NCBI GenBank assembly: GCA_029560585.1
Contig: JAKQKQ010000038.1
Location: 1 to 64,000, forward strand
Source of the DNA: Verrucomicrobiota bacterium
GTDB lineage: Bacteria > Verrucomicrobiota > Verrucomicrobiia > JADLBR01
DNA length: 64,000 nt
Direction of reading: 5' to 3'
In this document: piece by piece, positions 1 through 64,000 of the stretch
How the letters are laid out: each line of letters starts with the position of its first letter
How positions within the stretch are numbered: position 1 is the stretch's first letter
Position numbers and translations under genes: made by a program
Notes under the pieces: model-generated
Seen by the model: the letters and a program-made list of their open reading frames with translations, nothing else
The model's database searches: none
What the model was told of the DNA's origin: nothing

Positions 1-246
1 TCAAACGCCCAACACGGAACACCCAACAATCAATGCCCATCTGATGATAGAGGGGACTTCCAATGGTGTGCGGCGCGCGACAATGCACGGCATCTCGCAG
101 AGATGCCCTACAAAATTTGTAGGCCGCCTGTGCCAGGCGGCACGGTTCAGAGGTTTTGAGACACGCTCGCCTCGCGGGCCGGGTTGGCCCGGGCGTTGCG
201 TGGCTGGTGAATCGCGGACGCCGGGGACGGCGTCCCTCCCGTGCGC
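1..246. repeat. Copy 1 of a ~240-bp dispersed repeat (MITE-like, cut by the window edge)
   Basis: Nearly identical, in inverted orientation, to 37988-38227. The right terminal motif GTTTTGAGACA lies at 153-163; its partner TGTCTCAAAAC would lie just left of the window, as it does in the 38 kb copy. Similarity continues beyond that motif to about 246 and ends in a GC-rich hairpin (GGACGCCGGGGACGGCGTCC). The element carries a REP-type inverted pair at 89-141. I see no gene in this stretch; a translated frame shared with the 38 kb copy only reflects the repeat. Confidence 0.85.
89..141. repeat. REP inverted pair, family A (BIME)
   Basis: Two hairpins face each other across an A/T linker: GGCATCTCGCAGAGATGCC, then CCTAC..GTAGG, then CCGCCTGTGCCAGGCGG. 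On the outward strand each hairpin is preceded by GTAG, the foot known from enterobacterial REP sequences. Related copies are at 30851, 32520, 33041, 38087 and 49862. Confidence 0.75.
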
Positions 247-321
247 GGCGCCCCCCGGCGAGTTTTCTCCTCGGTTTGTGACGAAACTGGGCCAATATCC
301 TGCGGTCTTAGGATTGTGGCC

Positions 322-1314
322 ATGGCGCGACTTTCAAAAGAGGATCGGCAGGCATACGAGCGATATCTGCGGGTGTTTCTGGACGCGCCGCACGTGCGGG
401 GGCAACACGCGGGCAAATGTTATCCGGCGGATCGCGACGGCGTGCTGGGGATGGTGCGGGCGCACTTCGAGAAGGGCGTGGGCGCACTGCCGGAGACGCT
501 GGTGCGCGACCGGGACCGCGGCCCATTGCCGGGAATTGTCGTACCCCACCTCGATTTTCGCGTGGGTGGCCCGGTCTATTCCTATGGATATCGCGAACTG
601 CTGTCGTCCGAGCCCGCGGATGTGTACGTGATCCTCGGGGTGGGGCACCGTTGCCCGGCGGAATTGAGCGTTTTGCGCAAGGGGTATGAGACCGTCCTTG
701 GGGAGGTGCCCTGCGATCCGGCCTTTGTGGCCGATCTGGCGGGGCGGGTCTCATTCCCGATTGAGGTCGCACCCCTGAGCCACCATGACGAGCACTCGAT
801 TGAGTTTGCGGTGATCTATCTGCAGGCGATCGCGGCGATGTACCCGGAGTACGGAGGCTTCTCGATCGTGCCGGTGCTGTGCGGGGCGATGCATGAGGAG
901 ATCATGCGGGGATCGGCGGATGGGTCGGCATTTGGCGAGTTCGCGGGAGCGCTGCGCGCAACCATCGGCGCGTGTGGCAAGCGCGTCTGCGTCATCGGCA
1001 GCATCGATGGCTCGCACGTCGGGCCGCGGTTTCAGCATCCTTTCAACGTGGATGGTGACGTGAGACGGCGCATCGAGGATCTGGATCGCGCCGCATTCGA
1101 GGCCGCGAGCAAGGGGGACCCCGGTGCGTTCTTTTCCATCTTTCTGGATACCTACAACGCCCAGGGGTTTGATGGGGTGGGTGTTTTATACATCATGCTT
1201 CACCTCTTTGGTGGGCGCGCGACCTTCGAACTCCTGCACTACGACCAGTGGTACGAGCGGGAGGACCGGTCCATGGTCACTCTCGCCAGCGGTGTTTTTC
1301 GGAGGAGAGGCTGA
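322..1314 (+). CDS. AmmeMemoRadiSam system protein B / MEMO1-family protein
   Basis: A 330-residue protein of the Memo-like family (PF01875), related to class III extradiol dioxygenases and human MEMO1. Family signatures are PHLDFRVGGPVYSYGY near residue 75, GVGHRC near 107 and HDEHSIEF near 155, which supply the conserved histidines. In many bacteria this gene travels with an AMMECR1-like gene (A) and a radical SAM gene; neither follows here and the left side is outside the window. Its reaction is not established. I chose ATG 322 because the upstream in-frame sequence is repeat-derived. The downstream neighbour rimO is convergent. Family assignment is firm, function unknown. Confidence 0.85.
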   Translation: MARLSKEDRQAYERYLRVFLDAPHVRGQHAGKCYPADRDGVLGMVRAHFEKGVGALPETLVRDRDRGPLPGIVVPHLDFRVGGPVYSYGYRELLSSEPADVYVILGVGHRCPAELSVLRKGYETVLGEVPCDPAFVADLAGRVSFPIEVAPLSHHDEHSIEFAVIYLQAIAAMYPEYGGFSIVPVLCGAMHEEIMRGSADGSAFGEFAGALRATIGACGKRVCVIGSIDGSHVGPRFQHPFNVDGDVRRRIEDLDRAAFEAASKGDPGAFFSIFLDTYNAQGFDGVGVLYIMLHLFGGRATFELLHYDQWYEREDRSMVTLASGVFRRRG

Positions 1315-1451
1315 TCCGAAAATAAGATCCTCCCGCAGAGACGCAGAGACGCGGGGAGGTTCTTGCCGGTTGGAGGAGGCATTTTCGTATCCGGTGGTGC
1401 CCCGAATGCCCGCCGCCGGGCGCGCGCGCGGGGCTGGCGTCCCTCCCCGGA

Positions 1452-2846
1452 TTACGCCGGGCGGCTTGCCATGGGCTTGCCGATGAGGTCGTAGTCGGTG
1501 GAGCCGACGATTTCGACTTCGGCGAATTGGCCGATGGGCATGGGGGATTCCAACAGGACCGAGCCATCGATGCCCGGGGCATCCGCCTCGGAGCGGGCGG
1601 AGGTGGGGGCATCGACCAGGACCTTGAGGCGTGAGCCAATGCGGGCGGCTTGAATTTCCCGGGCGAGTCGCTGCTGCAGTTCCATGGCGCGCTCGAATCG
1701 GCGCTGGCGCGTCCGCGCGGGCACCTGGGCCGCCATCGAGTCCGCGCGGGTGCCCTCCTCTTTCGAGTAGGTGAATACCCCGAGCCGCTCGAAACGGGTC
1801 GCCTCGATGAAGTCCAGCATGTGCGAGAAGTGGTCTTCCGTTTCGCCGGGAAAGCCCACGATGAACGTCGTGCGCAGTGCTACGCCCGGGATGCCCTGGC
1901 GGATGCGGTGGATGAGGTTGACGATATGAGCCCCGGACGTCTCGCGCCTCATGGCGCGGAGCATGTCGCCGTGAATGTGCTGGAGCGGGATGTCGATATA
2001 GCGGGCGACCTTGCGGCAGCGGGCGATCGCGGCGATGAGTTCATCGCTCCAGTGCGCGGGGTGGGTGTAGAGGACGCGGATCCAGAAGTCGCCATCTATG
2101 CCCTCGAGCCCTTGGAGAAGCTGGATGATGCCCGGGCCGCGGGAGGGGTCCGCGCCCTGGCGGGGGCCGGCTTTCTCGGCCCAGAGGTCCATGCCGTAGT
2201 AGGTTGTGTCCTGCGATATGAGGAGGAGTTCGCGCGTGCCGTCCGCGACAAGGCCGCGTGCCTCGTGAATGATCGAGTCGATGGGGCGGCTCCTGTGGCG
2301 GCCGCGCATGCGCGGGATCGCGCAGAAGGTGCACGGGTGGTTGCAGCCCTCGGCGATCTTCACGTAGGCGTAGTGCCGCGGCGTCAGCCGGACGCGCGGC
2401 GTGTCCCAGTCTGCGATATACTTAGGTTTGGGCGTGACATAAGATCGGCCGACCGCGCCCTCCCAGACTTCGGCGACGATGCGGTCGATTTCGCGGACCT
2501 GGTCGAGGCCGATGAAGGCATCGGCCTCGGGGATCGAGGCGGGCAATTCTGTGGGGTAGCGTTGGGCGAGGCAGCCGGCGACGATGAGCTTGCGGTGTTT
2601 CTTGCCGCGGCGCCGACCCAGTTGGCGGTGAGCCTCGAAAATGGCCCCCACGCTCTCCTCGCGCGCCTTCTCGATGAAGCCACAGGTGTTGATGACGAGG
2701 ATGTCGGCGGCCTCCGGATCGGACGTGATCGGGTAACCCGCGCGAGTCAACGCCCCGAGCATGATTTCCGCATCCGAGAGATTCTTCGCGCAGCCAAGGG
2801 AGATCATCCCTACCGAGGGCTGGCTATCGCGAGCGTGTCCTTTCAT
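1452..2846 (-). CDS. rimO: Ribosomal protein uS12 methylthiotransferase RimO
   Basis: A radical SAM methylthiotransferase that modifies a conserved aspartate of ribosomal protein S12. The 464-residue length is normal. The N-terminal UPF0004 domain has the three cluster cysteines C19 (GCAKN), C55 (NTCGF) and C92 (AGCLAQ). The radical SAM motif CNHPCTFC gives C168, C172 and C175. A TRAM domain occupies roughly the last 70 residues. The opening MISLGCAKNLSDAE separates RimO from the tRNA-modifying MiaB. It is transcribed divergently from the proline-rich gene at 2945. Confidence 0.96.
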   Translation of the reverse strand: MKGHARDSQPSVGMISLGCAKNLSDAEIMLGALTRAGYPITSDPEAADILVINTCGFIEKAREESVGAIFEAHRQLGRRRGKKHRKLIVAGCLAQRYPTELPASIPEADAFIGLDQVREIDRIVAEVWEGAVGRSYVTPKPKYIADWDTPRVRLTPRHYAYVKIAEGCNHPCTFCAIPRMRGRHRSRPIDSIIHEARGLVADGTRELLLISQDTTYYGMDLWAEKAGPRQGADPSRGPGIIQLLQGLEGIDGDFWIRVLYTHPAHWSDELIAAIARCRKVARYIDIPLQHIHGDMLRAMRRETSGAHIVNLIHRIRQGIPGVALRTTFIVGFPGETEDHFSHMLDFIEATRFERLGVFTYSKEEGTRADSMAAQVPARTRQRRFERAMELQQRLAREIQAARIGSRLKVLVDAPTSARSEADAPGIDGSVLLESPMPIGQFAEVEIVGSTDYDLIGKPMASRPA

Positions 2847-2852
2847 TGGGGG

Positions 2853-2938
2853 GTGACACTACCATGGGAGGGGGTGTTGTCACGGGCCGCAGCATGGGAT
2901 TTTAAGATGTTGACAGGCTGATCGATGTGCCTACGGTA
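2853..2938. promoter_or_regulatory. Divergent rimO / proline-rich gene intergenic region with inverted repeat
   Basis: GTGACA (2853-2858) and TGTCAC (2878-2883) form a separated inverted repeat just upstream of rimO, possibly an operator. Rightward, TTGACA (2910-2915) is followed about 16 bp later by TACGGT, a weak -10. If used, that promoter would make the next gene almost leaderless. This is pattern reading only. Confidence 0.3.
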
Positions 2939-2944
2939 AACCGC

Positions 2945-3496
2945 ATGGCCGAGACTTCAAGTACGCCCCCGACGCAACCGATTTCATCGAGCGGCTCGGC
3001 GGTTCCGCCGAGCTCAATCCCGCAGCCCGGAGCGGTAGTGAGACCGCCCTCGGGACCGAAGCTTCCCGGCCCCGCTCCGCTTGCTCCGCCGCCAGGTGCC
3101 ATCAAGCCCGTGGCGGCGCCGGCCAATGCTCCGAAGAAGGAGACGGTGCGCATCAGTTTGCCCCCGCGTCCCGGACCGGGCGGCGCGCCAGTTCCGGCGG
3201 CCAGCACGGCGGGTCCGCGGCCCATGATACCTGCCGGTCCCGTCAAGAAGGAGACATCTCGAGTCCCCGCAGCCAGTTCCGTGGTCACGAAGCCTGGGGT
3301 ATCCGGCGTGCCTGCTGCCCGGCCGGCCGTGGGTGCCACCACCGTGAGACCGGCGGCGCCAGCGAAGGCCGTCGCGTCCGCAGCGATGCCCGTCGCCGCT
3401 GCCGGGGGCGGTGGCGATGGCTTGGCGGTGGTGCTTGGGCTGATCGCCGCGATCGGCTCGATCGCCTCGTCTGTAATCTTGTTCGGGGTGAAGTGA
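2945..3496 (+). CDS. Proline/alanine-rich membrane-anchored protein, unknown function
   Basis: A protein of about 183 residues that I cannot assign to a family. Almost all of it is low-complexity Pro/Ala/Gly with scattered lysines, like an extended linker. It ends in one hydrophobic segment (LAVVLGLIAAIGSIASSVIL) followed by FGVK, so it is probably tail-anchored with the linker on one side of the membrane. A GTG at 2927 would add six residues. It lies 28 bp before trxA on the same strand and may share its transcript. Codon use and GC match its neighbours. Confidence 0.6.
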   Translation: MAETSSTPPTQPISSSGSAVPPSSIPQPGAVVRPPSGPKLPGPAPLAPPPGAIKPVAAPANAPKKETVRISLPPRPGPGGAPVPAASTAGPRPMIPAGPVKKETSRVPAASSVVTKPGVSGVPAARPAVGATTVRPAAPAKAVASAAMPVAAAGGGGDGLAVVLGLIAAIGSIASSVILFGVK

Positions 3497-3524
3497 TCGG
3501 CGCCCTGCCGCCGGATATTCTGAC

Positions 3525-3854
3525 ATGGCATCGGCGAACGTTGTCGAAGTGACCTCCGCAAATTTTGAGGCGGTGGTGGGTCGTGCCACGACTCCAGTCC
3601 TGTTGGATTTCTGGGCGGAATGGTGCGGTCCCTGCAAGATGCTCGCCCCCCTGATCGACAGCCTGGCCGACGAATTGGCCGGACGCTGTGTCGTGGGCAA
3701 AGTGAACGTGGATCAATCCCCCGACCTGGGCCAGCGCTTCAGCGTTCAGGCCATTCCCATGCTCATCCTCTTTAAGGGGGGACAGGTCCGCGATCAGATG
3801 GTCGGCGTCGCCTCCAAGAAAGACATCTTGGCGAAGTTGGCCGCGCTGGGGTGA
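3525..3854 (+). CDS. trxA: Thioredoxin
   Basis: A 109-residue single-domain thioredoxin, the usual length, with active site WCGPC (C34, C37) in the classic FWAEWCGPCK context and the cis-proline in AIPML near residue 78. There is no signal peptide, so it acts in the cytoplasm as a general disulfide reductant. It follows the proline-rich gene by 28 bp and precedes tolQ by 48 bp; a transcript running into the tol genes is possible. No thioredoxin reductase is nearby. Confidence 0.93.
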   Translation: MASANVVEVTSANFEAVVGRATTPVLLDFWAEWCGPCKMLAPLIDSLADELAGRCVVGKVNVDQSPDLGQRFSVQAIPMLILFKGGQVRDQMVGVASKKDILAKLAALG

Positions 3855-3902
3855 CCGTGGGCCCGTGGCAGCGGGCGGTGCAGGGCGCCTAGGGGAGGAG
3901 CG

Positions 3903-4631
3903 ATGCCACAATCAGCGGATTCCGGGGTTCTGGTCTATGCATTTCGGACCTCCGATCTGGTTGGGCAGTCCATCGTGGGTCTGCTGCTGATGGCGTCGGT
4001 GTTCAGCTGGGCGGTGATGATATACAAGTTTATGTCGCTCCGGCGCGCGAAGCGTGACGGCGCCATCTTTCTGAGGGAATTCCGGCGCTCCGGGGACCCG
4101 CTGGCGAGTTTTTCGCGGCGGCGGCAGCTTGGGGCATCGCCGCTGGCGGCGATCTACACGGCCGGCTGCATCGAGCTGGCATTCCAGAAGACGGGATCGA
4201 CGGACGTGGATGACACGTTTGAGATGCGCGTCCGCGAGTCGCCGAAGATCTCATCGATGTCCATGAATTCGGTGCGCTCGGCGATGGAGAGCGCGGTCGG
4301 CGAGGCCGGGCTGAGGCTGGAGCGGCACCTGATCTTGTTGGCCACGGCGGTGAGCGGCTCGCCGTTCCTGGGCCTTCTGGGCACCGTGTGGGGTGTGATG
4401 GAGATGTTTGCGGGATTGGCGCGAACGGGCTCGGCGACGATGGCGGCGATCGCGCCGGGGGTCAGCGCCGCGCTGCTGACGACGGTGACGGGCCTGGTGG
4501 TGGCGATACCGGCCATGTTCGGGTACAATTACCTCGTGACGAGCATCCGTGCGATGACCATAGAGATGGACAATTTCGCGGCTGAGCTTGCGGCGGCATT
4601 TGATCACCGGTTCGTGGACACGCGGCGATGA
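3903..4631 (+). CDS. tolQ: Tol-Pal system proton channel subunit TolQ (MotA/TolQ/ExbB family)
   Basis: A 242-residue inner-membrane protein with the family's three-helix pattern: one segment near residues 20-40 (IVGLLLMASVFSWAVMIYKF), a long cytoplasmic loop, then two helices near 140-165 and 180-205. The motif SGSPFLGLLGTVWGVM and the GVSAALLTTVTGLVVAIPA helix are diagnostic of TolQ/ExbB. With TolR it forms the proton-driven motor that energises TolA and Pal during outer-membrane constriction. A strong ribosome site (GGGGAGGAG) precedes ATG 3903. Its end overlaps tolR by 4 bp. The tolB-pal context favours TolQ over ExbB. Confidence 0.92.
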   Translation: MPQSADSGVLVYAFRTSDLVGQSIVGLLLMASVFSWAVMIYKFMSLRRAKRDGAIFLREFRRSGDPLASFSRRRQLGASPLAAIYTAGCIELAFQKTGSTDVDDTFEMRVRESPKISSMSMNSVRSAMESAVGEAGLRLERHLILLATAVSGSPFLGLLGTVWGVMEMFAGLARTGSATMAAIAPGVSAALLTTVTGLVVAIPAMFGYNYLVTSIRAMTIEMDNFAAELAAAFDHRFVDTRR

Positions 4632-5041
4632 GGCGGTATTCCCAGCGCACTGCGGTGCGGTCGCTGGCCGAGCTGAACGTGACGCCGATGATCGACCTGG
4701 CCTTTACGCTCCTGATCGTATTCGCCATAGCGACGCCGGCGATCGAGCAGAGCATCCAGGTGACGACGCCCGAGAGTTCGGTGGCATCGAAGGCACCGAC
4801 GCCGGACAAGATAGCGATCGTTTCGATCGATGCGGCGGGACGTGTTTATCTGGATGGCAAAGGGGTGGATCTGGCGGCATTGGAAACCGGCTTAGCCGGG
4901 CGCGTGGCGAGGGACAAGGAGCTTTCCGTCGGAATCCGCGCGGACCGCAGCCTGTCTTATCAGGCGGTGGTGGATGTGATCGACGTGCTGAGGCGAGCGG
5001 GGGTGACGCGGTTCGGACTGGTCACGCGCGCCCCGGACTGA
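4628..5041 (+). CDS. tolR: Tol-Pal system protein TolR (ExbD/TolR family)
   Basis: A 137-residue protein with the standard ExbD/TolR design: a short cytoplasmic N-terminus ending in LNVTPMIDLAFTLLIVF, whose aspartate is the conserved proton-carrying residue in the single membrane helix, then a periplasmic domain finishing in VIDVLRRAGVTRFGLVT. ATG 4628 overlaps the tolQ stop (ATGA), so translation is probably coupled. It works with TolQ as the motor of the Tol-Pal machine. Confidence 0.92.
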   Translation: MRRYSQRTAVRSLAELNVTPMIDLAFTLLIVFAIATPAIEQSIQVTTPESSVASKAPTPDKIAIVSIDAAGRVYLDGKGVDLAALETGLAGRVARDKELSVGIRADRSLSYQAVVDVIDVLRRAGVTRFGLVTRAPD

Positions 5042-5051
5042 GGCGGCGCCG

Positions 5052-5972
5052 ATGAGACGCGTTCGACACCCCGTGCGGGGTCCGGGATCGGAGGGCCCGG
5101 TTGACCGGGTCGAGGCCGTTGGGCGCCAGGGTTTTGGCTGGGCCCTGGCGGCGGCGCTGGTCGCCCACGCCGTGATCATCGGCCTGCTGGTGACGGGCAT
5201 CCGCCGCAATGCCGCGCCGCCGATCGATTGGGTCGAACTGATGCCCGAGGGCACGCTGCTCGGCGGAGGAACGCCCGCGGCAACCGCGAAGGACGAAGCG
5301 TCGCCGCCACCGCGGACTTCGCCCGCGCCGCAACCCGAGATGGCACCGCCGCCGTCGGCGGTCGCACCGGAACCCAAGCCGACGCCTGCGCCAGAACCCG
5401 CGCCGCCCCCCGAGCCCGCGCCCATTCCCAAGCCGGAAACGAGAGTCCCGCCGAAGCCACCGGAGCCCAAGCCGCAGCCCAAGAAGAAGGAACCCATAAA
5501 GGTGAGCCTCAAGGAGGTGTCTCGCCCGTCGCCGGGCCAAGCCACGAAGGCGCCTCCCGCGGTGGAGGCGGCGACCGGGCCCGCGACGGATGCCACCGAG
5601 GTGCGCGACCGGTTGCAGAAACGTTTGGGGAAGATGGGGGTCAGCGGGGCGACGTCCGATGGCCCGAGCGGCGTGCCGGGGGGCACGGCGTCGGGCGAGA
5701 TCGCGGCGTACTACGCGCGGATACGCGATGTCTATTACAACGCGTGGAGGCAGCCGGGCATCCCCGGGCGCGAGAAGCTCAGTGCGGTGGTCCGCGTGCG
5801 GATCGCGAAAGACGGGAGCGTCCTCGGTGCCGATATCGAGCGCGGGTCCGGCAATGGCGCGATGGATGACACCGTGCGGGTCGCCACCGCCGCCGTCCGT
5901 GAAATCGGTCAGCCGCTGCCGCAAGGTCTGGGCTCGCAATTTGCGGAAGTGACGATAACTTTCGAGTTTTAG
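5052..5972 (+). CDS. TolA/TonB-like energy-transducing protein with TonB C-terminal domain
   Basis: A 306-residue protein in the tolA position. It has one membrane helix near residues 35-55 (WALAAALVAHAVIIGLLV), a long proline/glutamate/lysine-rich periplasmic spacer of about residues 85-165, and a TonB_2-like C-terminal domain from about residue 215 (YYARIRDVYYNAWRQPG ... VRVRIAKDGSVLGADIE). Such proteins carry the motor's force across the periplasm. It begins 10 bp after tolR. By position it replaces TolA, but its spacer is Pro-rich like TonB rather than the long helical spacer of E. coli TolA. Confidence 0.85.
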   Translation: MRRVRHPVRGPGSEGPVDRVEAVGRQGFGWALAAALVAHAVIIGLLVTGIRRNAAPPIDWVELMPEGTLLGGGTPAATAKDEASPPPRTSPAPQPEMAPPPSAVAPEPKPTPAPEPAPPPEPAPIPKPETRVPPKPPEPKPQPKKKEPIKVSLKEVSRPSPGQATKAPPAVEAATGPATDATEVRDRLQKRLGKMGVSGATSDGPSGVPGGTASGEIAAYYARIRDVYYNAWRQPGIPGREKLSAVVRVRIAKDGSVLGADIERGSGNGAMDDTVRVATAAVREIGQPLPQGLGSQFAEVTITFEF

Positions 5973-6022
5973 GAGGCACAGGACCGCACGATGGTCTGGC
6001 CATTTGTCGGAAGGGAGATCGG

Positions 6023-7177
6023 ATGAGACGCGTCACTGTACTGGGCCTGGTGTTCGGGTTGATCGGCGTGCCGTTGGCGCAGGCGCAGGTGGTCGTCAAG
6101 AAGGGCAGGGTCCGCGTCGCGGTTGAGACGTTCAAAGGCCCGAATGGCGCAGAGGCGGCAGCGGTGCTGAAGGGCGACCTTGGCCGGTCGGGCGTAATCG
6201 AGGTGGTTTCGGCGGCGGAGGGGGCCGAGTACGTGGCCGGCGGAACGGCGGTGGTGGGGGCGGTTTCGGCAGTCGTCTCGGGCGCCACGGATCGGAAGGA
6301 GGTTCTGAACAAGACCTATGCCAAGGCGTGGCGGAAGGCGCTGCACGAATTCGCCGACGAGTTGGTCAAGACACTGACGGGCCAGGTGGGCATCGCGACC
6401 ACGCGCGTGGTGTTCGTCTCCAAGCGCACGGGGCACAAGGAGCTGTACCTGATGGATCTGGATGGGGGGGACGTGCAGCAGTTCACCAAGGATGCGACGA
6501 TCAGCGTGGGGCCGAGCATTTCCCGCGATGGGGCGAGCCTGGCGTACACCTCGTATAAGAGCGGCTATCCGGACGTGTATCTCATAGACGTGGCCTCCGG
6601 GAAGCGGACGCGGCTCGCGGCATTTCCGGGGCTGAATTCCGATCCGGCGTTCTCGCCGGATGGGCGCATGCTGGCGCTGACGCTGAGCAAGGATGGGAAT
6701 CCCGAAATCTACTACATGCCGAGCGGCGGCGGGGCGCCGACGAGGCTGACTCGCACGCGCGGGACCGAGGCATCGGCGTGTTTTTCTCCGGACGGGCAGC
6801 GGCTGGTCTACTCGAGCGATGATCGCGGTGCACCCCAGCTGTACATCCAGCCGTTGCGAGGGGGCGGTGCGGAGCGATTGAATACGGGCGTCCTGTACGC
6901 CACCGAACCGGCGTGGTCGCCCGACGGCAGGCAGATCGCTTTCAATGCGCGGGTGAGTGGCGTTTTTCAGATCTACGTCTACGACATGGCTTCTGGCAAG
7001 GCGCGCCAGCTGACTTCGGGTGGCGGGGATTGTGAGGATCCCTCGTGGTGCCGCGACTCGCGGCACCTTGTTTTCGCCCGTTCCGGGAAGCTGGCGCTTC
7101 TTGACTCCGTGACGGGTGAAAGTTACGTTCTGGAAAACGGTTTTGCGGATAGTTCAGAACCGAGTTGCACTCAATGA
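6023..7177 (+). CDS. tolB: Tol-Pal system beta-propeller protein TolB
   Basis: A 384-residue periplasmic protein. A signal peptide (LGLVFGLIGVPLAQAQ) is followed by a short N-terminal domain of about residues 25-125 and five or six WD40-like propeller repeats with the recurrent pattern FSPDGR.LA....G.P.IY. TolB binds Pal and signals between inner and outer membranes. It is shorter than E. coli TolB (about 430 residues), mainly because the N-terminal domain is reduced. ATG 6023 follows GGGAG, and its stop overlaps the pal start. Confidence 0.92.
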   Translation: MRRVTVLGLVFGLIGVPLAQAQVVVKKGRVRVAVETFKGPNGAEAAAVLKGDLGRSGVIEVVSAAEGAEYVAGGTAVVGAVSAVVSGATDRKEVLNKTYAKAWRKALHEFADELVKTLTGQVGIATTRVVFVSKRTGHKELYLMDLDGGDVQQFTKDATISVGPSISRDGASLAYTSYKSGYPDVYLIDVASGKRTRLAAFPGLNSDPAFSPDGRMLALTLSKDGNPEIYYMPSGGGAPTRLTRTRGTEASACFSPDGQRLVYSSDDRGAPQLYIQPLRGGGAERLNTGVLYATEPAWSPDGRQIAFNARVSGVFQIYVYDMASGKARQLTSGGGDCEDPSWCRDSRHLVFARSGKLALLDSVTGESYVLENGFADSSEPSCTQ

Positions 7178-7734
7178 GAATGAACATTATGCGGATGGAA
7201 CAGTGGATTGTGGGCGTGGGTTGTGCGGCGGGCTTGCTGGTGTTGGCGGGCTGCAAGAGCGCACAGCCGTATTCTGGTGTGGGAGGTGCTCCGGGCGGCG
7301 AGGTGGACTATACCGCCATGCAGTCGTTGCCGGAGCGAGGGAATTTCAATCCCGAGACCGACGTTGACTATGGGACGCTGCGCGCGCCGGACATGAATTG
7401 TGGCATCATCTATTTCGCGACCGACGCCAGCACCATCGGGGCATCGGAGCGGTCCAAGCTCGAGAAGGTGGCGGGCTGGTTGGCGAAGCACCCGGACAAG
7501 CAGATACTTGTGGCGGGCCACACGGACGAGCGGGGTTCCCTGGGCTACAACCGCGCGCTGGGCGAGCGCCGTTCGATCGCGGTGCGCGACTACATGCTGG
7601 GCCTCGGGGTCGTGCGCGATCGCGTGTACACCTATTCGTACGGCGAGGAGAGGCCGGCCGCGCAGGGTTCGGGGGAGGCCGCATGGACCAAGAATCGGCG
7701 CGCCGAAATCGGCATCGTCGTGGCGAAGCGCTGA
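7174..7734 (+). CDS. pal: Peptidoglycan-associated lipoprotein Pal (OmpA-like)
   Basis: A 186-residue outer-membrane lipoprotein. The signal peptide ends in the lipobox LLVLAGC, making C27 the lipidated residue. After a 50-residue linker comes an OmpA-like peptidoglycan-binding domain: IIYFATDASTIG, then VAGHTDERGSLGYNRALGER with the aspartate and arginine that bind diaminopimelate, then RRAEI near the end. I chose ATG 7174 because it overlaps the tolB stop (ATGA); upstream TTG 7165 and downstream ATGs are also in frame. It closes the tol gene set. Confidence 0.93.
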   Translation: MRMNIMRMEQWIVGVGCAAGLLVLAGCKSAQPYSGVGGAPGGEVDYTAMQSLPERGNFNPETDVDYGTLRAPDMNCGIIYFATDASTIGASERSKLEKVAGWLAKHPDKQILVAGHTDERGSLGYNRALGERRSIAVRDYMLGLGVVRDRVYTYSYGEERPAAQGSGEAAWTKNRRAEIGIVVAKR

Positions 7735-7885
7735 TTTGAGGACAGTCGGGCCGGTGATGAGTTCGCCGAGGAGATCAGACGCGCTTGCATCCGTGAATTC
7801 TCCCGACGTTCCATCATCCGTTTTTCCCTGGTGGCATGCGCCACGGGGGGCACGTTGGTTCTTTTAAGAAAGGGGATAGAGGCAT

Positions 7886-8251
7886 ATGGCATATGAGCTG
7901 GAAGGTAACCTCAAAGAGGTGTTCGAGACCAAGACGTTTGGGAAGGGTTTTACCAAGCGCGAATTCGTGGTGACGACGAGCCGGGGGGCGGAAGACCGCT
8001 ACCCGCAGCACATCAAGCTATCGTTGATCAAGGACAAGGTCGGGCTGATCGACCGTTTCCAGGTCGGGCAGAAGGTCAAGGTGACCTTTGACCTGCGTGG
8101 CAGCGAGAGCAATGGGCGATATTTCACGGATCTCCAGGCATGGAAGATCGAGGGTGCTGAAGGCGGTGGCGGTTCGACCGCCGGCGGGGGACGTCGGCAG
8201 GCGCCGGCGGAAGCCGAGGAGCCCGAACTTGAGGAAGATGCGCCGTTCTAG
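7886..8251 (+). CDS. DUF3127-domain protein, OB-fold single-strand-binding-like
   Basis: A 121-residue cytoplasmic protein matching the DUF3127 family: a beta-rich core of about residues 1-90 (YELEGNLKEVFETKTFGKGF, KREFVVTT, YPQHIKLSLIKDKVGLIDRF) and a glycine/glutamate-rich tail ending in EEDAPF. An acidic tail ending in PF is typical of single-strand DNA-binding proteins, where it recruits partners, and DUF3127 is predicted to be an OB fold. Whether it binds DNA is not shown here. The preceding 150 bp hold no gene. ATG 7886 lies in a near-palindromic CATATGGCATATG. Confidence 0.72.
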   Translation: MAYELEGNLKEVFETKTFGKGFTKREFVVTTSRGAEDRYPQHIKLSLIKDKVGLIDRFQVGQKVKVTFDLRGSESNGRYFTDLQAWKIEGAEGGGGSTAGGGRRQAPAEAEEPELEEDAPF

Positions 8252-8355
8252 TGCGGTTTCGGTGCTTCTGAAGCCGTCGCGGGCCGCCGTCGTCTCAAGA
8301 TGATAGGTTTCTGTGGCCTGCCCGCCTGGGTGGACCGAAGCGTGGGAACCTGGAA

Positions 8356-10869
8356 ATGGAGTCGCTGGTCCGTAAGGCGAAGTTTCTGTTTGCGGGCGAC
8401 GAGAAGTTCGTCGTTCGCGGGGTCGCGTATGGGCCGTTCCGGCCTGGGGGGGACAATCCCGAGATTCACTTGCCCGGGCGCTCGCAGGTGGTTGCTGATC
8501 TGGGTCAAATCGCGGCATTGGGGGCCAATGCGGTGCGCCTTTACCACGTGCCGCCGGCGTGGTTTCTGGATGAGGCGGAGGCGGCCGGGATCCGCTCGAT
8601 GATTACCGTTCCGTGGACGCAGCACGTGGCATTCCTCGGCGAAAGGTCGTCGCGCGAGGAGGTGCTGGGTCGCGTGAGGGCGTGTGCTCGGGCGGTGCGG
8701 GGACGGGCTTGCGTCGCGGGGTTACTGGTGGGAAACGAAGTGCCCTCGGATCTGGTTCGGTGGATGGGGCCGGACCGGGTGAGTGATTTCCTGGATGACC
8801 TCATCGATGCGGCGAAGCAAGAAGATCCGGATAGGCTGATCTCCTACGCATCGTATCCGCCGACCGAGTACCTCGTGCCGAACGCGGCAGATTTCGTGAC
8901 GTTCAACGTCTACCTGCACCGGGAGGTTGAGTTCAGGAATTATCTTTCTCGCCTGCACAGTGTCGCGGGGGATCGGCCGCTGCTGCTCGCGGAGTTTGGC
9001 ATGGACACGGTGCGCCATGGGGAGAGGGCGCAGGCGGAGCTACTGGCGTGGCACATCGGGGCATGCGAGCAGGGGGGCGCGGCTGGCACCGTGCTCTTTT
9101 CCTGGACCGACGAGTGGTACACGGGCGGGATGGATGTGGGTGACTGGGCCTTCGGGCTCGTGACGCGCGACCGGCGACCCAAGCTCGCGTACGATGCGGT
9201 GCGTTCGCTCTGGCGGGACGGCGGCGGTGCGCCGGCAGGATATCGGGCGCCGACGGCATCCGTGGTGGTCTGCGCATTCAATGCGGCATCGACGTTGCCG
9301 GGGGCGCTCCGTTCGTTGGATCGACTGAACTACCCCGAGTACGAGGTGATCCTGGTCGACGATGGATCGTGCGATGGGACGCAGTCGCTGGTCGAAGATT
9401 TCTTGATGGAGAGGAGCGTGGGATCTGTCGCGCGCCCTGAGTTCAAGAATATCGTACAAGAGAACAGGGGCTTGAGCGCGGCGCGGAACGCGGGCATCGC
9501 CGCGGCGCGCGGTGATGTGGTGGCATTCACGGATGCCGATTGTGTGGCGGACGCGGACTGGCTGCGGCATCTGTGCTGGACGCTCTCTTCGGGCAAGTTC
9601 GCGGCGGTCGGTGGCCCAAATCTCGCCCCGCCCGCAGAGGGGTGGGTGGAGGCGTGCGTGGCGGTCGCGCCAGGCGCCCCGAACCATGTGCTGTTGTCCG
9701 ACGTGGAGGCGGAGCACGTGCCTGGCTGCAACATGGCCTTTTGGAAGGGGCCGTTGCAAGGGATTGGCGGCTTTGACGAGGATTACCGCGTGGCGGGGGA
9801 TGATGTGGACATCTGCTGGCGGCTGATGGCGCAGGGTTACCGCATCGGGTTCAGTCCGGCGGCGGTGGTGTGGCACAGGCGGCGGGGCACGGTGGCGGCG
9901 TATCTGGGTCAACAGCGCGGGTATGGTGAGGCGGAATCGCTTCTCCGGTTTAACCATGCGGTATTTTTCGGTCCATTGGGCGGCGCGCGGTGGCGGGGGA
10001 CGGTCTATGGGCAACCGGATTTGTCGCTGTTGCCGTGGCGACCGGTGATCTATCACGGCGCCTTTGGGCTTGGGATGTTTCAGTGTGCCTATGGGAGGCG
10101 CGGGGGGGCGTGGGCCGCGATGGTCTCGAGCGTCGAATGGTGTCTCGCCGGTCTCTATGCGTTACTTCTTGGGGTGTGGTGGTCGGAGGCGCGCGTGATT
10201 GGCGTGCTCATGATCTGGTCGACGCTTGCGGCGGGGGCGGTTTGGGCTTGGCGGGCGCGGATCGAAGGGGCGCACGATACCGGGCGAGCGCGCCTGATGC
10301 TGTGGTTTCTCGCCGTGGCACAGCCGCTGGTCAGGGGCTGGGCCCGCTACACGACATGGATCCGGAACAACAGGACGCCATCTGCGGTGATCGATTCGGA
10401 TGTGGAGGCGCGCGAACGGGCCAAGCCGCCGGAGAGTTTCTGGAACGAGCGTGGGGTGGGCCGACTTTCGTTGCTGAAAGAGCTATCGGGCCGGCTCCAG
10501 GCGGAGGGGTGGCGGTTCTCGCTGGACCCGGGCTGGATGCCATGGGACGTGGAGGTGTTCGGGAGCCGCTGGTGGTGCTGCAGGCTTCGGACGGCGGACG
10601 AGCATCATGGGGGGCCGAAGGTGCTGGTGCGCGTTGCTTATGACATGCGGCCGACGGCATTCCAGTGGCTGGTTCGGGTCGCGCTGGTGGGGGGGATGAT
10701 TCCGGTGCTTCGGCTCGGGGCGCCCGCGTGGGCCGTGCTGTGCCTCGCCATCGTTCTTGCCGCATTTCTGCACTTTCGGTCCAGCCGGTTGCGCGGGCGC
10801 CTGGGAACGGTCGTTGGGGCGGCGGCAGAGGCGTGTGGCCTCTCGCGGGTTTCCGATGGCAAGGGCTGA
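8356..10869 (+). CDS. Fusion of a clan-A glycosidase-like domain and a family 2 glycosyltransferase, membrane protein
   Basis: An 837-residue multidomain protein. Residues ~10-290 resemble a TIM-barrel glycosidase of the GH2/GH5 type, with candidate acid/base Glu in LVGNEVP and nucleophile Glu in LLAEFGMD. Residues ~298-530 are a GT2 domain: ASVVVCAFNAASTLPG, ILVDDGSCDG, FTDADCVAD, and AGDDVDICWR as the likely catalytic base region. Hydrophobic segments near 595-665 and 770-810 anchor it. It may make and trim a surface or capsular beta-glucan; that is inference. It starts 104 bp after the DUF3127 gene and runs 73 bp ahead of glnE. Confidence 0.82.
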   Translation: MESLVRKAKFLFAGDEKFVVRGVAYGPFRPGGDNPEIHLPGRSQVVADLGQIAALGANAVRLYHVPPAWFLDEAEAAGIRSMITVPWTQHVAFLGERSSREEVLGRVRACARAVRGRACVAGLLVGNEVPSDLVRWMGPDRVSDFLDDLIDAAKQEDPDRLISYASYPPTEYLVPNAADFVTFNVYLHREVEFRNYLSRLHSVAGDRPLLLAEFGMDTVRHGERAQAELLAWHIGACEQGGAAGTVLFSWTDEWYTGGMDVGDWAFGLVTRDRRPKLAYDAVRSLWRDGGGAPAGYRAPTASVVVCAFNAASTLPGALRSLDRLNYPEYEVILVDDGSCDGTQSLVEDFLMERSVGSVARPEFKNIVQENRGLSAARNAGIAAARGDVVAFTDADCVADADWLRHLCWTLSSGKFAAVGGPNLAPPAEGWVEACVAVAPGAPNHVLLSDVEAEHVPGCNMAFWKGPLQGIGGFDEDYRVAGDDVDICWRLMAQGYRIGFSPAAVVWHRRRGTVAAYLGQQRGYGEAESLLRFNHAVFFGPLGGARWRGTVYGQPDLSLLPWRPVIYHGAFGLGMFQCAYGRRGGAWAAMVSSVEWCLAGLYALLLGVWWSEARVIGVLMIWSTLAAGAVWAWRARIEGAHDTGRARLMLWFLAVAQPLVRGWARYTTWIRNNRTPSAVIDSDVEARERAKPPESFWNERGVGRLSLLKELSGRLQAEGWRFSLDPGWMPWDVEVFGSRWWCCRLRTADEHHGGPKVLVRVAYDMRPTAFQWLVRVALVGGMIPVLRLGAPAWAVLCLAIVLAAFLHFRSSRLRGRLGTVVGAAAEACGLSRVSDGKG

Positions 10870-10942
10870 GGGGAATGCGGATCCGGGTGCGGGATAGCAC
10901 GTTTCCGGGATTGGCGACGGGAGGGGATGTCTGGCAGTTTGA

Positions 10943-13531
10943 ATGCCAATGGCTGCTGATCCGGTGGAAGGTTTCTTGGCGTACTCGACAGTTTCGCGGG
11001 TGACGCTGGGGGTGCATCCGGAGTGGAGGGATTGGCTGGAGGCGGCCGTGCGGGATGGCACGCCGCGATTGGCCGGCAGGATGCGGGCGGACCTGGATGA
11101 TTGGCTGCGGGACGCGGCGGGTTTCGATGCCGCGCTGGATCGGCTGCGGGCATTCAAGCGTCGCGAGATGCTGCGGATTGGGGCGCGCGATTGGGCGGAT
11201 ATCGCGACCGTGGAGGAGACCGTGATGGCGCTTTCGGCGCTGGCCGACGAATGCATTGGCCGGGTGGCGCACCTGTGCTGGGCGCGAGTCGCGGAGAGGC
11301 GGGGAGGACCGGAATGCGACTGGATCGTGCTGGGACTGGGGAAACTCGGGGGGAGGGAGTTGAACTACTCTTCGGATGTGGACCTGATGCTGGTCTATGG
11401 CGAGGAGGGAGAAACCGAAGGGGGACTGACCCGCCACGAATGGTACAACCAGTGGGGAAAGCTATTCGTGGCAAAGTTCGCGGAGCGGACCGCGTCGGGG
11501 GGATTGTTTCGGATCGACATGCGCCTGCGACCCGATGGCGACAGCGGACCTTTGGCCCGCTCGTTGGAGGGGTGCGAGAATTATTATTCCGAGTTTGGGG
11601 AAACGTGGGAGCGGTTGGCGCTTATGAAGGCGAGGGCATGCGCCGGCGACCAGGAACTGGGATACGAATTTGGCGTGATGATTCAGCCCTTCTGCTACCC
11701 GCGGCTGCTGTCAGAGCAAGTTTTGGACGAGGTGAGCCACATCAAGGATCGGATAGAGAATGAGCTTTTGGATGAGGTGACGCGGTATTCTGATGTGAAG
11801 CGGGGGGTGGGGGGCATCCGCGAGATCGAATTCCTGGTCCAGGTGTTTCAGATGCTGCATGGTGGGAGGCAGGCGTATCTCCAGACGCAGGGGACGCTAT
11901 CGGCGCTGGCGGCCATTGATCGGCTTGAGCTGATGCCGCCGGAGGCGGTGAGGGACCTGAGGGATGCGTATCTATTCTGGAGGCGGCTCGAGCACCGCAT
12001 ACAGATGGCCGAGGAAAGGCAGACACACGTGATACCGACCGGGGCGGAAGCCCGGTGTCGGATTGCGCGCAGCCTGGGTCACACCTCGCCAGAGGCCTTT
12101 GACGCGGCATGCGATAGGCACCGGCAGATTGTGAGGCGGCTCTTCGATCAACTGGTGCGGACCAGGCAGGGGGCCGGGTCGTCGGCGCCGTCTTGGGATT
12201 GGCTGGGGGAGAGCGGGCGCCGCATTCTCGAGGGGATGCGGCAGGGGCCGACGTTCTCGAACATTTCGCCGAGGACGCGGCAGCTTTTTGAGACCCTCGA
12301 ACCGATACTCGAGTCGCATCTTCGGAGGCTGGTCGATCCGGAACGGGTCTTGGCGGGGCTCGAGAATTTTGTCGAGCGGTACGGGGCGAGGGGACAACTG
12401 TACGAGACGTGGGCGTCGAATCCCCGGGTGCTCGAGTTGTTGGTGAAGCTGTTTGACGCCAGTCAGCGTTTCCGCGAACTGCTGGTGACCCACCCGGACT
12501 GGCTGGAATCGATCTGCCGGGGTGGGCGGATCGATGACGTGCTCGGGCCGGAGGATTACGAGGCGGAGGCCGCGATGCAGGAAGACGTGGAGGCGCTTCG
12601 ATCGTGGCGGTGGGAGCAGGGCCTGCGGATCGCGATTCAGGATGCGCTGGGCCTTGTCGATGGCGCGCAGCGGGAGTACGAGCATTCGGGGATCGCGCAG
12701 GCGTGTGTCCGGTGGCTTTGTGGGCGGTTGGGTTGTCCCGAGATGGCGATCGTGGCGGCGGGCAAGTTCGGAGGCTGGGAGCTGTGCTATGGCAGCGACC
12801 TCGATCTGGTGTTCGTCGGTGGAATCCCCGACGCTGCGCGCAGTCTGCTCCGCACGCTTTCCGAGAGTTCTTCGAATGGCATCCTGTACAAAGCCGACGC
12901 CCGACTTCGGCCGGAGGGCGAAAGTGGAATCCTGACGCCGGACATGGGCCAGATCGGCGCGTACTATCGGGATCGGGCGGCGACATGGGAGTTTGTCGCG
13001 CTGGTCAAGTTTCGGCATGCGGCCGGGGATCCGGCGTTGGCGGGGCGTTTTTTTGATGTCGTGATGCCGTTGTGGTTGGAGCACGGCCGGGACCCGGCGC
13101 TCGTCGATCGGATGCTGGAGATGAAGGGCCGGATCGAGGCCGAGCGCGATCGCGCGAGTGCCCCAGAAACGCGCATCAAGACGGGTCCCGGTGGCGTGAT
13201 GGACATCGAGATGGCCGTCCAGTGCTGGCAACTGCGGAGGGGGCGACCCGAGCCGCGATTGCGGGTTGCGCTGGGGATGATGGCGGAAGAGTTTCCTGGT
13301 GAGGCGGCGACGATGGGAGAAGCGTACGGTGTGCTCAGGCATCTGGAGTCGGTACACCGGCGCTTCGAATTTCAGTCGGCGTCGTGCCTGCCCGCATCGC
13401 CGGAGGCAAGGGAAGGGCTGGCGCGGCGCGCCGGATACGATTCGGCCGATGCTATGATGGCGGAGGTGGGGAGGCTCCGGGGGCGTGCGCGAGCCAGTTT
13501 TGAAGGTTTAATGCGGTCGCTGCGGCGTTAG
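10943..13531 (+). CDS. glnE: Bifunctional glutamine synthetase adenylyltransferase/deadenylase GlnE
   Basis: An 862-residue cytoplasmic enzyme that adenylylates and deadenylylates glutamine synthetase in response to nitrogen status. Both nucleotidyltransferase domains keep their signatures: LGKLGGRELNYSSDVDLM near residue 130 and AGKFGGWELCYGSDLDLVF near 610, each followed by a helical domain with GGIREIEF or GGVMDIE. It is shorter than E. coli GlnE (about 945 residues), mainly at the N-terminus. Its last 80 bp overlap the 3' end of rnc on the opposite strand. No glnA or glnB is in the window. Confidence 0.9.
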   Translation: MPMAADPVEGFLAYSTVSRVTLGVHPEWRDWLEAAVRDGTPRLAGRMRADLDDWLRDAAGFDAALDRLRAFKRREMLRIGARDWADIATVEETVMALSALADECIGRVAHLCWARVAERRGGPECDWIVLGLGKLGGRELNYSSDVDLMLVYGEEGETEGGLTRHEWYNQWGKLFVAKFAERTASGGLFRIDMRLRPDGDSGPLARSLEGCENYYSEFGETWERLALMKARACAGDQELGYEFGVMIQPFCYPRLLSEQVLDEVSHIKDRIENELLDEVTRYSDVKRGVGGIREIEFLVQVFQMLHGGRQAYLQTQGTLSALAAIDRLELMPPEAVRDLRDAYLFWRRLEHRIQMAEERQTHVIPTGAEARCRIARSLGHTSPEAFDAACDRHRQIVRRLFDQLVRTRQGAGSSAPSWDWLGESGRRILEGMRQGPTFSNISPRTRQLFETLEPILESHLRRLVDPERVLAGLENFVERYGARGQLYETWASNPRVLELLVKLFDASQRFRELLVTHPDWLESICRGGRIDDVLGPEDYEAEAAMQEDVEALRSWRWEQGLRIAIQDALGLVDGAQREYEHSGIAQACVRWLCGRLGCPEMAIVAAGKFGGWELCYGSDLDLVFVGGIPDAARSLLRTLSESSSNGILYKADARLRPEGESGILTPDMGQIGAYYRDRAATWEFVALVKFRHAAGDPALAGRFFDVVMPLWLEHGRDPALVDRMLEMKGRIEAERDRASAPETRIKTGPGGVMDIEMAVQCWQLRRGRPEPRLRVALGMMAEEFPGEAATMGEAYGVLRHLESVHRRFEFQSASCLPASPEAREGLARRAGYDSADAMMAEVGRLRGRARASFEGLMRSLRR

Positions 13532-14174
13532 ATTCCGCCTCTTTCTTGCTTTTTCCCGTGCCCGATGCGAGGCGCCTGCCCCGCCATTCCACGACGACCG
13601 TGAAGGATCGCGCGTGTCCGGGACCCCGCTCTTCAATCGTGGTATATGTGGGTGCCTCCGGGGTGATGGCCTGGAGGATTTCCTGGAGGCGGCCTTTGGG
13701 GTTTAGCGCGTGGAGGTCGGTTTCGAGCGATTGCCAGAAAGGCTTAAGGACGCGGGCCGCGAATCTCTGGGCGGCTCCCCAGCCGCCATCGAGGTAGATG
13801 GCGCCGATGACGGCCTCCATGGCATCGGCGAGGTTCGAGGGCCGGACTCGCCCCCCGTTTGCCTCCTCGCTCCTGCTCAGGACGAGATGCCGTCCGAGGT
13901 CCAGCTGGAGCGCGAGCGCGCACATCACCTGGCGATTGACGAGGCTTGCGCGGCCCTTCGTAAGTTCGCCCTCGTTTGCGCTGGGCTGGGATTCGTAGAG
14001 GTATTCGGTGCAGAGGAGTTGGAGCACGGCATCCCCGAGGTATTCGAGGCGCTGGTTGTCGGCGGGGCGCTCACCGGACTCTCCCGGCGGCACCGATGGG
14101 TGCGTGAGGGCTTCTTGGAGGAGCGTCCCGTGCCGCCAGAAGCGGCGGCCCAGGCGTTTCTTAAGGTCGGTCAT
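13452..14174 (-). CDS. rnc: Ribonuclease III
   Basis: A 240-residue double-strand-specific endoribonuclease for rRNA and mRNA processing. The catalytic domain has the signature NQRLEYLGDAVLQLL and the second acidic cluster LADAMEAVIGAIYLD. The C-terminal dsRNA-binding domain starts at about residue 160 (NPKGRLQEILQA) and includes GTGKSKKEAESNAA. I chose ATG 14174. A GTG at 14195 adds seven residues and overlaps the TPR gene's stop by 4 bp, so coupling from that start is equally possible. The 3' end overlaps convergent glnE by 80 bp. Confidence 0.93.
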   Translation of the reverse strand: MTDLKKRLGRRFWRHGTLLQEALTHPSVPPGESGERPADNQRLEYLGDAVLQLLCTEYLYESQPSANEGELTKGRASLVNRQVMCALALQLDLGRHLVLSRSEEANGGRVRPSNLADAMEAVIGAIYLDGGWGAAQRFAARVLKPFWQSLETDLHALNPKGRLQEILQAITPEAPTYTTIEERGPGHARSFTVVVEWRGRRLASGTGKSKKEAESNAAATALNLQNWLAHAPGASPPPPS

Positions 14175-14191
14175 GGAGAACAGGTCAAGGG

Positions 14192-14683
14192 TCACTTGGA
14201 TTTGAGCCAGTCGCGGATCGCGAGCAGATCCTCGTCGCGCAGCGCGCACTCGCGCCATTCGGGGTTGGAGGCGAAGAGCTTGTCGAGGGAGGCCTTGGCC
14301 CCTTCGATGTGGCCGTCGAGGCAGGCATAGCAGGCGAAATTGTAATCGACGACGGGTTCGTCGGCGAATCCCCCGACCACCGGGCGGAGGGCACGCCAGG
14401 CGGCGGCGGGCGACTCTGATCGTCGGAGCGCGTACCCGAGCCAGAACCAGCCCGCGGCGAACGAGGGCGCCGCGGCGGTGAGCTGTCGGGCCCTGTCTCG
14501 GGCGGCGGTCCAGTCTTGGCGCGCGGCTTCGGTCTCGCACCAGGCGAGGAGGACGGCGGGGTGGCGGGCGTCGCGGGCTGGGATGAGCGCCAGCGCGGCC
14601 ACCGAATCAAGCGGCATTCCCAGCTCGCGGTATCCCGCGGCCTCCATCAGGACCCGCTTTGTTTCTGGCGCGAGTTCCTGCAT
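14192..14683 (-). CDS. Tetratricopeptide-repeat protein, unknown role
   Basis: A 163-residue helical protein with no signal peptide. It has TPR-like units, for example PAVLLAWCETEAARQDWTAA, GWFWLGYALRRSESPAAAW and YNFACYACLDGHIEGAK, each with alternating small and large residues as in TPR helices A and B. It lies 3 bp downstream of argG and abuts rnc, so argG-TPR-rnc probably form one transcript. Its partner is unknown; TPR proteins usually act as scaffolds. Confidence 0.75.
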   Translation of the reverse strand: MQELAPETKRVLMEAAGYRELGMPLDSVAALALIPARDARHPAVLLAWCETEAARQDWTAARDRARQLTAAAPSFAAGWFWLGYALRRSESPAAAWRALRPVVGGFADEPVVDYNFACYACLDGHIEGAKASLDKLFASNPEWRECALRDEDLLAIRDWLKSK

Positions 14684-14686
14684 GTC

Positions 14687-15931
14687 TCAGCCGTGAGAGC
14701 GGCTGCGGATGGCCTGCATCTTGAGCCGCAGCGCATTGAGGCGAATGAAGCCGGTGGCATCGTCCTGGTCATAGGCCTTGGACGGGTCAGCCTCCATGGT
14801 CGCAATGTCCGGCCGATAGAGGGAGAGGGGCGATTTGCGCCCGGCGGTGATGACGTTGCCCTTGTAGAGGCGGAGCCGGACAGTGCCGGAGACAGTTTTC
14901 TGGGATTCGGTCACGGCGGCCTGGATGAACTCGCGTTCAGGCGAGAACCAGAATCCGTTGTAGACGAGGGCGGCATAGCGCGGGATGAGCGTGTCCCGGA
15001 GTTGCATGACCTCGCGGTCCATGGTGAGCGATTCGATCTGTCGGTGCCCGTGGAGGAGGATAGTGCCGCCCGGGGTTTCGTAGACGCCGCGGGACTTCAT
15101 TCCGACGAAACGGTCCTCGACCATGTCGACGCGGCCGATGCCGTGCTTGCCTCCGAGGGCGTTGAGCCGTCGCATCACCTGGAGGGGGGACTGGGCGGGA
15201 CCTGGATTCTCGCCGGCGCCGCGCACGCGCACGCAGAGGCCCTTTTCGAAATCCAGCTCGATGAGATCGGATGCGTCGGGGGCATCCTCGGGCGAGGCGG
15301 ACAGGCGATACATTTCCTTGTGCTCGGGGGCGGAGGCATCGAGCCATGGGTCCTCGAGCACGCCGGCCTCATAGGAGATATGGAGCAGGTTGCGGTCCAT
15401 CGAATAGGGTTTCGACGCGCTGGCCTGGACGGGGATGGCGCGGTCGCGGGCGAAGGCGATCATCTCCTGGCGCCCCGGGAAGGCGTCCCGGAAGGCCTTG
15501 ATGCGCCAGGGGGCGATGACGGCGATCTCGGGCGCGAGGGCGGCGGCCGTGAGTTCGAAGCGGACCTGGTCATTGCCTTTGCCGGTGGCGCCGTGGCAGA
15601 TGGCGTCGGCGCCCTTGGCGCGGGCAATTTCGACCATGCGCTTGGCGATCAGCGGGCGGGCGATGCTGGTGCCCAGCAGGTACTGTCCCTCGTACTTCGC
15701 CTGGGCCTGGATCATGGGGAAGATGAAATCGCGTGCGAATTCATCCTGAAGGTCGTCGATGATGCAGCGGGAGGCACCCGTCTTGAGGGCCTTGGCCTCG
15801 AGGCCATCGAGTTCCTCCTCTTGGCCGATGTTGGCGCAGAACGCGATGATATCGGCGGCATAGGTCTCCTTGAGCCAGGTGAGGATCACGGAGGTATCGA
15901 GGCCTCCAGAGTAGGCGAGGACGATTTTCAT
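14687..15931 (-). CDS. argG: Argininosuccinate synthase
   Basis: A 414-residue ATP-dependent ligase joining citrulline and aspartate in arginine biosynthesis. It starts with the PP-loop motif [16 protein letters not shown] and carries [25 protein letters not shown] and APWR. Full length. It is the first gene of a likely three-gene minus-strand transcript with the TPR gene and rnc. No other arginine gene is in the window. Confidence 0.96.
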
Positions 15932-16047
15932 TGGCGCCTAGTTAAGGGCGGGCGCCGTTGGAAGCAAATGGAAATGTCCGCGCTCTGAAGTTGAGGGTCA
16001 GACATCATGCCCGCCGCAGCGGGTACGACCGGGGGTGAAAATGGGAT

Positions 16048-16104
16048 GCAGGAGCGCGCTTGCGCGCGATTCGCGCATAGAATCGCCTGCAAGCAGGCTC
16101 CTAC
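16048..16104. repeat. REP inverted pair, family B (copy 1)
   Basis: Two facing hairpins: GGAGCGCGCTTGCGCGCGA, and the reverse of GTAGGAGCCTGCTTGCAGGC, joined by an ATTCGCGCATAGAATC linker. Similarity to the copies at 18225 and 46895 extends into the flanks (GGGGGTGA on one side, TTTTCGAGTCA on the other), giving a unit of about 110 bp. It lies just after the 3' end of the minus-strand glycosyltransferase gene. Confidence 0.8.
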
Positions 16105-16131
16105 TGCCCGGCATCTGTATTTTCGAGTCAG

Positions 16132-17610
16132 TCAAACGTTGGGGGAGGCCGCCGCGGCCTTGGGGGGCATGAGGGAGGTGGCGGCCACGTAGGCGAATCC
16201 GCCGAAGAAGAAGAAGAGGAAGGGAACGCTGCCCCAGTTGGCGTCGCGGGCGGCGATCCAGATGATCTCAGCGAAGTAGGCGGCGGCGGCCAATTCGAAC
16301 AGGACGAGGGCGGATGGCATGGCGAAGTAGCGTTTGCCCCGCCACGGTTCACCCCGGGATAGGAGGCCGTATTTCGGGGTCCTGACAAATGCGCCCCCCT
16401 GATTGAACATCGCCTCCAGGACGGCCTTCGCGTTGCTGATCGACATGCCGACTCCGAGAGCGAGCACGGCGGGGATGCACCAGAGTTCGAGCCACCAGCG
16501 GGGCCGGAGTTCCCGGAGCACGACGATATAGAACAGGACGACGGCCCACACGGCACAGGAGAAGATGGGCAGGTCCGGGAGCCACGGCAGGAGGATTTCG
16601 GTCCGTTGAGGTGAGATGGCGGGATTCACGATCACACACAGGAGGAGGAAAAGCAGGTAGGCGAAGTTGCTCGTGAGGTGGAACGTGGCTTCGATCTTGA
16701 TGGGTAGGGAAAGTGGGGCGCGCCAGACGGCGGGCAGCAGTTTCTTGCACGTCTGGATGCTGCCCTTGGCCCAGCGGTGCTGCTGGGTCTTGAAGGCGTT
16801 CATCTCGACGGGCAATTCAGCGGGGGTGACAAGGTCGGGGAGGAAGAGGAACCGCCATTGGGCGAGCTGCGCGCGGTAGCTGAGGTCCAGATCCTCCGTG
16901 AGCGTATCGGCGTGCCAGCCGTCGGCGTCCACGATGCAGTCTTTGCGCCATATGCCGGCCGTCCCATTGAAGTTGAAGAAGCGGCCGGAGCGGGCCCGTG
17001 CGGTTTGCTCGAGGAGGAGGTGGCCATCGAGGAAGATGGCCTGGAGGCGAGTGAGCAGGGAGTAGTCGCGGTTCAGGTGATCCCAGCGCGTCTGTATCAT
17101 GCCCAGGCGCGTATCCGTGAAGTGGTCGATGCACCTGCGGAAGATGTTGGGATTGGGAATGAAATCGGCGTCGAAGATGGCGAGGAATTCACCCCGGGCG
17201 GTGTTCAATCCATGGGCGAGGGCGCCGGCCTTGAAGCCCTGCCGGGTGCCGCGGCGGACGTGTTCTGCGGCGAATCCGCGGGCTTGGAGGTCGGCGACCT
17301 TGGTGGCGACCAAGTCCACGGTATCGTCGGTGGAGTCGTCGAGGACCTGGATTTCCAGCCGGTCGCGGGGATAGTCGATGGCGGCTACCGCATCCAGCAG
17401 GCGGCCGGCGACGTACATTTCATTATAAAGGGGGATTTGGACGGTGATGAAGGGCAGCTGGGCAAACCGGGATTGCGGCTCTGGCCTGTCCGCCTTGTGA
17501 CGAAAATACAGGAAGAGGATGAACAGCCGATGGAAGCAGTAGATGGAGAGCCCGCCTGCTAAGAGGACGTAGCAGGCCATCCAGATCATGCCGTAGATGG
17601 AATCCCTCAT
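16132..17610 (-). CDS. Membrane processive family 2 glycosyltransferase (CesA/CslA-like)
   Basis: A 492-residue inner-membrane enzyme. A first helix near residues 5-30 is followed by a GT2 domain with ITVQIPLYNE, VLDDSTDDT, IFDADF, TEDLDLSYR and the processive-enzyme motif QQHRWAKG. Four to five helices follow from about residue 310. This arrangement matches the glucomannan/cellulose synthase-like group that polymerises and exports beta-linked sugars. No PilZ domain or cellulose-operon partner is nearby, so the product is unknown. It is divergent from rfaE2. Confidence 0.85.
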   Translation of the reverse strand: MRDSIYGMIWMACYVLLAGGLSIYCFHRLFILFLYFRHKADRPEPQSRFAQLPFITVQIPLYNEMYVAGRLLDAVAAIDYPRDRLEIQVLDDSTDDTVDLVATKVADLQARGFAAEHVRRGTRQGFKAGALAHGLNTARGEFLAIFDADFIPNPNIFRRCIDHFTDTRLGMIQTRWDHLNRDYSLLTRLQAIFLDGHLLLEQTARARSGRFFNFNGTAGIWRKDCIVDADGWHADTLTEDLDLSYRAQLAQWRFLFLPDLVTPAELPVEMNAFKTQQHRWAKGSIQTCKKLLPAVWRAPLSLPIKIEATFHLTSNFAYLLFLLLCVIVNPAISPQRTEILLPWLPDLPIFSCAVWAVVLFYIVVLRELRPRWWLELWCIPAVLALGVGMSISNAKAVLEAMFNQGGAFVRTPKYGLLSRGEPWRGKRYFAMPSALVLFELAAAAYFAEIIWIAARDANWGSVPFLFFFFGGFAYVAATSLMPPKAAAASPNV

Positions 17611-17646
17611 TTGGACTGGGTTTCAGCGAGAATCGATTTGATCGAG

Positions 17647-18159
17647 ATGCTAACGGGCCCTAAAAGAAAGTCCATATTGAACCCAAAGCTGTTGGAGCAT
17701 GCGGACATCCCGCTTTGGCGGAGGAAGTTGCGAGATTCCGGCCGACGGCTCGTCGTGACCAATGGGTGTTTCGACGTGCTGCACGTTGGGCACGTGCGCT
17801 ATCTGGGGCAGGCGAGGGCACTGGGGGATGTCCTACTGGTTCTCTTGAATGGCGACGCATCGGTCCGGAAACTGAAGGGAGAGGGGCGACCGATCAATCC
17901 CGCCGAGGATCGGGCGGAGGTGCTGGCGGCGCTGGCGGCGGTCGATGCCGTGGCCATTTTTGACACACCCCGGTGTGATGACCTGTTGCGGTTGGCGGGG
18001 CCCGATGTGTACGTAAAAGGGGGGGATTACACGCCGGAGAGTCTGGATTCCGGCGAACGGGCGGCGCTGGAGGCCTGCGGGGCCGAAATCCGGATTCTGC
18101 CGTTGGTTCCGGGGCGGTCCACGACTGCGACGATTGGGAGGATGCGGGGAGGGGGATGA
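17647..18159 (+). CDS. rfaE2: D-glycero-beta-D-manno-heptose 1-phosphate adenylyltransferase
   Basis: A 170-residue nucleotidyltransferase with the HxGH motif at 46-49 (CFDVLHVGHVRYL), NGDASVRKLKG and VKGGDYTPESL. These are the features of the C-terminal half of HldE, here as a stand-alone protein. It makes ADP-heptose for the LPS core and supports a Gram-negative envelope. A TTG at 17611 would add 12 residues but abuts the divergent gene, so ATG 17647 is preferred. The kinase partner (rfaE1) is not in the window. Confidence 0.9.
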   Translation: MLTGPKRKSILNPKLLEHADIPLWRRKLRDSGRRLVVTNGCFDVLHVGHVRYLGQARALGDVLLVLLNGDASVRKLKGEGRPINPAEDRAEVLAALAAVDAVAIFDTPRCDDLLRLAGPDVYVKGGDYTPESLDSGERAALEACGAEIRILPLVPGRSTTATIGRMRGGG

Positions 18160-18224
18160 GGGAGGGTGGGGAGGGATGAGCCTGCGGCGGGCATTCGGGG
18201 CGTCACCGAGGGTGGAAAATGAGA

Positions 18225-18282
18225 TGTGGGAGCGCGCTTGCGCGCGATTCGCGCATGGAGTCGCCTGCAAGCAGGTTCCTAC
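18225..18282. repeat. REP inverted pair, family B (copy 2)
   Basis: Same layout as at 16048: GGGAGCGCGCTTGCGCGCGA facing the reverse of GTAGGAACCTGCTTGCAGGC across ATTCGCGCATGGAGTC. It lies between the converging 3' ends of rfaE2 and the redoxin gene. The 194-bp gap holds nothing else that I can identify. Confidence 0.8.
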
Positions 18283-18353
18283 TGTCCGGCAACTGAGTTT
18301 TCGAGCCAGAACGAGATGGGATCACCCGAACCATCAACGGGCTGCTTTCGATG

Positions 18354-18926
18354 TCAGTAATCTGGGGCGTTCCCAGCTTTCCATTTGATATTGCAGCCCA
18401 TGCTGGGTTTTTGATCGGCGGGCGCGGGTTTAGCGGCCAGGGCGGCATCGGTGGCAGCGCGGAGGTCGGCACCCGTGATGGGGATACCGTTGCCGGGGCG
18501 GCTGGCGTCGAATTGGCCCCGGTACACCAGCTTCCGGTCTTTGCCGAAGACGTAAAAATCAGGGGTGCAGGCGGCGCGGTAGACTTTTGCGACGGCCTGC
18601 GTCGCGTCGTAGAGGTAGGGGAAGGTGTAGCCAAAGCGTTTCGCGTCCTCCTTCATGCGGGACGGGGAGTCATCCGGGTAGTTTTCGGCATCATTGGAGT
18701 TGATGGCGATGATGGCGGCGCCTTTCGCGGCGTATTCCTTGCCGAATTTCGCCAGGGCGGCCTGGAGATGTTTGACGTAGGGGCAATGATTGCAGATGAA
18801 CATGACGACCAGCGCGGGGGCGGCTTTGAAGTCGGCGAGCGAGACCGTCTTGCCGCTGGTATCGGGCAGTGCGAATTGAGGCGCCGGGGTGCCGAGGGGG
18901 AGCATCGTGGAGGGTGTGAGTGCCAT
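18354..18926 (-). CDS. Thioredoxin-family redoxin (AhpC/TSA type)
   Basis: A 190-residue thioredoxin-fold protein of the peroxiredoxin-like group with the motif MFICNHCPYVKH (C45, C48), then NSNDAENYPDDS and CTPDFYVFGKDRKLVYRGQ. The CxxC and the TPDFYVF cis-proline region suggest a thiol oxidoreductase or peroxidase. There is no clear signal peptide. It lies 27 bp after the MIF-like gene on the same strand, so the two are probably co-transcribed. The substrate is unknown. Confidence 0.85.
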   Translation of the reverse strand: MALTPSTMLPLGTPAPQFALPDTSGKTVSLADFKAAPALVVMFICNHCPYVKHLQAALAKFGKEYAAKGAAIIAINSNDAENYPDDSPSRMKEDAKRFGYTFPYLYDATQAVAKVYRAACTPDFYVFGKDRKLVYRGQFDASRPGNGIPITGADLRAATDAALAAKPAPADQKPSMGCNIKWKAGNAPDY

Positions 18927-18953
18927 GGTGTTTTGTTTTGGGTTGGCGAGGCA

Positions 18954-19295
18954 TTAACCGAAGGTTTCGCCGTTGAAACCCCAGCGGTTGGCCGGGACAT
19001 CGATGAAGTTGATAAAGACGCGGTCGGGGGGCACGGCGAGGTGGGACTTGGCGACGGCGCAGAGCTGCGCGGAGAGGCGGGGAGTGATGTCCGTCGAAAG
19101 GCCGATGCCGCGCACCTCGAAGAATGCGACGGGCGCGGTGGAACCCGCGAATGTCATGGCGGTGGGCGGATCGAGGCAGACCATGACGTAGGCCTCGGGC
19201 TTGCCAGTCTCTCTCGCGACGACCTTCGATGCGTAGGCGAGCAGGGCGTTGGGTTCGTCGGGGATCTGGTTGGAGGTGATTCTAATGAATGGCAT
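18954..19295 (-). CDS. MIF / phenylpyruvate tautomerase family protein
   Basis: A 113-residue protein of the macrophage migration inhibitory factor family. It keeps the catalytic N-terminal proline (MPFIRI, Pro2 exposed after Met removal), the central IGLSTDITPRLSAQLC and the C-terminal FINFIDVPANRWGFNGETFG. The length equals that of eukaryotic MIF. These tautomerases form trimers; the bacterial role is unclear. It is in a tight minus-strand pair with the redoxin and 21 bp from the 3' end of the next gene. Confidence 0.88.
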   Translation of the reverse strand: MPFIRITSNQIPDEPNALLAYASKVVARETGKPEAYVMVCLDPPTAMTFAGSTAPVAFFEVRGIGLSTDITPRLSAQLCAVAKSHLAVPPDRVFINFIDVPANRWGFNGETFG

Positions 19296-19316
19296 GGCTT
19301 CCGTGCGTGCTCTGGG

Positions 19317-20051
19317 TTAGCTATGCGGGTTGAGGGAACGCGGTGGGCCGAGGACCTCGTTGAGGACGATGGCGCGGCGCAGGGCATTGCGGTCGGAGAG
19401 CCATCGGCGAATGAGCGGTTCCTTCCGCGCGGCGGGGGGCGCGGTCGCCGTTCGGGCCAAACCCAGCTCTTGCACGAGTTCGCCGAGTCGTCGGCGCATC
19501 CGGGCCTCGGCGTCCCTGCCGGCGGAGACGTCCATGCGTCCGATCTCCTGGAGTCGGGCGCGGACGAAATCGGTTTCCTGTTCGAGGCGTTCGATGCTGG
19601 TGAGCACATCCGCGGGTTTGCGAGCCTCATATCCCGGCGAAGGTGCCGGGAGGGGCGGGGTGGGTGCAGCCGGGATTTTGGGGCTCCGCTGCTGCTGCGC
19701 GGGCTGGGGGATCGCCGCTGCCTGGGTGAGCACGGGGGGTGATGCGGGCGTCTTTTGCTGGAGGGGAGGTGCGGCGGATGAAGGACGCGTGGCGGTTGGA
19801 AGGCCCAGCGCCTCGCGCAGGGCCTCGTCAAGTCTCGGAGTTGGTGCTCGGGACGGTGTGGCTCTGGCGGGCGCGGGCTGCGGGGGCGCCAGAGGTTTCG
19901 GGTCGCCAAAATCGGGGAAGTCGAACTCCGGCTCGGGTTCCTCCGGCTGAGGCATGGGCTTGCCCGTGCGCAGTTTTGTCCAAAACTGCGCCAGGGCGAT
20001 GATGACAAATACGATCAGCCCGATGATCTGTTCGAACGGGAAGTGTTCCAT
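19317..20051 (-). CDS. Single-pass membrane protein with Pro-rich linker, unknown function
   Basis: A 244-residue protein with one helix at about residues 8-25 (IIGLIVFVIIALAQFW), a Pro/Ala-rich stretch to about residue 140, then a charged helical region (VLTSIERLEQETDFVRARL ... ARMRRRLGELVQELG) that may form a coiled coil. I recognise no family. It follows floA by 22 bp, preceded by AAAGGG at its ATG, so it is probably the last gene of the nfeD-nfeD-floA transcript and may act with the flotillin. A longer in-frame start at 20108 overlaps floA and is less likely. Confidence 0.65.
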   Translation of the reverse strand: MEHFPFEQIIGLIVFVIIALAQFWTKLRTGKPMPQPEEPEPEFDFPDFGDPKPLAPPQPAPARATPSRAPTPRLDEALREALGLPTATRPSSAAPPLQQKTPASPPVLTQAAAIPQPAQQQRSPKIPAAPTPPLPAPSPGYEARKPADVLTSIERLEQETDFVRARLQEIGRMDVSAGRDAEARMRRRLGELVQELGLARTATAPPAARKEPLIRRWLSDRNALRRAIVLNEVLGPPRSLNPHS

Positions 20052-20073
20052 CGAGCAGAGCCCTTTCTGGCGG

Positions 20074-21102
20074 CTATTCCTCCTTGCGGCCCTGGGCCGG
20101 GCCCGCATCGCCGCCCTGGGCGATTGAGGAGCGCATCTGGGTGTCGGCCTGAATGTTCAGAAAGCGCTGGTAGTCCATGATGCCGAGTCGGCCATTGCGG
20201 AACGCCTCGGCGACCGCCAGGGGTACCTCCGCCTCCGCCTCGACGACCTTGGCGCGCATCTCCTGGGTCTTGGCTTTCATCTCCTGCTCGGTGGCAACGG
20301 CCGCGGCGCGCCGGACCTCGGCGCGGGCTTGGGCGACTCGCTTGTCGGCCTCGGCCTGCTCGGCCTGGAGCTTGGCACCGATGTTTTCGCCCACGTCCAC
20401 GTCGGCGATATCGATCGAGACGATCTCGAATGCGGTCTGGGCATCGAGGCCCTTCTGGAGGACGGTCTTGGAGATGACGTCGGGGTTTTCGAGCACCCGC
20501 TTGTAGCTATCGCAGGAGCCGATGGCGCTGACGATGCCCTCGCCGACGCGGGCGATGACCGTCTCCTCCATGGCGCCTCCGACGAAGCGGTCGAGATTGG
20601 TGCGCACGGTGACGCGGGCGCGCGCCTTGACGGCGATGCCATCCTTCGCGACGCCATCGATGGTGACCTTCCCGGATTTCGGATTAGGGCAATCGATGAC
20701 CTTGGGGTTGACGCTGGTCTGGACGGCCTCGATGACGCTTTTGTCGGTACCCCGGACCGAGAGGTCGATCGCGCAGGCGCGATCCCAGGTGAGGTGGATG
20801 CCGGCCTTCTGGGCGCAGATCAGAGAGGTGACCGTCTGGTAGACATTGCCGCCGGCAAGGTAATGTGCCTCGAGCGGGTCGGTGTTGAGCTCGATGCCCG
20901 CTTTCACTGCGGCGATGCGGCTATCGACGATGAGCCCCGTGGGCACGCGGCGCAGCCACATCCCGACAAGGCTCCGCATCTGCACCGGCGCTCGGGCCAG
21001 CAGGGCGCGCAACCATGTCATGAAGAACTTCGCGATGATCACCAACAGGATGAGCAGCGCGACCAGTACGAGAATCGTTCCTATGCCTATTGCCGCATTC
21101 AT
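20074..21102 (-). CDS. floA: Flotillin-like protein FloA
   Basis: A 342-residue membrane scaffold of the FloA/YqfA type. An N-terminal hydrophobic hairpin ([19 protein letters not shown]) is followed by an SPFH-type domain and an Ala/Glu-rich coiled coil at about 235-300 ([20 protein letters not shown]). The conserved segments [10 protein letters not shown] and [10 protein letters not shown] identify FloA rather than eukaryotic-type flotillin. It organises functional membrane microdomains. It lies 5 bp after the short nfeD gene; NfeD proteins are established flotillin partners. Confidence 0.93.
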
Positions 21103-21107
21103 GAGTC

Positions 21108-21602
21108 CTATCCTTTCTTCTCAGCGTTGTTGCCCTGTCTGGGCCGGACGACGACCCGCATGCCCTCGACAGCGATTACCTTTAGCGGAGTGCCCGCCTC
21201 GATCAAGCTTCCCTCGGTGACCACGTCATGGCGCCGACCGTCGATGCTGGCGGCGCCGGCTGGCCGGAGCTGCGTGATGGCCACGCCCTCGCGGCCGAGG
21301 AGATCCTCGTTGTCCTTGGATGGCGCGCTGCCTTCGACGGCCGCGCCCAGGACCAGGCCCTTGCCGAGCCGGGTGTTCGGTATCCAGCGCACCGCCTGGA
21401 GGATGACCAGCGCGCCCACGGCGATTTCCGCCATCGTGAACATGGCGCCACCGGCGGGGCCGAACTCTTGGAACGACATCACCGCCGCCGCGACGAGGCA
21501 TCCGGCGCCGACCAGTCCGAGGATGCCGCCGGGGAGGAAGATTTCGGCGATGACGAGCAGGAGGCCGCAGAGGACGAGCACGATGATCCATTCCATGTTC
21601 AA
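21108..21602 (-). CDS. Short NfeD-family membrane protein
   Basis: A 164-residue protein with two or three N-terminal helices ([38 protein letters not shown]) and a C-terminal OB-fold NfeD domain of about residues 95-155 ([31 protein letters not shown]). It overlaps the long nfeD gene by 4 bp and precedes floA by 5 bp. The classic partnership is an NfeD OB domain with a flotillin. It has no protease domain. Confidence 0.88.
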
Positions 21603-22993
21603 GCCCTCACCACGACAATGCGCAAGCCCTCGACCGCGACGACGCGCACGGCGTCACCCCTCGCGATAAAATCGCCCTCGGTGACCACGTCCTCGAGCCT
21701 ATCTCCAAACGTGGCCTTGCCGGCCGGTCGGAGATCGCTGGCCGCGACACCGGCATCGCCGACCTGGGCGGGCAGTTCGACGGCCCTGCCGCTCGTCGAT
21801 TTGACGGTGAGGGTGGCGAACAGCGACGTGGAGGGAAGTGTCATGGCCAGGAACGCGATGACGATGCCGGCGCCCACGAGCGAGATCGTGAGGTTGAGCA
21901 GGGGGCGCTGGAGCTGGGACATTTCGGGGATGACGGGATCGCGCGGGTAGTAATCGACCATGGCCATCAGGAGCGACGTCACGATGAGGGCGGCGCCGAT
22001 GGCACCGGGGAGGAGGGTTCCCGGAAACACGAAGATCTCAAGCGCGACGAGGATGATCCCGATCCCGAAGAGGACGAGGGCCTCGTGGCCGGAGAGGCCG
22101 GCGATCTGATGGCCGAAAAAGAAGAGCAGCAGGCACGTGGCGCCCGCGATGCCCGGGAGGCCAAAACCGGGAACCTTGAATTCGACGTATATGCCCACGA
22201 TGCCGGCAAGCAGCAGTATGGGGGCGATGCTCACGATCCAGCGGGCGGCCGTCTCGAATCCGGTCTGTTCGACCTGGATGATCTCGGCCCCGGAGAGGCC
22301 GGCTTTGGCGAGCATCTCGTCCATTGAGTTGACGGTGCCCGACGAGAGAAGGGGCTGCGGGGGATCGCCGTAGGTCTTAGCGGCCTCCTCGGCGGTGAGG
22401 GTGAGGATCTCGCCCTCGGGGACGATCACCTTGTCGCCGATCTTGAGGCCGCGGTCCTTTTCGATCATGGCCTCAAAGACCTCGGCGCGGTGGCCGTGGC
22501 GCTCTGCGGCGGCGCGGACCATGGCGCGGAGCGCGGAGTTCATCTTGGCCTGGACGGCCTCGCCGAGCTCTTGGCCCGTGATGAGAATTGGCGTGGCGGC
22601 CCCGATGACGGATCCCGGCACCATGTAGATATGGCGGGTGCTGGCGGCGATGAATGAACCCGCGGAATAGGCCTTCTTGTCCACCAGCGTGTAGGTGTTC
22701 GCCTCCGGCTTGAAACGCTGGATGATCGCCATGATCTCGGTGGTGTCGGTGACCGGACCGCCGTCCGTATCCATGTGGAGGACCAGGTGCTGGGCGCCGC
22801 GGTCCAGGGCGATCTTGACGCCGCGCCGGACGACGAAGGTGAGGGCGCCGTCGATATCTCCCTTGATGGGGATGATGACGGTCTGTGGGCCCGCTTCGGC
22901 ACGGGGGGCGCCCATCGCCGGATTGGTTCCCGTCTGGGCGCAAACCGCCGTTGCGATGGCCAACAGGCAAAGTGCTGATGGCCAAAACCTCAT
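21599..22993 (-). CDS. NfeD/NfeD1b-type membrane-bound serine protease (ClpP-class) with OB domain
   Basis: A 464-residue protein. A signal peptide (LCLLAIATAVCAQ) leads into a ClpP-like domain at about residues 40-215 with GDIDGALTFVVRRG, HMDTDGGPVTDTTEIM and the catalytic-serine region KKAYSAGSFIAAS. Four or five membrane helices (about 240-390) and a C-terminal NfeD OB domain (DLRPAGKATFGDRLEDVVTEG) follow. These proteases are reported to cleave stomatin- and flotillin-like partners. I chose ATG 22993 because the upstream in-frame extension lacks a signal peptide. It heads the nfeD-nfeD-floA transcript. Confidence 0.9.
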   Translation of the reverse strand: MRFWPSALCLLAIATAVCAQTGTNPAMGAPRAEAGPQTVIIPIKGDIDGALTFVVRRGVKIALDRGAQHLVLHMDTDGGPVTDTTEIMAIIQRFKPEANTYTLVDKKAYSAGSFIAASTRHIYMVPGSVIGAATPILITGQELGEAVQAKMNSALRAMVRAAAERHGHRAEVFEAMIEKDRGLKIGDKVIVPEGEILTLTAEEAAKTYGDPPQPLLSSGTVNSMDEMLAKAGLSGAEIIQVEQTGFETAARWIVSIAPILLLAGIVGIYVEFKVPGFGLPGIAGATCLLLFFFGHQIAGLSGHEALVLFGIGIILVALEIFVFPGTLLPGAIGAALIVTSLLMAMVDYYPRDPVIPEMSQLQRPLLNLTISLVGAGIVIAFLAMTLPSTSLFATLTVKSTSGRAVELPAQVGDAGVAASDLRPAGKATFGDRLEDVVTEGDFIARGDAVRVVAVEGLRIVVVRA

Positions 22994-23172
22994 ACTGATT
23001 CCATAGCAGACCGCCGCGCGGAAACAAGGGATGGATGCGGCACGGAATTCGCTGGATAACGGTGCCGCGGCCAACAAGAATGCACGAAAACTCCTGCCTG
23101 GCCATTAACGCCAAGTTGGACAGCGCGACTTGGTCATTGGATGGGCGGCCCATGATCAAACATTGGAAAGTT

Positions 23173-24846
23173 ATGAATAGGATTGTCCGAATTATACTGA
23201 TCGTGGTTTCGGTCCTGGGATGCGGTGCGGTGCGGGCGGGGCACGACATTGTGATCTACGGTGGCACGTCGGCCGGATTGATGGCGGCGGCGCAGGCCCA
23301 TGCGATGGGCAAGACGTCCATCGTGGTCGAACCCGGGCGGCACATTGGAGGGCTGACCACGGGCGGCCTGGGCTGGACGGATATCGGCAACAAGGCGGCG
23401 ATCGGCGGGCTGGCGCGCGATTTCTACCGGCGGATCAAAAAGAAATACGAAGAGCCGGGGAGGTGGGTTCAAGAGTCCAAGGAGGATTATTTCACTCGGC
23501 GAAAATCCCCAAACGCGATGGGGGAGGACGCGATGTGGACGTTCGAGCCCAAGGTGGCGTCGGAAGTCTACAAGGACATCATTTCGGCGTACGGGATCGA
23601 GCTGGTCACGGGCGCGCGGCTGGACCGGCGTGGCGGGAAAGGGTTTGTCAAGGATGGGGGGCGGATTGCCGCGATCGTCATGGAGGACGGTCGGCGATTC
23701 GAGGGCGCGATGTTCATCGACGCGACGTACGAGGGCGATCTGATGGCGGCGGCTGGGGTGAAATACACCGTGGGGCGCGAGGCCAACTCGGTATACGGCG
23801 AGACCCTTGATGGCGTGCAGGCGCGAAGCGCCAAGAGCCACCAGTTCCCGGAGGGTGCCAACGTGGACCCGTACGTGAGGCGCGGGGATCCCTCCGGCGG
23901 GGTGTTGCCGGGCATCGATCCCAAGGGGCCGGGCGAGGAGGGTTCCGGCGATCATCGGGTGCAGGCCTACTGTTTTCGCATGTGCCTGACGGATGCCCCC
24001 GACAACATGGTGCCGATCGCCAAACCCGATGGTTACGACGAAAGGGAGTACGAGTTGTTGCTGCGCTACATCGAGAGCGGGAAGTACCACAAGCCCGAGA
24101 GCAAGTACGATCCCCTGCCGAACAGGAAGACCGACACGAATAACCACGGGGCGGTTTCGACGGATTACATAGGCATGAACTACGAGTACCCGGATGGCGA
24201 TTATGCCACGCGCGAGCGCATCATCCGGCGGCACGAGGTCTATCAGAAGGGGTACCTGTGGACGCTCCAGAATCATCCGCGGGTCCCGGAGGACCTGCGG
24301 AACTGGTATCGGCGCTGGGGTCTCCCCAAGGATGAATTCGGGGAAACCGGTCACTGGGCACCGCAGTTGTACATTCGCGAGGCACGGCGGATGGTTGCGG
24401 GGGTGGTGATGACGGAGCATCACTGCCGGGGTGCCGAGAGGTCGGAAGATCCCGTGGGCATGGGGGCCTACAACATGGATTCGCACAACGTGCAACGGTA
24501 CATTTCCGCGGAGGGATTCGCCCGCAACGAGGGCGACATCCAGGTGGGTGTGCCGCCATATCCGATCAGCTACCGCGCGATCGTGCCCAAGCGGGAACAG
24601 TGCGAGAACCTCTTCGTGCCCGTGTGTCTTTCGGCCAGCCACATCGCCTATGGGTCGATCCGGATGGAGCCGGTATTCATGATTTTGGCGCAGTCCTCGG
24701 CCACCGCGGCCGCGATGGCCATCGACGCGAGGGTGGCGGTCCAGGACGTGCCCTACGGGCCGCTTCGAGAGAGGTTGCTGGCCGACGGTCAGGTGCTCGA
24801 GTGGAAGCGCCCCGCCGCGAAGCGGCCGACTTCGAAAGAGAAATAG
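23173..24846 (+). CDS. Exported FAD-dependent oxidoreductase (PF12831 type)
   Basis: A protein of about 557 residues with an N-terminal export signal (IVRIILIVVSVLGCGAVRAG), then a Rossmann motif IVIYGGTSAGLMAAAQA and GGLTTGGLGWTD, the hallmarks of the FAD-dependent oxidoreductase family common in polysaccharide loci of planctomycetes and verrucomicrobia. A C-terminal YGSIRMEPVFMILAQSSATAAAMA closes the FAD fold. The substrate is unknown, probably a sugar or polyol. GGAAAG lies just before ATG 23173; ATG 23152 is an alternative. It opens the carbohydrate cluster and is followed 28 bp later by a small exported protein. Confidence 0.85.
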   Translation: MNRIVRIILIVVSVLGCGAVRAGHDIVIYGGTSAGLMAAAQAHAMGKTSIVVEPGRHIGGLTTGGLGWTDIGNKAAIGGLARDFYRRIKKKYEEPGRWVQESKEDYFTRRKSPNAMGEDAMWTFEPKVASEVYKDIISAYGIELVTGARLDRRGGKGFVKDGGRIAAIVMEDGRRFEGAMFIDATYEGDLMAAAGVKYTVGREANSVYGETLDGVQARSAKSHQFPEGANVDPYVRRGDPSGGVLPGIDPKGPGEEGSGDHRVQAYCFRMCLTDAPDNMVPIAKPDGYDEREYELLLRYIESGKYHKPESKYDPLPNRKTDTNNHGAVSTDYIGMNYEYPDGDYATRERIIRRHEVYQKGYLWTLQNHPRVPEDLRNWYRRWGLPKDEFGETGHWAPQLYIREARRMVAGVVMTEHHCRGAERSEDPVGMGAYNMDSHNVQRYISAEGFARNEGDIQVGVPPYPISYRAIVPKREQCENLFVPVCLSASHIAYGSIRMEPVFMILAQSSATAAAMAIDARVAVQDVPYGPLRERLLADGQVLEWKRPAAKRPTSKEK

Positions 24847-24874
24847 GGCAATACACAGGCAGCGAGGAGCAGCG

Positions 24875-25177
24875 ATGAGCAAAGCGAAAGGCATCACGGC
24901 GGTACTGATGGCACTGGCATTGGGGCTGGTGGTGGCCACGCCAGCGTTTGCCCGCGGGGCGAGAGAGCAGAAAGTGCAGATCAAGGACTGCCCCGACGCC
25001 GTCCTGAGGACGATCCGGAAGCAAGCCGGCAAGGGGCGGATTTTGGAGATCGAGAAAGAGCGCAAGAAGTGCGGCAGGTGCGTCTACGAGGCCAAGGTCG
25101 CGAGGTTGGACGGCGTGAGGCTCGAGGTGGAGGTGGGTTGTTGCGGGAAACTCCTTGAGGTCGAGGTCGAGGACTGA
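24875..25177 (+). CDS. Small exported PepSY-like protein with two cysteine pairs
   Basis: A 100-residue protein: a signal peptide (AVLMALALGLVVATPAFA) and one domain of the PepSY-like type (KDCPDAVLRTIRKQAGKGRI, then EIEKERKKC, then VYEAKVARLDGVRLEVEV). It contains CGRC and GCCGK, giving five cysteines in the mature part, unusual for this fold and suggesting metal or disulfide chemistry. It is probably periplasmic. It lies 28 bp after the FAD oxidoreductase gene and may be co-transcribed. Function unknown. Confidence 0.7.
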   Translation: MSKAKGITAVLMALALGLVVATPAFARGAREQKVQIKDCPDAVLRTIRKQAGKGRILEIEKERKKCGRCVYEAKVARLDGVRLEVEVGCCGKLLEVEVED

Positions 25178-25234
25178 GTTGGGGAGATGAAAATGGGTTG
25201 GGCGCTCGAGGCTCATCTGGCATGATGCGTGGCC

Positions 25235-26995
25235 ATGAGGGTCGCCTTGCCACTTGTCCCTGGCGCAGTTTTCCTCGGGTTCATGGTGCAGGCTGTGGGT
25301 GCCCCGGCCGCCGGTGCGCGAGACCCGATGGCCGACACGTGGGTGGCGACGGATGCGCTCGGGAGAACCTTGCCTGATCACGCCGCGTGCGGTGGACCGC
25401 GCGAGGGCAAGCAGGTGGGCATTTTCTACTTCCTGTGGCTTGGCGAACACGGCGCGGCACAGGGCAAGGTGCACGACATCACGAAGATCCTGGCCGCGAA
25501 TGCGAAGGATCCACAGTGGGGTCCAGTGCACCATTTTCACCACTGGGGTGAGCCCCATTTGGGGTATTACCGGAGCCGCGACCGGTTCGTGATCCGGAAG
25601 CACATCCAGATGCTCTCGGACGCGGGCGTGGATGTCCTGTTTTGCGATGTGACGAACGCGTTCACCTATGACGCGGTGGTGGCGGAACTTTGCGGGGTGC
25701 TGGCGGAGATCCGGGCGACGGGGCGCGTCGTCCCGCGGATCGCGTTCCTGACGAATTCCGCGAGCGCCAAAACGGTGCAGCATCTTTACGACACTGTTTA
25801 CAAAGCGGGGCGCTTCCGGGAGTCGTGGTGCCCGTGGCTGGGCAAGCCGTTGCTGCTGGCGCCGGTAGAGGGCATCGGCCCCGAGGTCTTGGATTTTTTC
25901 ACCCTGCGGCAGTCGTGGGCGTGGACGCGCCGGGGAGGGTGGTTTGGCGATGGAAAGGACAAATGGCCATGGGTGGATGACCACCCGCAGGGCGCCGGCT
26001 GGCACGAGAGCCCGCAGAAACCGGAGCAGATCAGCGTCTGCGTCGCGCAGCACCCCACGTCGAATATCGGCCGGAGCTTCAGCGGAGGAAAACAGCCGCC
26101 GGAATCGCAGCGGCGGACGGCGAAAGGGCCGTGCTTTGAGGAACAGTGGGCGCGCGCGCACGAGGTGGATCCACCTTTTGTTTTCATCACGGGCTGGAAC
26201 GAGTGGGTGGCCCAGCGATTTGTCAAAGGGGAAAAGGGCGGGCCGGGACAGATGCTGGGAAAGCCGCTCAAGCCCGGGGACACCTTTTTCGTGGATCAAT
26301 TTAACGAGGAGTACAGCCGGGACATCGAACCCATGCGGGGCGGCCACGGCGACAACTACTACTACCAGATGGTCGGGCACATCAGGCGTTTCAAGGGTGT
26401 GCGGCCGCGCCCGAGGGCATCGTCGCCCAAGACCATCCGTATCGATGGCGATTTTTCGCAGTGGGGTGGCGTGGGGTCGGCGTTCTTCGATGATCTTGGC
26501 GACACCGCCCACAGGGATCACCCCGGATTCGGTGACACGCCGCCTTACGTGAACGCCACCGGCCGCAACGACTTGGATGTGATGAAGGTCGCGCGGGATG
26601 CCGGAAACCTCTACTTTTATGCCCGGTGTCGCGACGTCCTATCGCCGGCGACGGACGCGGATTGGATGGTGCTGCTGGTCGATTCTGACGCGAACCCGAA
26701 GACCGGATGGGAGGGTTACGATCTGATGGTGAACCGGGCACGGCGCGAGGGTGGGAGCGCAACGATCGAGCGACGGTCCGGTTCGCGCTGGGTGCTGGCC
26801 GGACAGGCGCCGTTTTTTGCGAGCGGGGCGGAAATGCACCTGGCCGTGCCACGGGAGACGCTGGGCCTCTCGGGCCGTCCGGCCCGGATCGATTTCAAGT
26901 GGATCGATGGTGTCGCGCCCCGCGACATCATGGATTTCATCGACCGGGGCGATGCCGCGCCGAACGGCAGGTTCAAATATCGATACGAGGAGTAG
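25235..26995 (+). CDS. Exported glycoside hydrolase-like protein (GH71/GH99-like) with C-terminal CBM9-like domain
   Basis: A 586-residue protein. After a signal sequence come about 370 residues resembling GH71/GH99-type barrels: GIFYFLWLGEHG, VHHFHHWGEPHLGYYRS, DAGVDVLFCDVTNAF and FVFITGWNEWVAQRF, whose NEW motif may hold a catalytic glutamate. From about residue 395 a CBM9/DOMON-like beta domain follows (IRIDGDFSQWGGV, YFYARCRDVLSP, WMVLLVDSDANPKTGW). It is likely to act on an alpha-mannan or similar glycan outside the cytoplasm; the substrate is not provable here. ATG 25235 is preferred over GTG 25229. Confidence 0.78.
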   Translation: MRVALPLVPGAVFLGFMVQAVGAPAAGARDPMADTWVATDALGRTLPDHAACGGPREGKQVGIFYFLWLGEHGAAQGKVHDITKILAANAKDPQWGPVHHFHHWGEPHLGYYRSRDRFVIRKHIQMLSDAGVDVLFCDVTNAFTYDAVVAELCGVLAEIRATGRVVPRIAFLTNSASAKTVQHLYDTVYKAGRFRESWCPWLGKPLLLAPVEGIGPEVLDFFTLRQSWAWTRRGGWFGDGKDKWPWVDDHPQGAGWHESPQKPEQISVCVAQHPTSNIGRSFSGGKQPPESQRRTAKGPCFEEQWARAHEVDPPFVFITGWNEWVAQRFVKGEKGGPGQMLGKPLKPGDTFFVDQFNEEYSRDIEPMRGGHGDNYYYQMVGHIRRFKGVRPRPRASSPKTIRIDGDFSQWGGVGSAFFDDLGDTAHRDHPGFGDTPPYVNATGRNDLDVMKVARDAGNLYFYARCRDVLSPATDADWMVLLVDSDANPKTGWEGYDLMVNRARREGGSATIERRSGSRWVLAGQAPFFASGAEMHLAVPRETLGLSGRPARIDFKWIDGVAPRDIMDFIDRGDAAPNGRFKYRYEE

Positions 26996-27112
26996 GTGCC
27001 TGGTGCCCGCTGGCATGGTAGAGAGTGAATGGATCTCACCGGACGTGAACCCCGGAGGTTTTGGCGCATGGAAGGAGAAACGTGAGTGAGGCGGCATCTT
27101 GAACGAGGCTTG

Positions 27113-28312
27113 ATGAGCCCGATGGGACGACGTTCTTTTCTGGGGGCCTTGGCCGGAGCGGGGGGGGCGGCGTGCGGTCTGCCGGGCACGGTCGGGCGTG
27201 GAGGAACGTCCGGGGCGCAATCGGCGCTGGGCCGAAAACCTTGGCGCAAGCGCGGGATTGTGTTGGCCTCGGATGACAAGGGGCTGGTCCAGAATTTCAC
27301 GAGCGCGGCGGAACCGCTGGGCGGGGAGCGCTGGCGTTTGTGGTTTTCGATTTCAGGGAAAGGAGTGGCATTCAACGTTGGGATCGCCGAGGGAGTGCCA
27401 GGGGGCGCGATGGAGCGGCATGTCGCCGTGCTGAGCGATGGCGATCCGCCAGACGCTCCCCTGGCGATAGGCAATCTGCCCGCCGGGTGGCGGCCCGTTC
27501 AGGGAGTGCACGTGCCGCTGCCTGGCGGGAGGCACCGGTTGTACTTCTGGGCCCATGCGCCGAAGGTGGTGCGCTATCTTGCGGCGGAGAGCGATGACGG
27601 GAGAAGGTACCGGGTTTTGGATCCCTTGAGGCCCTGCTTGTACCATCCCAGTGACCGCGCCGTGGATGGCGCGACGGCCGCGGAGGCCGGACTGAGCCGC
27701 ATGTCCAAGAAAGAGTCGGCTCGGCCCGAGGGCGAACCTCGGGCGCTGGCGCGGCAAGTCTCGAACGATGCGACGAATGTCTACCGGTTGGCGGACGGGA
27801 CATTCGAAATGTACTCGGTGGGCCTGGTCGAGGTCGGCAAGGATCACCCAGGGTATATTGCGCACGACAATTGCGCCGGATGGATCCGGGTGATCGATCG
27901 TTACACCAGCGCGGACGGGTTGGACTGGACCGGGCGTCAGCGCCTCTTGGTGCCGGATGCGAACGATCCGGCCGATCAGCAGTTCTATTATCTTTCGGTT
28001 ACACACACGCCCCGGGGGCGGATCGGCATGCTGGGGCACTACCGCGTCGGGGCGCAGACCATGGATATCGAGGGGTGCGTGTCCGAAGATGGTATCCTCT
28101 GGCGCCGGGAGATGCGCGGGGCGTGGATTCCCCGTGGGCAGCCGGGCGAACCCGACAGCTATATGGTCCACGCGCCCCATGCGCTGGTCGCGCACGGGGG
28201 CCTCTGGCACCTCTTTTACACGGGTGGCAACGAGGCCCATAACCACAAGCAGTCCCACGGTCCACCCACGCGAGTCGTGATGCACGCGACCTGCGACAAC
28301 CCGTGGGGCTAG
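27113..28312 (+). CDS. Tat-exported glycosidase-like beta-propeller protein
   Basis: A 399-residue protein with a twin-arginine signal (MGRRSFLGALAGAGGAACG). The mature part resembles five-bladed GH32/43/68-type propeller proteins: RWRLWFSISGKG, GGRHRLYFWAHAP, RYTSADGLDWTGRQ, HTPRGRIGMLGHYR and GGLWHLFYTGGNEA. I cannot name catalytic acids with confidence, so it may be a binding or lyase-like relative. GAGG precedes ATG 27113. Its TAG stop is part of the CTAG that begins a repeat end at 28309. It lies 117 bp after the GH-like gene in the same cluster. Confidence 0.65.
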   Translation: MSPMGRRSFLGALAGAGGAACGLPGTVGRGGTSGAQSALGRKPWRKRGIVLASDDKGLVQNFTSAAEPLGGERWRLWFSISGKGVAFNVGIAEGVPGGAMERHVAVLSDGDPPDAPLAIGNLPAGWRPVQGVHVPLPGGRHRLYFWAHAPKVVRYLAAESDDGRRYRVLDPLRPCLYHPSDRAVDGATAAEAGLSRMSKKESARPEGEPRALARQVSNDATNVYRLADGTFEMYSVGLVEVGKDHPGYIAHDNCAGWIRVIDRYTSADGLDWTGRQRLLVPDANDPADQQFYYLSVTHTPRGRIGMLGHYRVGAQTMDIEGCVSEDGILWRREMRGAWIPRGQPGEPDSYMVHAPHALVAHGGLWHLFYTGGNEAHNHKQSHGPPTRVVMHATCDNPWG

Positions 28313-28339
28313 CCTGCATGTTTCACGCTTCCGCGTGAA
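28309..28339. repeat. Solo end of a CTAG-bounded element (family D)
   Basis: CTAGCCTGCATGTTTCACGC followed by TTCCGCGTGAA closely matches one terminal hairpin of the elements at 36485 and 50267. The inner AAAACCGCG motif and the second end are missing, so this is a remnant. Its TAG is the stop codon of the preceding gene. Confidence 0.6.
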
Positions 28340-28404
28340 GCCACGTTCATTCCGGCTCGATGCGCCCTCGGGCTTCATGGAGCGCATCGAAACGATCGCC
28401 GATC

Positions 28405-28433
28405 TTTACCTAGCAGAGAAAAGCATTGATAAT
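28405..28433 (+). promoter_or_regulatory. Candidate sigma-70-type promoter for the PEP-CTERM gene
   Basis: TTTACC (28405-28410), 17 bp, then GATAAT (28428-28433), in an AT-richer island within GC-rich DNA. Transcription would start near 28440, leaving a leader of about 55 nt before ATG 28496. Confidence 0.45.
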
Positions 28434-28450
28434 CCGAATAAGATAACCGT

Positions 28451-28480
28451 ATGCTCTTCCTCGGAGCATTGCTTATGCTC
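28451..28480 (+). promoter_or_regulatory. Mutually exclusive hairpins in the PEP-CTERM gene leader
   Basis: Three modules, ATGCTC (28451-28456), GAGCAT (28464-28469) and ATGCTC (28475-28480), let the middle one pair with either neighbour (loops of 7 and 5 nt). They sit between the candidate promoter and the ribosome site (GAAGGGACGAGG) of the gene at 28496, a geometry suited to attenuation or translational control. Confidence 0.35.
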
Positions 28481-28495
28481 TGAAGGGACGAGGTT

Positions 28496-29086
28496 ATGCG
28501 CAAGTTCTTCTGGATTGTGGGTATCGCAGTTGGTCTTGTGGTGGATTCGGCCCAGGCAAACATTATCGGTGCCACGCTCGACGACGATGGCGATGGCGCC
28601 GTCACCTGCACGACAACATGGGACGCCGGGACGAGCACGCTAACCGCCACGTGCAAGCAATACTGGTCTCCCGGCCACATGCTTGGAACGGTCACCACCG
28701 ACACTGAACTGGATCCCACACTCTGGGTCATCAATTCGATCGAGAACGACACCGGCGCGAGCTGGATCGGCTATCAACTCAACATTACCATGAACAAGTC
28801 TTTCTCGATCGTGGGCGTGGTTTCGCCACCCGACTGGACATGGGCGATCACCCAACCGACGCAAAGCGGCTCGCAGTGGACCGGCACATTGGATTACTTC
28901 AGTGGGACGGCCGTGGGGATCAGCGATGCAGGGTATTTTGGCTACGTTGTCTCGTTCCTGGGCAGCGTTAACTTCGCGCAGGAGATGATCCCGCAGCTAA
29001 TCCCCGAGCCCGCTTCGATGGCAGTTCTGCTCCTTGGCGCCGCGGCGCTGCTCGGACGGTGCATCCGCCGTCCGCAAGACAGATAA
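28496..29086 (+). CDS. PEP-CTERM sorting-domain protein
   Basis: A 196-residue exported protein: a signal peptide (FFWIVGIAVGLVVDSAQA), a Thr/Ser/Trp-rich beta-type middle, and a PEP-CTERM tail with IPEPASMAVLLLGAAALL followed by GRCIRRPQDR. Such tails are recognised by an exosortase (EpsH/XrtA type) that cleaves and anchors the protein in exopolysaccharide-producing bacteria. No exosortase gene is in the window. The middle domain matches nothing I know. A candidate promoter and leader hairpins lie upstream. It sits inside the glycan cluster but is differently composed and AT-richer. Confidence 0.88.
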   Translation: MRKFFWIVGIAVGLVVDSAQANIIGATLDDDGDGAVTCTTTWDAGTSTLTATCKQYWSPGHMLGTVTTDTELDPTLWVINSIENDTGASWIGYQLNITMNKSFSIVGVVSPPDWTWAITQPTQSGSQWTGTLDYFSGTAVGISDAGYFGYVVSFLGSVNFAQEMIPQLIPEPASMAVLLLGAAALLGRCIRRPQDR

Positions 29087-29378
29087 GAATCCGGTCTGCC
29101 CATCGGCATCCAGAATCCCGATGATCCGGCTGACTTTGCACGCATGGGCCATCGCACGGGACCGATGACGTCCCAGGGAGTATCCAGTCAAGATTCGCTT
29201 GCAGCGAACAGGACCGGGCCGATGTGGACTTTTTGCGGCGCCTTGTCGGATCGCGGTGGCCATGTCGACCCGGCGTCGCGACGTTCCGATTTTGTGGGCT
29301 GTGGCCAGGTGAGCCACTCCACAATCCTGGGAGTCATTTCTTCCTAGCGGGCCTTGCGTGCCGCTATAGGATGCGCGC

Positions 29379-30725
29379 ATGAGGATACGGATGCTGAATC
29401 TGTTGTTGGTGCTGGTGGCTTTTGTCGGCGGCCTGCGTGCCGAGACCGATGCCCAGCGCGAGAAGCGCATGGCGTGGTGGACCGACGCGCGGTTCGGGAT
29501 GTTCATCCATTGGGGGCTATACGCGATGCCGGCGCGCCACGAGTGGGTGCGCAATCGGGAGAAGATCTCGGTCGAGGATTACCAGAAATATTTTGATCGG
29601 TTCGATCCGGATCTGTACCAGCCGCGCGAGTGGGCCCGGGCCGCGAAAGGCGCGGGGATGAAATATGCGGTGATCACCACCAAGCACCACGAGGGCTTCT
29701 GCCTGTGGGACACGAAACAGACGGACTACAAGGCCCCGAACACGCCGGCCAAGCGGGATCTGATCAGGGAGTTTGTCGATGCCTATCGGGCCGAGGGGCT
29801 CGGCGTTGGATTCTACTATTCGCTGATCGACTGGCATCATCCGGAATTCACCGTGGACCGGATCCATCCCATGCGGGACAACAAGGCCTTTCGGGAGAAG
29901 GCCAAGGGACGCGATATGAAGAAGTACGCGGCCTACATGCGCGAGCAGTTGCGCGAATTGCTCACTGGGTACGGCAAGGTGGACGCGCTGTTTCTTGATT
30001 TTTCGTACCCCGGCGAGGACGGGAAGGGTCGCGCCGACTGGGAATCGGAGAAACTATTGGCGCTGATCCGGGAGTTGCAGCCGGGGGTGATCATCAACGA
30101 CCGGCTCGACCTGTTGGACAGGCGGGACGGATGGGACTTCCGGACCCCCGAGCAATTCATGCCGAGGGAGTGGGTGAAGCACGAGGGGCAGCGTGTCCCG
30201 TGGGAGACGTGCCAGACGTTCTCGGGTTCGTGGGGCTACCACCGCGATGAGAACACCTGGAAGAGCGTCGATCAGTTGATTGCGATGCTTGCGGAGACCG
30301 TCAGCAAGGGTGGCAACCTCCTATTGAACGTCGGACCCACGGCCCGGGGCACTTTTGACGATCGGGCGCTGGCGCGCCTGAAAGGGATGGGCGATTGGAT
30401 GCGGGTCAACGGCCGCGCGATCTACGGATGCACGGAGGCGCCACCGGAGTTCAAACGACCTGACAACTGCCTTTTGACCTACAACCCGACAACGAAACGG
30501 CTGTACGTGCACGTGCTCCAGTGGCCGATGGGGAGGCTGAACCTCGACGGCTACGAGGGCAAAGTGAAGTACGCGCAGTTGTTGCACGATGCCTCCGAGG
30601 TCCTCGTCAGGAAAAAGAAGGGCGCATGGCTGGACGAGGGGGAAGGCTACGCCAGCACGGTGACGCTCGAGCTGCCGGTCGAAAAACCGCGCGTGGCAAT
30701 CCCCGTGGTGGAGCTGTTTCTCTAG
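29379..30725 (+). CDS. Exported GH29 alpha-L-fucosidase
   Basis: A 448-residue protein with a signal peptide (LLLVLVAFVGGLRA) and a GH29 catalytic barrel: RFGMFIHWGLYAMPARHEW, KYAVITTKHHEGFCLWDTK, GFYYSLIDWHHPE, and VDALFLDFSYPGEDG with the probable nucleophile aspartate. TFSGSWGYH and GNLLLNVGPTARG are further GH29 hallmarks, followed by a small C-terminal beta domain. It removes terminal alpha-L-fucose from glycans, here probably in the periplasm or outside. The 292 bp before it hold no gene, only a small hairpin (TTCGCTTGCAGCGAA). It is the last gene of the carbohydrate cluster. Confidence 0.93.
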   Translation: MRIRMLNLLLVLVAFVGGLRAETDAQREKRMAWWTDARFGMFIHWGLYAMPARHEWVRNREKISVEDYQKYFDRFDPDLYQPREWARAAKGAGMKYAVITTKHHEGFCLWDTKQTDYKAPNTPAKRDLIREFVDAYRAEGLGVGFYYSLIDWHHPEFTVDRIHPMRDNKAFREKAKGRDMKKYAAYMREQLRELLTGYGKVDALFLDFSYPGEDGKGRADWESEKLLALIRELQPGVIINDRLDLLDRRDGWDFRTPEQFMPREWVKHEGQRVPWETCQTFSGSWGYHRDENTWKSVDQLIAMLAETVSKGGNLLLNVGPTARGTFDDRALARLKGMGDWMRVNGRAIYGCTEAPPEFKRPDNCLLTYNPTTKRLYVHVLQWPMGRLNLDGYEGKVKYAQLLHDASEVLVRKKKGAWLDEGEGYASTVTLELPVEKPRVAIPVVELFL

Positions 30726-30850
30726 GCGCCGACGCAAAGTGTCGGGGCACAGAGCTCGTGATCGATCCGGGCTGGATCCCATGCCCCGCCGGGTGGGGAA
30801 TGCTGTGTGGGGCGCGTGTGTCAGGAGCCGCCCCTCACCCCCCGGCGCGT

Positions 30851-30934
30851 TGGCGTCTCACAGAGACGCCCTACAAGTATTGTGGGCCGCCTGTGCCAGG
30901 CGGCAGGCCGGCGTCTCGCAGAGACGCCCTACAA
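30851..30934. repeat. REP family A: one intact pair plus the left half of a second pair
   Basis: An intact pair (GGCGTCTCACAGAGACGCC, CCTACAAGTATTGTGGG, CCGCCTGTGCCAGGCGG) runs to about 30904. At 30909 a second hairpin, GGCGTCTCGCAGAGACGCC, ends in CTACAA. Its partner is not next to it but at 32520, on the far side of the IS110-type element. Confidence 0.75.
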
Positions 30935-30978
30935 CAATGGGCTTGGCCCCCACACGAATTGTAGATGGCATGGGTGTT

Positions 30979-31007
30979 GGTGGGTGAGCCGGATAGACTC
31001 ACCCACC
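30979..31007 (+). promoter_or_regulatory. Hairpin directly in front of the IS110 transposase start
   Basis: GGTGGGTGAG (30979-30988) pairs perfectly with CTCACCCACC (30998-31007), ending one base before ATG 31009. Outer GGGTGTTG and CAACACCC extend the stem around a bulge that contains the ATG. No free ribosome site is visible, so translation may be restrained, as in many insertion sequences. Confidence 0.5.
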
Positions 31008-31008
31008 T

Positions 31009-32087
31009 ATGAATAACAACAACACCCGGAGTGAAACTAACGGCGCCACCGGCGCCAAGACAAGGCTGATCAAGCTGGCGCTGGATACGCATGCGGATTT
31101 CATCATCGTGCGGCGCCAGATTGACGAGGCGGTCGCCCAGCCGCCGCAAAGGATGAGCCCGGGGCAGTTGGAACGCTTCGCGGCCAAGCAGAAGCGATTG
31201 GCCGGACGGGTGGTGTGCTGCTACGAGGCGGGCCGTTCGGCTTCGGATTATACCGGAGGCTCACGGCCCTCGGCCTCGAAGTGCTGGTGGTGCATCCGCA
31301 GAACTGGGACGAGCGCAACCGCAGGGTCAAGACCGACAAGAGGGATACCGGGGCGATGCTGGGGCGGCTGGACCGCTACCTGGCGGGCAACACCGAGGCC
31401 CTCGCGGTGGTGCAGGTGCCGGAACTCGGGCAGGAGATGGCCCGGGCCCGGAGCCGGCAGCGGGAGCAGATCCGCCGGCACCGCCAGCGCCCGGAGGCCC
31501 AGGGGCGCACGCTGATGCTGGAGTTCGGCCACCGCTTCCGGGGCCGCTGGTGGCAGCCGGGGCGCTGGGAGCCCATCGCCAAGGCCCTGCCGGAATCGCT
31601 CGCGGGCATGGTCGGATCCATCCGGGAGCTGATCCTGGTGCTCCACCGGCAAGTCGAGGCCCTCGGCCAGGGGCTCGAAAGCCAGGCCCCGGCCACCGGG
31701 CGCATCAAGGGCCTGGGCAGGCTCACGGAGGTGATCATCGGGCGGGAGATCATCGACCGGAACGCCTTCAAGAACCGCCGGGCGGTGGGCAGCGTCACCG
31801 GGCTCTGCCCCTCGGAGTGGAGCACCGGCAACAGCCGCCGGCAGGGCCCGATCTCCAAATGCGGGCGGCCGCGGTTGCGCCACGCGCTGATCGAGGCGGC
31901 CTGGCGCCTGGTGGGCTTTCAGCCCGACTATGGGCCGGTGAAAAAATGGGCCCCGCTGATGGCCGCCGGCACCCCGCCGGCGCGCAAGAAGGCGGCGGTG
32001 GCCATCGCCCGGCAGCTGGCCGTGGATCTGTGGCGCATCCGCACCGGACGGGCCACCGCCCCGGCACTGGGATTGGCCCTCTGCTGA
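31009..32087 (+). pseudogene. IS110-family transposase, interrupted by a frameshift
   Basis: Two frames together give about 365 residues, the normal IS110 length. The first has LALDTHAD and ends at VVCCYEAG; the second, one frame back, resumes at GPFGFGLYRRL and carries KTDKRDT (catalytic aspartates) and the C-terminal domain CPSEWSTGNSRRQGPISKCG, RLRHALIEAAW. The break is near 31230 in GCGGGCCG and looks like loss of one G. No slippery heptamer is visible, so inactivation or a sequencing error is likelier than programmed shifting. All DEDD residues survive across the two parts. Confidence 0.85.
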
Positions 32088-32519
32088 AACTTTGGAGACA
32101 ACGATGACATCGCGGCGGGGTTGTTTCCGGCGGCTTGGGTCCCGCTGCAGCGGGACCCACACCGGCACCGGCTATAGCCGCCCCGGCCTCCCGGGGCCGT
32201 GGCTCGCCGGGGCCGGCGCCGCCGCCAGAACAACCCCGCCGCTCGCCAACCCCTTGGAATGGGGCGCGCCCGCCAGCGGCCTTGGGTCGGACACGACCCG
32301 ATTTGTAGATTGGGCGCGCCTTGTTCCTCTCGCCGATGATCGCATAGATCATGTTGCACTCCGAAATGCCCGATGCGGCCGCGGATGTGCGGATAGCAGG
32401 TTGAGCCCGGCAACCCCGGTGCCTGCGAGAGGAGACGTTCCTTGGCTACCAGCCCAACACCCAAGCCCCTTCTAATCCTATGAAATGAAAACACACGCGC
32501 TCACTTGACAACCCCCATA
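32088..32519 (+). other. Long structured right end of the IS110 element, candidate bridge-RNA region
   Basis: No credible gene. The stretch is hairpin-rich: an outer stem GCGGCGGGGTTGTT (32112-32125) with AACAACCCCGCCGC (32229-32242), enclosing the perfect palindrome GGGTCCCGCTGCAGCGGGAC (continuing to 32158) and further GC stems, then a small hairpin GGGTCGGACACGACCC at 32285-32300. In IS1111-type relatives the non-coding right end encodes the guide RNA that pairs with target and donor DNA. A transcript here is inferred, not shown. Confidence 0.45.
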
Positions 32520-32542
32520 GCAGGCCGCCTGTGTCAGGCGGC
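32520..32542. repeat. REP family A hairpin, right half of the split pair
   Basis: GCAGG followed by CCGCCTGTGTCAGGCGG, matching the right-hand hairpin of intact pairs. It is separated from its left half (30909) by the IS110-type element and lies 60 bp before the REP transposase start. Confidence 0.75.
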
Positions 32543-32602
32543 GGATCGGTTGCGTGGGATTTGTCTTGCCTTCGACCGGTCGCGCCTGAAATCCTCAACC
32601 GC

Positions 32603-33058
32603 ATGGCCAGACCACCGCGTGTGCCGGTGTGGCTGCCGTGGGATCAGCCCGTCATTTACTTCGTGACGCTTGGCGTTGCCGGGCGTCGGCGCGTGCTCCA
32701 CAACGCGGGGGCATGGGACGCATGCCGCCATACGCTGGATCTACTGGACCGGTGGCAGACTCTCGCATGCACCTTCATGCCCGACCATGGCCACTTTCTG
32801 GTGGCACCCGTCTGGAACAGGGATGAGCCGCTCGGTCAGTGGATGAAATGGTCCAAGCGATGGTTCCGCGAGTCCAATCCCCACGAATGGGAGTGGCAGG
32901 AGGGCGGATTCGACCGGCTCTTGCGCGGGTTTGAAAGCGCCGAGGAGAAATGGCGGTACATCCGGGAGAATCCCGTGCGAGCGGGATTGGTTTCACACTG
33001 GAGCGAGTGGCCGTACTCCTTCGGATTTGGCACAGAGAATTGCAGGCCGCCTCTGTGA
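32603..33058 (+). CDS. REP-associated tyrosine transposase (RAYT, Y1 HUH family)
   Basis: A 151-residue single-domain HUH nuclease of the TnpA-REP type. It has the HUH motif MPDHGHFLV (H62, H64), a tyrosine in WRYIRENPVRAGLV (Y119) and the family's WRRF/GFDR-type context (GGFDRLLRGFES). RAYTs cut and join single-stranded REP hairpins and are thought to spread them. Family-A REP hairpins lie just upstream (32520) and overlap its stop codon (33041), so this gene and its flanks look like a complete REP-RAYT unit. It appears intact. ATG 32603 is the first plausible start after the REP. Confidence 0.88.
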   Translation: MARPPRVPVWLPWDQPVIYFVTLGVAGRRRVLHNAGAWDACRHTLDLLDRWQTLACTFMPDHGHFLVAPVWNRDEPLGQWMKWSKRWFRESNPHEWEWQEGGFDRLLRGFESAEEKWRYIRENPVRAGLVSHWSEWPYSFGFGTENCRPPL

Positions 33059-33148
33059 GGCGGTGGCGAGTCATCGGGTGGCGTCTGACACGGACGCCCC
33101 ACAAGATTAGCCGAGGGGAAGGTCGGCGTCTCGCAGAGACGCCCCACA
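33041..33148. repeat. Three REP family A hairpins after the RAYT gene
   Basis: TGCAGGCCGCC TCTGTGAGGCGG (33041-33063) overlaps the RAYT stop. GGCGTCTGACACGGACGCCC plus CACAA (33080-33104) and GGCGTCTCGCAGAGACGCCC plus CACA (33124-33148) follow in the opposite polarity. Together with 32520 they flank the RAYT. Confidence 0.75.
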
Positions 33149-33187
33149 GATCCTGTTGCAGGGCCCGGTCGAAACGGGGGCGTGGGA

Positions 33188-34201
33188 TCAGCCCTGTTTT
33201 TTGCCCTTGTAGCGCTCCATAGCGGGGCCGGAGTGTTTTTCGGCCAGCTCGATGAGGCGGTCGCGCTCGGCGGCGGCCATGCCCGTGAATCCCCGGAGGA
33301 CGGAGGTGTTTTCCGCGACCTCCTCGGTGCTCGTGCAGCCGCTGACGAGCGCCGCTATGGGCAGAGAGTAAACGTATTCGTGCATCTGGCGGGGCGTGAC
33401 ACCGGATGTAGTGAGCGGGGCGGGGCGGGGCTCCTTTCCGAATCCGCCACGGCCGGTCATCTGACCGTACGCCATGGTTTTCATGGCGAGAATGCCGTAT
33501 TTCCGCTCCACGAGCCTGGGCAGGACATTGATGGTGAAGGACTCGTGGTGGGGATCGCACAGGTTGATGGGCATCTGGCAGGTATCGAGGTCGATGCCGC
33601 GGGAGGCCAGCGCCTCGAGCATCCTGAGATGCGCGCGATAGTCGACGTGGCCCGTGAAGCCAATGTATTTCACTTTGCCGGATTCCTTGGCCTTGAGAAA
33701 GACGTCGAGGACGCCGTCGCGGATGCGGTCATCGACGTCTTTCGGTGACTCGATCATGTGGATCTGCCAGAGGTCGAGGTAATCGCATTTCATGCGCGAA
33801 AGGGCCTCGTCCAATTGTCTGGACGCCTCGGGGCCTGTCTTCAAAGCGCACTTGGTCATGATGAACGCGACGTCACGGTATTTTGGCGAAAGGAACAGCC
33901 CATAGCGTCGCTCGGCCTCACCCTTGCCATAGTTGTAGGCGTTATCGAAGAATCGGCAGCCCATCTCGAGAGCCTTCTCGATGATGGCCTGTGATTCCGC
34001 CTCGGTGCGGTCTTTCTCCACGTGATGGCCCCCGAGGCAGAAGGCCGTGACGCTTGTGCCGGTTTTGCCGAGCGCGCGCTGCGGGAGCAGGGTGCCAAGG
34101 CGGTCGGATGTCGGCGTGGCCGAGTGGGTCGGGGTCTGGGCGAGGGCGGCACCGGCCGTGGCCGCGCCGAGCGTAGCTAGGAACGCGCGTCGATTGAGCA
34201 T
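33188..34201 (-). CDS. Tat-exported aldo/keto reductase
   Basis: A 337-residue protein with a twin-arginine signal (LNRRAFLATLGAATAGAALA) and an aldo/keto reductase barrel: VTAFCLGGHHV, FFDNAYNYGKGEAERRYG with catalytic Asp and Tyr, MTKCALKTG with the Lys, and DLWQIHMI with the His. The start at 34201 follows GGAGGTT, and a long upstream extension is rejected because it runs through the clpS gene. PVC genomes carry many exported aldo/keto reductases of unknown substrate. No cysteine cluster is seen at the C-terminus. Confidence 0.86.
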   Translation of the reverse strand: MLNRRAFLATLGAATAGAALAQTPTHSATPTSDRLGTLLPQRALGKTGTSVTAFCLGGHHVEKDRTEAESQAIIEKALEMGCRFFDNAYNYGKGEAERRYGLFLSPKYRDVAFIMTKCALKTGPEASRQLDEALSRMKCDYLDLWQIHMIESPKDVDDRIRDGVLDVFLKAKESGKVKYIGFTGHVDYRAHLRMLEALASRGIDLDTCQMPINLCDPHHESFTINVLPRLVERKYGILAMKTMAYGQMTGRGGFGKEPRPAPLTTSGVTPRQMHEYVYSLPIAALVSGCTSTEEVAENTSVLRGFTGMAAAERDRLIELAEKHSGPAMERYKGKKQG

Positions 34202-34321
34202 GGAACCTCCGTGTGGATTTGTGGGAAAAGTGGACGGGTAAGACAACAAGTCAACTGACCAATCTGCCGTCCGACCGGGTTGTTTTCGGTCGGGCTGTCG
34301 GCTAGGGTGAGTTGAAGCAGG

Positions 34322-34642
34322 ATGGCAAAGCGACCGACGCCAGGGGTGGTCGAGACGCCCGTAGGTACGCCCGACATGAAGGTCCGCGAGGCCTTCGCCA
34401 AGGGCTGGGCGGTCATCGTGTGGAACGATCCCGTCAACCTGATGAGCTACGTGGTATTCGTTTTCATGAAGATATTGGGGTTCACGAAGGAGCAGGCGAC
34501 CAAGCACATGCTCGAGGTGCACAATCGCGGCAAGAGTTGCGTGGCGATCGAGACCCGGGAGAAGGCCGAGTTGTACCATCAGCAGATTCAGGCGCACGGC
34601 CTGACCGTGACAATCCAACCGGTTGACCATGAAAGCGAGTAG
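34322..34642 (+). CDS. clpS: ATP-dependent Clp protease adaptor ClpS
   Basis: A 106-residue adaptor that hands N-degron substrates to ClpAP. The core is textbook ClpS: WAVIVWNDPVNLMSYVV (the NDPVN binding loop), FGFTKEQATKHMLEVHNRG-type helix and SCVAIETREKAELYHQQI. It overlaps the following DUF2017-like gene by 14 bp, so the pair is probably translated together. No clpA is in the window. Confidence 0.93.
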   Translation: MAKRPTPGVVETPVGTPDMKVREAFAKGWAVIVWNDPVNLMSYVVFVFMKILGFTKEQATKHMLEVHNRGKSCVAIETREKAELYHQQIQAHGLTVTIQPVDHESE

Positions 34643-35168
34643 GGACGGCGACCGGATCGTCCTTGCGCTAGGCGGCGGGGAGGCATTGATATTGCGCTGG
34701 GCGCTTGTCTCGCTTGTGGCGGCCTACCGGGTGCCGCCGGGCCAGATCGATCCGCGGATCGCTGCCGTCTGGTATTCGAGACGGGGTTGCCAGACCGCGA
34801 AGATGTCCGAGGAGGACGCTGGCGAGTGGGTGCGCCAGATCCATGCATTCAAGAGCGAGAACCTGGCGTTAATCGAGGCATGGCTGGGTCAGTTGGCGAA
34901 GAAGCCGGGGCGGCGGATCGAGTTGGTATTGACGGTGGATCAGGCCGAGGCCTTCGTGCGCGTCTTGAATGATCATCGATTGCGGGCCGCGGCGGAACAC
35001 GAGATCGGTCAGGAGGAGATGGATATTAGGGATCCTGGGCCCATGGAGCGGCTTGGTCCAGAGCGGCAGACGGCGCTGGTGGAGATTCATTTTTTTGCGT
35101 GGGCCATCGAGGAGATTCTTCGCCAGATCGCGCCGGATGCCGCGGGCTGGGGGGCCGGAAGCGAGTGA
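34629..35168 (+). CDS. DUF2017-like protein coupled to ClpS
   Basis: A 179-residue helical protein. The segment FVRVLNDHRLRAAAEHEIG resembles the LNDxRL core of DUF2017, a family best known from actinobacteria where it also sits beside clpS. C-terminal WAIEEILRQIAPD fits as well. ATG 34629 lies inside the last codons of clpS; TTG 34623 is also in frame. The role is unknown; context suggests a part in ClpS-dependent proteolysis. There is no signal peptide or membrane segment. Confidence 0.7.
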   Translation: MKASRDGDRIVLALGGGEALILRWALVSLVAAYRVPPGQIDPRIAAVWYSRRGCQTAKMSEEDAGEWVRQIHAFKSENLALIEAWLGQLAKKPGRRIELVLTVDQAEAFVRVLNDHRLRAAAEHEIGQEEMDIRDPGPMERLGPERQTALVEIHFFAWAIEEILRQIAPDAAGWGAGSE

Positions 35169-35266
35169 TTGATCTCCCGGGGTGGCGGCCCGCGGGACCG
35201 CGGGAGCGGGATTGCCTCCCCGAGGGATTCCACCTAAACAGAGTCCCACGAAGGAGAAGGTATCCC

Positions 35267-36373
35267 ATGGGCGAGCAGTTTAGTCGGAGAAGTTTCATGA
35301 GTCTGGCGTCAGGTCTCGGGGCGGTGGTGGCCGCGTTGCGCGAGGGGCGGGCCTCGGCACAGGCGGCGGGGGGGAAGGTCACGGTGGCCCTCGTGGGCTG
35401 CGCGCACATCCACACCCCGGGATTCGTGAAATTGCTGAAGGGGAGGGAAGACGTGGCGGTCAAATGGGTCTGGGACCACGATGCGGCGCGCGCGGAGAAG
35501 CGCGCCGGCGAACTCGGTGCCCAGGTCGCGAAGGTCGTTGATCAGGTGTGGTCCGACGGGGAAGTGCGGGCCGTGGTGATCTGTTCCGAAACCGACCGGC
35601 ACCGTGACCTGGTGCTTGCGGCGGCGAAGGCGGGCAAGCACATGTTTGCCGAAAAACCTCTCGGCATTACCGCCACCGAGAGCCGCGAGATGGTGACGGC
35701 CATCGAGAGGGCCGGCGTGCTGTTCACGACCGGGTACTTCATGCGGACCGTTCCTGAACATCTATTCCTCAAAGAGCAGATAGCGGCGGGCGTGTTCGGG
35801 ACCATCACGCGCGCGGAGGCCTGGAATTGTCACGCGGGTGCGCTCAAGGGGTGGTTCGACACGGAATGGCGTTGGATGGCCGATCCGAAGGTGGCCGGTG
35901 TCGGCGGCTTCGGCGATCTCGGGACCCATTCGTTGGACATCCTGATGTGGCTGCTTGGCGGCATCGATTCGGTGGTGGCAGACATTCGCGCAGTCGTGAA
36001 GAAATATCCCGAATGCGACGAGACCGGTCAGGCGCTGATCCGATTCAAGTCGGGCGCGACGGGTTCCCTGACGGCCGGTTGGGTGGATGTCGCGAATCCC
36101 GTGACTCTGATGATTGCTGGCACCGAGGCGCACGCGGCATTGGTCAACGGCCAGCTCTTGTTCAAGTGCGACAAGGTCAAGGGGGCCGAAGGCAAGACGC
36201 CCTGGGCGCAGCTGCCAGAAAAGCAGCCGCTTCCACTTCACCAATTCATCGATGCCGTTGCGGGTGCAAAGGATCGGGCACTGGTCACCCCGCGAGAGGC
36301 CGCGGACCGGGTCGCCGCCATGGAGGCCATGTACCGGGCCGCGCGCGAGGGAGGCTGGACGAAGGTGGGGTAG
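35267..36373 (+). CDS. Tat-exported Gfo/Idh/MocA-family oxidoreductase
   Basis: A 368-residue protein: a twin-arginine signal (QFSRRSFMSLASGLGAVVAA), a Rossmann domain (TVALVGCAHIHTPGFVKLL, CSETDRHRDLVLAAAKAGKH) with the family signature FAEKPLGITATE, and an alpha/beta C-terminal domain with GVGGFGDLGTHSLDIL, whose DLGTH holds the catalytic-type histidine. A good ribosome site (AAGGAGAAGG) fixes ATG 35267. Exported members of this family oxidise or epimerise sugars or glycosides in PVC bacteria; the substrate here is unknown. Confidence 0.88.
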   Translation: MGEQFSRRSFMSLASGLGAVVAALREGRASAQAAGGKVTVALVGCAHIHTPGFVKLLKGREDVAVKWVWDHDAARAEKRAGELGAQVAKVVDQVWSDGEVRAVVICSETDRHRDLVLAAAKAGKHMFAEKPLGITATESREMVTAIERAGVLFTTGYFMRTVPEHLFLKEQIAAGVFGTITRAEAWNCHAGALKGWFDTEWRWMADPKVAGVGGFGDLGTHSLDILMWLLGGIDSVVADIRAVVKKYPECDETGQALIRFKSGATGSLTAGWVDVANPVTLMIAGTEAHAALVNGQLLFKCDKVKGAEGKTPWAQLPEKQPLPLHQFIDAVAGAKDRALVTPREAADRVAAMEAMYRAAREGGWTKVG

Positions 36374-36401
36374 GCCCAATACCGTTCACCTTGCAGGGAA
36401 A

Positions 36402-36462
36402 GTGGCATCGGCGTCCCGCCGATGAGCCATCAGGGTCCACATGGCCGGGACGGCCATGCCAC
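36402..36462. repeat. Compound hairpin repeat
   Basis: CATCGGCGTCCCGCCGATG (36407-36425) and ATGGCCGGGACGGCCAT (36441-36457) are enclosed by an outer AGTGGCAT/ATGCCACT pair. The style resembles the hairpin cluster at 54588-54667. Confidence 0.6.
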
Positions 36463-36484
36463 TCATGTGAACAGCATCGGGGCT

Positions 36485-36711
36485 TAGCCCGGATATTTCA
36501 CAGCCTGCCGGCTGTGAAATTCCGGGCTCTGGGAAAACCGCGCCATGAAAGCCATTTATTGGGAAAGGTCAGGCAAAGACTGAGATTTTTCGCGGTTGCA
36601 GCGTGTGTTTCGCGGACCGGTGGTCCCGGACCCTTCAAAATCGCGTCTTTCGGAGCGCGGTTTTCCTTTGAGCCTGCATATTTCACGCGGAAGCGTGAAA
36701 TTTGCAGGCTA
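36485..36711. repeat. CTAG-type element with hairpin ends (family D, copy 1)
   Basis: A 227-bp unit. The left hairpin is AGCCCGGATATTTCACAGCC pairing with GGCTGTGAAATTCCGGGCT; the right hairpin is AGCCTGCATATTTCACGC pairing with GCGTGAAATTTGCAGGCT. Just inside them are AAAACCGCGCC and GAGCGCGGTTTT, which pair with each other. The roughly 110-bp core shows no likeness to the cores of the other copies. The gap 36374-36906 otherwise holds only the compound hairpin at 36402 and the leuB leader. Confidence 0.75.
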
Positions 36712-36906
36712 GGCCCCATGCCGCCGCGGGCGGCGAAAATGGCAGGTGGCGGCGAGCGTGAGCGAAAGGAGGGAAGGCTTGCTCACGATCGCCGCCACTG
36801 CCTGTGGCCAGTGTGCAGATAGGGCCCGGTGCGCTGCCGCCCACTTTTTCGGGCAAACGGATTTTCCTTCTACTCTTGGCGGGGTTTCCCTATGCGAGAA
36901 GGTTCT

Positions 36907-37977
36907 ATGAGCGCACGTCAATACAAGATTGCGGTGATCCCGGGCGATGGCACTGGACCCGAGGTCACGCGGGAGGCAGTGAAGGTGCTCAAGGCCGCCG
37001 CGACGAAGTTCGGCTTCAAGCTGGAATTCAGCGACTATGACTTTGGCGGTGAGCGCTATATGAAAACCGGCGAGGTGCTGCCGGACAGCGCCATCGGGGA
37101 GATGCGCAAGCACGACTCAATCCTCCTGGGGGCTATCGGGCACCCGGAGGTCAAGCCCGGCATCCTGGAGAAGGGTATTTTGCTGCGCCTGCGTTTTGAG
37201 CTGGACCAGTATATCAATCTGCGGCCGGTGAAGCTGTTCCCGGGCGTGGAGACGCCGTTGAAGGACAAGGGTCCGGAGCATATCGATTACGTCGTGGTCC
37301 GCGAAAACAGCGGTGACGTCTACACGGGCACCGGCGGCATCGCCATGAAGGGCACGCCCCACGAAGTCGCGATCCAGAATATGATCTACAACCGGTTCCA
37401 GGTGGATCGGTGCCTGCGCTACGCCTTCGAGTACACCCGGAAGCGCAACAGGCGCAAGACGCTCGCACTTTGCGGAAAGACCAATGTGCTCACCTACGTT
37501 TTCGACCTGTGGGAGCGGGCATTCCACGAGATGGGCGAGAAAGAATTCTCCGATATCAAGCGCGACTACTATCACGTCGACGCGACCTGCATGTGGATGG
37601 TCAAGAACCCCGAGTGGTTTGACGTCATCGTGACCGGCAACATGTTCGGGGACATCATCACCGACCTTGGCGCCATCACGCAGGGCGGCATGGGCATCGC
37701 GGCGGGCGGCAACATCAATCCGAACGGCGTGAGCATGTTTGAGCCGATCGGCGGTTCCGCGCCAAAATACACTGGCAAGAATGTCATCAATCCCCTCGCG
37801 GCGATATGCGCGGGCCAGATGATGCTGGAGACGCTCGGCGAAGCCAAGGCGGGCGCCGCCATCGAGGCTGCCGTGATGGAGGTGACGGGCAAGAAGCTCA
37901 AGAGCCTCGCGGCTGGCAAGATGGGGTATGGCACCACCGAGGTAGGGGACATGGTCGCGGAACGGGTGGCCAAATAG
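36907..37977 (+). CDS. leuB: Beta-decarboxylating dehydrogenase, LeuB-like (3-isopropylmalate dehydrogenase)
   Basis: A 356-residue NAD-dependent enzyme of the isocitrate/isopropylmalate dehydrogenase family: [33 protein letters not shown] with the substrate arginines, [17 protein letters not shown], and the metal-binding [18 protein letters not shown]. The [15 protein letters not shown] segment is the adenine-binding region. Length and [16 protein letters not shown] favour isopropylmalate, the leucine pathway; tartrate or homoisocitrate use cannot be excluded from sequence. AGAAGG precedes ATG 36907; ATG 36892 is an alternative. No leuACD genes are nearby. A 240-bp repeat starts 10 bp after its stop. 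Confidence 0.82.
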
Positions 37978-37987
37978 CGGTCGCCTT

Positions 37988-38238
37988 GCGCACGGGGGGG
38001 ACGCCGGCCTGGGCGTCCGCGATTCATCCGCGTTCCGTGGCCAACGCGGCCCGTGAGGCGAGCGTGTCTCAAAACCTCTGAACCGTGCCGCCTGGCACAG
38101 GCGGCCTACAAATTTTGTAGGGCATCTCTGCGAGATGCCGTGCATTGTCGCGCGCCGCACACCATTGGAAGTCCTCTCTATCATCAGATGGGCATTGATT
38201 GTTGGGTGTTCCGTGTTGGGCGTTTGAGTTTTGAGACA
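37988..38238. repeat. Copy 2 of the ~240-bp repeat, complete MITE-like unit
   Basis: The inverse of 1-246. The core unit is bounded by TGTCTCAAAAC (38065-38075) and GTTTTGAGACA (38228-38238), perfect 11-bp terminal inverted repeats 174 bp apart end to end. It includes a family-A REP pair at 38087-38139. Similarity to copy 1 continues past the unit to about 37988. It codes for nothing I can support. The rest of the gap to 38428 is the leader of the next gene. Confidence 0.82.
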
Positions 38239-38428
38239 GCCTCAGGCCGCGGGCCCTCCCGCTGGAGACAGGCGGTGCGTTCCGGCATTGGCGCTCGAAG
38301 ACATTTCTTGGCCGGTTGTTAGGCAAAGGCAGCGCAATGGCTTTGCGGTCATGCCATCATGCGGCACAACCTGGATGTGGGTCATGGGATTGACCTGCGG
38401 GATGCGCTCTCGCAACATGCTGGTCCCT

Positions 38429-39829
38429 ATGAACACGCCCCATCTTTCCCGAAGGAGTTTTATCAAGGCCGCGAGCGCGATAGTCGGGATGCCCGCGATC
38501 ATCCCGGCGGGCTGTGCGCCGGCTGCGTCGCGGAAGGCTGTCCGTCGCCCTGCGCCGTCGGACAAGATCCGCTTGGCGTGCATAGGGTTTGGGACGATAG
38601 CGCACAGCACGGGCAGGCAATTCCTAAACAATGACCGCGTGCAGGTGGTGGCGGTCTGCGACGTGAATCGCCTTTCCGGGCACTATGGCTACCAGGGTGA
38701 ACTGGAGGGGGGGCGGGAATATGGCAAGCGGATCGTCAACGAGTATTATGCGAAGAAGGCGGGCAAGGATCCGGCGACGGCCAATTATTGCGACACGTGC
38801 GAGGATTTCCGGGAGGTCCTGGCGCGCGACGATATCGATGCGGTGAACATTTCAACGCCGGACCACTGGCACGCGGTGATAGCGATCGCCGCGGCGAAGG
38901 CGGGCAAGCACATCTACTGCCAGAAACCTATGTCCCTGACGGTTGCGCACGGCCGCGCGATGGTGGATGCCGTGAATGGCGCCGGCGTTACCTTCCAGGT
39001 GGGCTCCCAGCAGCGCTCCAGCGTGCATTTTCGGAAGGCCTGCGAGCTGGTGCGGAATGGGGCGATTGGGAAGGTGCACACGGTGAGGGTCTTCTTGCCC
39101 GCGGGGCACAAGAACTGGAGCGGGCTCGGGGAGCGGCAGAACCCGGAGCCGGTGCCCGAGGGGTTCAACTGGGAGATGTGGCTGGGCCCGGCGCCCGCGC
39201 GCGAGTATCGGCCGGCACTGCACCCTCTCAACTGGCGGCACAACTATGACTACTCGGGAGGCATGGTGACGGATTTCGGCGCCCACCATTTCGATATCAT
39301 GCAGTGGGGTCTGGGAACCGACGACACCGGCCCCGTGCGCTTCTTCAACGGCAAGGCCGAATTCCTGCCCCCGGGCGCCCTGTACAACACCGCGACGAGT
39401 TTTTCGTTCGAGATGGAATACGCCAACGGGGCGCACGTGATCGTTTCGGTCGCCGACCCTAAGATGGGCGTTGGCGGCGTTCGTTTCGAGGGGGAGGGCG
39501 ACAAGTGGATCTATTGCAGTCGCGGGATCCTGGAATCGAACCCGGAGACCATCCGGCGGATTCCGCCAAAGGATGGCGACGTGCGCCTCTACGAGAGCAA
39601 CGACCACGAGGGGAACTTCGTCGATTGCATCTACACGGGCAAGCCGACGATCTGCCCAGTCGAGGTGGGGCACCGGAGCATCGCGATCGCCCATATCGGC
39701 AACATCCTGCTGCGGCTTGGCAAAAAGGAGCTGAAATGGGATCCCGCGAGGGAACTATTTGTCGGCGACGCCGAGGCCGACAAGATGCTGACTCGCCCGT
39801 TGCGCGGGCCCTGGCAATTGGGGGCCTGA
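38429..39829 (+). CDS. Tat-exported Gfo/Idh/MocA-family oxidoreductase (second copy type)
   Basis: A 466-residue protein: a twin-arginine signal (HLSRRSFIKAASAIVG), a Rossmann domain (IRLACIGFGTIAHSTG, NISTPDHWHAVIAIAAAKAGK), the signature YCQKPMSLTVAHGRAM, and a C-terminal domain with MVTDFGAHHFDIMQWGLG. The insertion around PAGHKNWSGLGERQNPEPVP and WEMWLGPAPAREY is typical of the large planctomycete/verrucomicrobial subgroup, clearly different from the copy at 35267. ATG 38429 is chosen; ATG 38417 is also possible. Exported sugar oxidoreductase, substrate unknown. Confidence 0.88.
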   Translation: MNTPHLSRRSFIKAASAIVGMPAIIPAGCAPAASRKAVRRPAPSDKIRLACIGFGTIAHSTGRQFLNNDRVQVVAVCDVNRLSGHYGYQGELEGGREYGKRIVNEYYAKKAGKDPATANYCDTCEDFREVLARDDIDAVNISTPDHWHAVIAIAAAKAGKHIYCQKPMSLTVAHGRAMVDAVNGAGVTFQVGSQQRSSVHFRKACELVRNGAIGKVHTVRVFLPAGHKNWSGLGERQNPEPVPEGFNWEMWLGPAPAREYRPALHPLNWRHNYDYSGGMVTDFGAHHFDIMQWGLGTDDTGPVRFFNGKAEFLPPGALYNTATSFSFEMEYANGAHVIVSVADPKMGVGGVRFEGEGDKWIYCSRGILESNPETIRRIPPKDGDVRLYESNDHEGNFVDCIYTGKPTICPVEVGHRSIAIAHIGNILLRLGKKELKWDPARELFVGDAEADKMLTRPLRGPWQLGA

Positions 39830-39884
39830 TCCGCGGGGCGCTGAGCCAAGATCGGTGTCGGGCGTTTCTTGGCGCGACCCGGGC

Positions 39885-40505
39885 CTATTCGCGCCTATAG
39901 CTGATGCCCATTCCGTCGCCCTTTTCCTCGGAGGCACGGATGATGACCGTTTCGTAGGCCGGGCTGGACTGGATATACTCGAGAAAATCGCCCATGGCGG
40001 CCGCGTGTTTTATGACGTTATCCGAGACGATCACTGCGCCCTTTTTCAACTTTGGCTCGATGAGCTTAAGGTATTTCAGATAGTCACTTTTCTTGGCGTC
40101 GAGGAATACGAAATCGAAAGGGCCGTTGAGCTTTGGGATCTCGACCAGCGCGTCGCCCTCGATGAGGGTGACGGTTTTTTCGAGGCTGGCCCTCTTTAGG
40201 TTCTCGCGACAGAGCTTGGCCGTTTCGGGGTCGATCTCGATGGTCGTCAGGTGGCCTCCGGTGCGCTCGAGTCCGGTCCCCATGAACACCGCCCCGTGGC
40301 CGATGAATGACCCGACCTCGATGGCCCGTTTCGCGCCAGAGGACTCGATCAGGATTTTGAGGAGGAGGGCATCGGCGCCGGTGGTGCTCATGTTGCCTTT
40401 TGGGAAGGTATCGATGAGGTTTTTGCGGGCGGCGACGACCTCGGGTGTTGGGTCTGCGAGGAGAGCGAAGGGGGCGAGCAGGAGCGCGAGGAGGGTCTTG
40501 TTCAT
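39885..40505 (-). CDS. Exported O-methyltransferase (COG4122-like)
   Basis: A 206-residue SAM-dependent methyltransferase of the caffeoyl-CoA/catechol type: GNMSTTGADALLLKILI, AIEVGSFIGHGAVFMG (SAM-binding), TTIEIDPETAKLCREN, FDFVFLDAKKSDYLKYL with the metal aspartate, and GAVIVSDNVIKHAA. Unusually it opens with what looks like a signal peptide (KTLLALLLAPFALLADPTP), although SAM is cytoplasmic; either this is a membrane anchor or export is real. The same opening occurs in many PVC homologues. It ends convergently with the oxidoreductase gene. Confidence 0.82.
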   Translation of the reverse strand: MNKTLLALLLAPFALLADPTPEVVAARKNLIDTFPKGNMSTTGADALLLKILIESSGAKRAIEVGSFIGHGAVFMGTGLERTGGHLTTIEIDPETAKLCRENLKRASLEKTVTLIEGDALVEIPKLNGPFDFVFLDAKKSDYLKYLKLIEPKLKKGAVIVSDNVIKHAAAMGDFLEYIQSSPAYETVIIRASEEKGDGMGISYRRE

Positions 40506-40613
40506 TTGGTGTCCTTGGTTTGAGTTTGCGTGTCAAAAGTGGGGCTAGGCCGTATTGTGGTCAAGGGGTTCATTGCAGCAGCGTGGCGGGCCGAATCTGG
40601 AAGAACACCAGCG

Positions 40614-42572
40614 TCATTTCTTTTCGCCGAGGTTGTCCAGATGGGGGAGCGGCATAAATTCCATGGGCGGTGGCGCGGAGAGTTCGGGGACAGTGGGTGT
40701 GGGCCCGAGAGGTTTGGGGGGCATGTTTGGGATTGAGGGTTCGTCGGCCCGTCTTGTCGGATCGAGCAGCAAGGACTCCGTGGGGGCGGTCCCAATGCCG
40801 AGGATACGTTGCAGCGTCGTGTTTTGTTCGGGGAGGAGGGCGCGCTGATTGATGTTCGAAACGAGGGCGATAGCCTCGGACTTGCGCCCCGCACGATCGA
40901 GCACCGAGGCGTAATTCAGCGCGAAGTCAGGTTGGCTCAGGCGCGCTTTTGGGAGTTTTTCGCAAATGGCGAGCGCTTCGGGGACACGGCCGGCGGTGGC
41001 GAGGGCGAGGGCGTAAGTGTCGGCGAAAAATGCTGATTTTGGTCTTTTGGCGTGTGCGTTGGAGGCGAGTTGGAGGGCCCTGGTCGTGTCGCGGCCCAAC
41101 AGGAGCAGGCAGGAGGCGACGTTGTTCATCGCCTGGGGATCGCCCGCGTTCCTCGAGAGCGCCTTCTCCCACGTCTGCAGCATTTCGGTCGTGCGCCCGG
41201 CGGCGCGGTTCGCGGCGGTGATCTGCGAACGGGCGAATGCGCCAACTTGGCCGGGAGCATGGGCTGCAACTTCTTCGTAGAACTGGATTGCCGCGTCACG
41301 CATTCCGAGGCGATTGAGTTGCAGGGCGGATCGAAGGGCGAGGGCGGTGTCCCCTTCACATCGGGTCATGGCGGCGCGCAGGCAGGTGCGCTCGGCGTCC
41401 CCCTGGTCGAGTTCCCGGTTGGCTTTGGCCAACCAGAGGGCAAGAATAACGCGGTCGGTGTCGCCCGCGGTTTTTGAGACCGCGTTGGCCCGGTCGGCAA
41501 GGCGACGCCAGTCTTTGGCGTGCGCCCACAGGCGGAATTGAGATAGGAGCACGGGAAGGGATCGGCTTTCGGAGTTATCGAGCGAGGCCAGGAATGTCTG
41601 CGCCAGAGCCGGCGCCAAGATCTCAGCGGCCTCGATGACATCGCGGTGTTTCTGGGGGGTGTTGGCCGCCGCCCAGAGCGCGGAGAACGAATCGGGCGTC
41701 TTGGACGGATCGATGCGGTGGGTGATGGTGATGCGCCGCAGGCGCGCCTGCCACGCGGTCTTGTCGTCCTGGGCGAGTTCATCGAGGATCGCGATGGCGG
41801 CGTCGGGGGCCGAGGGGGCCAGGGCGTTCACAAGCGCCCACGAGGCGCGCACGCGGAATTCGGGCTTCTCGCGAAAGACCCTGAGTTCGGCGAGGGCGGC
41901 TTCCCGGGTCTTTGGGTCGTTGCTTCTGGAGGACAGCGAGGCGACGAGGAATGTGGCTTCGGGGTTGTCAGGCGCGAGGTCCTTTGCCTCGCGGGCGCTC
42001 CGGAGGGCCGCGACGAAGTTGCCGCGGCGCATGAGGTGGTGGCATGCGAGGATGTGGAGGCCCGCGTTTTTCGGGAAGCGGCGGAGCGAATCGCGCAGGA
42101 GGAATTCGGCGACCTCGGTCTGGTTTTCCTCGAGGGCGTAGCCTATGGCGAGGGTCGCGATGTTGGGATCGTCAGGTCTCAACATCTGGGCCTGGAATGC
42201 CCAGAGCGCGTATCCGCCCTTGTCGAGCTTGCGGAGCGTGCGCGCATACAAAAGGAGGGTATCGGCGTTCGATGGGTCGTGCCGAAGCGCGTTTTGCAAG
42301 TGGAGCCGCGCCGAGGCGTCATCGCCAGATTTCAGGGATGTCTGGGCATCCGCGGAGTACCGTTTTGCGCGGAAGGCATGATAGGGTTGGGCGAGCCGGG
42401 TCTTGAGGGACGGGCCCCAGATCGCGAGGGCAATCGGCGTGGCCACGACGAGGAGGAAGAGCAGGGCGAACTGCGTTCGGTATTTCGACCGGCGCCGCCA
42501 CCAGTAGGCTGGCGACAATCGCGATATGCCATAGATGTGCTCGTAGAAGTGTTCCTTGTCCTCGTTTTTCAT
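40614..42572 (-). CDS. Membrane-anchored tetratricopeptide-repeat protein
   Basis: A 652-residue protein with one helix near residues 34-53 (FALLFLLVVATPIALAIW) and then about a dozen TPR-like units in the probable periplasmic part, for example ARLHLQNALRHDPSNADTLL, NVASCLLLLGRDTTRALQLA and SVLDRAGRKSEAIAL. The C-terminus is Pro-rich. Its ATG overlaps the stop of the phosphodiesterase-sulfotransferase gene (ATGA), indicating coupled translation and a shared task. No enzymatic motif is seen; a scaffold for envelope or exopolysaccharide assembly is plausible. Confidence 0.78.
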   Translation of the reverse strand: MKNEDKEHFYEHIYGISRLSPAYWWRRRSKYRTQFALLFLLVVATPIALAIWGPSLKTRLAQPYHAFRAKRYSADAQTSLKSGDDASARLHLQNALRHDPSNADTLLLYARTLRKLDKGGYALWAFQAQMLRPDDPNIATLAIGYALEENQTEVAEFLLRDSLRRFPKNAGLHILACHHLMRRGNFVAALRSAREAKDLAPDNPEATFLVASLSSRSNDPKTREAALAELRVFREKPEFRVRASWALVNALAPSAPDAAIAILDELAQDDKTAWQARLRRITITHRIDPSKTPDSFSALWAAANTPQKHRDVIEAAEILAPALAQTFLASLDNSESRSLPVLLSQFRLWAHAKDWRRLADRANAVSKTAGDTDRVILALWLAKANRELDQGDAERTCLRAAMTRCEGDTALALRSALQLNRLGMRDAAIQFYEEVAAHAPGQVGAFARSQITAANRAAGRTTEMLQTWEKALSRNAGDPQAMNNVASCLLLLGRDTTRALQLASNAHAKRPKSAFFADTYALALATAGRVPEALAICEKLPKARLSQPDFALNYASVLDRAGRKSEAIALVSNINQRALLPEQNTTLQRILGIGTAPTESLLLDPTRRADEPSIPNMPPKPLGPTPTVPELSAPPPMEFMPLPHLDNLGEKK

Positions 42573-45493
42573 AGGGCATCTTCTGGTTTGCGCCGCTGGC
42601 GATGGAGTTCTGGTCTCACGATCGCGGCCATTGCCGCGGCATCGAGGTCCTTTCCGAGGAAGGACGCGATGCGTGCGGCGGTGGCGGCAGGGTTCGAAAT
42701 CGCCTCGCGGTGGCCGACGTAGAGCGTGCGGAATTGCGGGCGCATGCGGAGCAATTCTTTGATCTGGAGGACCTGGCGGCTGAGGGCCTGCGCGAGGCGC
42801 TCGTCGGAGATCCTCGCGCCCTCTTTGCCCTGGCGCTCGAGCATGGTGCGCTGGGACCGGATGACCTCATTGATGTCGCGTTCCATGAAGATCACGCGGT
42901 AGTGCTGCGTTGCCGGGAGGAGGGGCAAGAGCGGGGCGACGATTTTGACGGCCTTGCCGGTTGCGTTTGGGAGCCAAGAGTGATCGCGGCGGAGGCGGGT
43001 GACGGGTTCGAACTCGAGATAGCCGAGGGGATTGTCTTCGTCGGCGGATCGCGTGTCATCGGCGAGGATGGGGTGTCCGCCGGCGGCGAGCATTTGCATG
43101 ATCAATGATGTGCCGGACCGGGGCAGGCCGGAGACAACCGTGATGAATAGGCCCGCGTCATCGGCGATGGGTCCCGCGGCGGCATCGCCGCCGACGACGA
43201 GGGCCTTGGCGGGGCGCCGGGCGGCGCCGCGGGCGGGGGTGCTGGGTGCGGGCTGCTGGGCACTGGGCTCTGGGCCGTGGGTATCGGGCGGCGGGTTGTG
43301 GGCGGCGGGCGGAGTGCGAGCCTCTTGGGCGAGGCGGCGGTGTTCGGCTGCGCGGGCGGGTTGGCGGAGGTGCCGTTGAAAGAGGAAGGCGAGGCGGCGG
43401 TGTGCCTGCGCGAAGTTGGGATTGAGGGCGATGGCGACCTCGAGCGAGGTAACGGCGTGTTGGAATCGGCGGAGACGCCACAGGGCGACGCCCAAGATAT
43501 AATGGGCCATGGGGTTCTGATAGAGCAGCCCGATGGACTGGAGTGCCGCCGAGGCCGCGTCGTAGGGCCGGCGGCGCTGGAGATGGGCGCGGGCTAGGCC
43601 GGCGAACGCGTGGGCGTTTTCGGGATCGAGTTCAAGCGCCCGGTTGAAGCTGCGCTCGGCATCATCGGGCTTCCGCAGGCGGAGGCGCGCCTCGCCCAGC
43701 TGGACGTGGACGCCGGGGAGCGAGGCGTCAGTTTTCTCGGCGCGCCCGAAGCATGCGGCCGCCTCATCGAGGTGGCCCTCGTCGAGGTTGACGAGTCCCT
43801 CCAGGTAGTCGATGGGCAGTCGGTGGAACTGGGCTCTTGCGCGCAGGTGAGAGAGTTCGCGGCGCTCGGATTCAGGGAGTCCGTCGATGGCGCTCCTGAG
43901 GCTCGCGCGGCGGTCGGCGGCGGAGTCGCCGGCCTCAGGCGTGGTGGTCGGAGAACCGGATTTCTGGAGTTCCTCCAATCGGGTCCGGAGTTTTTCTCGT
44001 GCTTGGCTGGCGTCCTCGCGACGGCGGTCACGGGTTTCCTCGATGACGCGACGCATGTCGGCGGTGCGACCAATCGCGCGGTAGCAGAGGGCGAGCTGGG
44101 CCCCGAAGCGAAATTCGGCGGGATCCGATTTCCAAAGTCCCTCGAGCAATGGCGTGGCGTCGAAGTGGCGGTTGGCGTCCATGTAGGCGCGGGCGAGGTT
44201 GTAGCGCTGCTCGCGCATCGTACGTTCCACGGCCTGCCGGGCATTTGCCGCAGGGCGCTCGATGTAGCCGAGGGCAATGAGCTGTTCGAGGGCCTCGCGC
44301 GCGGCCTCTGGATCGAGCTGGAGTCCGTCCGGGTGGCGCCCATCTTCCCCGGGGATCTTCTCCCAGGAGGGGATGCCTTGGACCGTGGGGGGGGATTCGA
44401 ACGCGACGGTCAACGGCTTGCCATCCATGTCCGATCCGATCGGAAGGCCGAAGAGCGTGAGGATGGTGGGCGCGATGTCGAGGAGGTTGGCGCCGTGGAT
44501 GAGCTCGTCGCGTCGGATGCCGGGGCCCCGGATGGCGAGAATGCCCAGTTCGCGGTGTTCGATCGCAGGGCCGGCGGGTTCCAGGGGGATGCCCTTGGGG
44601 CGGAGGTGGTCGGGATGGAACCCGTGGTCAGACATCAGGATCACGGTGGTATCCGGGCCCGCGAGGCGCAGCAGTGCACGGAGCATGAGATCGTGATATC
44701 GGTAGGCGGCCTCGATGACGCCAGAGTAGAGGTCGAAGTCTTTTTCGGGGACCGATTCCCTGCGCGGGGGGTGATACCGCATGAAGCCGTGAGAGAAGTG
44801 GTCGATGGCATCGTAATAGATGGCGGCGAAATCCCAGGGCTCGCGTTCGAGAAGCAAGGTGGCGGCCGCATGGATGGTGCTGCACTCGGCCAAGATCTTG
44901 GCGCACGAGGCCAGTCGGCGGTCCTTGTCTTGGTTGATCTCCGCGGCTCTTGGGATGAATGGCAGGATCTCTTCGGTGCCGAGTTCATTGGGGTTGATCC
45001 GGAGGTCGGCGAGTGCATCGGCGACCCGTGGGGGGTGGACCGACCCTGGCGGCAAGGGCCAGGGTTGATCGGGGGGGCCAATGGCGGTCTGGAAGTGATT
45101 TGAGACCATCGCGCCGTTGATGGGTTCGGCGGGATGGCTTGGCCACCAGCCGACGACGATGGAGCGCATGCCCTCCTGGTTCAGAATATTCCAGATGGCC
45201 TTGCATTTGCGCGAGAGGTTACTGACCGGCCGGACTGCGGTGCCATCGGGGGTGGGTTCCGTGAAACCATGCACACCGTGTTTGAAGGCGCGCTTGCCGG
45301 TGGCGATCGACGTCCAAAGCATCGGCGAATACATCGGCTGGAGGGTCGCCAGATTGGCCGACACGCCCCCATCCACCAGGGATCGCAGGGCGGGCATCTT
45401 GCCGGCGTCCATGAGGGGGTGAATCACCCGCCAATCGGCGGCATCCCATCCGATCAGCAGGACGCGGCGGGAGTTCCCTTCAACCACGGACAT
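42569..45493 (-). CDS. Three-part fusion: type I phosphodiesterase / TPR array / sulfotransferase
   Basis: A 974-residue protein. Residues ~10-400 are an alkaline-phosphatase-superfamily phosphodiesterase domain: LLIGWDAADWRVIHPLMDAG with metal Asp, LWTSIATGKRAFKHGVHGF with the Thr nucleophile region, and ILMSDHGFHPDH with metal ligands. Residues ~430-740 hold TPR units such as PGVHVQLGEARLRLRKPDDA. Residues ~780-965 are a sulfotransferase domain with VVSGLPRSGTSLIMQM (PAPS loop) and VIFMERDINEVIRSQ. No signal peptide is visible. ATG 45493 lies only 10 bp from a family-D repeat end, with no clear ribosome site. Confidence 0.85.
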   Translation of the reverse strand: MSVVEGNSRRVLLIGWDAADWRVIHPLMDAGKMPALRSLVDGGVSANLATLQPMYSPMLWTSIATGKRAFKHGVHGFTEPTPDGTAVRPVSNLSRKCKAIWNILNQEGMRSIVVGWWPSHPAEPINGAMVSNHFQTAIGPPDQPWPLPPGSVHPPRVADALADLRINPNELGTEEILPFIPRAAEINQDKDRRLASCAKILAECSTIHAAATLLLEREPWDFAAIYYDAIDHFSHGFMRYHPPRRESVPEKDFDLYSGVIEAAYRYHDLMLRALLRLAGPDTTVILMSDHGFHPDHLRPKGIPLEPAGPAIEHRELGILAIRGPGIRRDELIHGANLLDIAPTILTLFGLPIGSDMDGKPLTVAFESPPTVQGIPSWEKIPGEDGRHPDGLQLDPEAAREALEQLIALGYIERPAANARQAVERTMREQRYNLARAYMDANRHFDATPLLEGLWKSDPAEFRFGAQLALCYRAIGRTADMRRVIEETRDRRREDASQAREKLRTRLEELQKSGSPTTTPEAGDSAADRRASLRSAIDGLPESERRELSHLRARAQFHRLPIDYLEGLVNLDEGHLDEAAACFGRAEKTDASLPGVHVQLGEARLRLRKPDDAERSFNRALELDPENAHAFAGLARAHLQRRRPYDAASAALQSIGLLYQNPMAHYILGVALWRLRRFQHAVTSLEVAIALNPNFAQAHRRLAFLFQRHLRQPARAAEHRRLAQEARTPPAAHNPPPDTHGPEPSAQQPAPSTPARGAARRPAKALVVGGDAAAGPIADDAGLFITVVSGLPRSGTSLIMQMLAAGGHPILADDTRSADEDNPLGYLEFEPVTRLRRDHSWLPNATGKAVKIVAPLLPLLPATQHYRVIFMERDINEVIRSQRTMLERQGKEGARISDERLAQALSRQVLQIKELLRMRPQFRTLYVGHREAISNPAATAARIASFLGKDLDAAAMAAIVRPELHRQRRKPEDAL

Positions 45494-45502
45494 GGGCTCA
45501 GC

Positions 45503-45713
45503 CTAGCAGCCTGTCGGACTTTGGGAAGTCCACCAGGCTGCTAGAAAGCAAAACCGCGTGGCACTTAATTGGTTGCAATACATGCGGAACAAGAGGGATC
45601 GCCCGTTCACCACCCTGACCTCGGAACCTCTCATCTTGTCTAACTGGTTCAACTTCAAACAAACACGCGGTTTTGCCGGAGGAATCTGTCGGCCTAAGTC
45701 CGACAGATTCCTA
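45503..45713. repeat. CTAG-bounded element with hairpin ends (family D, copy 2)
   Basis: A 211-bp unit starting and ending in CTAG. The left hairpin CTAGCAGCCTGTCGGACTT pairs with AAGTCCACCAGGCTGCTAG; the right hairpin GGAATCTGTCGG pairs with CCGACAGATTCC. Both ends read CTGTCGGACTT inward. Internal AAAACCGCG (about 45550) and CGCGGTTTT (45666-45674) pair. The core is unrelated to copies 1 and 3, and the hairpin sequences differ while the layout is the same. The gap 45494-45825 otherwise holds nothing visible. Confidence 0.72.
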
Positions 45714-45825
45714 GATGTGCGAAATCGAAAAATCGAGGATGGGACAGCGGCTATCTGAGCGGGACGATGGCGAAGCGATGCGGATACGGATGCGGCGGCG
45801 AAGGCGCCTGGCGCGAAATGGAGGT

Positions 45826-46581
45826 TCACGTTTTGGGCGGCTTGCGCCGGCGCCAAGCGGCGAGGCCGGCGGCGCCAGTGGCGAGAAGCGCCAGGCCTGC
45901 CGCGGTCGAGGGTTCGGGGATGACGCCCGCCACGATCTGGGTGTCCGGCGCCGTCTCCCATGCCCAGTCGTAGATGGTCATGGCGACGGGTTGGCCGGAG
46001 CCGTTCGTCTCGATCCCGACTCGAATCCACCCGTAATGGAGATTGGTCACCGAACCGTTTGCGATGTTGAATCCGACCCCGAGGAATCCTGCGGCACCCG
46101 CGGACATGGTCCCGCCGTTCCAATTTCCACCCAGTCCGCCGATGAGTGTGGTGCTGCCCACGGTGCTGGCGGCCGATATCGTGGCACCGTCGCTCAGTCG
46201 CGCGGGCTGCGCGTTCTCTCGCACAATTCCCAGATATCCTAGACCGTTGAAAGGATCGGGCTTCACGAAGGCGACGCTCGAAACGTTGATGTCGAAGATG
46301 AAGTCAACGGAGCTGTCCACCAGCGAGGCGGGACCGGCGGAGTTGAGATTGATGGAATTGTCGCCCACGTGGGTGGAGGGGAGCAGGATGTTCTTTGCGC
46401 CACTGTACTGGATCGCGGCATCGGCGGCGGGAGCGAGCGCAAGGGCGGCCCCCACGGCAGCGGTGTGCGCGATGGATTGACCGGGATGTCTGACGGAAAA
46501 CGCGAGCGCGCTCGCCTGGGCGCAATAGGAGGCCAGGGCTTTGTCCAGGGGCGATCCAATTTCCGGTGATCTGGGTGGCAT
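45826..46581 (-). CDS. PEP-CTERM protein, paralogue 1
   Basis: A 251-residue exported protein with tail VIPEPSTAAGLALLATGAAG plus WRRRK, the exosortase signal. The export signal is unusual: about 35 polar residues (SPLDKALASYCAQASALA) precede the hydrophobic AAVGAALALAPAADAA, with cleavage expected before IQYSG. The middle is Gly/Ser/Asn-rich with HYGWIRVGIETNG and IYDWAWET, shared in spirit with the paralogue at 46975. Role unknown; exosortase substrates are usually matrix or surface proteins. The gene is the last of a minus-strand pair separated by 393 bp. Confidence 0.86.
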   Translation of the reverse strand: MPPRSPEIGSPLDKALASYCAQASALAFSVRHPGQSIAHTAAVGAALALAPAADAAIQYSGAKNILLPSTHVGDNSINLNSAGPASLVDSSVDFIFDINVSSVAFVKPDPFNGLGYLGIVRENAQPARLSDGATISAASTVGSTTLIGGLGGNWNGGTMSAGAAGFLGVGFNIANGSVTNLHYGWIRVGIETNGSGQPVAMTIYDWAWETAPDTQIVAGVIPEPSTAAGLALLATGAAGLAAWRRRKPPKT

Positions 46582-46894
46582 GCGAGGTTCCTAGGTTGGA
46601 TTATGGATAGCAGGGTAACAGCATTAGACATATTAATACAAGTTAAGATTTCGTTAAGTCGCTGGAAACGAGACGTTTCCGAATCGGATAGGCGTGGGGT
46701 GGTCGCCCGGAGAGTCCCTCTCATTGGGAAACATGACCGGCGCTTGCCGGACATTCTCCTGCAGGAAGCAAACCGGATGTCGGCCGGGATGGATACCGTG
46801 GCGTGGAAAATGCCGTGGGCCACGGCTATGGAGATTCTCGGGTCAGATCTGAGGCCCCGCGCGGTTGGACATCACCCGGGGGTGAGAATGAGAC
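46582..46894 (-). promoter_or_regulatory. AT-rich leader region of PEP-CTERM paralogue 1
   Basis: No gene. Read on the minus strand, TTAACG, 16 bp, TAATAT near 46630-46660 is a possible promoter. A perfect inverted repeat GGAAACGAGACGTTTCC (46664-46680) lies just upstream of it, in operator position. Further up is a CCGTGGGCCACGG palindrome (46827 region). The family-B REP pair at 46895 follows. Confidence 0.35.
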
Positions 46895-46951
46895 GTAGGA
46901 GCGCGCTTGCGCGCGATTCGCGTACGGGATCGCCTGCAAGCAGGCTCCTAC
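46895..46951. repeat. REP inverted pair, family B (copy 3)
   Basis: GTAGGAGCGCGCTTGCGCGC facing the reverse of GTAGGAGCCTGCTTGCAGGC. Both hairpins keep an intact GTAG foot in this copy. It lies 23 bp after the 3' end of the PEP-CTERM paralogue 2 gene, the same placement as copies 1 and 2. Confidence 0.82.
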
Positions 46952-46974
46952 GATTTGGCAGCTGAATTTTGGAG

Positions 46975-47700
46975 TCAGGCCTTGGGCTGCTTGCGTCGGC
47001 GCCAGGCACTCACGCCGACTGCGCCGACGGCCAAGAGCGCGAGGCCGACGGCGGGCGAGGGCTCGGGGATGACACCCGTCGTGATGGCCGTGTCGGCATA
47101 GAACCAGTCCTGGACCGCGAAACCGATGGGAATACCGTTGGGATCATTACTGATGCTCAGTCGCACCCACGCATAGTTCGTACTGCCGGTGTTTGGGATG
47201 GCGATCCCCAAGAAGCCTTGCTGGCTGTTCAACCAGTTTCCATAGAAAATGGTATTTGTGCCATCCATGCTCCAGGCCAGCTTCAGCGTCGAGGCCGATC
47301 CGAAGAGCTGGGCTGGGCCCACCGATTGACTACTGGCGAGTTGCGCCGGGTAGCCGCCCAATTGGATCATTGGCTTTCCGAACGCAAAGACACCTTGGGT
47401 CGTCGATGTGCTACGTTGGACGACAATGGTGAAGTCCGGAATTAAATTGCCGTCGAAGTCGATCGCATAGGTGTTGGCGGCACCGGTGCCGGTGCCGGTG
47501 CCTATGGGAAAGTACTGCCCGACGTACGTGTACTGCATCGCAGCGTCGGCGGAAGGTGCCAGCGCGAGTGCGGCGCCAGCTGCGGCCGTGTAGGCGGCGG
47601 CGTGGGCGAGGCCTGGGCGCTTCAAGGACTTGGCTTGGGCGCTGTAGGTGTCGAGGGCGCTGTCGAGATCTAACCCTTGCTGGTTGGTTTTCTGGGGCAT
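46975..47700 (-). CDS. PEP-CTERM protein, paralogue 2
   Basis: A 241-residue exported protein with tail VIPEPSPAVGLALLAVGAVG plus WRRRK. Like its neighbour it has a long polar N-region (LDLDSALDTYSAQAKSLK) before the hydrophobic AAAGAALALAPSADAA, with MQYTYVGQYF after cleavage. Shared features (NYAWVRLSISND against HYGWIRVGIETN; VQDWFYAD against IYDWAWET) mark the two as duplicates. ATG 47700 follows AAAGGCG; an upstream extension to 47799 covers promoter-like DNA and is rejected. It has its own candidate promoter at 47729. Confidence 0.86.
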   Translation of the reverse strand: MPQKTNQQGLDLDSALDTYSAQAKSLKRPGLAHAAAYTAAAGAALALAPSADAAMQYTYVGQYFPIGTGTGTGAANTYAIDFDGNLIPDFTIVVQRSTSTTQGVFAFGKPMIQLGGYPAQLASSQSVGPAQLFGSASTLKLAWSMDGTNTIFYGNWLNSQQGFLGIAIPNTGSTNYAWVRLSISNDPNGIPIGFAVQDWFYADTAITTGVIPEPSPAVGLALLAVGAVGVSAWRRRKQPKA

Positions 47701-47728
47701 GAATTCGCCTTTCGCAGAATGGTCGTAA

Positions 47729-47757
47729 AAGTTACGAATTCGATTTGCATATTTCAA
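47729..47757 (-). promoter_or_regulatory. Candidate promoter of PEP-CTERM paralogue 2
   Basis: On the minus strand TTGAAA (47757-47752), 17 bp, TAACTT (47734-47729). Three GAATTC boxes (47703 region, 47737 region, 47761 region) surround it and may be an operator array; this part is speculative. Confidence 0.4.
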
Positions 47758-47945
47758 GCGAATTCTCTGGGTGCTCGCACGCTTAGCCTGATGAGGCACA
47801 ACAGGTTGTGGTCATTGGGACCGCAGGACACCATTCCATTTTGAAACGGCCGGGACACGGGGATTTTTTGTGGAGTGTCCGTGGGAGGGTATGGGAAAGT
47901 GAGGGTGCCGTGAAACGAGTGGTTGGTGAAAGAGGGGCGACCGGG

Positions 47946-49037
47946 ATGCGATGCTGGGCCGAGGTGGATGTCGGGGCCCTGAGGCACAACCTGCGGGCAT
48001 TGAGGCGGATTGCGGGGCGGGGCATGGGGTTGATACCGGCGATCAAGGCCAATGCGTACGGGCATGGGGTGGGCATCGTGGGGCCGGTTCTGGCGAGGGA
48101 GGGGGGGGTATCGATGCTGGGGGTGGCGAACGTTTCGGAGGCCCTTGAGGTGGGGCGTCTTGGGGTGCGGACGCCGATTCTTATTCTCGGTGCGTGCCTG
48201 AAAGATGAGGTTGGGGAGGTGATTCGGGGTGGCTTCGAGCCGATGATTTCGAGCGTCGAGGAGGTTGGCTGGTTCGATGCGGCGGCCCGGCGGGCGGGGT
48301 GTCGGGCGCGGGTACATGTGAAGGTGGACACTGGGATGGGGAGGCTGGGCGTGTGGCACGAGGAAGCGATGGGGTTGCTGGAGAAGGTGGCCGAGGCGAA
48401 GGCGTTGCGGATGGCGGCGGTGTGCACGCATTTCGCGTGCGCGGATTCGGATGCGGCGTTCACGCGACGGCAGTGGGGCCGATTTGAGAAAGTTCGGGCG
48501 ATGGTGGGGCGGCGTTGGCCGGCGGTGAGATTCCACGCAGCGAACAGCGCGGCATTGCTGGGATTCCCGGAGATGCGGTCGGACATGGCGCGGCCGGGGA
48601 TCGCACTGTACGGCGCATCTCCATCGCGGCGGTTTTCGGGAAGCCTGCGGCCGGTGATGACGTGGAAGGTGCGGGTGACGTTGGTGCGGGAGGTTGAGCC
48701 GGGGAGAACGCTGAGCTATGGGGCGACGTTCACTGCGCCGCGGCGGATGCGCGTGGCGGTCGTGGCGGTGGGCTATGGGGACGGGTATGCGCGCGCGTGG
48801 TCCAACCGGGGCACGATGCTGGTGAATGGACGCCGGTGTCCCGTGGTGGGTCGCGTGACGATGGATCAGACGCTTTTGGATGTGACCAGGGCCGGGGACG
48901 TGCGACCGGGCGATCCGGTGGTGCTCATGGGGCCGGGCTTGCCGGTGGAAGAGTTGGCCCGGGGGCTCAAGACGATCAGCTACGAGGTGTTCACCGATAT
49001 CGGTGGCCGGGTCAGCAGAGTGGCGGTGGGGGAATGA
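47946..49037 (+). CDS. alr: Alanine racemase
   Basis: A 363-residue PLP enzyme making D-alanine for peptidoglycan. The PLP lysine is K34 in IPAIKANAYGHG. VDTGMGRLG, HFACADSD, MARPGIALYGASP, and LSYGATFTAP with the second catalytic tyrosine, are all present, and VGRVTMDQTLLDVT and YEVFTDIGGRV complete the C-terminal barrel. Full length from ATG 47946, preceded by GAGAGGGG; an earlier in-frame start overlaps the divergent promoter region. It precedes dgkA, so both neighbours serve the cell wall. Confidence 0.94.
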   Translation: MRCWAEVDVGALRHNLRALRRIAGRGMGLIPAIKANAYGHGVGIVGPVLAREGGVSMLGVANVSEALEVGRLGVRTPILILGACLKDEVGEVIRGGFEPMISSVEEVGWFDAAARRAGCRARVHVKVDTGMGRLGVWHEEAMGLLEKVAEAKALRMAAVCTHFACADSDAAFTRRQWGRFEKVRAMVGRRWPAVRFHAANSAALLGFPEMRSDMARPGIALYGASPSRRFSGSLRPVMTWKVRVTLVREVEPGRTLSYGATFTAPRRMRVAVVAVGYGDGYARAWSNRGTMLVNGRRCPVVGRVTMDQTLLDVTRAGDVRPGDPVVLMGPGLPVEELARGLKTISYEVFTDIGGRVSRVAVGE

Positions 49038-49142
49038 GCGATGGGCGCCGAACGGCGAACGATGAGCGCGGAACGCCGAACGACGAGCGACGAGGAAAAC
49101 GCCCAATAACCAACATTCGACAACGAACGTCCAAGGGGTGAG

Positions 49143-49523
49143 ATGAAAGAAGGAGCTTTCTTTGGGGGACGGATGAGGAGTTTCGCATGTGCCGGGCGGG
49201 GGGTGTGGGCGCTGGTGCGGACGCAGCGCAATGCCTGGATCCACGCGGCGGCGACCGTCGGGGTCGTGGTCGCGGGGTCGGTCCTTCGGGTGTCGCGTGG
49301 GGAGTGGTGCCTTCTGGTGCTGGCGATGGGGTTGGTGTGGGCCGCGGAAGGGATCAACACGGCCGTCGAGGCGCTGGCGGACGCGATTTCGACGGCGCCA
49401 GATGCCCGCATCGGGCGGGCGAAAGACATCGCGGCGGGCGGCGTGCTATTGGCGGCGGTGGCCGCGGTCGTCGTCGGGTCGCTGGTCTTTGGCCCGAGAC
49501 TGGTCTCGAACCTTGGGTTGTGA
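49143..49523 (+). CDS. dgkA: Diacylglycerol/undecaprenol kinase
   Basis: A 126-residue membrane kinase of the DgkA family: FACAGRGVWALVRTQRNAW, then helices IHAAATVGVVVAGSVLRV and WCLLVLAMGLVWAAEGIN, the catalytic NTAVEALADAIS and GRAKDIAAGGVLLAAVAA. Length and helices fit the small trimeric family. Substrate could be diacylglycerol or undecaprenol; the Gram-negative setting leaves both open. The 105 bp after alr contain degenerate AACGCCGAACGACGAGCG-type repeats. Confidence 0.9.
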   Translation: MKEGAFFGGRMRSFACAGRGVWALVRTQRNAWIHAAATVGVVVAGSVLRVSRGEWCLLVLAMGLVWAAEGINTAVEALADAISTAPDARIGRAKDIAAGGVLLAAVAAVVVGSLVFGPRLVSNLGL

Positions 49524-49573
49524 ATGCCGCCTTCGGGTGGTAGTTTCCCCGCCCTTCTAGTAAGGAGAATTTC

Positions 49574-49831
49574 ATGCGCAACTGGATCATCGGCATCGTG
49601 GTTTTCTTGGCACTCGTATTCGCGAACCCCGGCGACAAGGAGCACCTGAAGGCGCTCGGCATGCACGTTGAGGTGGATTCGGGCGAGACGCGGGGGTCCG
49701 AGCGTGGCCTGACCTATCGCAACTACTACATCTGTTCGGCCATGACCCAGGTGGAGCGGGAGTCGCGCCGGGAGAGGCTCCTGAGCATCGGCGCGGTCAA
49801 GATCGTTGTGCCGGTGGGGGGGAAGAAGTAG
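49574..49831 (+). CDS. Small exported or membrane-anchored protein, possibly DUF4359
   Basis: An 85-residue protein with an N-terminal hydrophobic stretch (WIIGIVVFLALVFANPGDKE) that is a signal or anchor, followed by a short soluble part (GLTYRNYYICSAMTQV ... AVKIVVP). The FANPGDKEHLKALG opening and overall shape resemble DUF4359, but I am not certain. AAGGAGAA precedes ATG 49574. It follows dgkA by 50 bp on the same strand. Confidence 0.6.
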   Translation: MRNWIIGIVVFLALVFANPGDKEHLKALGMHVEVDSGETRGSERGLTYRNYYICSAMTQVERESRRERLLSIGAVKIVVPVGGKK

Positions 49832-49847
49832 CGGGGCCTGATGCAGG

Positions 49848-50000
49848 CTCAAAACGCGAACGCCCTACAAAATTTGTAGGCCGCCTGTGTCAGGCGGCGC
49901 TGTTCAGAGGTTTTGAGACACTCCCGCCTCGCGGGTCGCGAATGAGAGGTGCCTTTCGCTACCCGGTGGGGCGCGGACGCCGGGGCCGGCGTCCCTCCCA
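49848..50000. repeat. Copy 3 of the ~240-bp repeat, internally deleted
   Basis: A degenerate left end (GGCTCAAAACGCGAACGCCC) joins directly to CTACAAAATTTGTAGG, so about 95 bp present in copy 2 are missing. The REP hairpin CCGCCTGTGTCAGGCGG and the right end GTTTTGAGACA (49910-49920) remain, and flank similarity continues to the GGACGCCGGGGCCGGCGTCC hairpin near 50000. From 50001 to 50266 I see only short palindromes and no gene. Confidence 0.75.
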
Positions 50001-50266
50001 TACCCCACGCGGCTGTTGTGTGGGTTTTGCAGCGGGCTGACTCGAAAATTCCGTTTGCTCGCAAAAAGCGGCCCGTGGACGGTCCGCACTCCAAAAACCT
50101 TCGGCCGAAATCTGGCGACATCCTGGAACGATGTCGACATCCCATGACAATGCCCCGTTTCGCGCGCAGCGCCCTGGAGTGCGGTGCGTCCTCGCATCGC
50201 TTTGCACCGCAAGAGGACCAGGCATTTTCACCCCCGGTGGTGCCCTGTCACGCGGGGCATGGAGTC

Positions 50267-50498
50267 TAGCCTGCATATTTCAGACAAAAGCGCGTGAAAT
50301 ATGCAGGCTCAAAGGAAAACCGCGCTCTGAAACACGACTCCTGGAGCGTTTTTCTGCACTCGAGCTGCGGCCGACACCTTGTTCTTGCGGAAAACGGCGT
50401 GCGGAAACGCGCGTCTCCATCGTAGCCTATTACTATGGCGCGGTTTTGCCAGAGCCCGGACATTTCACAGCCCGCAAGACTCTGAAATGTCCGGGCTA
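50267..50498. repeat. CTAG-bounded element with hairpin ends (family D, copy 3)
   Basis: A 232-bp unit in the opposite orientation to copy 1, with closely matching ends: AGCCTGCATATTTCA at left, then GGAAAACCGCGC; at right GCGCGGTTTTGCC, then the hairpin AGCCCGGACATTTCA pairing with TGAAATGTCCGGGCT. The core differs from copy 1. Its final TAG, read on the minus strand, is the stop codon of ribBA. Confidence 0.78.
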
Positions 50499-51710
50499 GA
50501 GCAGGTGCCCCAGTTTCTTTTTCTTTGTCTCCAGGTATCGGCGATTGTGGAGATTGGAGGGGACGCGGATGGGGATCTGCTGGACGATCTCCAGGCCATA
50601 GCCCTCGAGGCCGACCACCTTCTTGGGATTATTGGTGAGGAGGCGGATCTTGCGGACGCCGAGGTCGTGTAGGATCTGGGCGCCGATGCCGTACTCGCGG
50701 AGGTCGGGGGGAAACCCGAGTTTGACGTTGGCCTCGACCGTGTCGAGGCCCTGCTCCTGCAGCCTGTAGGCCCGGACCTTGGCGGGCAGGCCGATGCCGC
50801 GGCCCTCCTGCCGCATGTAGACCAGGACGCCGCTGCCCGCGGACTCGATGATGCGGAGGGCGTCATGGAGCTGATTGCCGCAATCGCAGCGCCTGGAACC
50901 GAAGACATCGCCGGTGAGGCATTCGCTGTGGACGCGGACGATGACGGCGCCCGGCCCGTCCACGGCGCCCTTGACCAGCGCGAGGTGATGCTGGCCATCG
51001 ACGAGCGAGCGATAGAGGTACAGGTCGAACTCGCCAAAATCGGTGGGGAGCGTGACCACCTCCTCGCGCTGGATGAGGCGCTCGTTTTTGCGGCGGTAGT
51101 GGATGAGGTCGCTTATGGTGCAGATGCGCAGGCGGTGCCGCCTGGCGAACGTCTTGAGGGCGGGCAACCGCGCCATGGTGCCGTCGCGGTTCATGATCTC
51201 GCAGATGACGCCGGCGGGGTGGAGGCCGGCGAGGCGGGCGAGATCGACGGCGGCCTCCGTGTGGCCGGCCCGCTGTAGCACGCCCCCGGGCTTGGCCTCG
51301 AGCGGGAAGATATGGCCGGGCTGGACAAGGTCTGGCGCCTTGGACTTTGGGTTGGCGAGAATCCTGACGGCCTTCGCTCGATCGGAGGCGCTGATTCCGG
51401 TGGTGATGCCACGGGCGGCATCGACGGGCGCGGTGAAGTTCGTGCCAAAGGCATCCCGTCGACCGGGGACCATGGGTTTGAGATCGAGGCGGGTGGCGGT
51501 CTCGCCCGTGATCGGGACGCAGATGAGGCCGCGGGCGTGGGTGGCCATGAAGTTTATGCTCCGCGGGCTGGCTTTGTCGGCGGCCATCACGAGGTCGCCC
51601 TCGTTCTCGCGGTCTTCGTCGTCGACGACGATGACCATCCGTCCGGCGCGGATGTCGCGCACGACGAGTTCGATGTCCTTGGTCAGGCGACCGGTGGCCT
51701 CGGTCTTCAC
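50496..51710 (-). CDS. ribBA: Bifunctional DHBP synthase / GTP cyclohydrolase II
   Basis: A 404-residue riboflavin enzyme. The N-terminal half is RibB (IVVDDEDRENEGDLVMAAD, INFMATHARGLICVPI, RAGHTEAAVDLARLAG). The C-terminal half is RibA with the zinc cysteines and active site in HSECLTGDVFGSRRCDCG, then YMRQEGRGIGL and RLLTNNPKKVVGLEGYG. Together they make both early riboflavin precursors. It follows alaS by 4 bp on the same strand, and its TAG stop is supplied by the family-D repeat. I see no FMN riboswitch, as expected for an internal gene. Confidence 0.95.
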   Translation of the reverse strand: MKTEATGRLTKDIELVVRDIRAGRMVIVVDDEDRENEGDLVMAADKASPRSINFMATHARGLICVPITGETATRLDLKPMVPGRRDAFGTNFTAPVDAARGITTGISASDRAKAVRILANPKSKAPDLVQPGHIFPLEAKPGGVLQRAGHTEAAVDLARLAGLHPAGVICEIMNRDGTMARLPALKTFARRHRLRICTISDLIHYRRKNERLIQREEVVTLPTDFGEFDLYLYRSLVDGQHHLALVKGAVDGPGAVIVRVHSECLTGDVFGSRRCDCGNQLHDALRIIESAGSGVLVYMRQEGRGIGLPAKVRAYRLQEQGLDTVEANVKLGFPPDLREYGIGAQILHDLGVRKIRLLTNNPKKVVGLEGYGLEIVQQIPIRVPSNLHNRRYLETKKKKLGHLL

Positions 51711-51714
51711 AGTG

Positions 51715-54501
51715 TCAGCCTATCAGTTCTCGGGCGCGGCGCAACGCGTCGGGGAGTTTGTCGGGCAGGGTGCCGCCACCCTGCGCGAAATCGGGTCGGC
51801 CGCCGCCGCGGCCCCCGACGATGGGGGCGATCTCCGAGATGATCTTTCCGGCCTGGAGCGAGGCGGCCTTGGCCTTGGGGACGGAGGCCACGAGGGCGAC
51901 GCGGTCGGCGGAGACCCCGCCGAGCACGATCGCGCCCTCGAAGCGGGGGCGAATGGCGTCGGCGAGAGCCTGCAGGGTCTTGCCATCGGCGCCGGGGATC
52001 TCGGCGATGATGCTGCCGGTGGCGCCGTGTTCCGAAATAAGGCGGGCGGCGGTTTCGGCGGCGTGACGATGGAGTTCAGCGGCGGCGGACTTCTGGCGTG
52101 CCTTTTCCCATTCGCGGACCTCGTTCTCGAGGCGCTCGAGCTGGTCCTCGCGGGCGGCGAAAGCAGCCCAGGCATCGGCGGGAGGCGCCCCCGCGGGGAG
52201 AGCGAGCAGGGCCGCGACGTCGGCGCGTTTCTTTCGCAACTGCGCGTGGCGTTCCTCCTGGCGCGCCCGCTCGGCGTCCACGTGGTCGATGATGGCGGTG
52301 CCCGCGACGGCCTCGACACGTCGGACACCGGCCGCGATGGCGCCCTCGGAGATGATCTTGAAGAACCCGATGTCGGCGGTGGAACGCGCGTGGGTGCCGC
52401 CGCAGAGTTCTTTGGAATAGCCGCCGATGTCGACGACTCGGACGCGGTCGCCGTATTTTTCGCCAAAGAACTGCAGGATGGAGCGGTCGCCGCGGACATC
52501 GTCATAGGCGCGCTCGTACCACTGGATCGTATCGGTGGCGCCAATTTTTTCGGCGACGAGGCGCCCGATTTCGGCGAGCTCGTCTTTTCCGACGGCCTCC
52601 GGGTGGGAGAAATCGAAGCGCAAACGGTCTGGGCCGACGTACGAACCCTTTTGGCCGACGGTGTCGCCGAGGACTTTGCGGAGTGCCCAGTGGAGGAGGT
52701 GCGTGCCGGAGTGGTGGGCCTCGATCCGGGCGCGGCGGGAGCGGTCCACGGCGATGCGGAGTGGCGCCCCATGGGGCGCGGTGATGGGTTCGGAAAGCTG
52801 GTGCTGGAAGACGCCGGAGGGCGAGCGCTGGGTGTCCTTGATCGCAATCTTGCGGCCGGCGATTTCCGCAAGGCCGGAGTCGCCGACCTGGCCGCCCATT
52901 TCCGCGTAGCAGGGGCTGGCCTCCGTGACGAGCAATCGGTCGCGCGCGACGAGCACGCGGGTGTTGAACTCCAGGTGGTCGTAGCCCTCAAATCGGGTCG
53001 GTGGGGCATCGAGTTTTTCGGTGTCGGCGAGTTCGATGATCTCCTTTTTTTGCGCGGCGCGCGCCCGCTCGCGCTGGTCGGCCATGAGACGATCGAAGCC
53101 GGCGACATCGACGGCGAGGCCCTGCTCACGTGCCATGAGTTCGGTGAGGTCGCGGGGGAAGCCGTAGGTATCGTAGAGCCTGAAGGCGAATTCGCCGGAG
53201 ATCTGGGGGGGCGCCGCGGCGTCGGCTCGCCCCTCGCGGAGCCGTGCGGATTCGGACCGAAACAGTTCGATCCCGCGATCGAGGGTGGTGCCGAAATTCT
53301 CCTCCTCGGCGGCGATGGTCCGTCCGATGGCGGAGGCGCGCGCGCGGATCTCGGGGAAGACGTCGCCGAATTGTGACGCGACATCGGCGACGAGCCGATG
53401 GAGGAAAGGCTCGTGCATGTCGAGGCGGCGGCCGTAGCGCACGGCGCGGCGCAGGATACGGCGCAGGACATAGCCCCGTCCCTCGTTGGAGGGCAGGATA
53501 CCGTCGGCTATGCCGAAGGACAGGGTCCGGATGTGATCGGCGATGACGCGCATGGCCACGTCGATGCGCTCCTGGGGCTGATCGCCCGGGGAGCCGGGTT
53601 TCGGCAGGGTCGAGGTGTATCGCTTGCCGCAGAGGTTTTCGACGCGCGCGATCAGGGGGCGAAAGACATCGGTCTCGTAGTTGGAGATGCGGGCGCTGGT
53701 GAAATCGGCGAACCGCCGGGTGCCTTGGACGATGGAGCAGACGCGCTCGAAGCCCATCCCGGTATCGACATGTCTTGCGGGCAGGGGGGCGAAGGTCCCG
53801 TCGGGTGCGGCGTTGAACTGGATGAAAACGAGGTTCCAGATCTCGATGCAGCGGGGGTCGCCGGCGTTGACCAGCTTGCCGTGCGTGGCGCCATCGGGCG
53901 TGAGATCCACGTGCACCTCGGAGCAGGGGCCGCAGGGGCCGGTGTCGCCCATCATCCAGAAGTTGTCTTTCTTGTTGCCCCGGACGACGTGGATCTTGGG
54001 GTCCAGTCCGGCGCGGGAGAAGAGGGGCGCCCAGCCATCGTGGGCATCTTGATCGAAGGCGGCTGGATCGCCGGGGCCGGGCGCGTAGACGGTGGCGTAC
54101 AGGCGGTCGGGAGGGAAGCTCCAGCGATCGACGAGCAACTCCCAGGCCCAGGCGATGGCCTCCTGCTTGAAATAGTCACCGAAGGACCAGTTGCCGAGCA
54201 TCTCGAAGAACGTCTGGTGGTAGGTGTCGAGGCCGACGTCCTCAAGGTCGTTGTGTTTGCCGCCCGCGCGGATGCATTTTTGCGTGTCGGCGGCGCGCGT
54301 GGGGAGGCCGGGGATAACGCCGGGCCAGCGATCCACGTCGGGCCTGTGTTCTCCGAGGAAAATGGGGACGAACTGGTTCATCCCCGCGTTGGTGAAGAGC
54401 AGGTTGGGAGCATCCGGCATGAGGCTGGAAGAGGGCACGATCGTGTGCCCCTTGCCCCGGAAAAAATCGAGGAAACCCTGGCGCGTCTCGGGACCGGTCA
54501 T
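51715..54501 (-). CDS. alaS: Alanyl-tRNA synthetase
   Basis: A 928-residue class II synthetase. The catalytic core begins MTGPETRQGFLDFFRGKGH and contains LLFTNAGMNQFVPIFLG and DLEDVGLDTYHQTFFEMLGN. The editing domain has SGTHLLHWALRK and the zinc ligands in LCGGTHARSTADIGFF. The C-terminal C-Ala region ends near GGRGGGRPDFAQGGG. ATG 54501 matches the family start; the longer in-frame extension runs through repeat DNA. It is followed by ribBA, and the 308 bp upstream to recA carry a hairpin cluster. Confidence 0.96.
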   Translation of the reverse strand: MTGPETRQGFLDFFRGKGHTIVPSSSLMPDAPNLLFTNAGMNQFVPIFLGEHRPDVDRWPGVIPGLPTRAADTQKCIRAGGKHNDLEDVGLDTYHQTFFEMLGNWSFGDYFKQEAIAWAWELLVDRWSFPPDRLYATVYAPGPGDPAAFDQDAHDGWAPLFSRAGLDPKIHVVRGNKKDNFWMMGDTGPCGPCSEVHVDLTPDGATHGKLVNAGDPRCIEIWNLVFIQFNAAPDGTFAPLPARHVDTGMGFERVCSIVQGTRRFADFTSARISNYETDVFRPLIARVENLCGKRYTSTLPKPGSPGDQPQERIDVAMRVIADHIRTLSFGIADGILPSNEGRGYVLRRILRRAVRYGRRLDMHEPFLHRLVADVASQFGDVFPEIRARASAIGRTIAAEEENFGTTLDRGIELFRSESARLREGRADAAAPPQISGEFAFRLYDTYGFPRDLTELMAREQGLAVDVAGFDRLMADQRERARAAQKKEIIELADTEKLDAPPTRFEGYDHLEFNTRVLVARDRLLVTEASPCYAEMGGQVGDSGLAEIAGRKIAIKDTQRSPSGVFQHQLSEPITAPHGAPLRIAVDRSRRARIEAHHSGTHLLHWALRKVLGDTVGQKGSYVGPDRLRFDFSHPEAVGKDELAEIGRLVAEKIGATDTIQWYERAYDDVRGDRSILQFFGEKYGDRVRVVDIGGYSKELCGGTHARSTADIGFFKIISEGAIAAGVRRVEAVAGTAIIDHVDAERARQEERHAQLRKKRADVAALLALPAGAPPADAWAAFAAREDQLERLENEVREWEKARQKSAAAELHRHAAETAARLISEHGATGSIIAEIPGADGKTLQALADAIRPRFEGAIVLGGVSADRVALVASVPKAKAASLQAGKIISEIAPIVGGRGGGRPDFAQGGGTLPDKLPDALRRARELIG

Positions 54502-54587
54502 AAAGCCGCGAAGGTTAGCCGCAGCGATGGCGGCGGGCAATAGCCAAGAGGGGGATAGCTCGAAAATAGGGCGTAACGACCGAGTAG

Positions 54588-54667
54588 CGAAGGGCTTGCG
54601 CCCTTCGGCGAGGGACATGGGCAAGATGCCCATGCCACGGTTCCGTGGCACGGGCGTCCCACCCGTG
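54588..54667. repeat. Cluster of four consecutive hairpins between recA and alaS
   Basis: CGAAGGGCTTGCGCCCTTCG (54588-54607), CATGGGCAAGATGCCCATG (54616-54634), CCACGGTTCCGTGG (54635-54648) and CACGGGCGTCCCACCCGTG (54649-54667) follow one another. The gap 54502-54809 contains no gene. The cluster may act as a transcription attenuator or be an assembly of REP-like repeats. Confidence 0.65.
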
Positions 54668-54809
54668 GCGCTGGCTGAGCGAACGCCGAAGCCGGAATGT
54701 TGGTAAAATCGCCTCTGGCGATCGGCTTCGCTACGATTTTCCGTCCCGGTGGTGCCCCTCCCGGCGGAATCGGGCCACACACGCCATCAGGGGATTTTTC
54801 AATGGGCCA

Positions 54810-55889
54810 TCAGCTGTCGCTCTCGGCGCCCGCCGGTGGCTCGGCGACGGCGGCGGCACCCGAGAGTTTTTCCCGGATGAGCCCTTCGATTTTCTCCCGC
54901 AGCTCGGGGTTGTGCCTGAGTTCCTCGCGGGCGGCATCGCGGCCCTGGGCGAGCTGGTTCCCGTCGAAGAAAAGCCACGCGCCGCGCTTCTCGATGACGC
55001 CATGGTCGATGCCCATGTCGATGACGGAGCCCTCGCGGGAGATGCCCTCGTTGTAGAGGATGTCGAACTCGGCCTCCGCGAATGGGGGTGCCACCTTGTT
55101 CTTGACGACCTTGACCTTGGTGCGGTTGCCGACGAAGTGGCCGTCGCCCCCCTTGATGCCGGCGATGCGGCGGATATCCACCCGCATGGAGGAGTAGAAC
55201 TTGAGGGCCTTGCCTCCGGTGGTGGTCTCCGGGTTGCCGAACATGACCCCGATCTTCTCGCGGATCTGGTTGGTGAAGATGCAGACGGTCTTGGCCTTGG
55301 CGATGACGGAGGTGAGCTTGCGCATGGCCTGGCTCATGAGGCGCGCCTGGAGGCCCATCTGAGGATCGCCCATGTTCCCCTCGAGTTCGGCGCGGGGCAC
55401 GAGGGCGGCGACGGAGTCGATGACGATGACGTCGAGGGCGTTGGATTTGAGCAGTGTCTCGGCGATGGTGAGGGCCTCTTCGCCAGAGGAGGGCTGGGAG
55501 ATGAGGAGTTCCTCGACCTTGACGCCGAGGCGGCGGGCGTAGTTGACGTCGAGCGCATGTTCGGCATCGATGAAGGCGGCGATGCCGCCGGCCTTCTGGG
55601 CCTGGGCGATGGCGGTCAGCGTCAGGGTGGTTTTGCCGGAGGATTCCGGGCCAAAGATCTCGACGATGCGGCCGCGGGGGAATCCGCCGCAGCCCAAGGC
55701 ATGGTCGATGGCGAGGCAGCCTGTTGGGATGACATCGACTTTGAGCCTGGCGTCCTCGTCGCCGAGGACCATGATGGCGCCCTCGCCGAATTCTCTGGCG
55801 ATGGTCTGGATGGCGAGCTCGAGGTTCTTGTCCTTTGCCGCCAGCACCCGGTTTTCCGTTTTTTCTTTACCCTTTGCCGCCTTAGCCAT
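54810..55889 (-). CDS. recA: Recombinase RecA
   Basis: A 359-residue recombinase: Walker [10 protein letters not shown] (from residue 80), [16 protein letters not shown] (Walker B), LMSQAMRKL and [19 protein letters not shown] (the L2 DNA-binding region). The tail is Ala/Glu-rich. It catalyses strand exchange and drives the SOS response. AAGGAG precedes ATG 55889. It follows cinA by 70 bp on the same strand, an arrangement known from other bacteria. Confidence 0.97.
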
Positions 55890-55913
55890 GGTCGTCTCCT
55901 TTTTGGATGGTCA

Positions 55914-55963
55914 GCGGGAACGTCCCGCGGAAATTGCTATACACTATACATCCATATAATCAA
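55914..55963 (-). promoter_or_regulatory. recA promoter region with a palindromic box
   Basis: On the minus strand TTGATT (55963-55958), 16 bp, TATAGC (55941-55936), in an AT-rich island. The -35 overlaps the cinA stop. Between the -10 and the gene lies the perfect inverted repeat GCGGGAACGTCCCGC (55914-55928), well placed as an operator over the start of transcription. It does not match the TGTTC-N4-GAACA box I recall for Verrucomicrobia LexA. Confidence 0.4.
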
Positions 55964-57216
55964 CAGGACTTTTCCTTGATCCCGGGAGGGAGGATGAGGC
56001 GGCGGCGGAGGATGTCGAGCGCGGCCTGGGCCGCGGCGTCTTTGAAAGCGGGGCGATCGGGCGGGAACATGTGGCGTTTGACGCTGGCGTCGCGCATGGA
56101 GCGATGGGCGATGAAGCAGAGCCCGGCGGGTTTTTCGGGGGTGCCTGGGTCTGGGCCGGCGACGCCGGTCAGGGCGATCGCGTGATCGGCGCCGGTGCGC
56201 TCGAAACATCCGGCGGCCATGGCGGCGGCGACCTCCTTGCTGACGGCGCCATGTCGCGCGATGAGTTCGGCCGGCACCCCGAGCTGGCGGGTCTTCTCTT
56301 GGTTGGAATAGACGATGGTGGCGCCGAGAAATATGGCGGAGGCACCGGGGACGCTGGTTATCTTGTCGGCGACGTGGCCTCCGGTGCAGGATTCGGCGGT
56401 GGCGAGGTGTGCCCCGGCCGCGGTGGCGAGGCGGACCACGATGTCTTCGAGGTTCTCGTCTCCGGTGGCGTATACGGCATCGCCGAGGTCCGCGGCGGCG
56501 AAAGCGGCGGCCCGTTGGATGGTATCGGCACTGGCGCCGATGAGGCGGAGGTCCACCTCGCCGGGGCGGGCGCAATAGCCGATCTCGACTTCGGGAAAGC
56601 GGGCGCGCAGCGGTGCCTCGACGCGTTCTTGGAGGTGGGATTCGGGGATGCCGATGGTTCGGAGGATGCGGACGGCGATGGGCGGGCCGCCCATCGCCTT
56701 CAGGCGCGGGAGAACGAGGGCCTCGAACATGGGGATGAGTTCGCGGGGTGGGCCAGGGAGCAGGAATACGTGGCGCGATGGGCCCGTGCCGCGGGAGTCT
56801 TGGAGGTACAGACCGGGCGCGGTGCCGTGGTCGTTTGTCAGGACTTCCGCCCCGGCGGGGACCATGGCCTGGGCCCTGACGGATTCTGGTGGCGTGAGGC
56901 CGCGGCGCGCGAAACGTTCCTGGATCCGCTCGAAGATGGCGGGGTCGTAGTGGAGTTTGCGCTCGAGGAGGCCTGCCGCGATGTCGCGCGTGACGTCGTC
57001 GGATGTGGGGCCGAGGCCGCCGGTGACGATGATGACATGGGCGCGGGCGAGCGCTTCGGCGAGGGCGATCTGGATCTCGGGTCCGTCCGGGACGGTGGTT
57101 TGGCGCGAGATGCGGAGGCCACATTCCACCAGTCGGCGGCCGAGGTATCTGGCATGCGTGTTGAGGGTTTGGCCGAGGAGCAATTCGGAGCCGGTGTTGA
57201 GGAGTTCGACGATCAT
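55960..57216 (-). CDS. cinA: CinA-family protein (competence/damage-inducible; NMN amidohydrolase domain)
   Basis: A 418-residue two-domain protein. The N-terminal MoCF-like domain has ELLNTGSELLLGQTLNTHA and IIVTGGLGPTSDDVT and is linked to ADP-ribose/CoA pyrophosphatase activity. The C-terminal PncC domain has LATAESCTGGHVADKIT and ALTGVAGPDPGTPEKPAG, the nicotinamide-mononucleotide deamidase signature. It belongs to NAD recycling despite its competence-linked name. It lies directly upstream of recA, as in several other phyla. Confidence 0.94.
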   Translation of the reverse strand: MIVELLNTGSELLLGQTLNTHARYLGRRLVECGLRISRQTTVPDGPEIQIALAEALARAHVIIVTGGLGPTSDDVTRDIAAGLLERKLHYDPAIFERIQERFARRGLTPPESVRAQAMVPAGAEVLTNDHGTAPGLYLQDSRGTGPSRHVFLLPGPPRELIPMFEALVLPRLKAMGGPPIAVRILRTIGIPESHLQERVEAPLRARFPEVEIGYCARPGEVDLRLIGASADTIQRAAAFAAADLGDAVYATGDENLEDIVVRLATAAGAHLATAESCTGGHVADKITSVPGASAIFLGATIVYSNQEKTRQLGVPAELIARHGAVSKEVAAAMAAGCFERTGADHAIALTGVAGPDPGTPEKPAGLCFIAHRSMRDASVKRHMFPPDRPAFKDAAAQAALDILRRRLILPPGIKEKSC

Positions 57217-57333
57217 GTCAGGGGGAGACTTTTAACTTGTGTCTGGCCGGAGACAATTGTGAATGCACCGGTCGTCCGATGGGCCTTGACCGGGGGCCGC
57301 GGGTTGGCTTGAGTGCTGGTGACGGAGGTTGCC

Positions 57334-58338
57334 ATGGACGATTCACCGAGCTGGTATTTAGCGGAGGGGGGCAAGACGCTGGGGCCGTTCACCAAGGCCC
57401 AGGTTGTCGAACAACTCCAATCCGGGAAGGCGAACAAGAACACGGTTGCCTTCCGGCATGGTTCGACGCCGCAGTGGATGGCGCTGGGCCAGATTGGCGA
57501 ATTTGCGACGGCCGTCAGCGCGACCGCGAGGGTGCCCGACATCCCGAAGCCGGTTCCGCCCCCGGCGCCCCTGCCATCTGCCGTGGCGCCGCTGGCGCCC
57601 GTCGTGTCTCTGGCGCCGGCCCCGGTTGTCACCGCCCCCGTGGTCTCGGCCCAGGTGTCATCCGCCCCAGTGACATCCACGCCTGCGCCGCAGGGTGGGG
57701 CGAAGGCGCCAGCTGCCTTTCTGGAGTATCACATCATCGGCGGCGAGTCCCAGTGCCTTGAGGTTGAACTTGAGCCCGGGGCATCCGTTTTGGGCGAGCC
57801 GTCGATGATGGTATGCTGCGATGGCGATGCGAGCATAGAGAACATCGACGCCTCTTTCCTGCCCTCGTTTTGCAACCGGCGCCCATCGGGCAGAGTCAAA
57901 TTGGTTTTCGGGGGCCTGGTGACGGGCGCGATCGCAGTCGTCGACGCGCGGGCCAGCGCGGGCGCCCTCTGGTGTCGGCTTGACGCGCTGCTGTGTTGTG
58001 AGACCGGGCTTTCGGCCACCGGCGGCCTCAAGACGATCCCGGGATCGGCCCACGGTGAGGGGGTCGTGCTGCATCGCGTGGAGGGTTCCGGACTCTGTTT
58101 TCTTCAGGCGGGCGGGCGGGTCATGCGCCGACGGTTGGTGGCGGGCGAGTCGCTTCGTGTCGATTCGGCGTGCCTGCTGGCGTGCGAGGCGTGCCTGGAG
58201 ATCGACATCCAGCATTCGGGAGAAGGCCCGCGGTTGGCTTTGCTGAAGGGTCCTGGGGTTGTCTGGCTGCAGACGCACTCGCCCTCCCACCTGGTGTCGC
58301 GGATCCGGGCGGCGCTCCGGCCTTCGCCGGGTCAGTAG
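57334..58338 (+). CDS. GYF_2 domain - Pro-rich linker - AIM24-like domain protein
   Basis: A 334-residue protein. Residues ~4-60 form a GYF_2 domain (SWYLAEGGKTLGPFTKAQVV, QWMALGQI). A Pro/Val/Ala linker of about 65 residues leads to an AIM24/TIGR00266-type beta domain from about residue 128 (LEYHIIGGESQCLEVELEPG, SVLGEPSMMVCCDGD, VVLHRVEGSGLCFLQAGG). GYF_2 domains bind proline-rich or membrane partners; AIM24-like domains are beta-sandwiches of unclear function. There is no signal peptide. GGAGG precedes ATG 57334. It is convergent with nagZ, 73 bp away. Confidence 0.75.
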   Translation: MDDSPSWYLAEGGKTLGPFTKAQVVEQLQSGKANKNTVAFRHGSTPQWMALGQIGEFATAVSATARVPDIPKPVPPPAPLPSAVAPLAPVVSLAPAPVVTAPVVSAQVSSAPVTSTPAPQGGAKAPAAFLEYHIIGGESQCLEVELEPGASVLGEPSMMVCCDGDASIENIDASFLPSFCNRRPSGRVKLVFGGLVTGAIAVVDARASAGALWCRLDALLCCETGLSATGGLKTIPGSAHGEGVVLHRVEGSGLCFLQAGGRVMRRRLVAGESLRVDSACLLACEACLEIDIQHSGEGPRLALLKGPGVVWLQTHSPSHLVSRIRAALRPSPGQ

Positions 58339-58411
58339 GGGGGCTGGGCAGCGGTCTGGGGGTCTCTGCCGTGCACGCCGTGCGGCGGATTTGCCGCGAT
58401 TTCTTCTTGGG

Positions 58412-59455
58412 TCACCGCCGGTTGACTGTTTCCCGGAGTTCCCGAATCCCCTCGTTGATCTCCCGGAATTCCGCGTCGTTCCAAGGCGGGGCGGGCGGCA
58501 GGGCGCGCTTGAAGTTTGAGATTCGGGAGAGCGAAGCCTCGAGCGCGGCGGGGGGCATCTTTGCGAGGGTGCGGGAGGCGATGTCCACGCACTCCGTCTG
58601 GTGGCAGAACAGGAGCAGGTCATTGCCCGCGGCGATGGCCATCCGGACGGTGTCGGCCGGCCCATGTCGCTTGGCGATCGCCCCCATCTCCAGATCGTCC
58701 GTGATGACGAGGCCGGGGAAACCGAGTGTTTGTCGCAGGAGTCCCGAGATGATCGTGGGCGAGAACGATGAGGGGCGGGGTTCGGGGTCGAGGGCCGGAT
58801 AGTGGGCGTGACCCACCATCACGGCGGCGGCCTCGGCGGCCAGGGCGCGGAAGGGGGCGAGTTCCGCAGACTCCAATTCCGCGGGGGTCCTCGCGACGAC
58901 GGGGAATTCGCGATGGGGATCGGCGCGGCACAGGGAGTATCCCGGGAAGTGTTTTATGGTTGCGGCGACGCCCCCCGCCTGCAAGGCGCGGAGGAACATT
59001 CCGGCATTGCGGGCGACCTCCGATGGCGTGGTCCCGTAGCAGCGTTCCGGCAACGAGTTGTCGGCGGCGGGGTCGAGCAAGATGTCGACGACGGGGGCGA
59101 GGTCCAGGTTGAATCCGAAGAGACGCAGGAGGCGGGCGGTGAGCGCGCCATGGGCGGCGATGAGGGCGGGATCGCCGGTCCGGCGCAATTCGTCGGCGCT
59201 TGGGGGACATTCTGCGATGTTGTTCAGCCGGGATACCCGGCCCCCCTCCTGGTCGATGGTGATGATCGGGGGGATATCGCAGAGGGAGCGAAGTTCATCT
59301 GTCAGGTGGCGAAGCTGGGCGGGTGTCTCGATGTTGCGGCCAAAGAGAATGAAGCCCCCGGGTTGGGTGGCACGGATGAACGAGCGCAGCCCAGGATCGG
59401 GCTCGGGCCCCGGGAGGCCCATCGTCAGCAGCTGTCCGACGGAACGGGTGGTCAT
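58412..59455 (-). CDS. nagZ: Beta-N-acetylhexosaminidase NagZ (GH3)
   Basis: A 347-residue GH3 enzyme: GGFILFGRNIETPAQL, IITIDQEGGRVSRLNN, ATIKHFPGYSLCRADPH (KHFPG plus catalytic histidine) and LVITDDLEMGAIAKR with the nucleophile aspartate. Single-domain length fits NagZ, which removes GlcNAc from anhydromuropeptides during wall recycling. There is no signal peptide, in keeping with a cytoplasmic role. ATG 59455 matches the family start. Divergent from the small RelE-like gene. Confidence 0.9.
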   Translation of the reverse strand: MTTRSVGQLLTMGLPGPEPDPGLRSFIRATQPGGFILFGRNIETPAQLRHLTDELRSLCDIPPIITIDQEGGRVSRLNNIAECPPSADELRRTGDPALIAAHGALTARLLRLFGFNLDLAPVVDILLDPAADNSLPERCYGTTPSEVARNAGMFLRALQAGGVAATIKHFPGYSLCRADPHREFPVVARTPAELESAELAPFRALAAEAAAVMVGHAHYPALDPEPRPSSFSPTIISGLLRQTLGFPGLVITDDLEMGAIAKRHGPADTVRMAIAAGNDLLLFCHQTECVDIASRTLAKMPPAALEASLSRISNFKRALPPAPPWNDAEFREINEGIRELRETVNRR

Positions 59456-59560
59456 GTCGAGCGTGGAGGTTGATGCGGGCGGTGGCGGCCTGTCAAGTGG
59501 CAGGACAGCGGGATTCTCTGGCGACGGAGTCTCTTGTGTCCCGCGAACGATCAGGGTAGG

Positions 59561-59947
59561 ATGGATGAAATTGGAGAAACCGTGTTCCAGATAATTTTCA
59601 GCGATTTGAGCGCCGCGGAGATGGCACGTCTGCCCAAGGCACTGCAGCTCGAGATCATGAGCGAGTTTCAGGTGATGCCCGAGGACTTGAATGCGGGATC
59701 CTCGGGGGAGAAATTTGGGGTCTTGCGGCGCGGGAGCGAGACGTTCCACCGGTTCAGGACGCGCGACTATAGGATCTATTTCCAGAAGACCAATGTGGGG
59801 GTGGTCGTGCGACGGGTGCTGCACCGGAACACGCTTCAAGACTTTCTCTTCCGGGCGAATCTGCCTGTGGGCGAGGATGAGGCGCTACAGGGCAACGCCG
59901 CATTTTGGCGGCTGATCGACGAGGGGGGTGGGCCCAAGAATATTTAA
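59561..59947 (+). CDS. RelE/ParE-superfamily-like protein without a visible antitoxin
   Basis: A 128-residue protein. FQIIFSDLSAAEMARLPKAL and then FGVLRRGSETFHRFRTRDYR, IYFQKTNVGVVVRRVLHRNT and LQDFLFR follow the helix-hairpin then beta-sheet order of RelE/ParE toxins, including the late arginine/histidine cluster. No antitoxin-like gene adjoins it: upstream is divergent nagZ, downstream a membrane peptide gene. It may be a solitary toxin homologue with another role. AGGGTAGG precedes ATG 59561. Confidence 0.68.
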   Translation: MDEIGETVFQIIFSDLSAAEMARLPKALQLEIMSEFQVMPEDLNAGSSGEKFGVLRRGSETFHRFRTRDYRIYFQKTNVGVVVRRVLHRNTLQDFLFRANLPVGEDEALQGNAAFWRLIDEGGGPKNI

Positions 59948-60002
59948 TGCGCGATAAGGTTGCCAAAGGCCGCCGGGTGATTAAATTGTTGTATCTCCTT
60001 CT

Positions 60003-60185
60003 ATGAAAACTCGTAATACGATCGTCATCACAGCGTCTATCTTGGCCATCTGGGTTTTGTCCATGACGTCGCTGAATATCTGGTTCAAGGCCCTTGGCAT
60101 GATTGCCGCGATCGGGCTCACGTGGTATGCGGTGAGGCGCCGCGCGTGCGCTTGTCAGTGCGATAAACCCGCCGAGAAAGATTGA
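60003..60185 (+). CDS. Small two-helix membrane protein, unknown
   Basis: A 60-residue protein with two predicted helices (IVITASILAIWVLSMTSLNIW and ALGMIAAIGLTWYAV) and a basic, cysteine-containing tail (RRRACACQCDKPAEKD). The CACQC cluster could bind metal. A ribosome site (TATCTCCTT is poor) is weak, but the gap to the RelE-like gene is only 55 bp. I recognise no family. DUF2892-type inner-membrane proteins have a similar size and layout. Confidence 0.6.
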   Translation: MKTRNTIVITASILAIWVLSMTSLNIWFKALGMIAAIGLTWYAVRRRACACQCDKPAEKD

Positions 60186-60192
60186 GGCGGGC

Positions 60193-60211
60193 GATCCGGC
60201 ACGTCCGGATC
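60193..60211. terminator. Hairpin between convergent genes
   Basis: GATCCGG CACGT CCGGATC, a perfect 7-bp stem in the 33-bp gap between the small membrane protein gene and the kinase gene. There is no U-run, so if it ends transcription it does so in both directions and imperfectly. Confidence 0.4.
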
Positions 60212-60218
60212 AGGAGGC

Positions 60219-62075
60219 TCACATTATTGGGAAATGGGGGACCTGGGAGACGAGGTTTTCCCGGAAGCTGGCCACATCTAGGTCGGCGCGGCTCAAGTTG
60301 ACGAGGATTTGGAGACCGGGCTGGTGTTCGAGGTGTGGCGTGTCGAGCACCCCATTGCCGCTGTAGCCCATGCCGAAGCGTTTCGCGAGGTGGTTGGCGA
60401 GGCTGACTGCGGCCACGAGGGAAGGGAACCTGTGGGCCTCTTCAGGCTCGTGGTGCGTGGCGATGGTCTCGATGACCGCCGATGAGAATCGCGCCTTGGC
60501 CCCCCAGACGATCCCGGCCGCCGAGTGATCCATGTGCATGGATTCCTTCTCGCATTCGCGAAGGTCGCGGCGGTCGTCGAATGACTTGCGCATGGTGGCG
60601 ATAACCGACATGGGGACTATGTCGCCGAGCACGACTTTGCCGATGTCGTGTAGGAATCCCGCCTGGAGCTCAAATCCGGTCTGCTGAAGGCCGAAATACT
60701 CCGTGAGCCTGTCGGCGAGCAATCCGACGGTGACGGAGTGCTGCCAGAGCATGCGCCAGTCGAAGTGTTTGCCGATCCCGGTGGATTCGCGGACATAGAG
60801 GGTGATCAGGGCCAGGGTTGCGGACAGGTCGAGGCCTATGCAATCGACGGCGTCCTCGATCCCGTTGATCTCCGTGTCCGATCCAAACCAACCACTGGAG
60901 CCAAGCCGCACCATGAAATCGCCGAATTCGGGGACCTCTGAGGCGAACTCGGCCAGGTCCCGCAGGGAGCCCCGCTGGCGTTCGGATATCTCGCGCAACT
61001 GTTCGGTCCATGGGTCGAGGGTGGGCAGGGAGAGGGCCTTTTGGATGTGCTGGGGCGTGACCTGGGTCGTAAAATCCTTGGAGAATCGGAGCAATTCGCG
61101 GGTTTCCGTGACGACCAGGCCGTTGAGCCTCTCGGGAACCCATTCGGGGCGCTGGGCGGCCGGCAGGACGCTGATTTGCTCGGACGGGCGGTATTCCGTG
61201 ATTTCGCCCATGTTGTTTAGGGCGTCGCGCAATTCGTCGTAGCTGGCGTAGCGCTCCTCGGGTTTCTTCTTCAGCATCCGTTCGAGCACGGCGATCCAGC
61301 CGGGCGGGAGGTGGCGTTCGACGGCGAGCTCGTAGGGGAAGGGCCGGTCGAGGTGGCCGCGGAGTTCGTCGGATGTCTTGGTGCTCTCGTAAGGGGTGGC
61401 GCCGACCATGAGGTGGAAGACGGTGGCGCCGAGGGAGTACATGTCGCTGCGGAAGTCGGTGGGCTGTCGCCTGATCTGTTCGGGTGAGACATAGCCGGGC
61501 GAACCCCATCCGGCCGCCTTGTCGTCTCCGCTGGCAAAATCGAGGCACTTGGCCAGGCCGAAGTCGGTGAGCAGGAGGCGGCCGGACTCGCGCTCGATCA
61601 TGAAGTTGGAGGGCTTGATATCGCGATGGACGATGTGGCGCTTCCAGGCATCGGAGAGGGCATCGACGGCCTGGAGGGTGATCTGCAGGACGTAATCGTG
61701 TGGGAACCGGCCATGCGCGTTGAGGAGTTCTTGGCAGTCGGAGCCCTCGATCAGGGGCATGGCGAAAAAGATGATGCCATTCTCGCGGCCGATGTAGTAG
61801 ATGGGCACGATGTGGGGATGGCGGAGGGCGGCGATGGCACGGGCCTCATCCTCGAACATCTGGCTGTATTCCTCGTTCAGCGCGAAATCGGGCCGAAGCA
61901 CCTTGATGGCGACGTGGCGCTGCAGGGCGGGTTCGAAGGCCTTATAGACGGAGCCCATTCCTCCGGTGGCGATATGCTCCATGATGCTGTAATGGCTGAG
62001 CCTGCTGCCGGGAGCCAGCAGGGCATGGGTGGGGCGTTTCTGTTCGCCGGAGCTCATCTTCTGAATCCGCAGCAT
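60219..62075 (-). CDS. Serine/threonine protein kinase fused to an HDOD domain
   Basis: A 618-residue signalling protein. The Hanks-type kinase covers residues ~28-290: TGGMGSVYKA loop, AIKVLRPD lysine, IVHRDIKPSNFM catalytic loop, LLTDFGLAK and GSPGYVSPEQI. After a linker, an HDOD domain covers ~345-560, with LQAGFLHDIGKVVLGDI and DHSAAGIVWG plus ATHHEPEEA retaining HD-type histidines. HDOD domains act in bacterial signalling and may or may not be catalytic. No membrane segment is seen. ATG 62075 or 62057 could start it. It is divergent from the lysozyme-like gene. Confidence 0.87.
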   Translation of the reverse strand: MLRIQKMSSGEQKRPTHALLAPGSRLSHYSIMEHIATGGMGSVYKAFEPALQRHVAIKVLRPDFALNEEYSQMFEDEARAIAALRHPHIVPIYYIGRENGIIFFAMPLIEGSDCQELLNAHGRFPHDYVLQITLQAVDALSDAWKRHIVHRDIKPSNFMIERESGRLLLTDFGLAKCLDFASGDDKAAGWGSPGYVSPEQIRRQPTDFRSDMYSLGATVFHLMVGATPYESTKTSDELRGHLDRPFPYELAVERHLPPGWIAVLERMLKKKPEERYASYDELRDALNNMGEITEYRPSEQISVLPAAQRPEWVPERLNGLVVTETRELLRFSKDFTTQVTPQHIQKALSLPTLDPWTEQLREISERQRGSLRDLAEFASEVPEFGDFMVRLGSSGWFGSDTEINGIEDAVDCIGLDLSATLALITLYVRESTGIGKHFDWRMLWQHSVTVGLLADRLTEYFGLQQTGFELQAGFLHDIGKVVLGDIVPMSVIATMRKSFDDRRDLRECEKESMHMDHSAAGIVWGAKARFSSAVIETIATHHEPEEAHRFPSLVAAVSLANHLAKRFGMGYSGNGVLDTPHLEHQPGLQILVNLSRADLDVASFRENLVSQVPHFPIM

Positions 62076-62171
62076 ATGCCCACAGGCGGATAGGGGCAAG
62101 CCGTTGTGACGGGGGGTGATCCGCACTCTATGGGGCGTGACGTGGCGCGGAATCGGGTTATTTTTGGGGGC

Positions 62172-62966
62172 ATGTTGAGGAAGGCTTTTCAGGTGACCAT
62201 CTGTTTGGGATACGGCATCGCGTGCGGTGCCGGGCAGGACAATCCGACAATCCGACTTGCGGATGAGGAGGCGATGCGGATTGGCCGGCGCGTGTGGCAG
62301 AATGAGTGCGCCGGGACGATAGACGGCCTTACGAGTTGGAATTCCGGGGAGCAATTCGCTTCCATGGGCATTGGGCACTTCATCTGGTATCCGTCCGGAG
62401 AAGAGGGGCCATTTGAAGAGAGTTTTCCGGCGCTATTGGCATTTTTGAAGGGGAGGGGGGTGGCGCTGCCACGGGTTTTTGCCGGGGCGCCAGACATTGA
62501 TTGCCCGTGGTCTGACAGGGGGGCGTTCCTTAAGGATTTCGGGGGGCAGCGGATGCGCGAGATGCGAGAGTTTCTTGCCGCGACCGTGGCGGAGCAGGCG
62601 CGGTATCTAGTGCTGCGGCTGGAGCGTGCGCTGCCGAAGATGCTGGAGGAATGCGATGGGGGGTCCCGCGCGCGGGTGCGGTCTGGTTTCTACCGTGTGG
62701 CGAACGCGCCGGGCGGGGCATACGCGCTTGTGGACTACGTGAATTTCAAGGGCGAGGGCACCAACCCGAAGGAGAGGTACAAGGGGCAGGGTTGGGGGTT
62801 GCTCCAGGTGCTCGAGAACATGTCCGATCAAGGCGATGCGCGGCGCGCTTTTGTGGCTTCGGCCCGCGCGATGCTGGAGCGCCGGGTGCGCAATTCTCCA
62901 CCAGAGCGGAATGAGGCACGCTGGCTGAAAGGGTGGCTCAATCGCGTCGCGGGCTATGCGGGGTGA
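62172..62966 (+). CDS. Exported lysozyme-like protein, unknown family
   Basis: A 264-residue protein with an export signal (FQVTICLGYGIACG). The first mature stretch WQNECAGTIDGLTSWNSGEQ followed by FASMGIGHFIWYPSG recalls the Glu-x8-Thr/Gly-x-GH active site of GH24-type lysozymes, though without the usual EGxxxxxY start. The rest (MREMREFLAATVAEQARYLV, FKGEGTNPKERYKGQGWGL) is conserved-looking but unfamiliar. An L,D-transpeptidase gene is next door, which fits a periplasmic wall role. The catalytic assignment is inference. ATG 62172 was chosen because the signal peptide begins there. Confidence 0.6.
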   Translation: MLRKAFQVTICLGYGIACGAGQDNPTIRLADEEAMRIGRRVWQNECAGTIDGLTSWNSGEQFASMGIGHFIWYPSGEEGPFEESFPALLAFLKGRGVALPRVFAGAPDIDCPWSDRGAFLKDFGGQRMREMREFLAATVAEQARYLVLRLERALPKMLEECDGGSRARVRSGFYRVANAPGGAYALVDYVNFKGEGTNPKERYKGQGWGLLQVLENMSDQGDARRAFVASARAMLERRVRNSPPERNEARWLKGWLNRVAGYAG

Positions 62967-63066
62967 GGGGGCGCTGCCGAAGTTCCAGGGCAGATCCCAT
63001 GCCCCGGACGCCCGCCTTCCGGCGGCGGGCAGGATCGCCTGCCTCTCGGCTACGGAGATTCTCGAG

Positions 63067-63537
63067 CTAGGCCGTGGCGATGGTGACCTCGGTGCCTTCT
63101 GGCACGCGGTCGAAGAGTTCGGCGATGTCGCTATTGCTCATGCGGACGCAGCCGTGGGACGCGGGTTGGCCGATAAGGTGTTCTTGGTTGGTGCCATGGA
63201 TGTAGATGTAGCGGTCAAGCGTATTGGTGTTTTCGGGGTCCAGCCCCTCGAGCCATAGGATGCGGGTGAGTATCAGGTCGGCCTCTTCCTGATAGGGGTC
63301 CTCCAGGGACCAGACGGATCCGGTCCACTGCCGTTCTTTAAGGACGGCGCCCTTGGGGAGGTCGGATCCGATTTTGCGGGCGACGCGCAGGCGGCCCGGG
63401 GGGGTGCACAGGCTGCCGGGCTGGGTGCCAACGCCGAATTTTGACGTCGAGATGGGATATGCCTTGACCAGGGTATCGCCCTCCCAGAACTCAAGCGTCT
63501 GGTCTGGGATGCTCACGCGAAGGCGGATGTCCTGCAT
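63067..63537 (-). CDS. L,D-transpeptidase (YkuD domain)
   Basis: A 156-residue protein consisting of one YkuD domain: LRVSIPDQTLEFWEGD, CTPPGRLRVARKIG, IYIHGTNQEHLIGQP and the catalytic ASHGCVRMSNSDIAELFD with the nucleophilic cysteine. It forms 3-3 crosslinks or anchors proteins to peptidoglycan. Oddly, no signal peptide is seen from ATG 63537, and the in-frame extension to 63606 does not provide one, so export is unexplained. It is convergent with the lysozyme-like gene, 100 bp away. Confidence 0.88.
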   Translation of the reverse strand: MQDIRLRVSIPDQTLEFWEGDTLVKAYPISTSKFGVGTQPGSLCTPPGRLRVARKIGSDLPKGAVLKERQWTGSVWSLEDPYQEEADLILTRILWLEGLDPENTNTLDRYIYIHGTNQEHLIGQPASHGCVRMSNSDIAELFDRVPEGTEVTIATA

Positions 63538-63642
63538 GGGGTGAATATAGCGTCTCGGTTGATTGGCGCCATGGCCGGGATGAGAGTTGGCCGAATCGAA
63601 TTGCACCTTCGGCGAACGTGGCTACACTCATTTTTCTTTGCG

Positions 63643-64000
63643 ATGAGCAGGTCATACCACATTGCGATAGCAGGGGCCACGGGTGCCGTGGGCCAGGAGC
63701 TGCTGCGCGTCATGGAGCGACGACGGTTTCCGGCGGGGAAACTCACGGCGTTGGCGTCCGAGCGGTCCGTGGGGCGGACCGTGGAGTTCCGTGGGGAGAA
63801 GGTCCCCGTCGGGCTTTTGCGGGACGACGCGTTCGCGGGGGTTGACTTCGCGTTTTTCAGCGCGGGCGCGACCCGGTCGCGGCAGTATGCGCCAGCGGCC
63901 GTTCGCGCGGGCGCCGTGGTCATCGACAATTCGTCGGCCTTTCGGATGGACACATCGGTGCCGCTGGTGGTGCCGGAGGTGAACGCTGGAGACCTGGCGG
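63643..64000 (+). CDS. asd: Aspartate-semialdehyde dehydrogenase, N-terminal part (runs off the window)
   Basis: The first 119 codons of an NADPH-dependent dehydrogenase that makes aspartate semialdehyde for lysine, threonine, methionine and diaminopimelate. It opens HIAIAGATGAVGQELLRVM, the family's nucleotide-binding GATGAVG, then FPAGKLTALASERSVG, DFAFFSAGATRSRQYAP and AVVIDNSSAFRMD. The catalytic cysteine lies beyond the window. ATG 63643 is preferred. Divergent from the L,D-transpeptidase gene, with 105 bp between. Confidence 0.93.
   Translation, partial: MSRSYHIAIAGATGAVGQELLRVMERRRFPAGKLTALASERSVGRTVEFRGEKVPVGLLRDDAFAGVDFAFFSAGATRSRQYAPAAVRAGAVVIDNSSAFRMDTSVPLVVPEVNAGDLA

What the first reader, a model, noticed from the sequence alone, without database searches (positions are those of the whole stretch)
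30851..32542. IS110-type element inserted exactly in the linker of a REP pair
Intact family-A REP pairs read hairpin, CCTAC, short A/T linker, GTAGG, hairpin. Here the left hairpin ends CCCTACAACAAT at about 30940 and the matching right hairpin starts GCAGG at 32520, with an IS110-type element of about 1.58 kb between. Established: IS110-family elements such as IS621 target REP sequences. This gives natural element limits and a reconstructible target site in a lineage where it may not have been described.
Basis: partly seen in the sequence, partly recalled or inferred. Interest (0 to 1): 0.68.

Follow-up and report, generated by a model that had tools for sequence, protein, structure and literature searches.

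The report
RNA-guided jumping gene inside a REP
A now broken mobile element of the IS1111/IS110 kind sits exactly between the GTAG tag and the hairpin of a short repeated DNA palindrome, and its own guide RNA carries matching letters for both sides of that site; this is a new member of a known kind of element, in a lineage where I found no description of it.

Summary
Ends conserved across relatives place the element at window 30963-32521 (1559 bp), between ...GAATTGT-AG and AG-GCCGCCTGTGTCAGGCGGC. It splits one REP between its GTAG tag and its hairpin, with core dinucleotide AG. The 28-nt spacer to the left hairpin is not the usual 6-7 nt linker of intact pairs. The element is IS1111-type: subterminal inverted repeats with 7/3-bp outer extensions, a long downstream noncoding end, and target guides in IS1111 order. 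The transposase is frameshifted, so this single copy is probably dead. The noncoding end holds a bridge/seeker RNA whose target loop carries GCGGC-CT (against the REP stem) and TTTGT-AG (the REP tag). Across relatives, guides match their own targets far better than shuffled ones (0 of 100,000 permutations for each half), and 9 of 11 consensus RNA pairs show compensatory changes. Relatives in other genomes carry guides for those hosts' own, different REP stems. REP-targeting IS110/IS1111 elements (IS621, ISPa11) and RNA guidance are already known. New here: the clade, its repeated retargeting, and REP stems tracked host by host.

The parts
30963..32521 (+). IS1111-type element, 1559 bp (AG core at 30963-30964; second AG at 32522-32523)
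   Evidence: clade-wide conserved ends; length and ends; truncated relatives start at the same base
30970..30983 (+). left subterminal inverted repeat, 7 bp from the left limit
32505..32518 (-). right subterminal inverted repeat, 3 bp from the right limit (9 of 14 matching the left one; ATGGGNGTTG core)
31009..32087 (+). DEDD/Ser transposase gene, broken by a net -1 frameshift near 31229-31234; frames 31009-31515 and 31215-32087
32261..32321 (+). target-binding stem-loop of the bridge/seeker RNA
   Evidence: fold of 32260-32332: z -3.30, 0 of 200 shuffles as stable; helix covariation in relatives
32276..32282 (+). right target guide GCGGC-CT, complement of AG-GCCGC of the REP stem
32301..32308 (+). 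left target guide ATTTGT-AG, same letters as the REP tag side (target AATTGT-AG)
32326..32432 (+). donor-binding multiloop, closed by CCTCTCGC/GCGAGAGG
   Evidence: stability of this part alone not beyond shuffles: 26 of 200
32348..32354 (+). right donor guide ATCAT-GT (against left end AG-ATGGC; wobble at one place)
32393..32399 (+). left donor guide ATAGC-AG, identical to the element's right end
30961..30964 (+). GTAG tag of the interrupted REP, left of the element (AG = core)
32524..32542 (+). hairpin of the interrupted REP, right of the element
30910..30933 (+). left hairpin GGCGTCTCGCAGAGACGCC-CTACA, 28 nt of spacer away from the interrupted GTAG
32603..33058 (+). RAYT-like gene (REP-associated tyrosine transposase) flanked by REPs; the element sits about 80 bp before its likely ATG
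   Evidence: NF047646 at 63 bits, cut-off 80; repeats at 33046, 33080, 33125

Best explanation
This is a decayed, single-copy IS1111-type (IS110 family) insertion sequence. While active, it excised as a circle and recombined at a 2-bp AG core into the joint between the GTAG tag and the stem of a REP. A structured RNA from its 3' noncoding end chose the site: one loop base-paired with both sides of the REP joint (left guide = tag side, right guide = complement of the stem), and the other loop with the joined element ends. Shown by sequence: the ends, the target, guide/target and guide/donor matches, conserved RNA fold, broken transposase. Inferred from IS621, ISPa11 and ISEc11: circle, recombination chemistry, RNA bound by the transposase.
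For: Ends conserved in relatives. Reconstructed site is a REP repeated in this genome. Guide-target match: whole-region scan, 34 non-redundant elements, own 7.35 of 9 against 6.26 for other elements' targets, p = 5e-5. Region restricted, 29 elements: 6.97 of 8 against 5.02, 0 of 100,000 permutations; left guide, 17 elements: 3.88 of 6 against 1.89, 0 of 100,000. Exact 12-mer TTTGTAGGCCGC (guide-defined) 61 times in this genome, 3 for the reversed control. RNA: 91.9% of cells paired, 27-48% when slid; 9 of 11 pairs with double changes; the window row keeps 11 of 11. Donor guide follows the variable left-end base in 15 of 19, wobble in 2, no match in 2. sTIRs only in register at 7/3 bp.
Against: The window's own right guide matches only 5 stem bases plus the core (6 of 8; in the wider scan 16 of 33 other elements' targets score at least as well), so the window alone would not prove guidance. 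The donor loop is not more stable than shuffles. Some relatives fit poorly: L064 5/8, L048 5/8; L024, L040, L048, L064, L069, L083 do no better with their own target than with most others. Two truncated relatives (C147; G002 C395) have TTACGGAT-AG on their left, not a GTAG tag. No RNA or transposition was observed.
Confidence: 0.92

Rival explanations
1. One reading: the element is 30936-32519 and lies in the linker of a canonical REP pair.
For: Hairpins on both sides face each other; CAAT|GGG and CCAT|AGC could be read as a shared AT core.
Against: The relatives with readable ends begin at AG-ATG[AGC]CATG and end at CATAGC-AG; truncated copies start at the same base; intact pairs have 6-7 nt linkers; the 18-nt piece 30938-30955 has no exact second copy and one 2-mismatch hit in this genome; a RAYT paralogue on C287 shares the hairpin and the following ACAA..ATGGG without the element.
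Confidence: 0.03
2. Chance: an element with no REP preference happened to land beside REPs, which are dense around this RAYT gene.
For: REPs flank the RAYT-like gene; only one copy in the genome; several relatives use non-REP sites.
Against: The break is at the exact GTAG/stem joint, and the element's own target loop carries both halves. Stems start right after the insertion point in 8 of 15 relatives with GTAG/GGAG guides and 0 of 23 others (Fisher p 1.3e-4).
Confidence: 0.04
3. The element is still active, the two frames being joined by programmed frameshifting or the frameshift being an assembly error.
For: Both halves keep recognisable DEDD and C-terminal motifs; the break lies in a GGGCC tract.
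Against: Relatives L012-L015 have one open frame; single copy, diverged, with weakened guide and donor pairing.
Confidence: 0.15

Closest known systems
ISPa11 (IS1111 group, Pseudomonas aeruginosa)
   Same: IS1111-type, downstream noncoding RNA, top-strand match before bottom-strand match, inserts in REPs (passages of PMC11187229; Results of PMC1525189)
   Different: Different host phylum (by inference) and REP family; insertion reported between bases 6 and 7 of the Pseudomonas REP, not compared base by base here
IS621 (IS110 group, Escherichia coli)
   Same: Bridge RNA with target and donor loops; target ATCAGGCCTAC, core CT (passages of PMC11208160), whose reverse complement GT-AG-GCCTGAT is the same GTAG/stem joint
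   Different: Opposite orientation in the REP; in the IS110 group the RNA lies mostly in the left end and the guides are in reverse order
ISPpu9 / ISPpu10, ISRm19, ISRm22, ISPsy8
   Same: Reported as REP-specific insertions
   Different: Their guide RNAs and families were not compared here; ISPsy8 and ISRm22 insert at the hairpin axis
GTAG-tagged REPs and RAYTs
   Same: The target is a GTAG-tagged palindrome beside a RAYT-like gene; O. terrae (Verrucomicrobia) is said to be highly enriched in GTAG repeats (PMC3733652, passages)
   Different: That paper's main text holds no mention of IS110 (0 occurrences)

Membership tests
IS110 family (IS110 + IS1111 groups) | Transposase_20 / Ser domain | tested here: met
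   PF02371 58.2 bits, cut-off 21.3
[quoted passage not shown]
   No PF01548 hit to either half of the broken window gene; the relative L012 hits at 33.7 bits, cut-off 29; D, E and DD motifs are seen in the two window frames
IS110 family (IS110 + IS1111 groups) | NCBIfam transpos_IS110 curated cut-off | tested here: not met
   123.9 bits against 140 for the partial 290-aa frame; full frame not tested because it is broken. This is a score threshold, not a defining trait
IS1111 group | subterminal inverted repeats with 7-bp left and 3-bp right extensions | tested here: met
   8.91 of 14 in register, 2.43-5.26 at eight other shifts, 23 elements; window 9 of 14. The window's repeat is imperfect, against the usual near-perfect 11-13 bp
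IS1111 group | long noncoding region downstream of tnp holding the guide RNA | tested here: met
   436 nt from stop to right end; covarying RNA structure
IS1111 group | top-strand complement precedes bottom-strand match in the RNA | tested here: met
   right guide 5' of left guide in the window and relatives; rule from PMC11187229
IS1111 group | circular intermediate, RNA bound to transposase | not testable with these tools
   needs experiments
GTAG-tagged REP (target) | GTAG tag plus hairpin, many copies | tested here: met
   61+48 placements, control 0
RAYT (neighbouring gene) | REP_Tyr_transpos model at cut-off | tested here: not met
   63 bits against 80; 62.6 in the genome search, where none of the 8 matches reaches the cut-off. 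Called RAYT-like for that reason

The most novel reading that the evidence does not exclude
A Verrucomicrobiota-centred IS1111 clade lives on the REP/RAYT system: many members keep a left guide for the near-universal REP tag (GTAG, or GGAG) and change mainly the right guide to fit the stem of whichever REP family fills their host, so that the same joint is cut in unrelated REPs. IS621 cuts the same joint from the other strand, so the GTAG/stem joint would be a recurrent, RNA-readable landing site for the whole IS110 family.
Probability: 0.5. Interest if true: 0.6.

Novelty: new member of a known kind. Interest (0 to 1): 0.42.

Why it matters
It gives natural ends, a rebuilt target and a set of guide/target pairs for IS110-family elements in a group (mostly Verrucomicrobiota by record title) for which my paper searches found no description. 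The relatives form a natural reprogramming series: different REP stems with matching right guides, including two near-identical copies in one genome whose guide and target differ at the same base. That is direct comparative evidence of how these RNA-guided recombinases change target, and a source of new ones to test.

Tried and rejected
Rejected: other full copies in this genome (none; the two other IS110 transposases on C106 were not compared with this element).

Led nowhere: the first genome-contig scan with the window protein alone (28 pattern matches, 0 relatives); Rfam scan of 30800-33300 (two hits far below gathering scores); PDB sequence search with the partial transposase (0 hits at E 0.01); search for the spacer piece TGGGCTTGGCCCCCACAC (only weak 2-mismatch hits).

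Poor test: TGTAGGAGCGGC with 1 mismatch in the genomes of L071, L069, L044, L024, L030 and the window gave fewer hits than its reversed control in all six. The exact matches (9 in the L071 genome, 1 in the L024 genome, 0 listed for L069, L044 and the window genome, listing of L030 cut off) are only suggestive. L054's host showed no excess of GTAGGGCGGGTNNNNGACCCGCC (5 against 17 control), though L054's right flank is cut by the contig end after 7 bases.

Rows dropped: of 80 loci plus L012, L019 and the window (83), 39 had a resolved right end, donor-loop motif and at least 7 flanking bases; 34 after removing equal targets; 6 of the 39 had no AGAT left-guide anchor and were left out (L026, L040, L060, L065, L066, L083), giving 33, then 29 non-redundant; only 17 of these have a readable left flank for the left-guide test. 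The other relatives (L013-L016, L018, L020, L021) were not put in these counts. The RNA alignment used 28 of the 35 regions found (L033, L034, L047, L072, L097, L101, L019 left out as near-copies). The tree used 73 of the 83 proteins. The stem test lists 39 rows, 38 with enough flank, near-copies included. My stem rule is strict: L026 looks like a short hairpin and counts as 0. One search also used a looser left-guide anchor (AGA[TG]), which read other letters than for L031, L043 and L101; with the reading L043 would move to the GTAG group without a stem (8 of 16 against 0 of 22).

Full report
WHAT IS THERE. Window 30501-32900 was read. A transposase of the IS110 family lies between two REP-like hairpins. 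It is in two frames: 31009-31515 carries the start (MNNNN..., as in the relative L012) up to CYEAG, and 31215-32087 carries the rest, with KTDKRD and the C-terminal domain. The gene is therefore frameshifted near 31229-31234. Only one complete copy is found in the 7.06-Mb genome, which is in 336 contigs.

LIMITS. Two truncated relatives, one in the same genome (C147) and one in the single same-genus genome (C395), start to match at TAG-ATGGCATGG and not before. A scan of genome contigs with an alignment of five transposases gave 80 relatives. By record title 72 are Verrucomicrobiota, 6 belong to other phyla and 2 say only 'bacterium'. Those with readable ends share ...AG|ATG[AGC]CATG at the left and ...CATAGC-AG| at the right. 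In the window this gives 30963-32521 with AG at 32522-32523. The inverted repeats then lie 7 bp and 3 bp from the limits, the IS1111 signature, and match only in that register: 8.91 of 14 against 2.43-5.26 at eight shifts, 23 elements.

TARGET. Joining the flanks gives GAATTGTAG|GCCGCCTGTGTCAGGCGGC. GTAGGCCGCCTGTGNCAGGCGGC (3 mismatches) has 61+48 placements in the genome, 60 exact among those listed, control 0. Intact pairs read hairpin-CTAC-AAAATTT-GTAG-hairpin, for instance in 89-141, 38087-38139 and (left hairpin diverged) 49863-49898; 24 of 24 distinct pairs caught by one pattern in the fetched loci and the window have 6-7 nt between CTAC and the tag. Here the gap is 28 nt. A second RAYT-like locus on C287 (83% identical over 565 bp) has the same left hairpin followed by ACAA-ATGGG but no element and no right hairpin. 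So the left hairpin is probably part of the RAYT flank, and the element has broken the right REP at its tag/stem joint. A separate REP pair (C109:52285) reads GTAG-CAG-GCCGCC, three bases more than usual; whether this is a scar is unknown.

GUIDE RNA. The 3' noncoding end of the window folds into a stem-loop (32261-32321, z -3.30, 0 of 200 shuffles as stable). Its internal loop carries GCGGC-CT on the 5' side and ATTTGT-AG on the 3' side: the complement of the REP stem after the core, and the tag side before it. A multiloop follows with ATCAT-GT and ATAGC-AG, fitting the left and right ends. An alignment of the window and 27 relatives, with AGAT after the left guide invariant and GGATAGCAG nearly so, gives a consensus of 11 pairs, 9 with compensatory changes. 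Counted on the alignment, 91.9% of cells pair, against 73.3% after shuffling and 27-48% when the partner is slid; all 11 pairs form in the window.

DOES THE GUIDE MATCH THE TARGET? In a scan of up to 190 nt before the donor-loop motif, with no anchor, 34 non-redundant elements match their own right flank at 7.35 of 9 against 6.26 for others' flanks (permutation p 5e-5). Restricted to the loop, 29 elements score 6.97 of 8 against 5.02 (0 of 100,000), and 17 left guides score 3.88 of 6 against 1.89 (0 of 100,000). Related elements share both guide and target, so these numbers are not independent events. The window itself is a middling case: 6 of 8, five stem bases plus core. L064 and L048 fit badly (5 of 8), and in the wider scan L024, L040, L048, L064, L069 and L083 do no better with their own target than with most others. 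Two copies in G379 (L012, L019; 98% identical) differ at one base of the right guide (CATGCCC, CGTGCCC) and at the matching base of the target (GGGCATGC, GGGCACGC). The donor guide follows the variable base of the left end in 15 of 19, by wobble in 2 (the window among them), and not in 2.

HOSTS AND REPs. In G379 the tag is GGAG: TGGAGGGGCAYGCNNNGTCRTG (2 mismatches) has 249 placements, control 0, and 0-2 in each of four other genomes. In the host of L070, GTAGGGCGGGTNNNNGACCCGCC (3 mismatches) has 240 placements, control 7. In the host of L064 it has 267, control 13. L064's copy sits at a different joint, but its guide (CCCGCC-CT) fits that abundant REP. In L054's host it has 5, control 17: no such REP was found there. 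Stems begin right after the insertion point in 8 of 15 relatives with GTAG/GGAG guides and in 0 of 23 others (Fisher p 1.3e-4, or 2.2e-4 with near-copies removed). On a tree of 73 transposases (SH-aLRT only, many weak forks; the window on a long branch, 52% identical to its best match) the guide type changes at least 6 times among 32 rows. Retargeting has been frequent, and REP targeting is not the rule for the whole clade.

COMPARISON. REP-specific insertion by IS elements, ISPa11 among them, was reported in 2006 (PMC1525189: abstract and Results). RNA guidance, the order of the guides and the place of the noncoding RNA in IS1111 against IS110 are in PMC11187229 and PMC11208160 (passages); ISPa11 is an IS1111 element with REP targets and a bound RNA. 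IS621's target ATCAGGCCTAC is, reversed, GT-AG-GCCTGAT: the same joint, entered from the other strand. I infer this from the letters; I did not see it stated. Paper searches IS1111 + 'repetitive extragenic palindromic' (4 papers), IS110 + REP + RAYT (3), IS1111 + Verrucomicrobia (0), and bridge RNA / REP elements / reprogram / IS110 (12 with three of the four terms) listed no paper whose title or shown abstract start describes this clade. The library holds open-licence papers only.

VERDICT. It is an ordinary kind of element (REP-targeting, RNA-guided IS1111) in a little-studied setting; what lifts it is the natural series of guides that follow each host's REP stem. That the host is a member of Verrucomicrobiota is my inference from the titles of the relatives; the genome itself is unnamed.

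Noticed in passing
window 32603-33058; REPs at 30852, 30910, 32524, 33046, 33080, 33125: A RAYT-like gene flanked by REPs on both sides (REPtron-like); the element has inserted about 80 bp before its likely start. Eight RAYT-like stretches in the genome, none over the model's cut-off.
   Followed up: partly
L134 (C287:31562-32126): Second RAYT-like locus, 83% identical, same left hairpin, no insertion.
   Followed up: yes
L003 (C109:52285): A REP pair with GTAG-CAG-GCCGCC, three extra bases at the joint where the element inserts; possibly an excision scar, possibly chance.
   Followed up: no
L002 (C147:102885-103046): Truncated left end of a related element (75%), flanked by TTACGGATAG; the truncated copy in the same-genus genome (L009) shares this flank. 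The C147 one lies about 1.4 kb from another RAYT-like stretch (C147:104476).
   Followed up: no
L017 (G379:C7): A copy that stops in its noncoding end exactly at the left guide TTGGAG and continues as a REP stem GGGCATGC, as if the DNA of its own guide had served as target half.
   Followed up: no
L012 and L019 (G379): 98%-identical copies whose right guide and target differ at the same base.
   Followed up: partly
L021 (G379:C11): Two broken copies joined head to tail.
   Followed up: no
window 32138-32160: Palindrome GGGTCCCGCTGCAGCGGGACCC between transposase and guide RNA; not seen at that place in the relatives printed.
   Followed up: no
G000 C106:1640-1900 and 3613-3831: Two other IS110-family transposases about 1.7 kb apart.
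   Followed up: no
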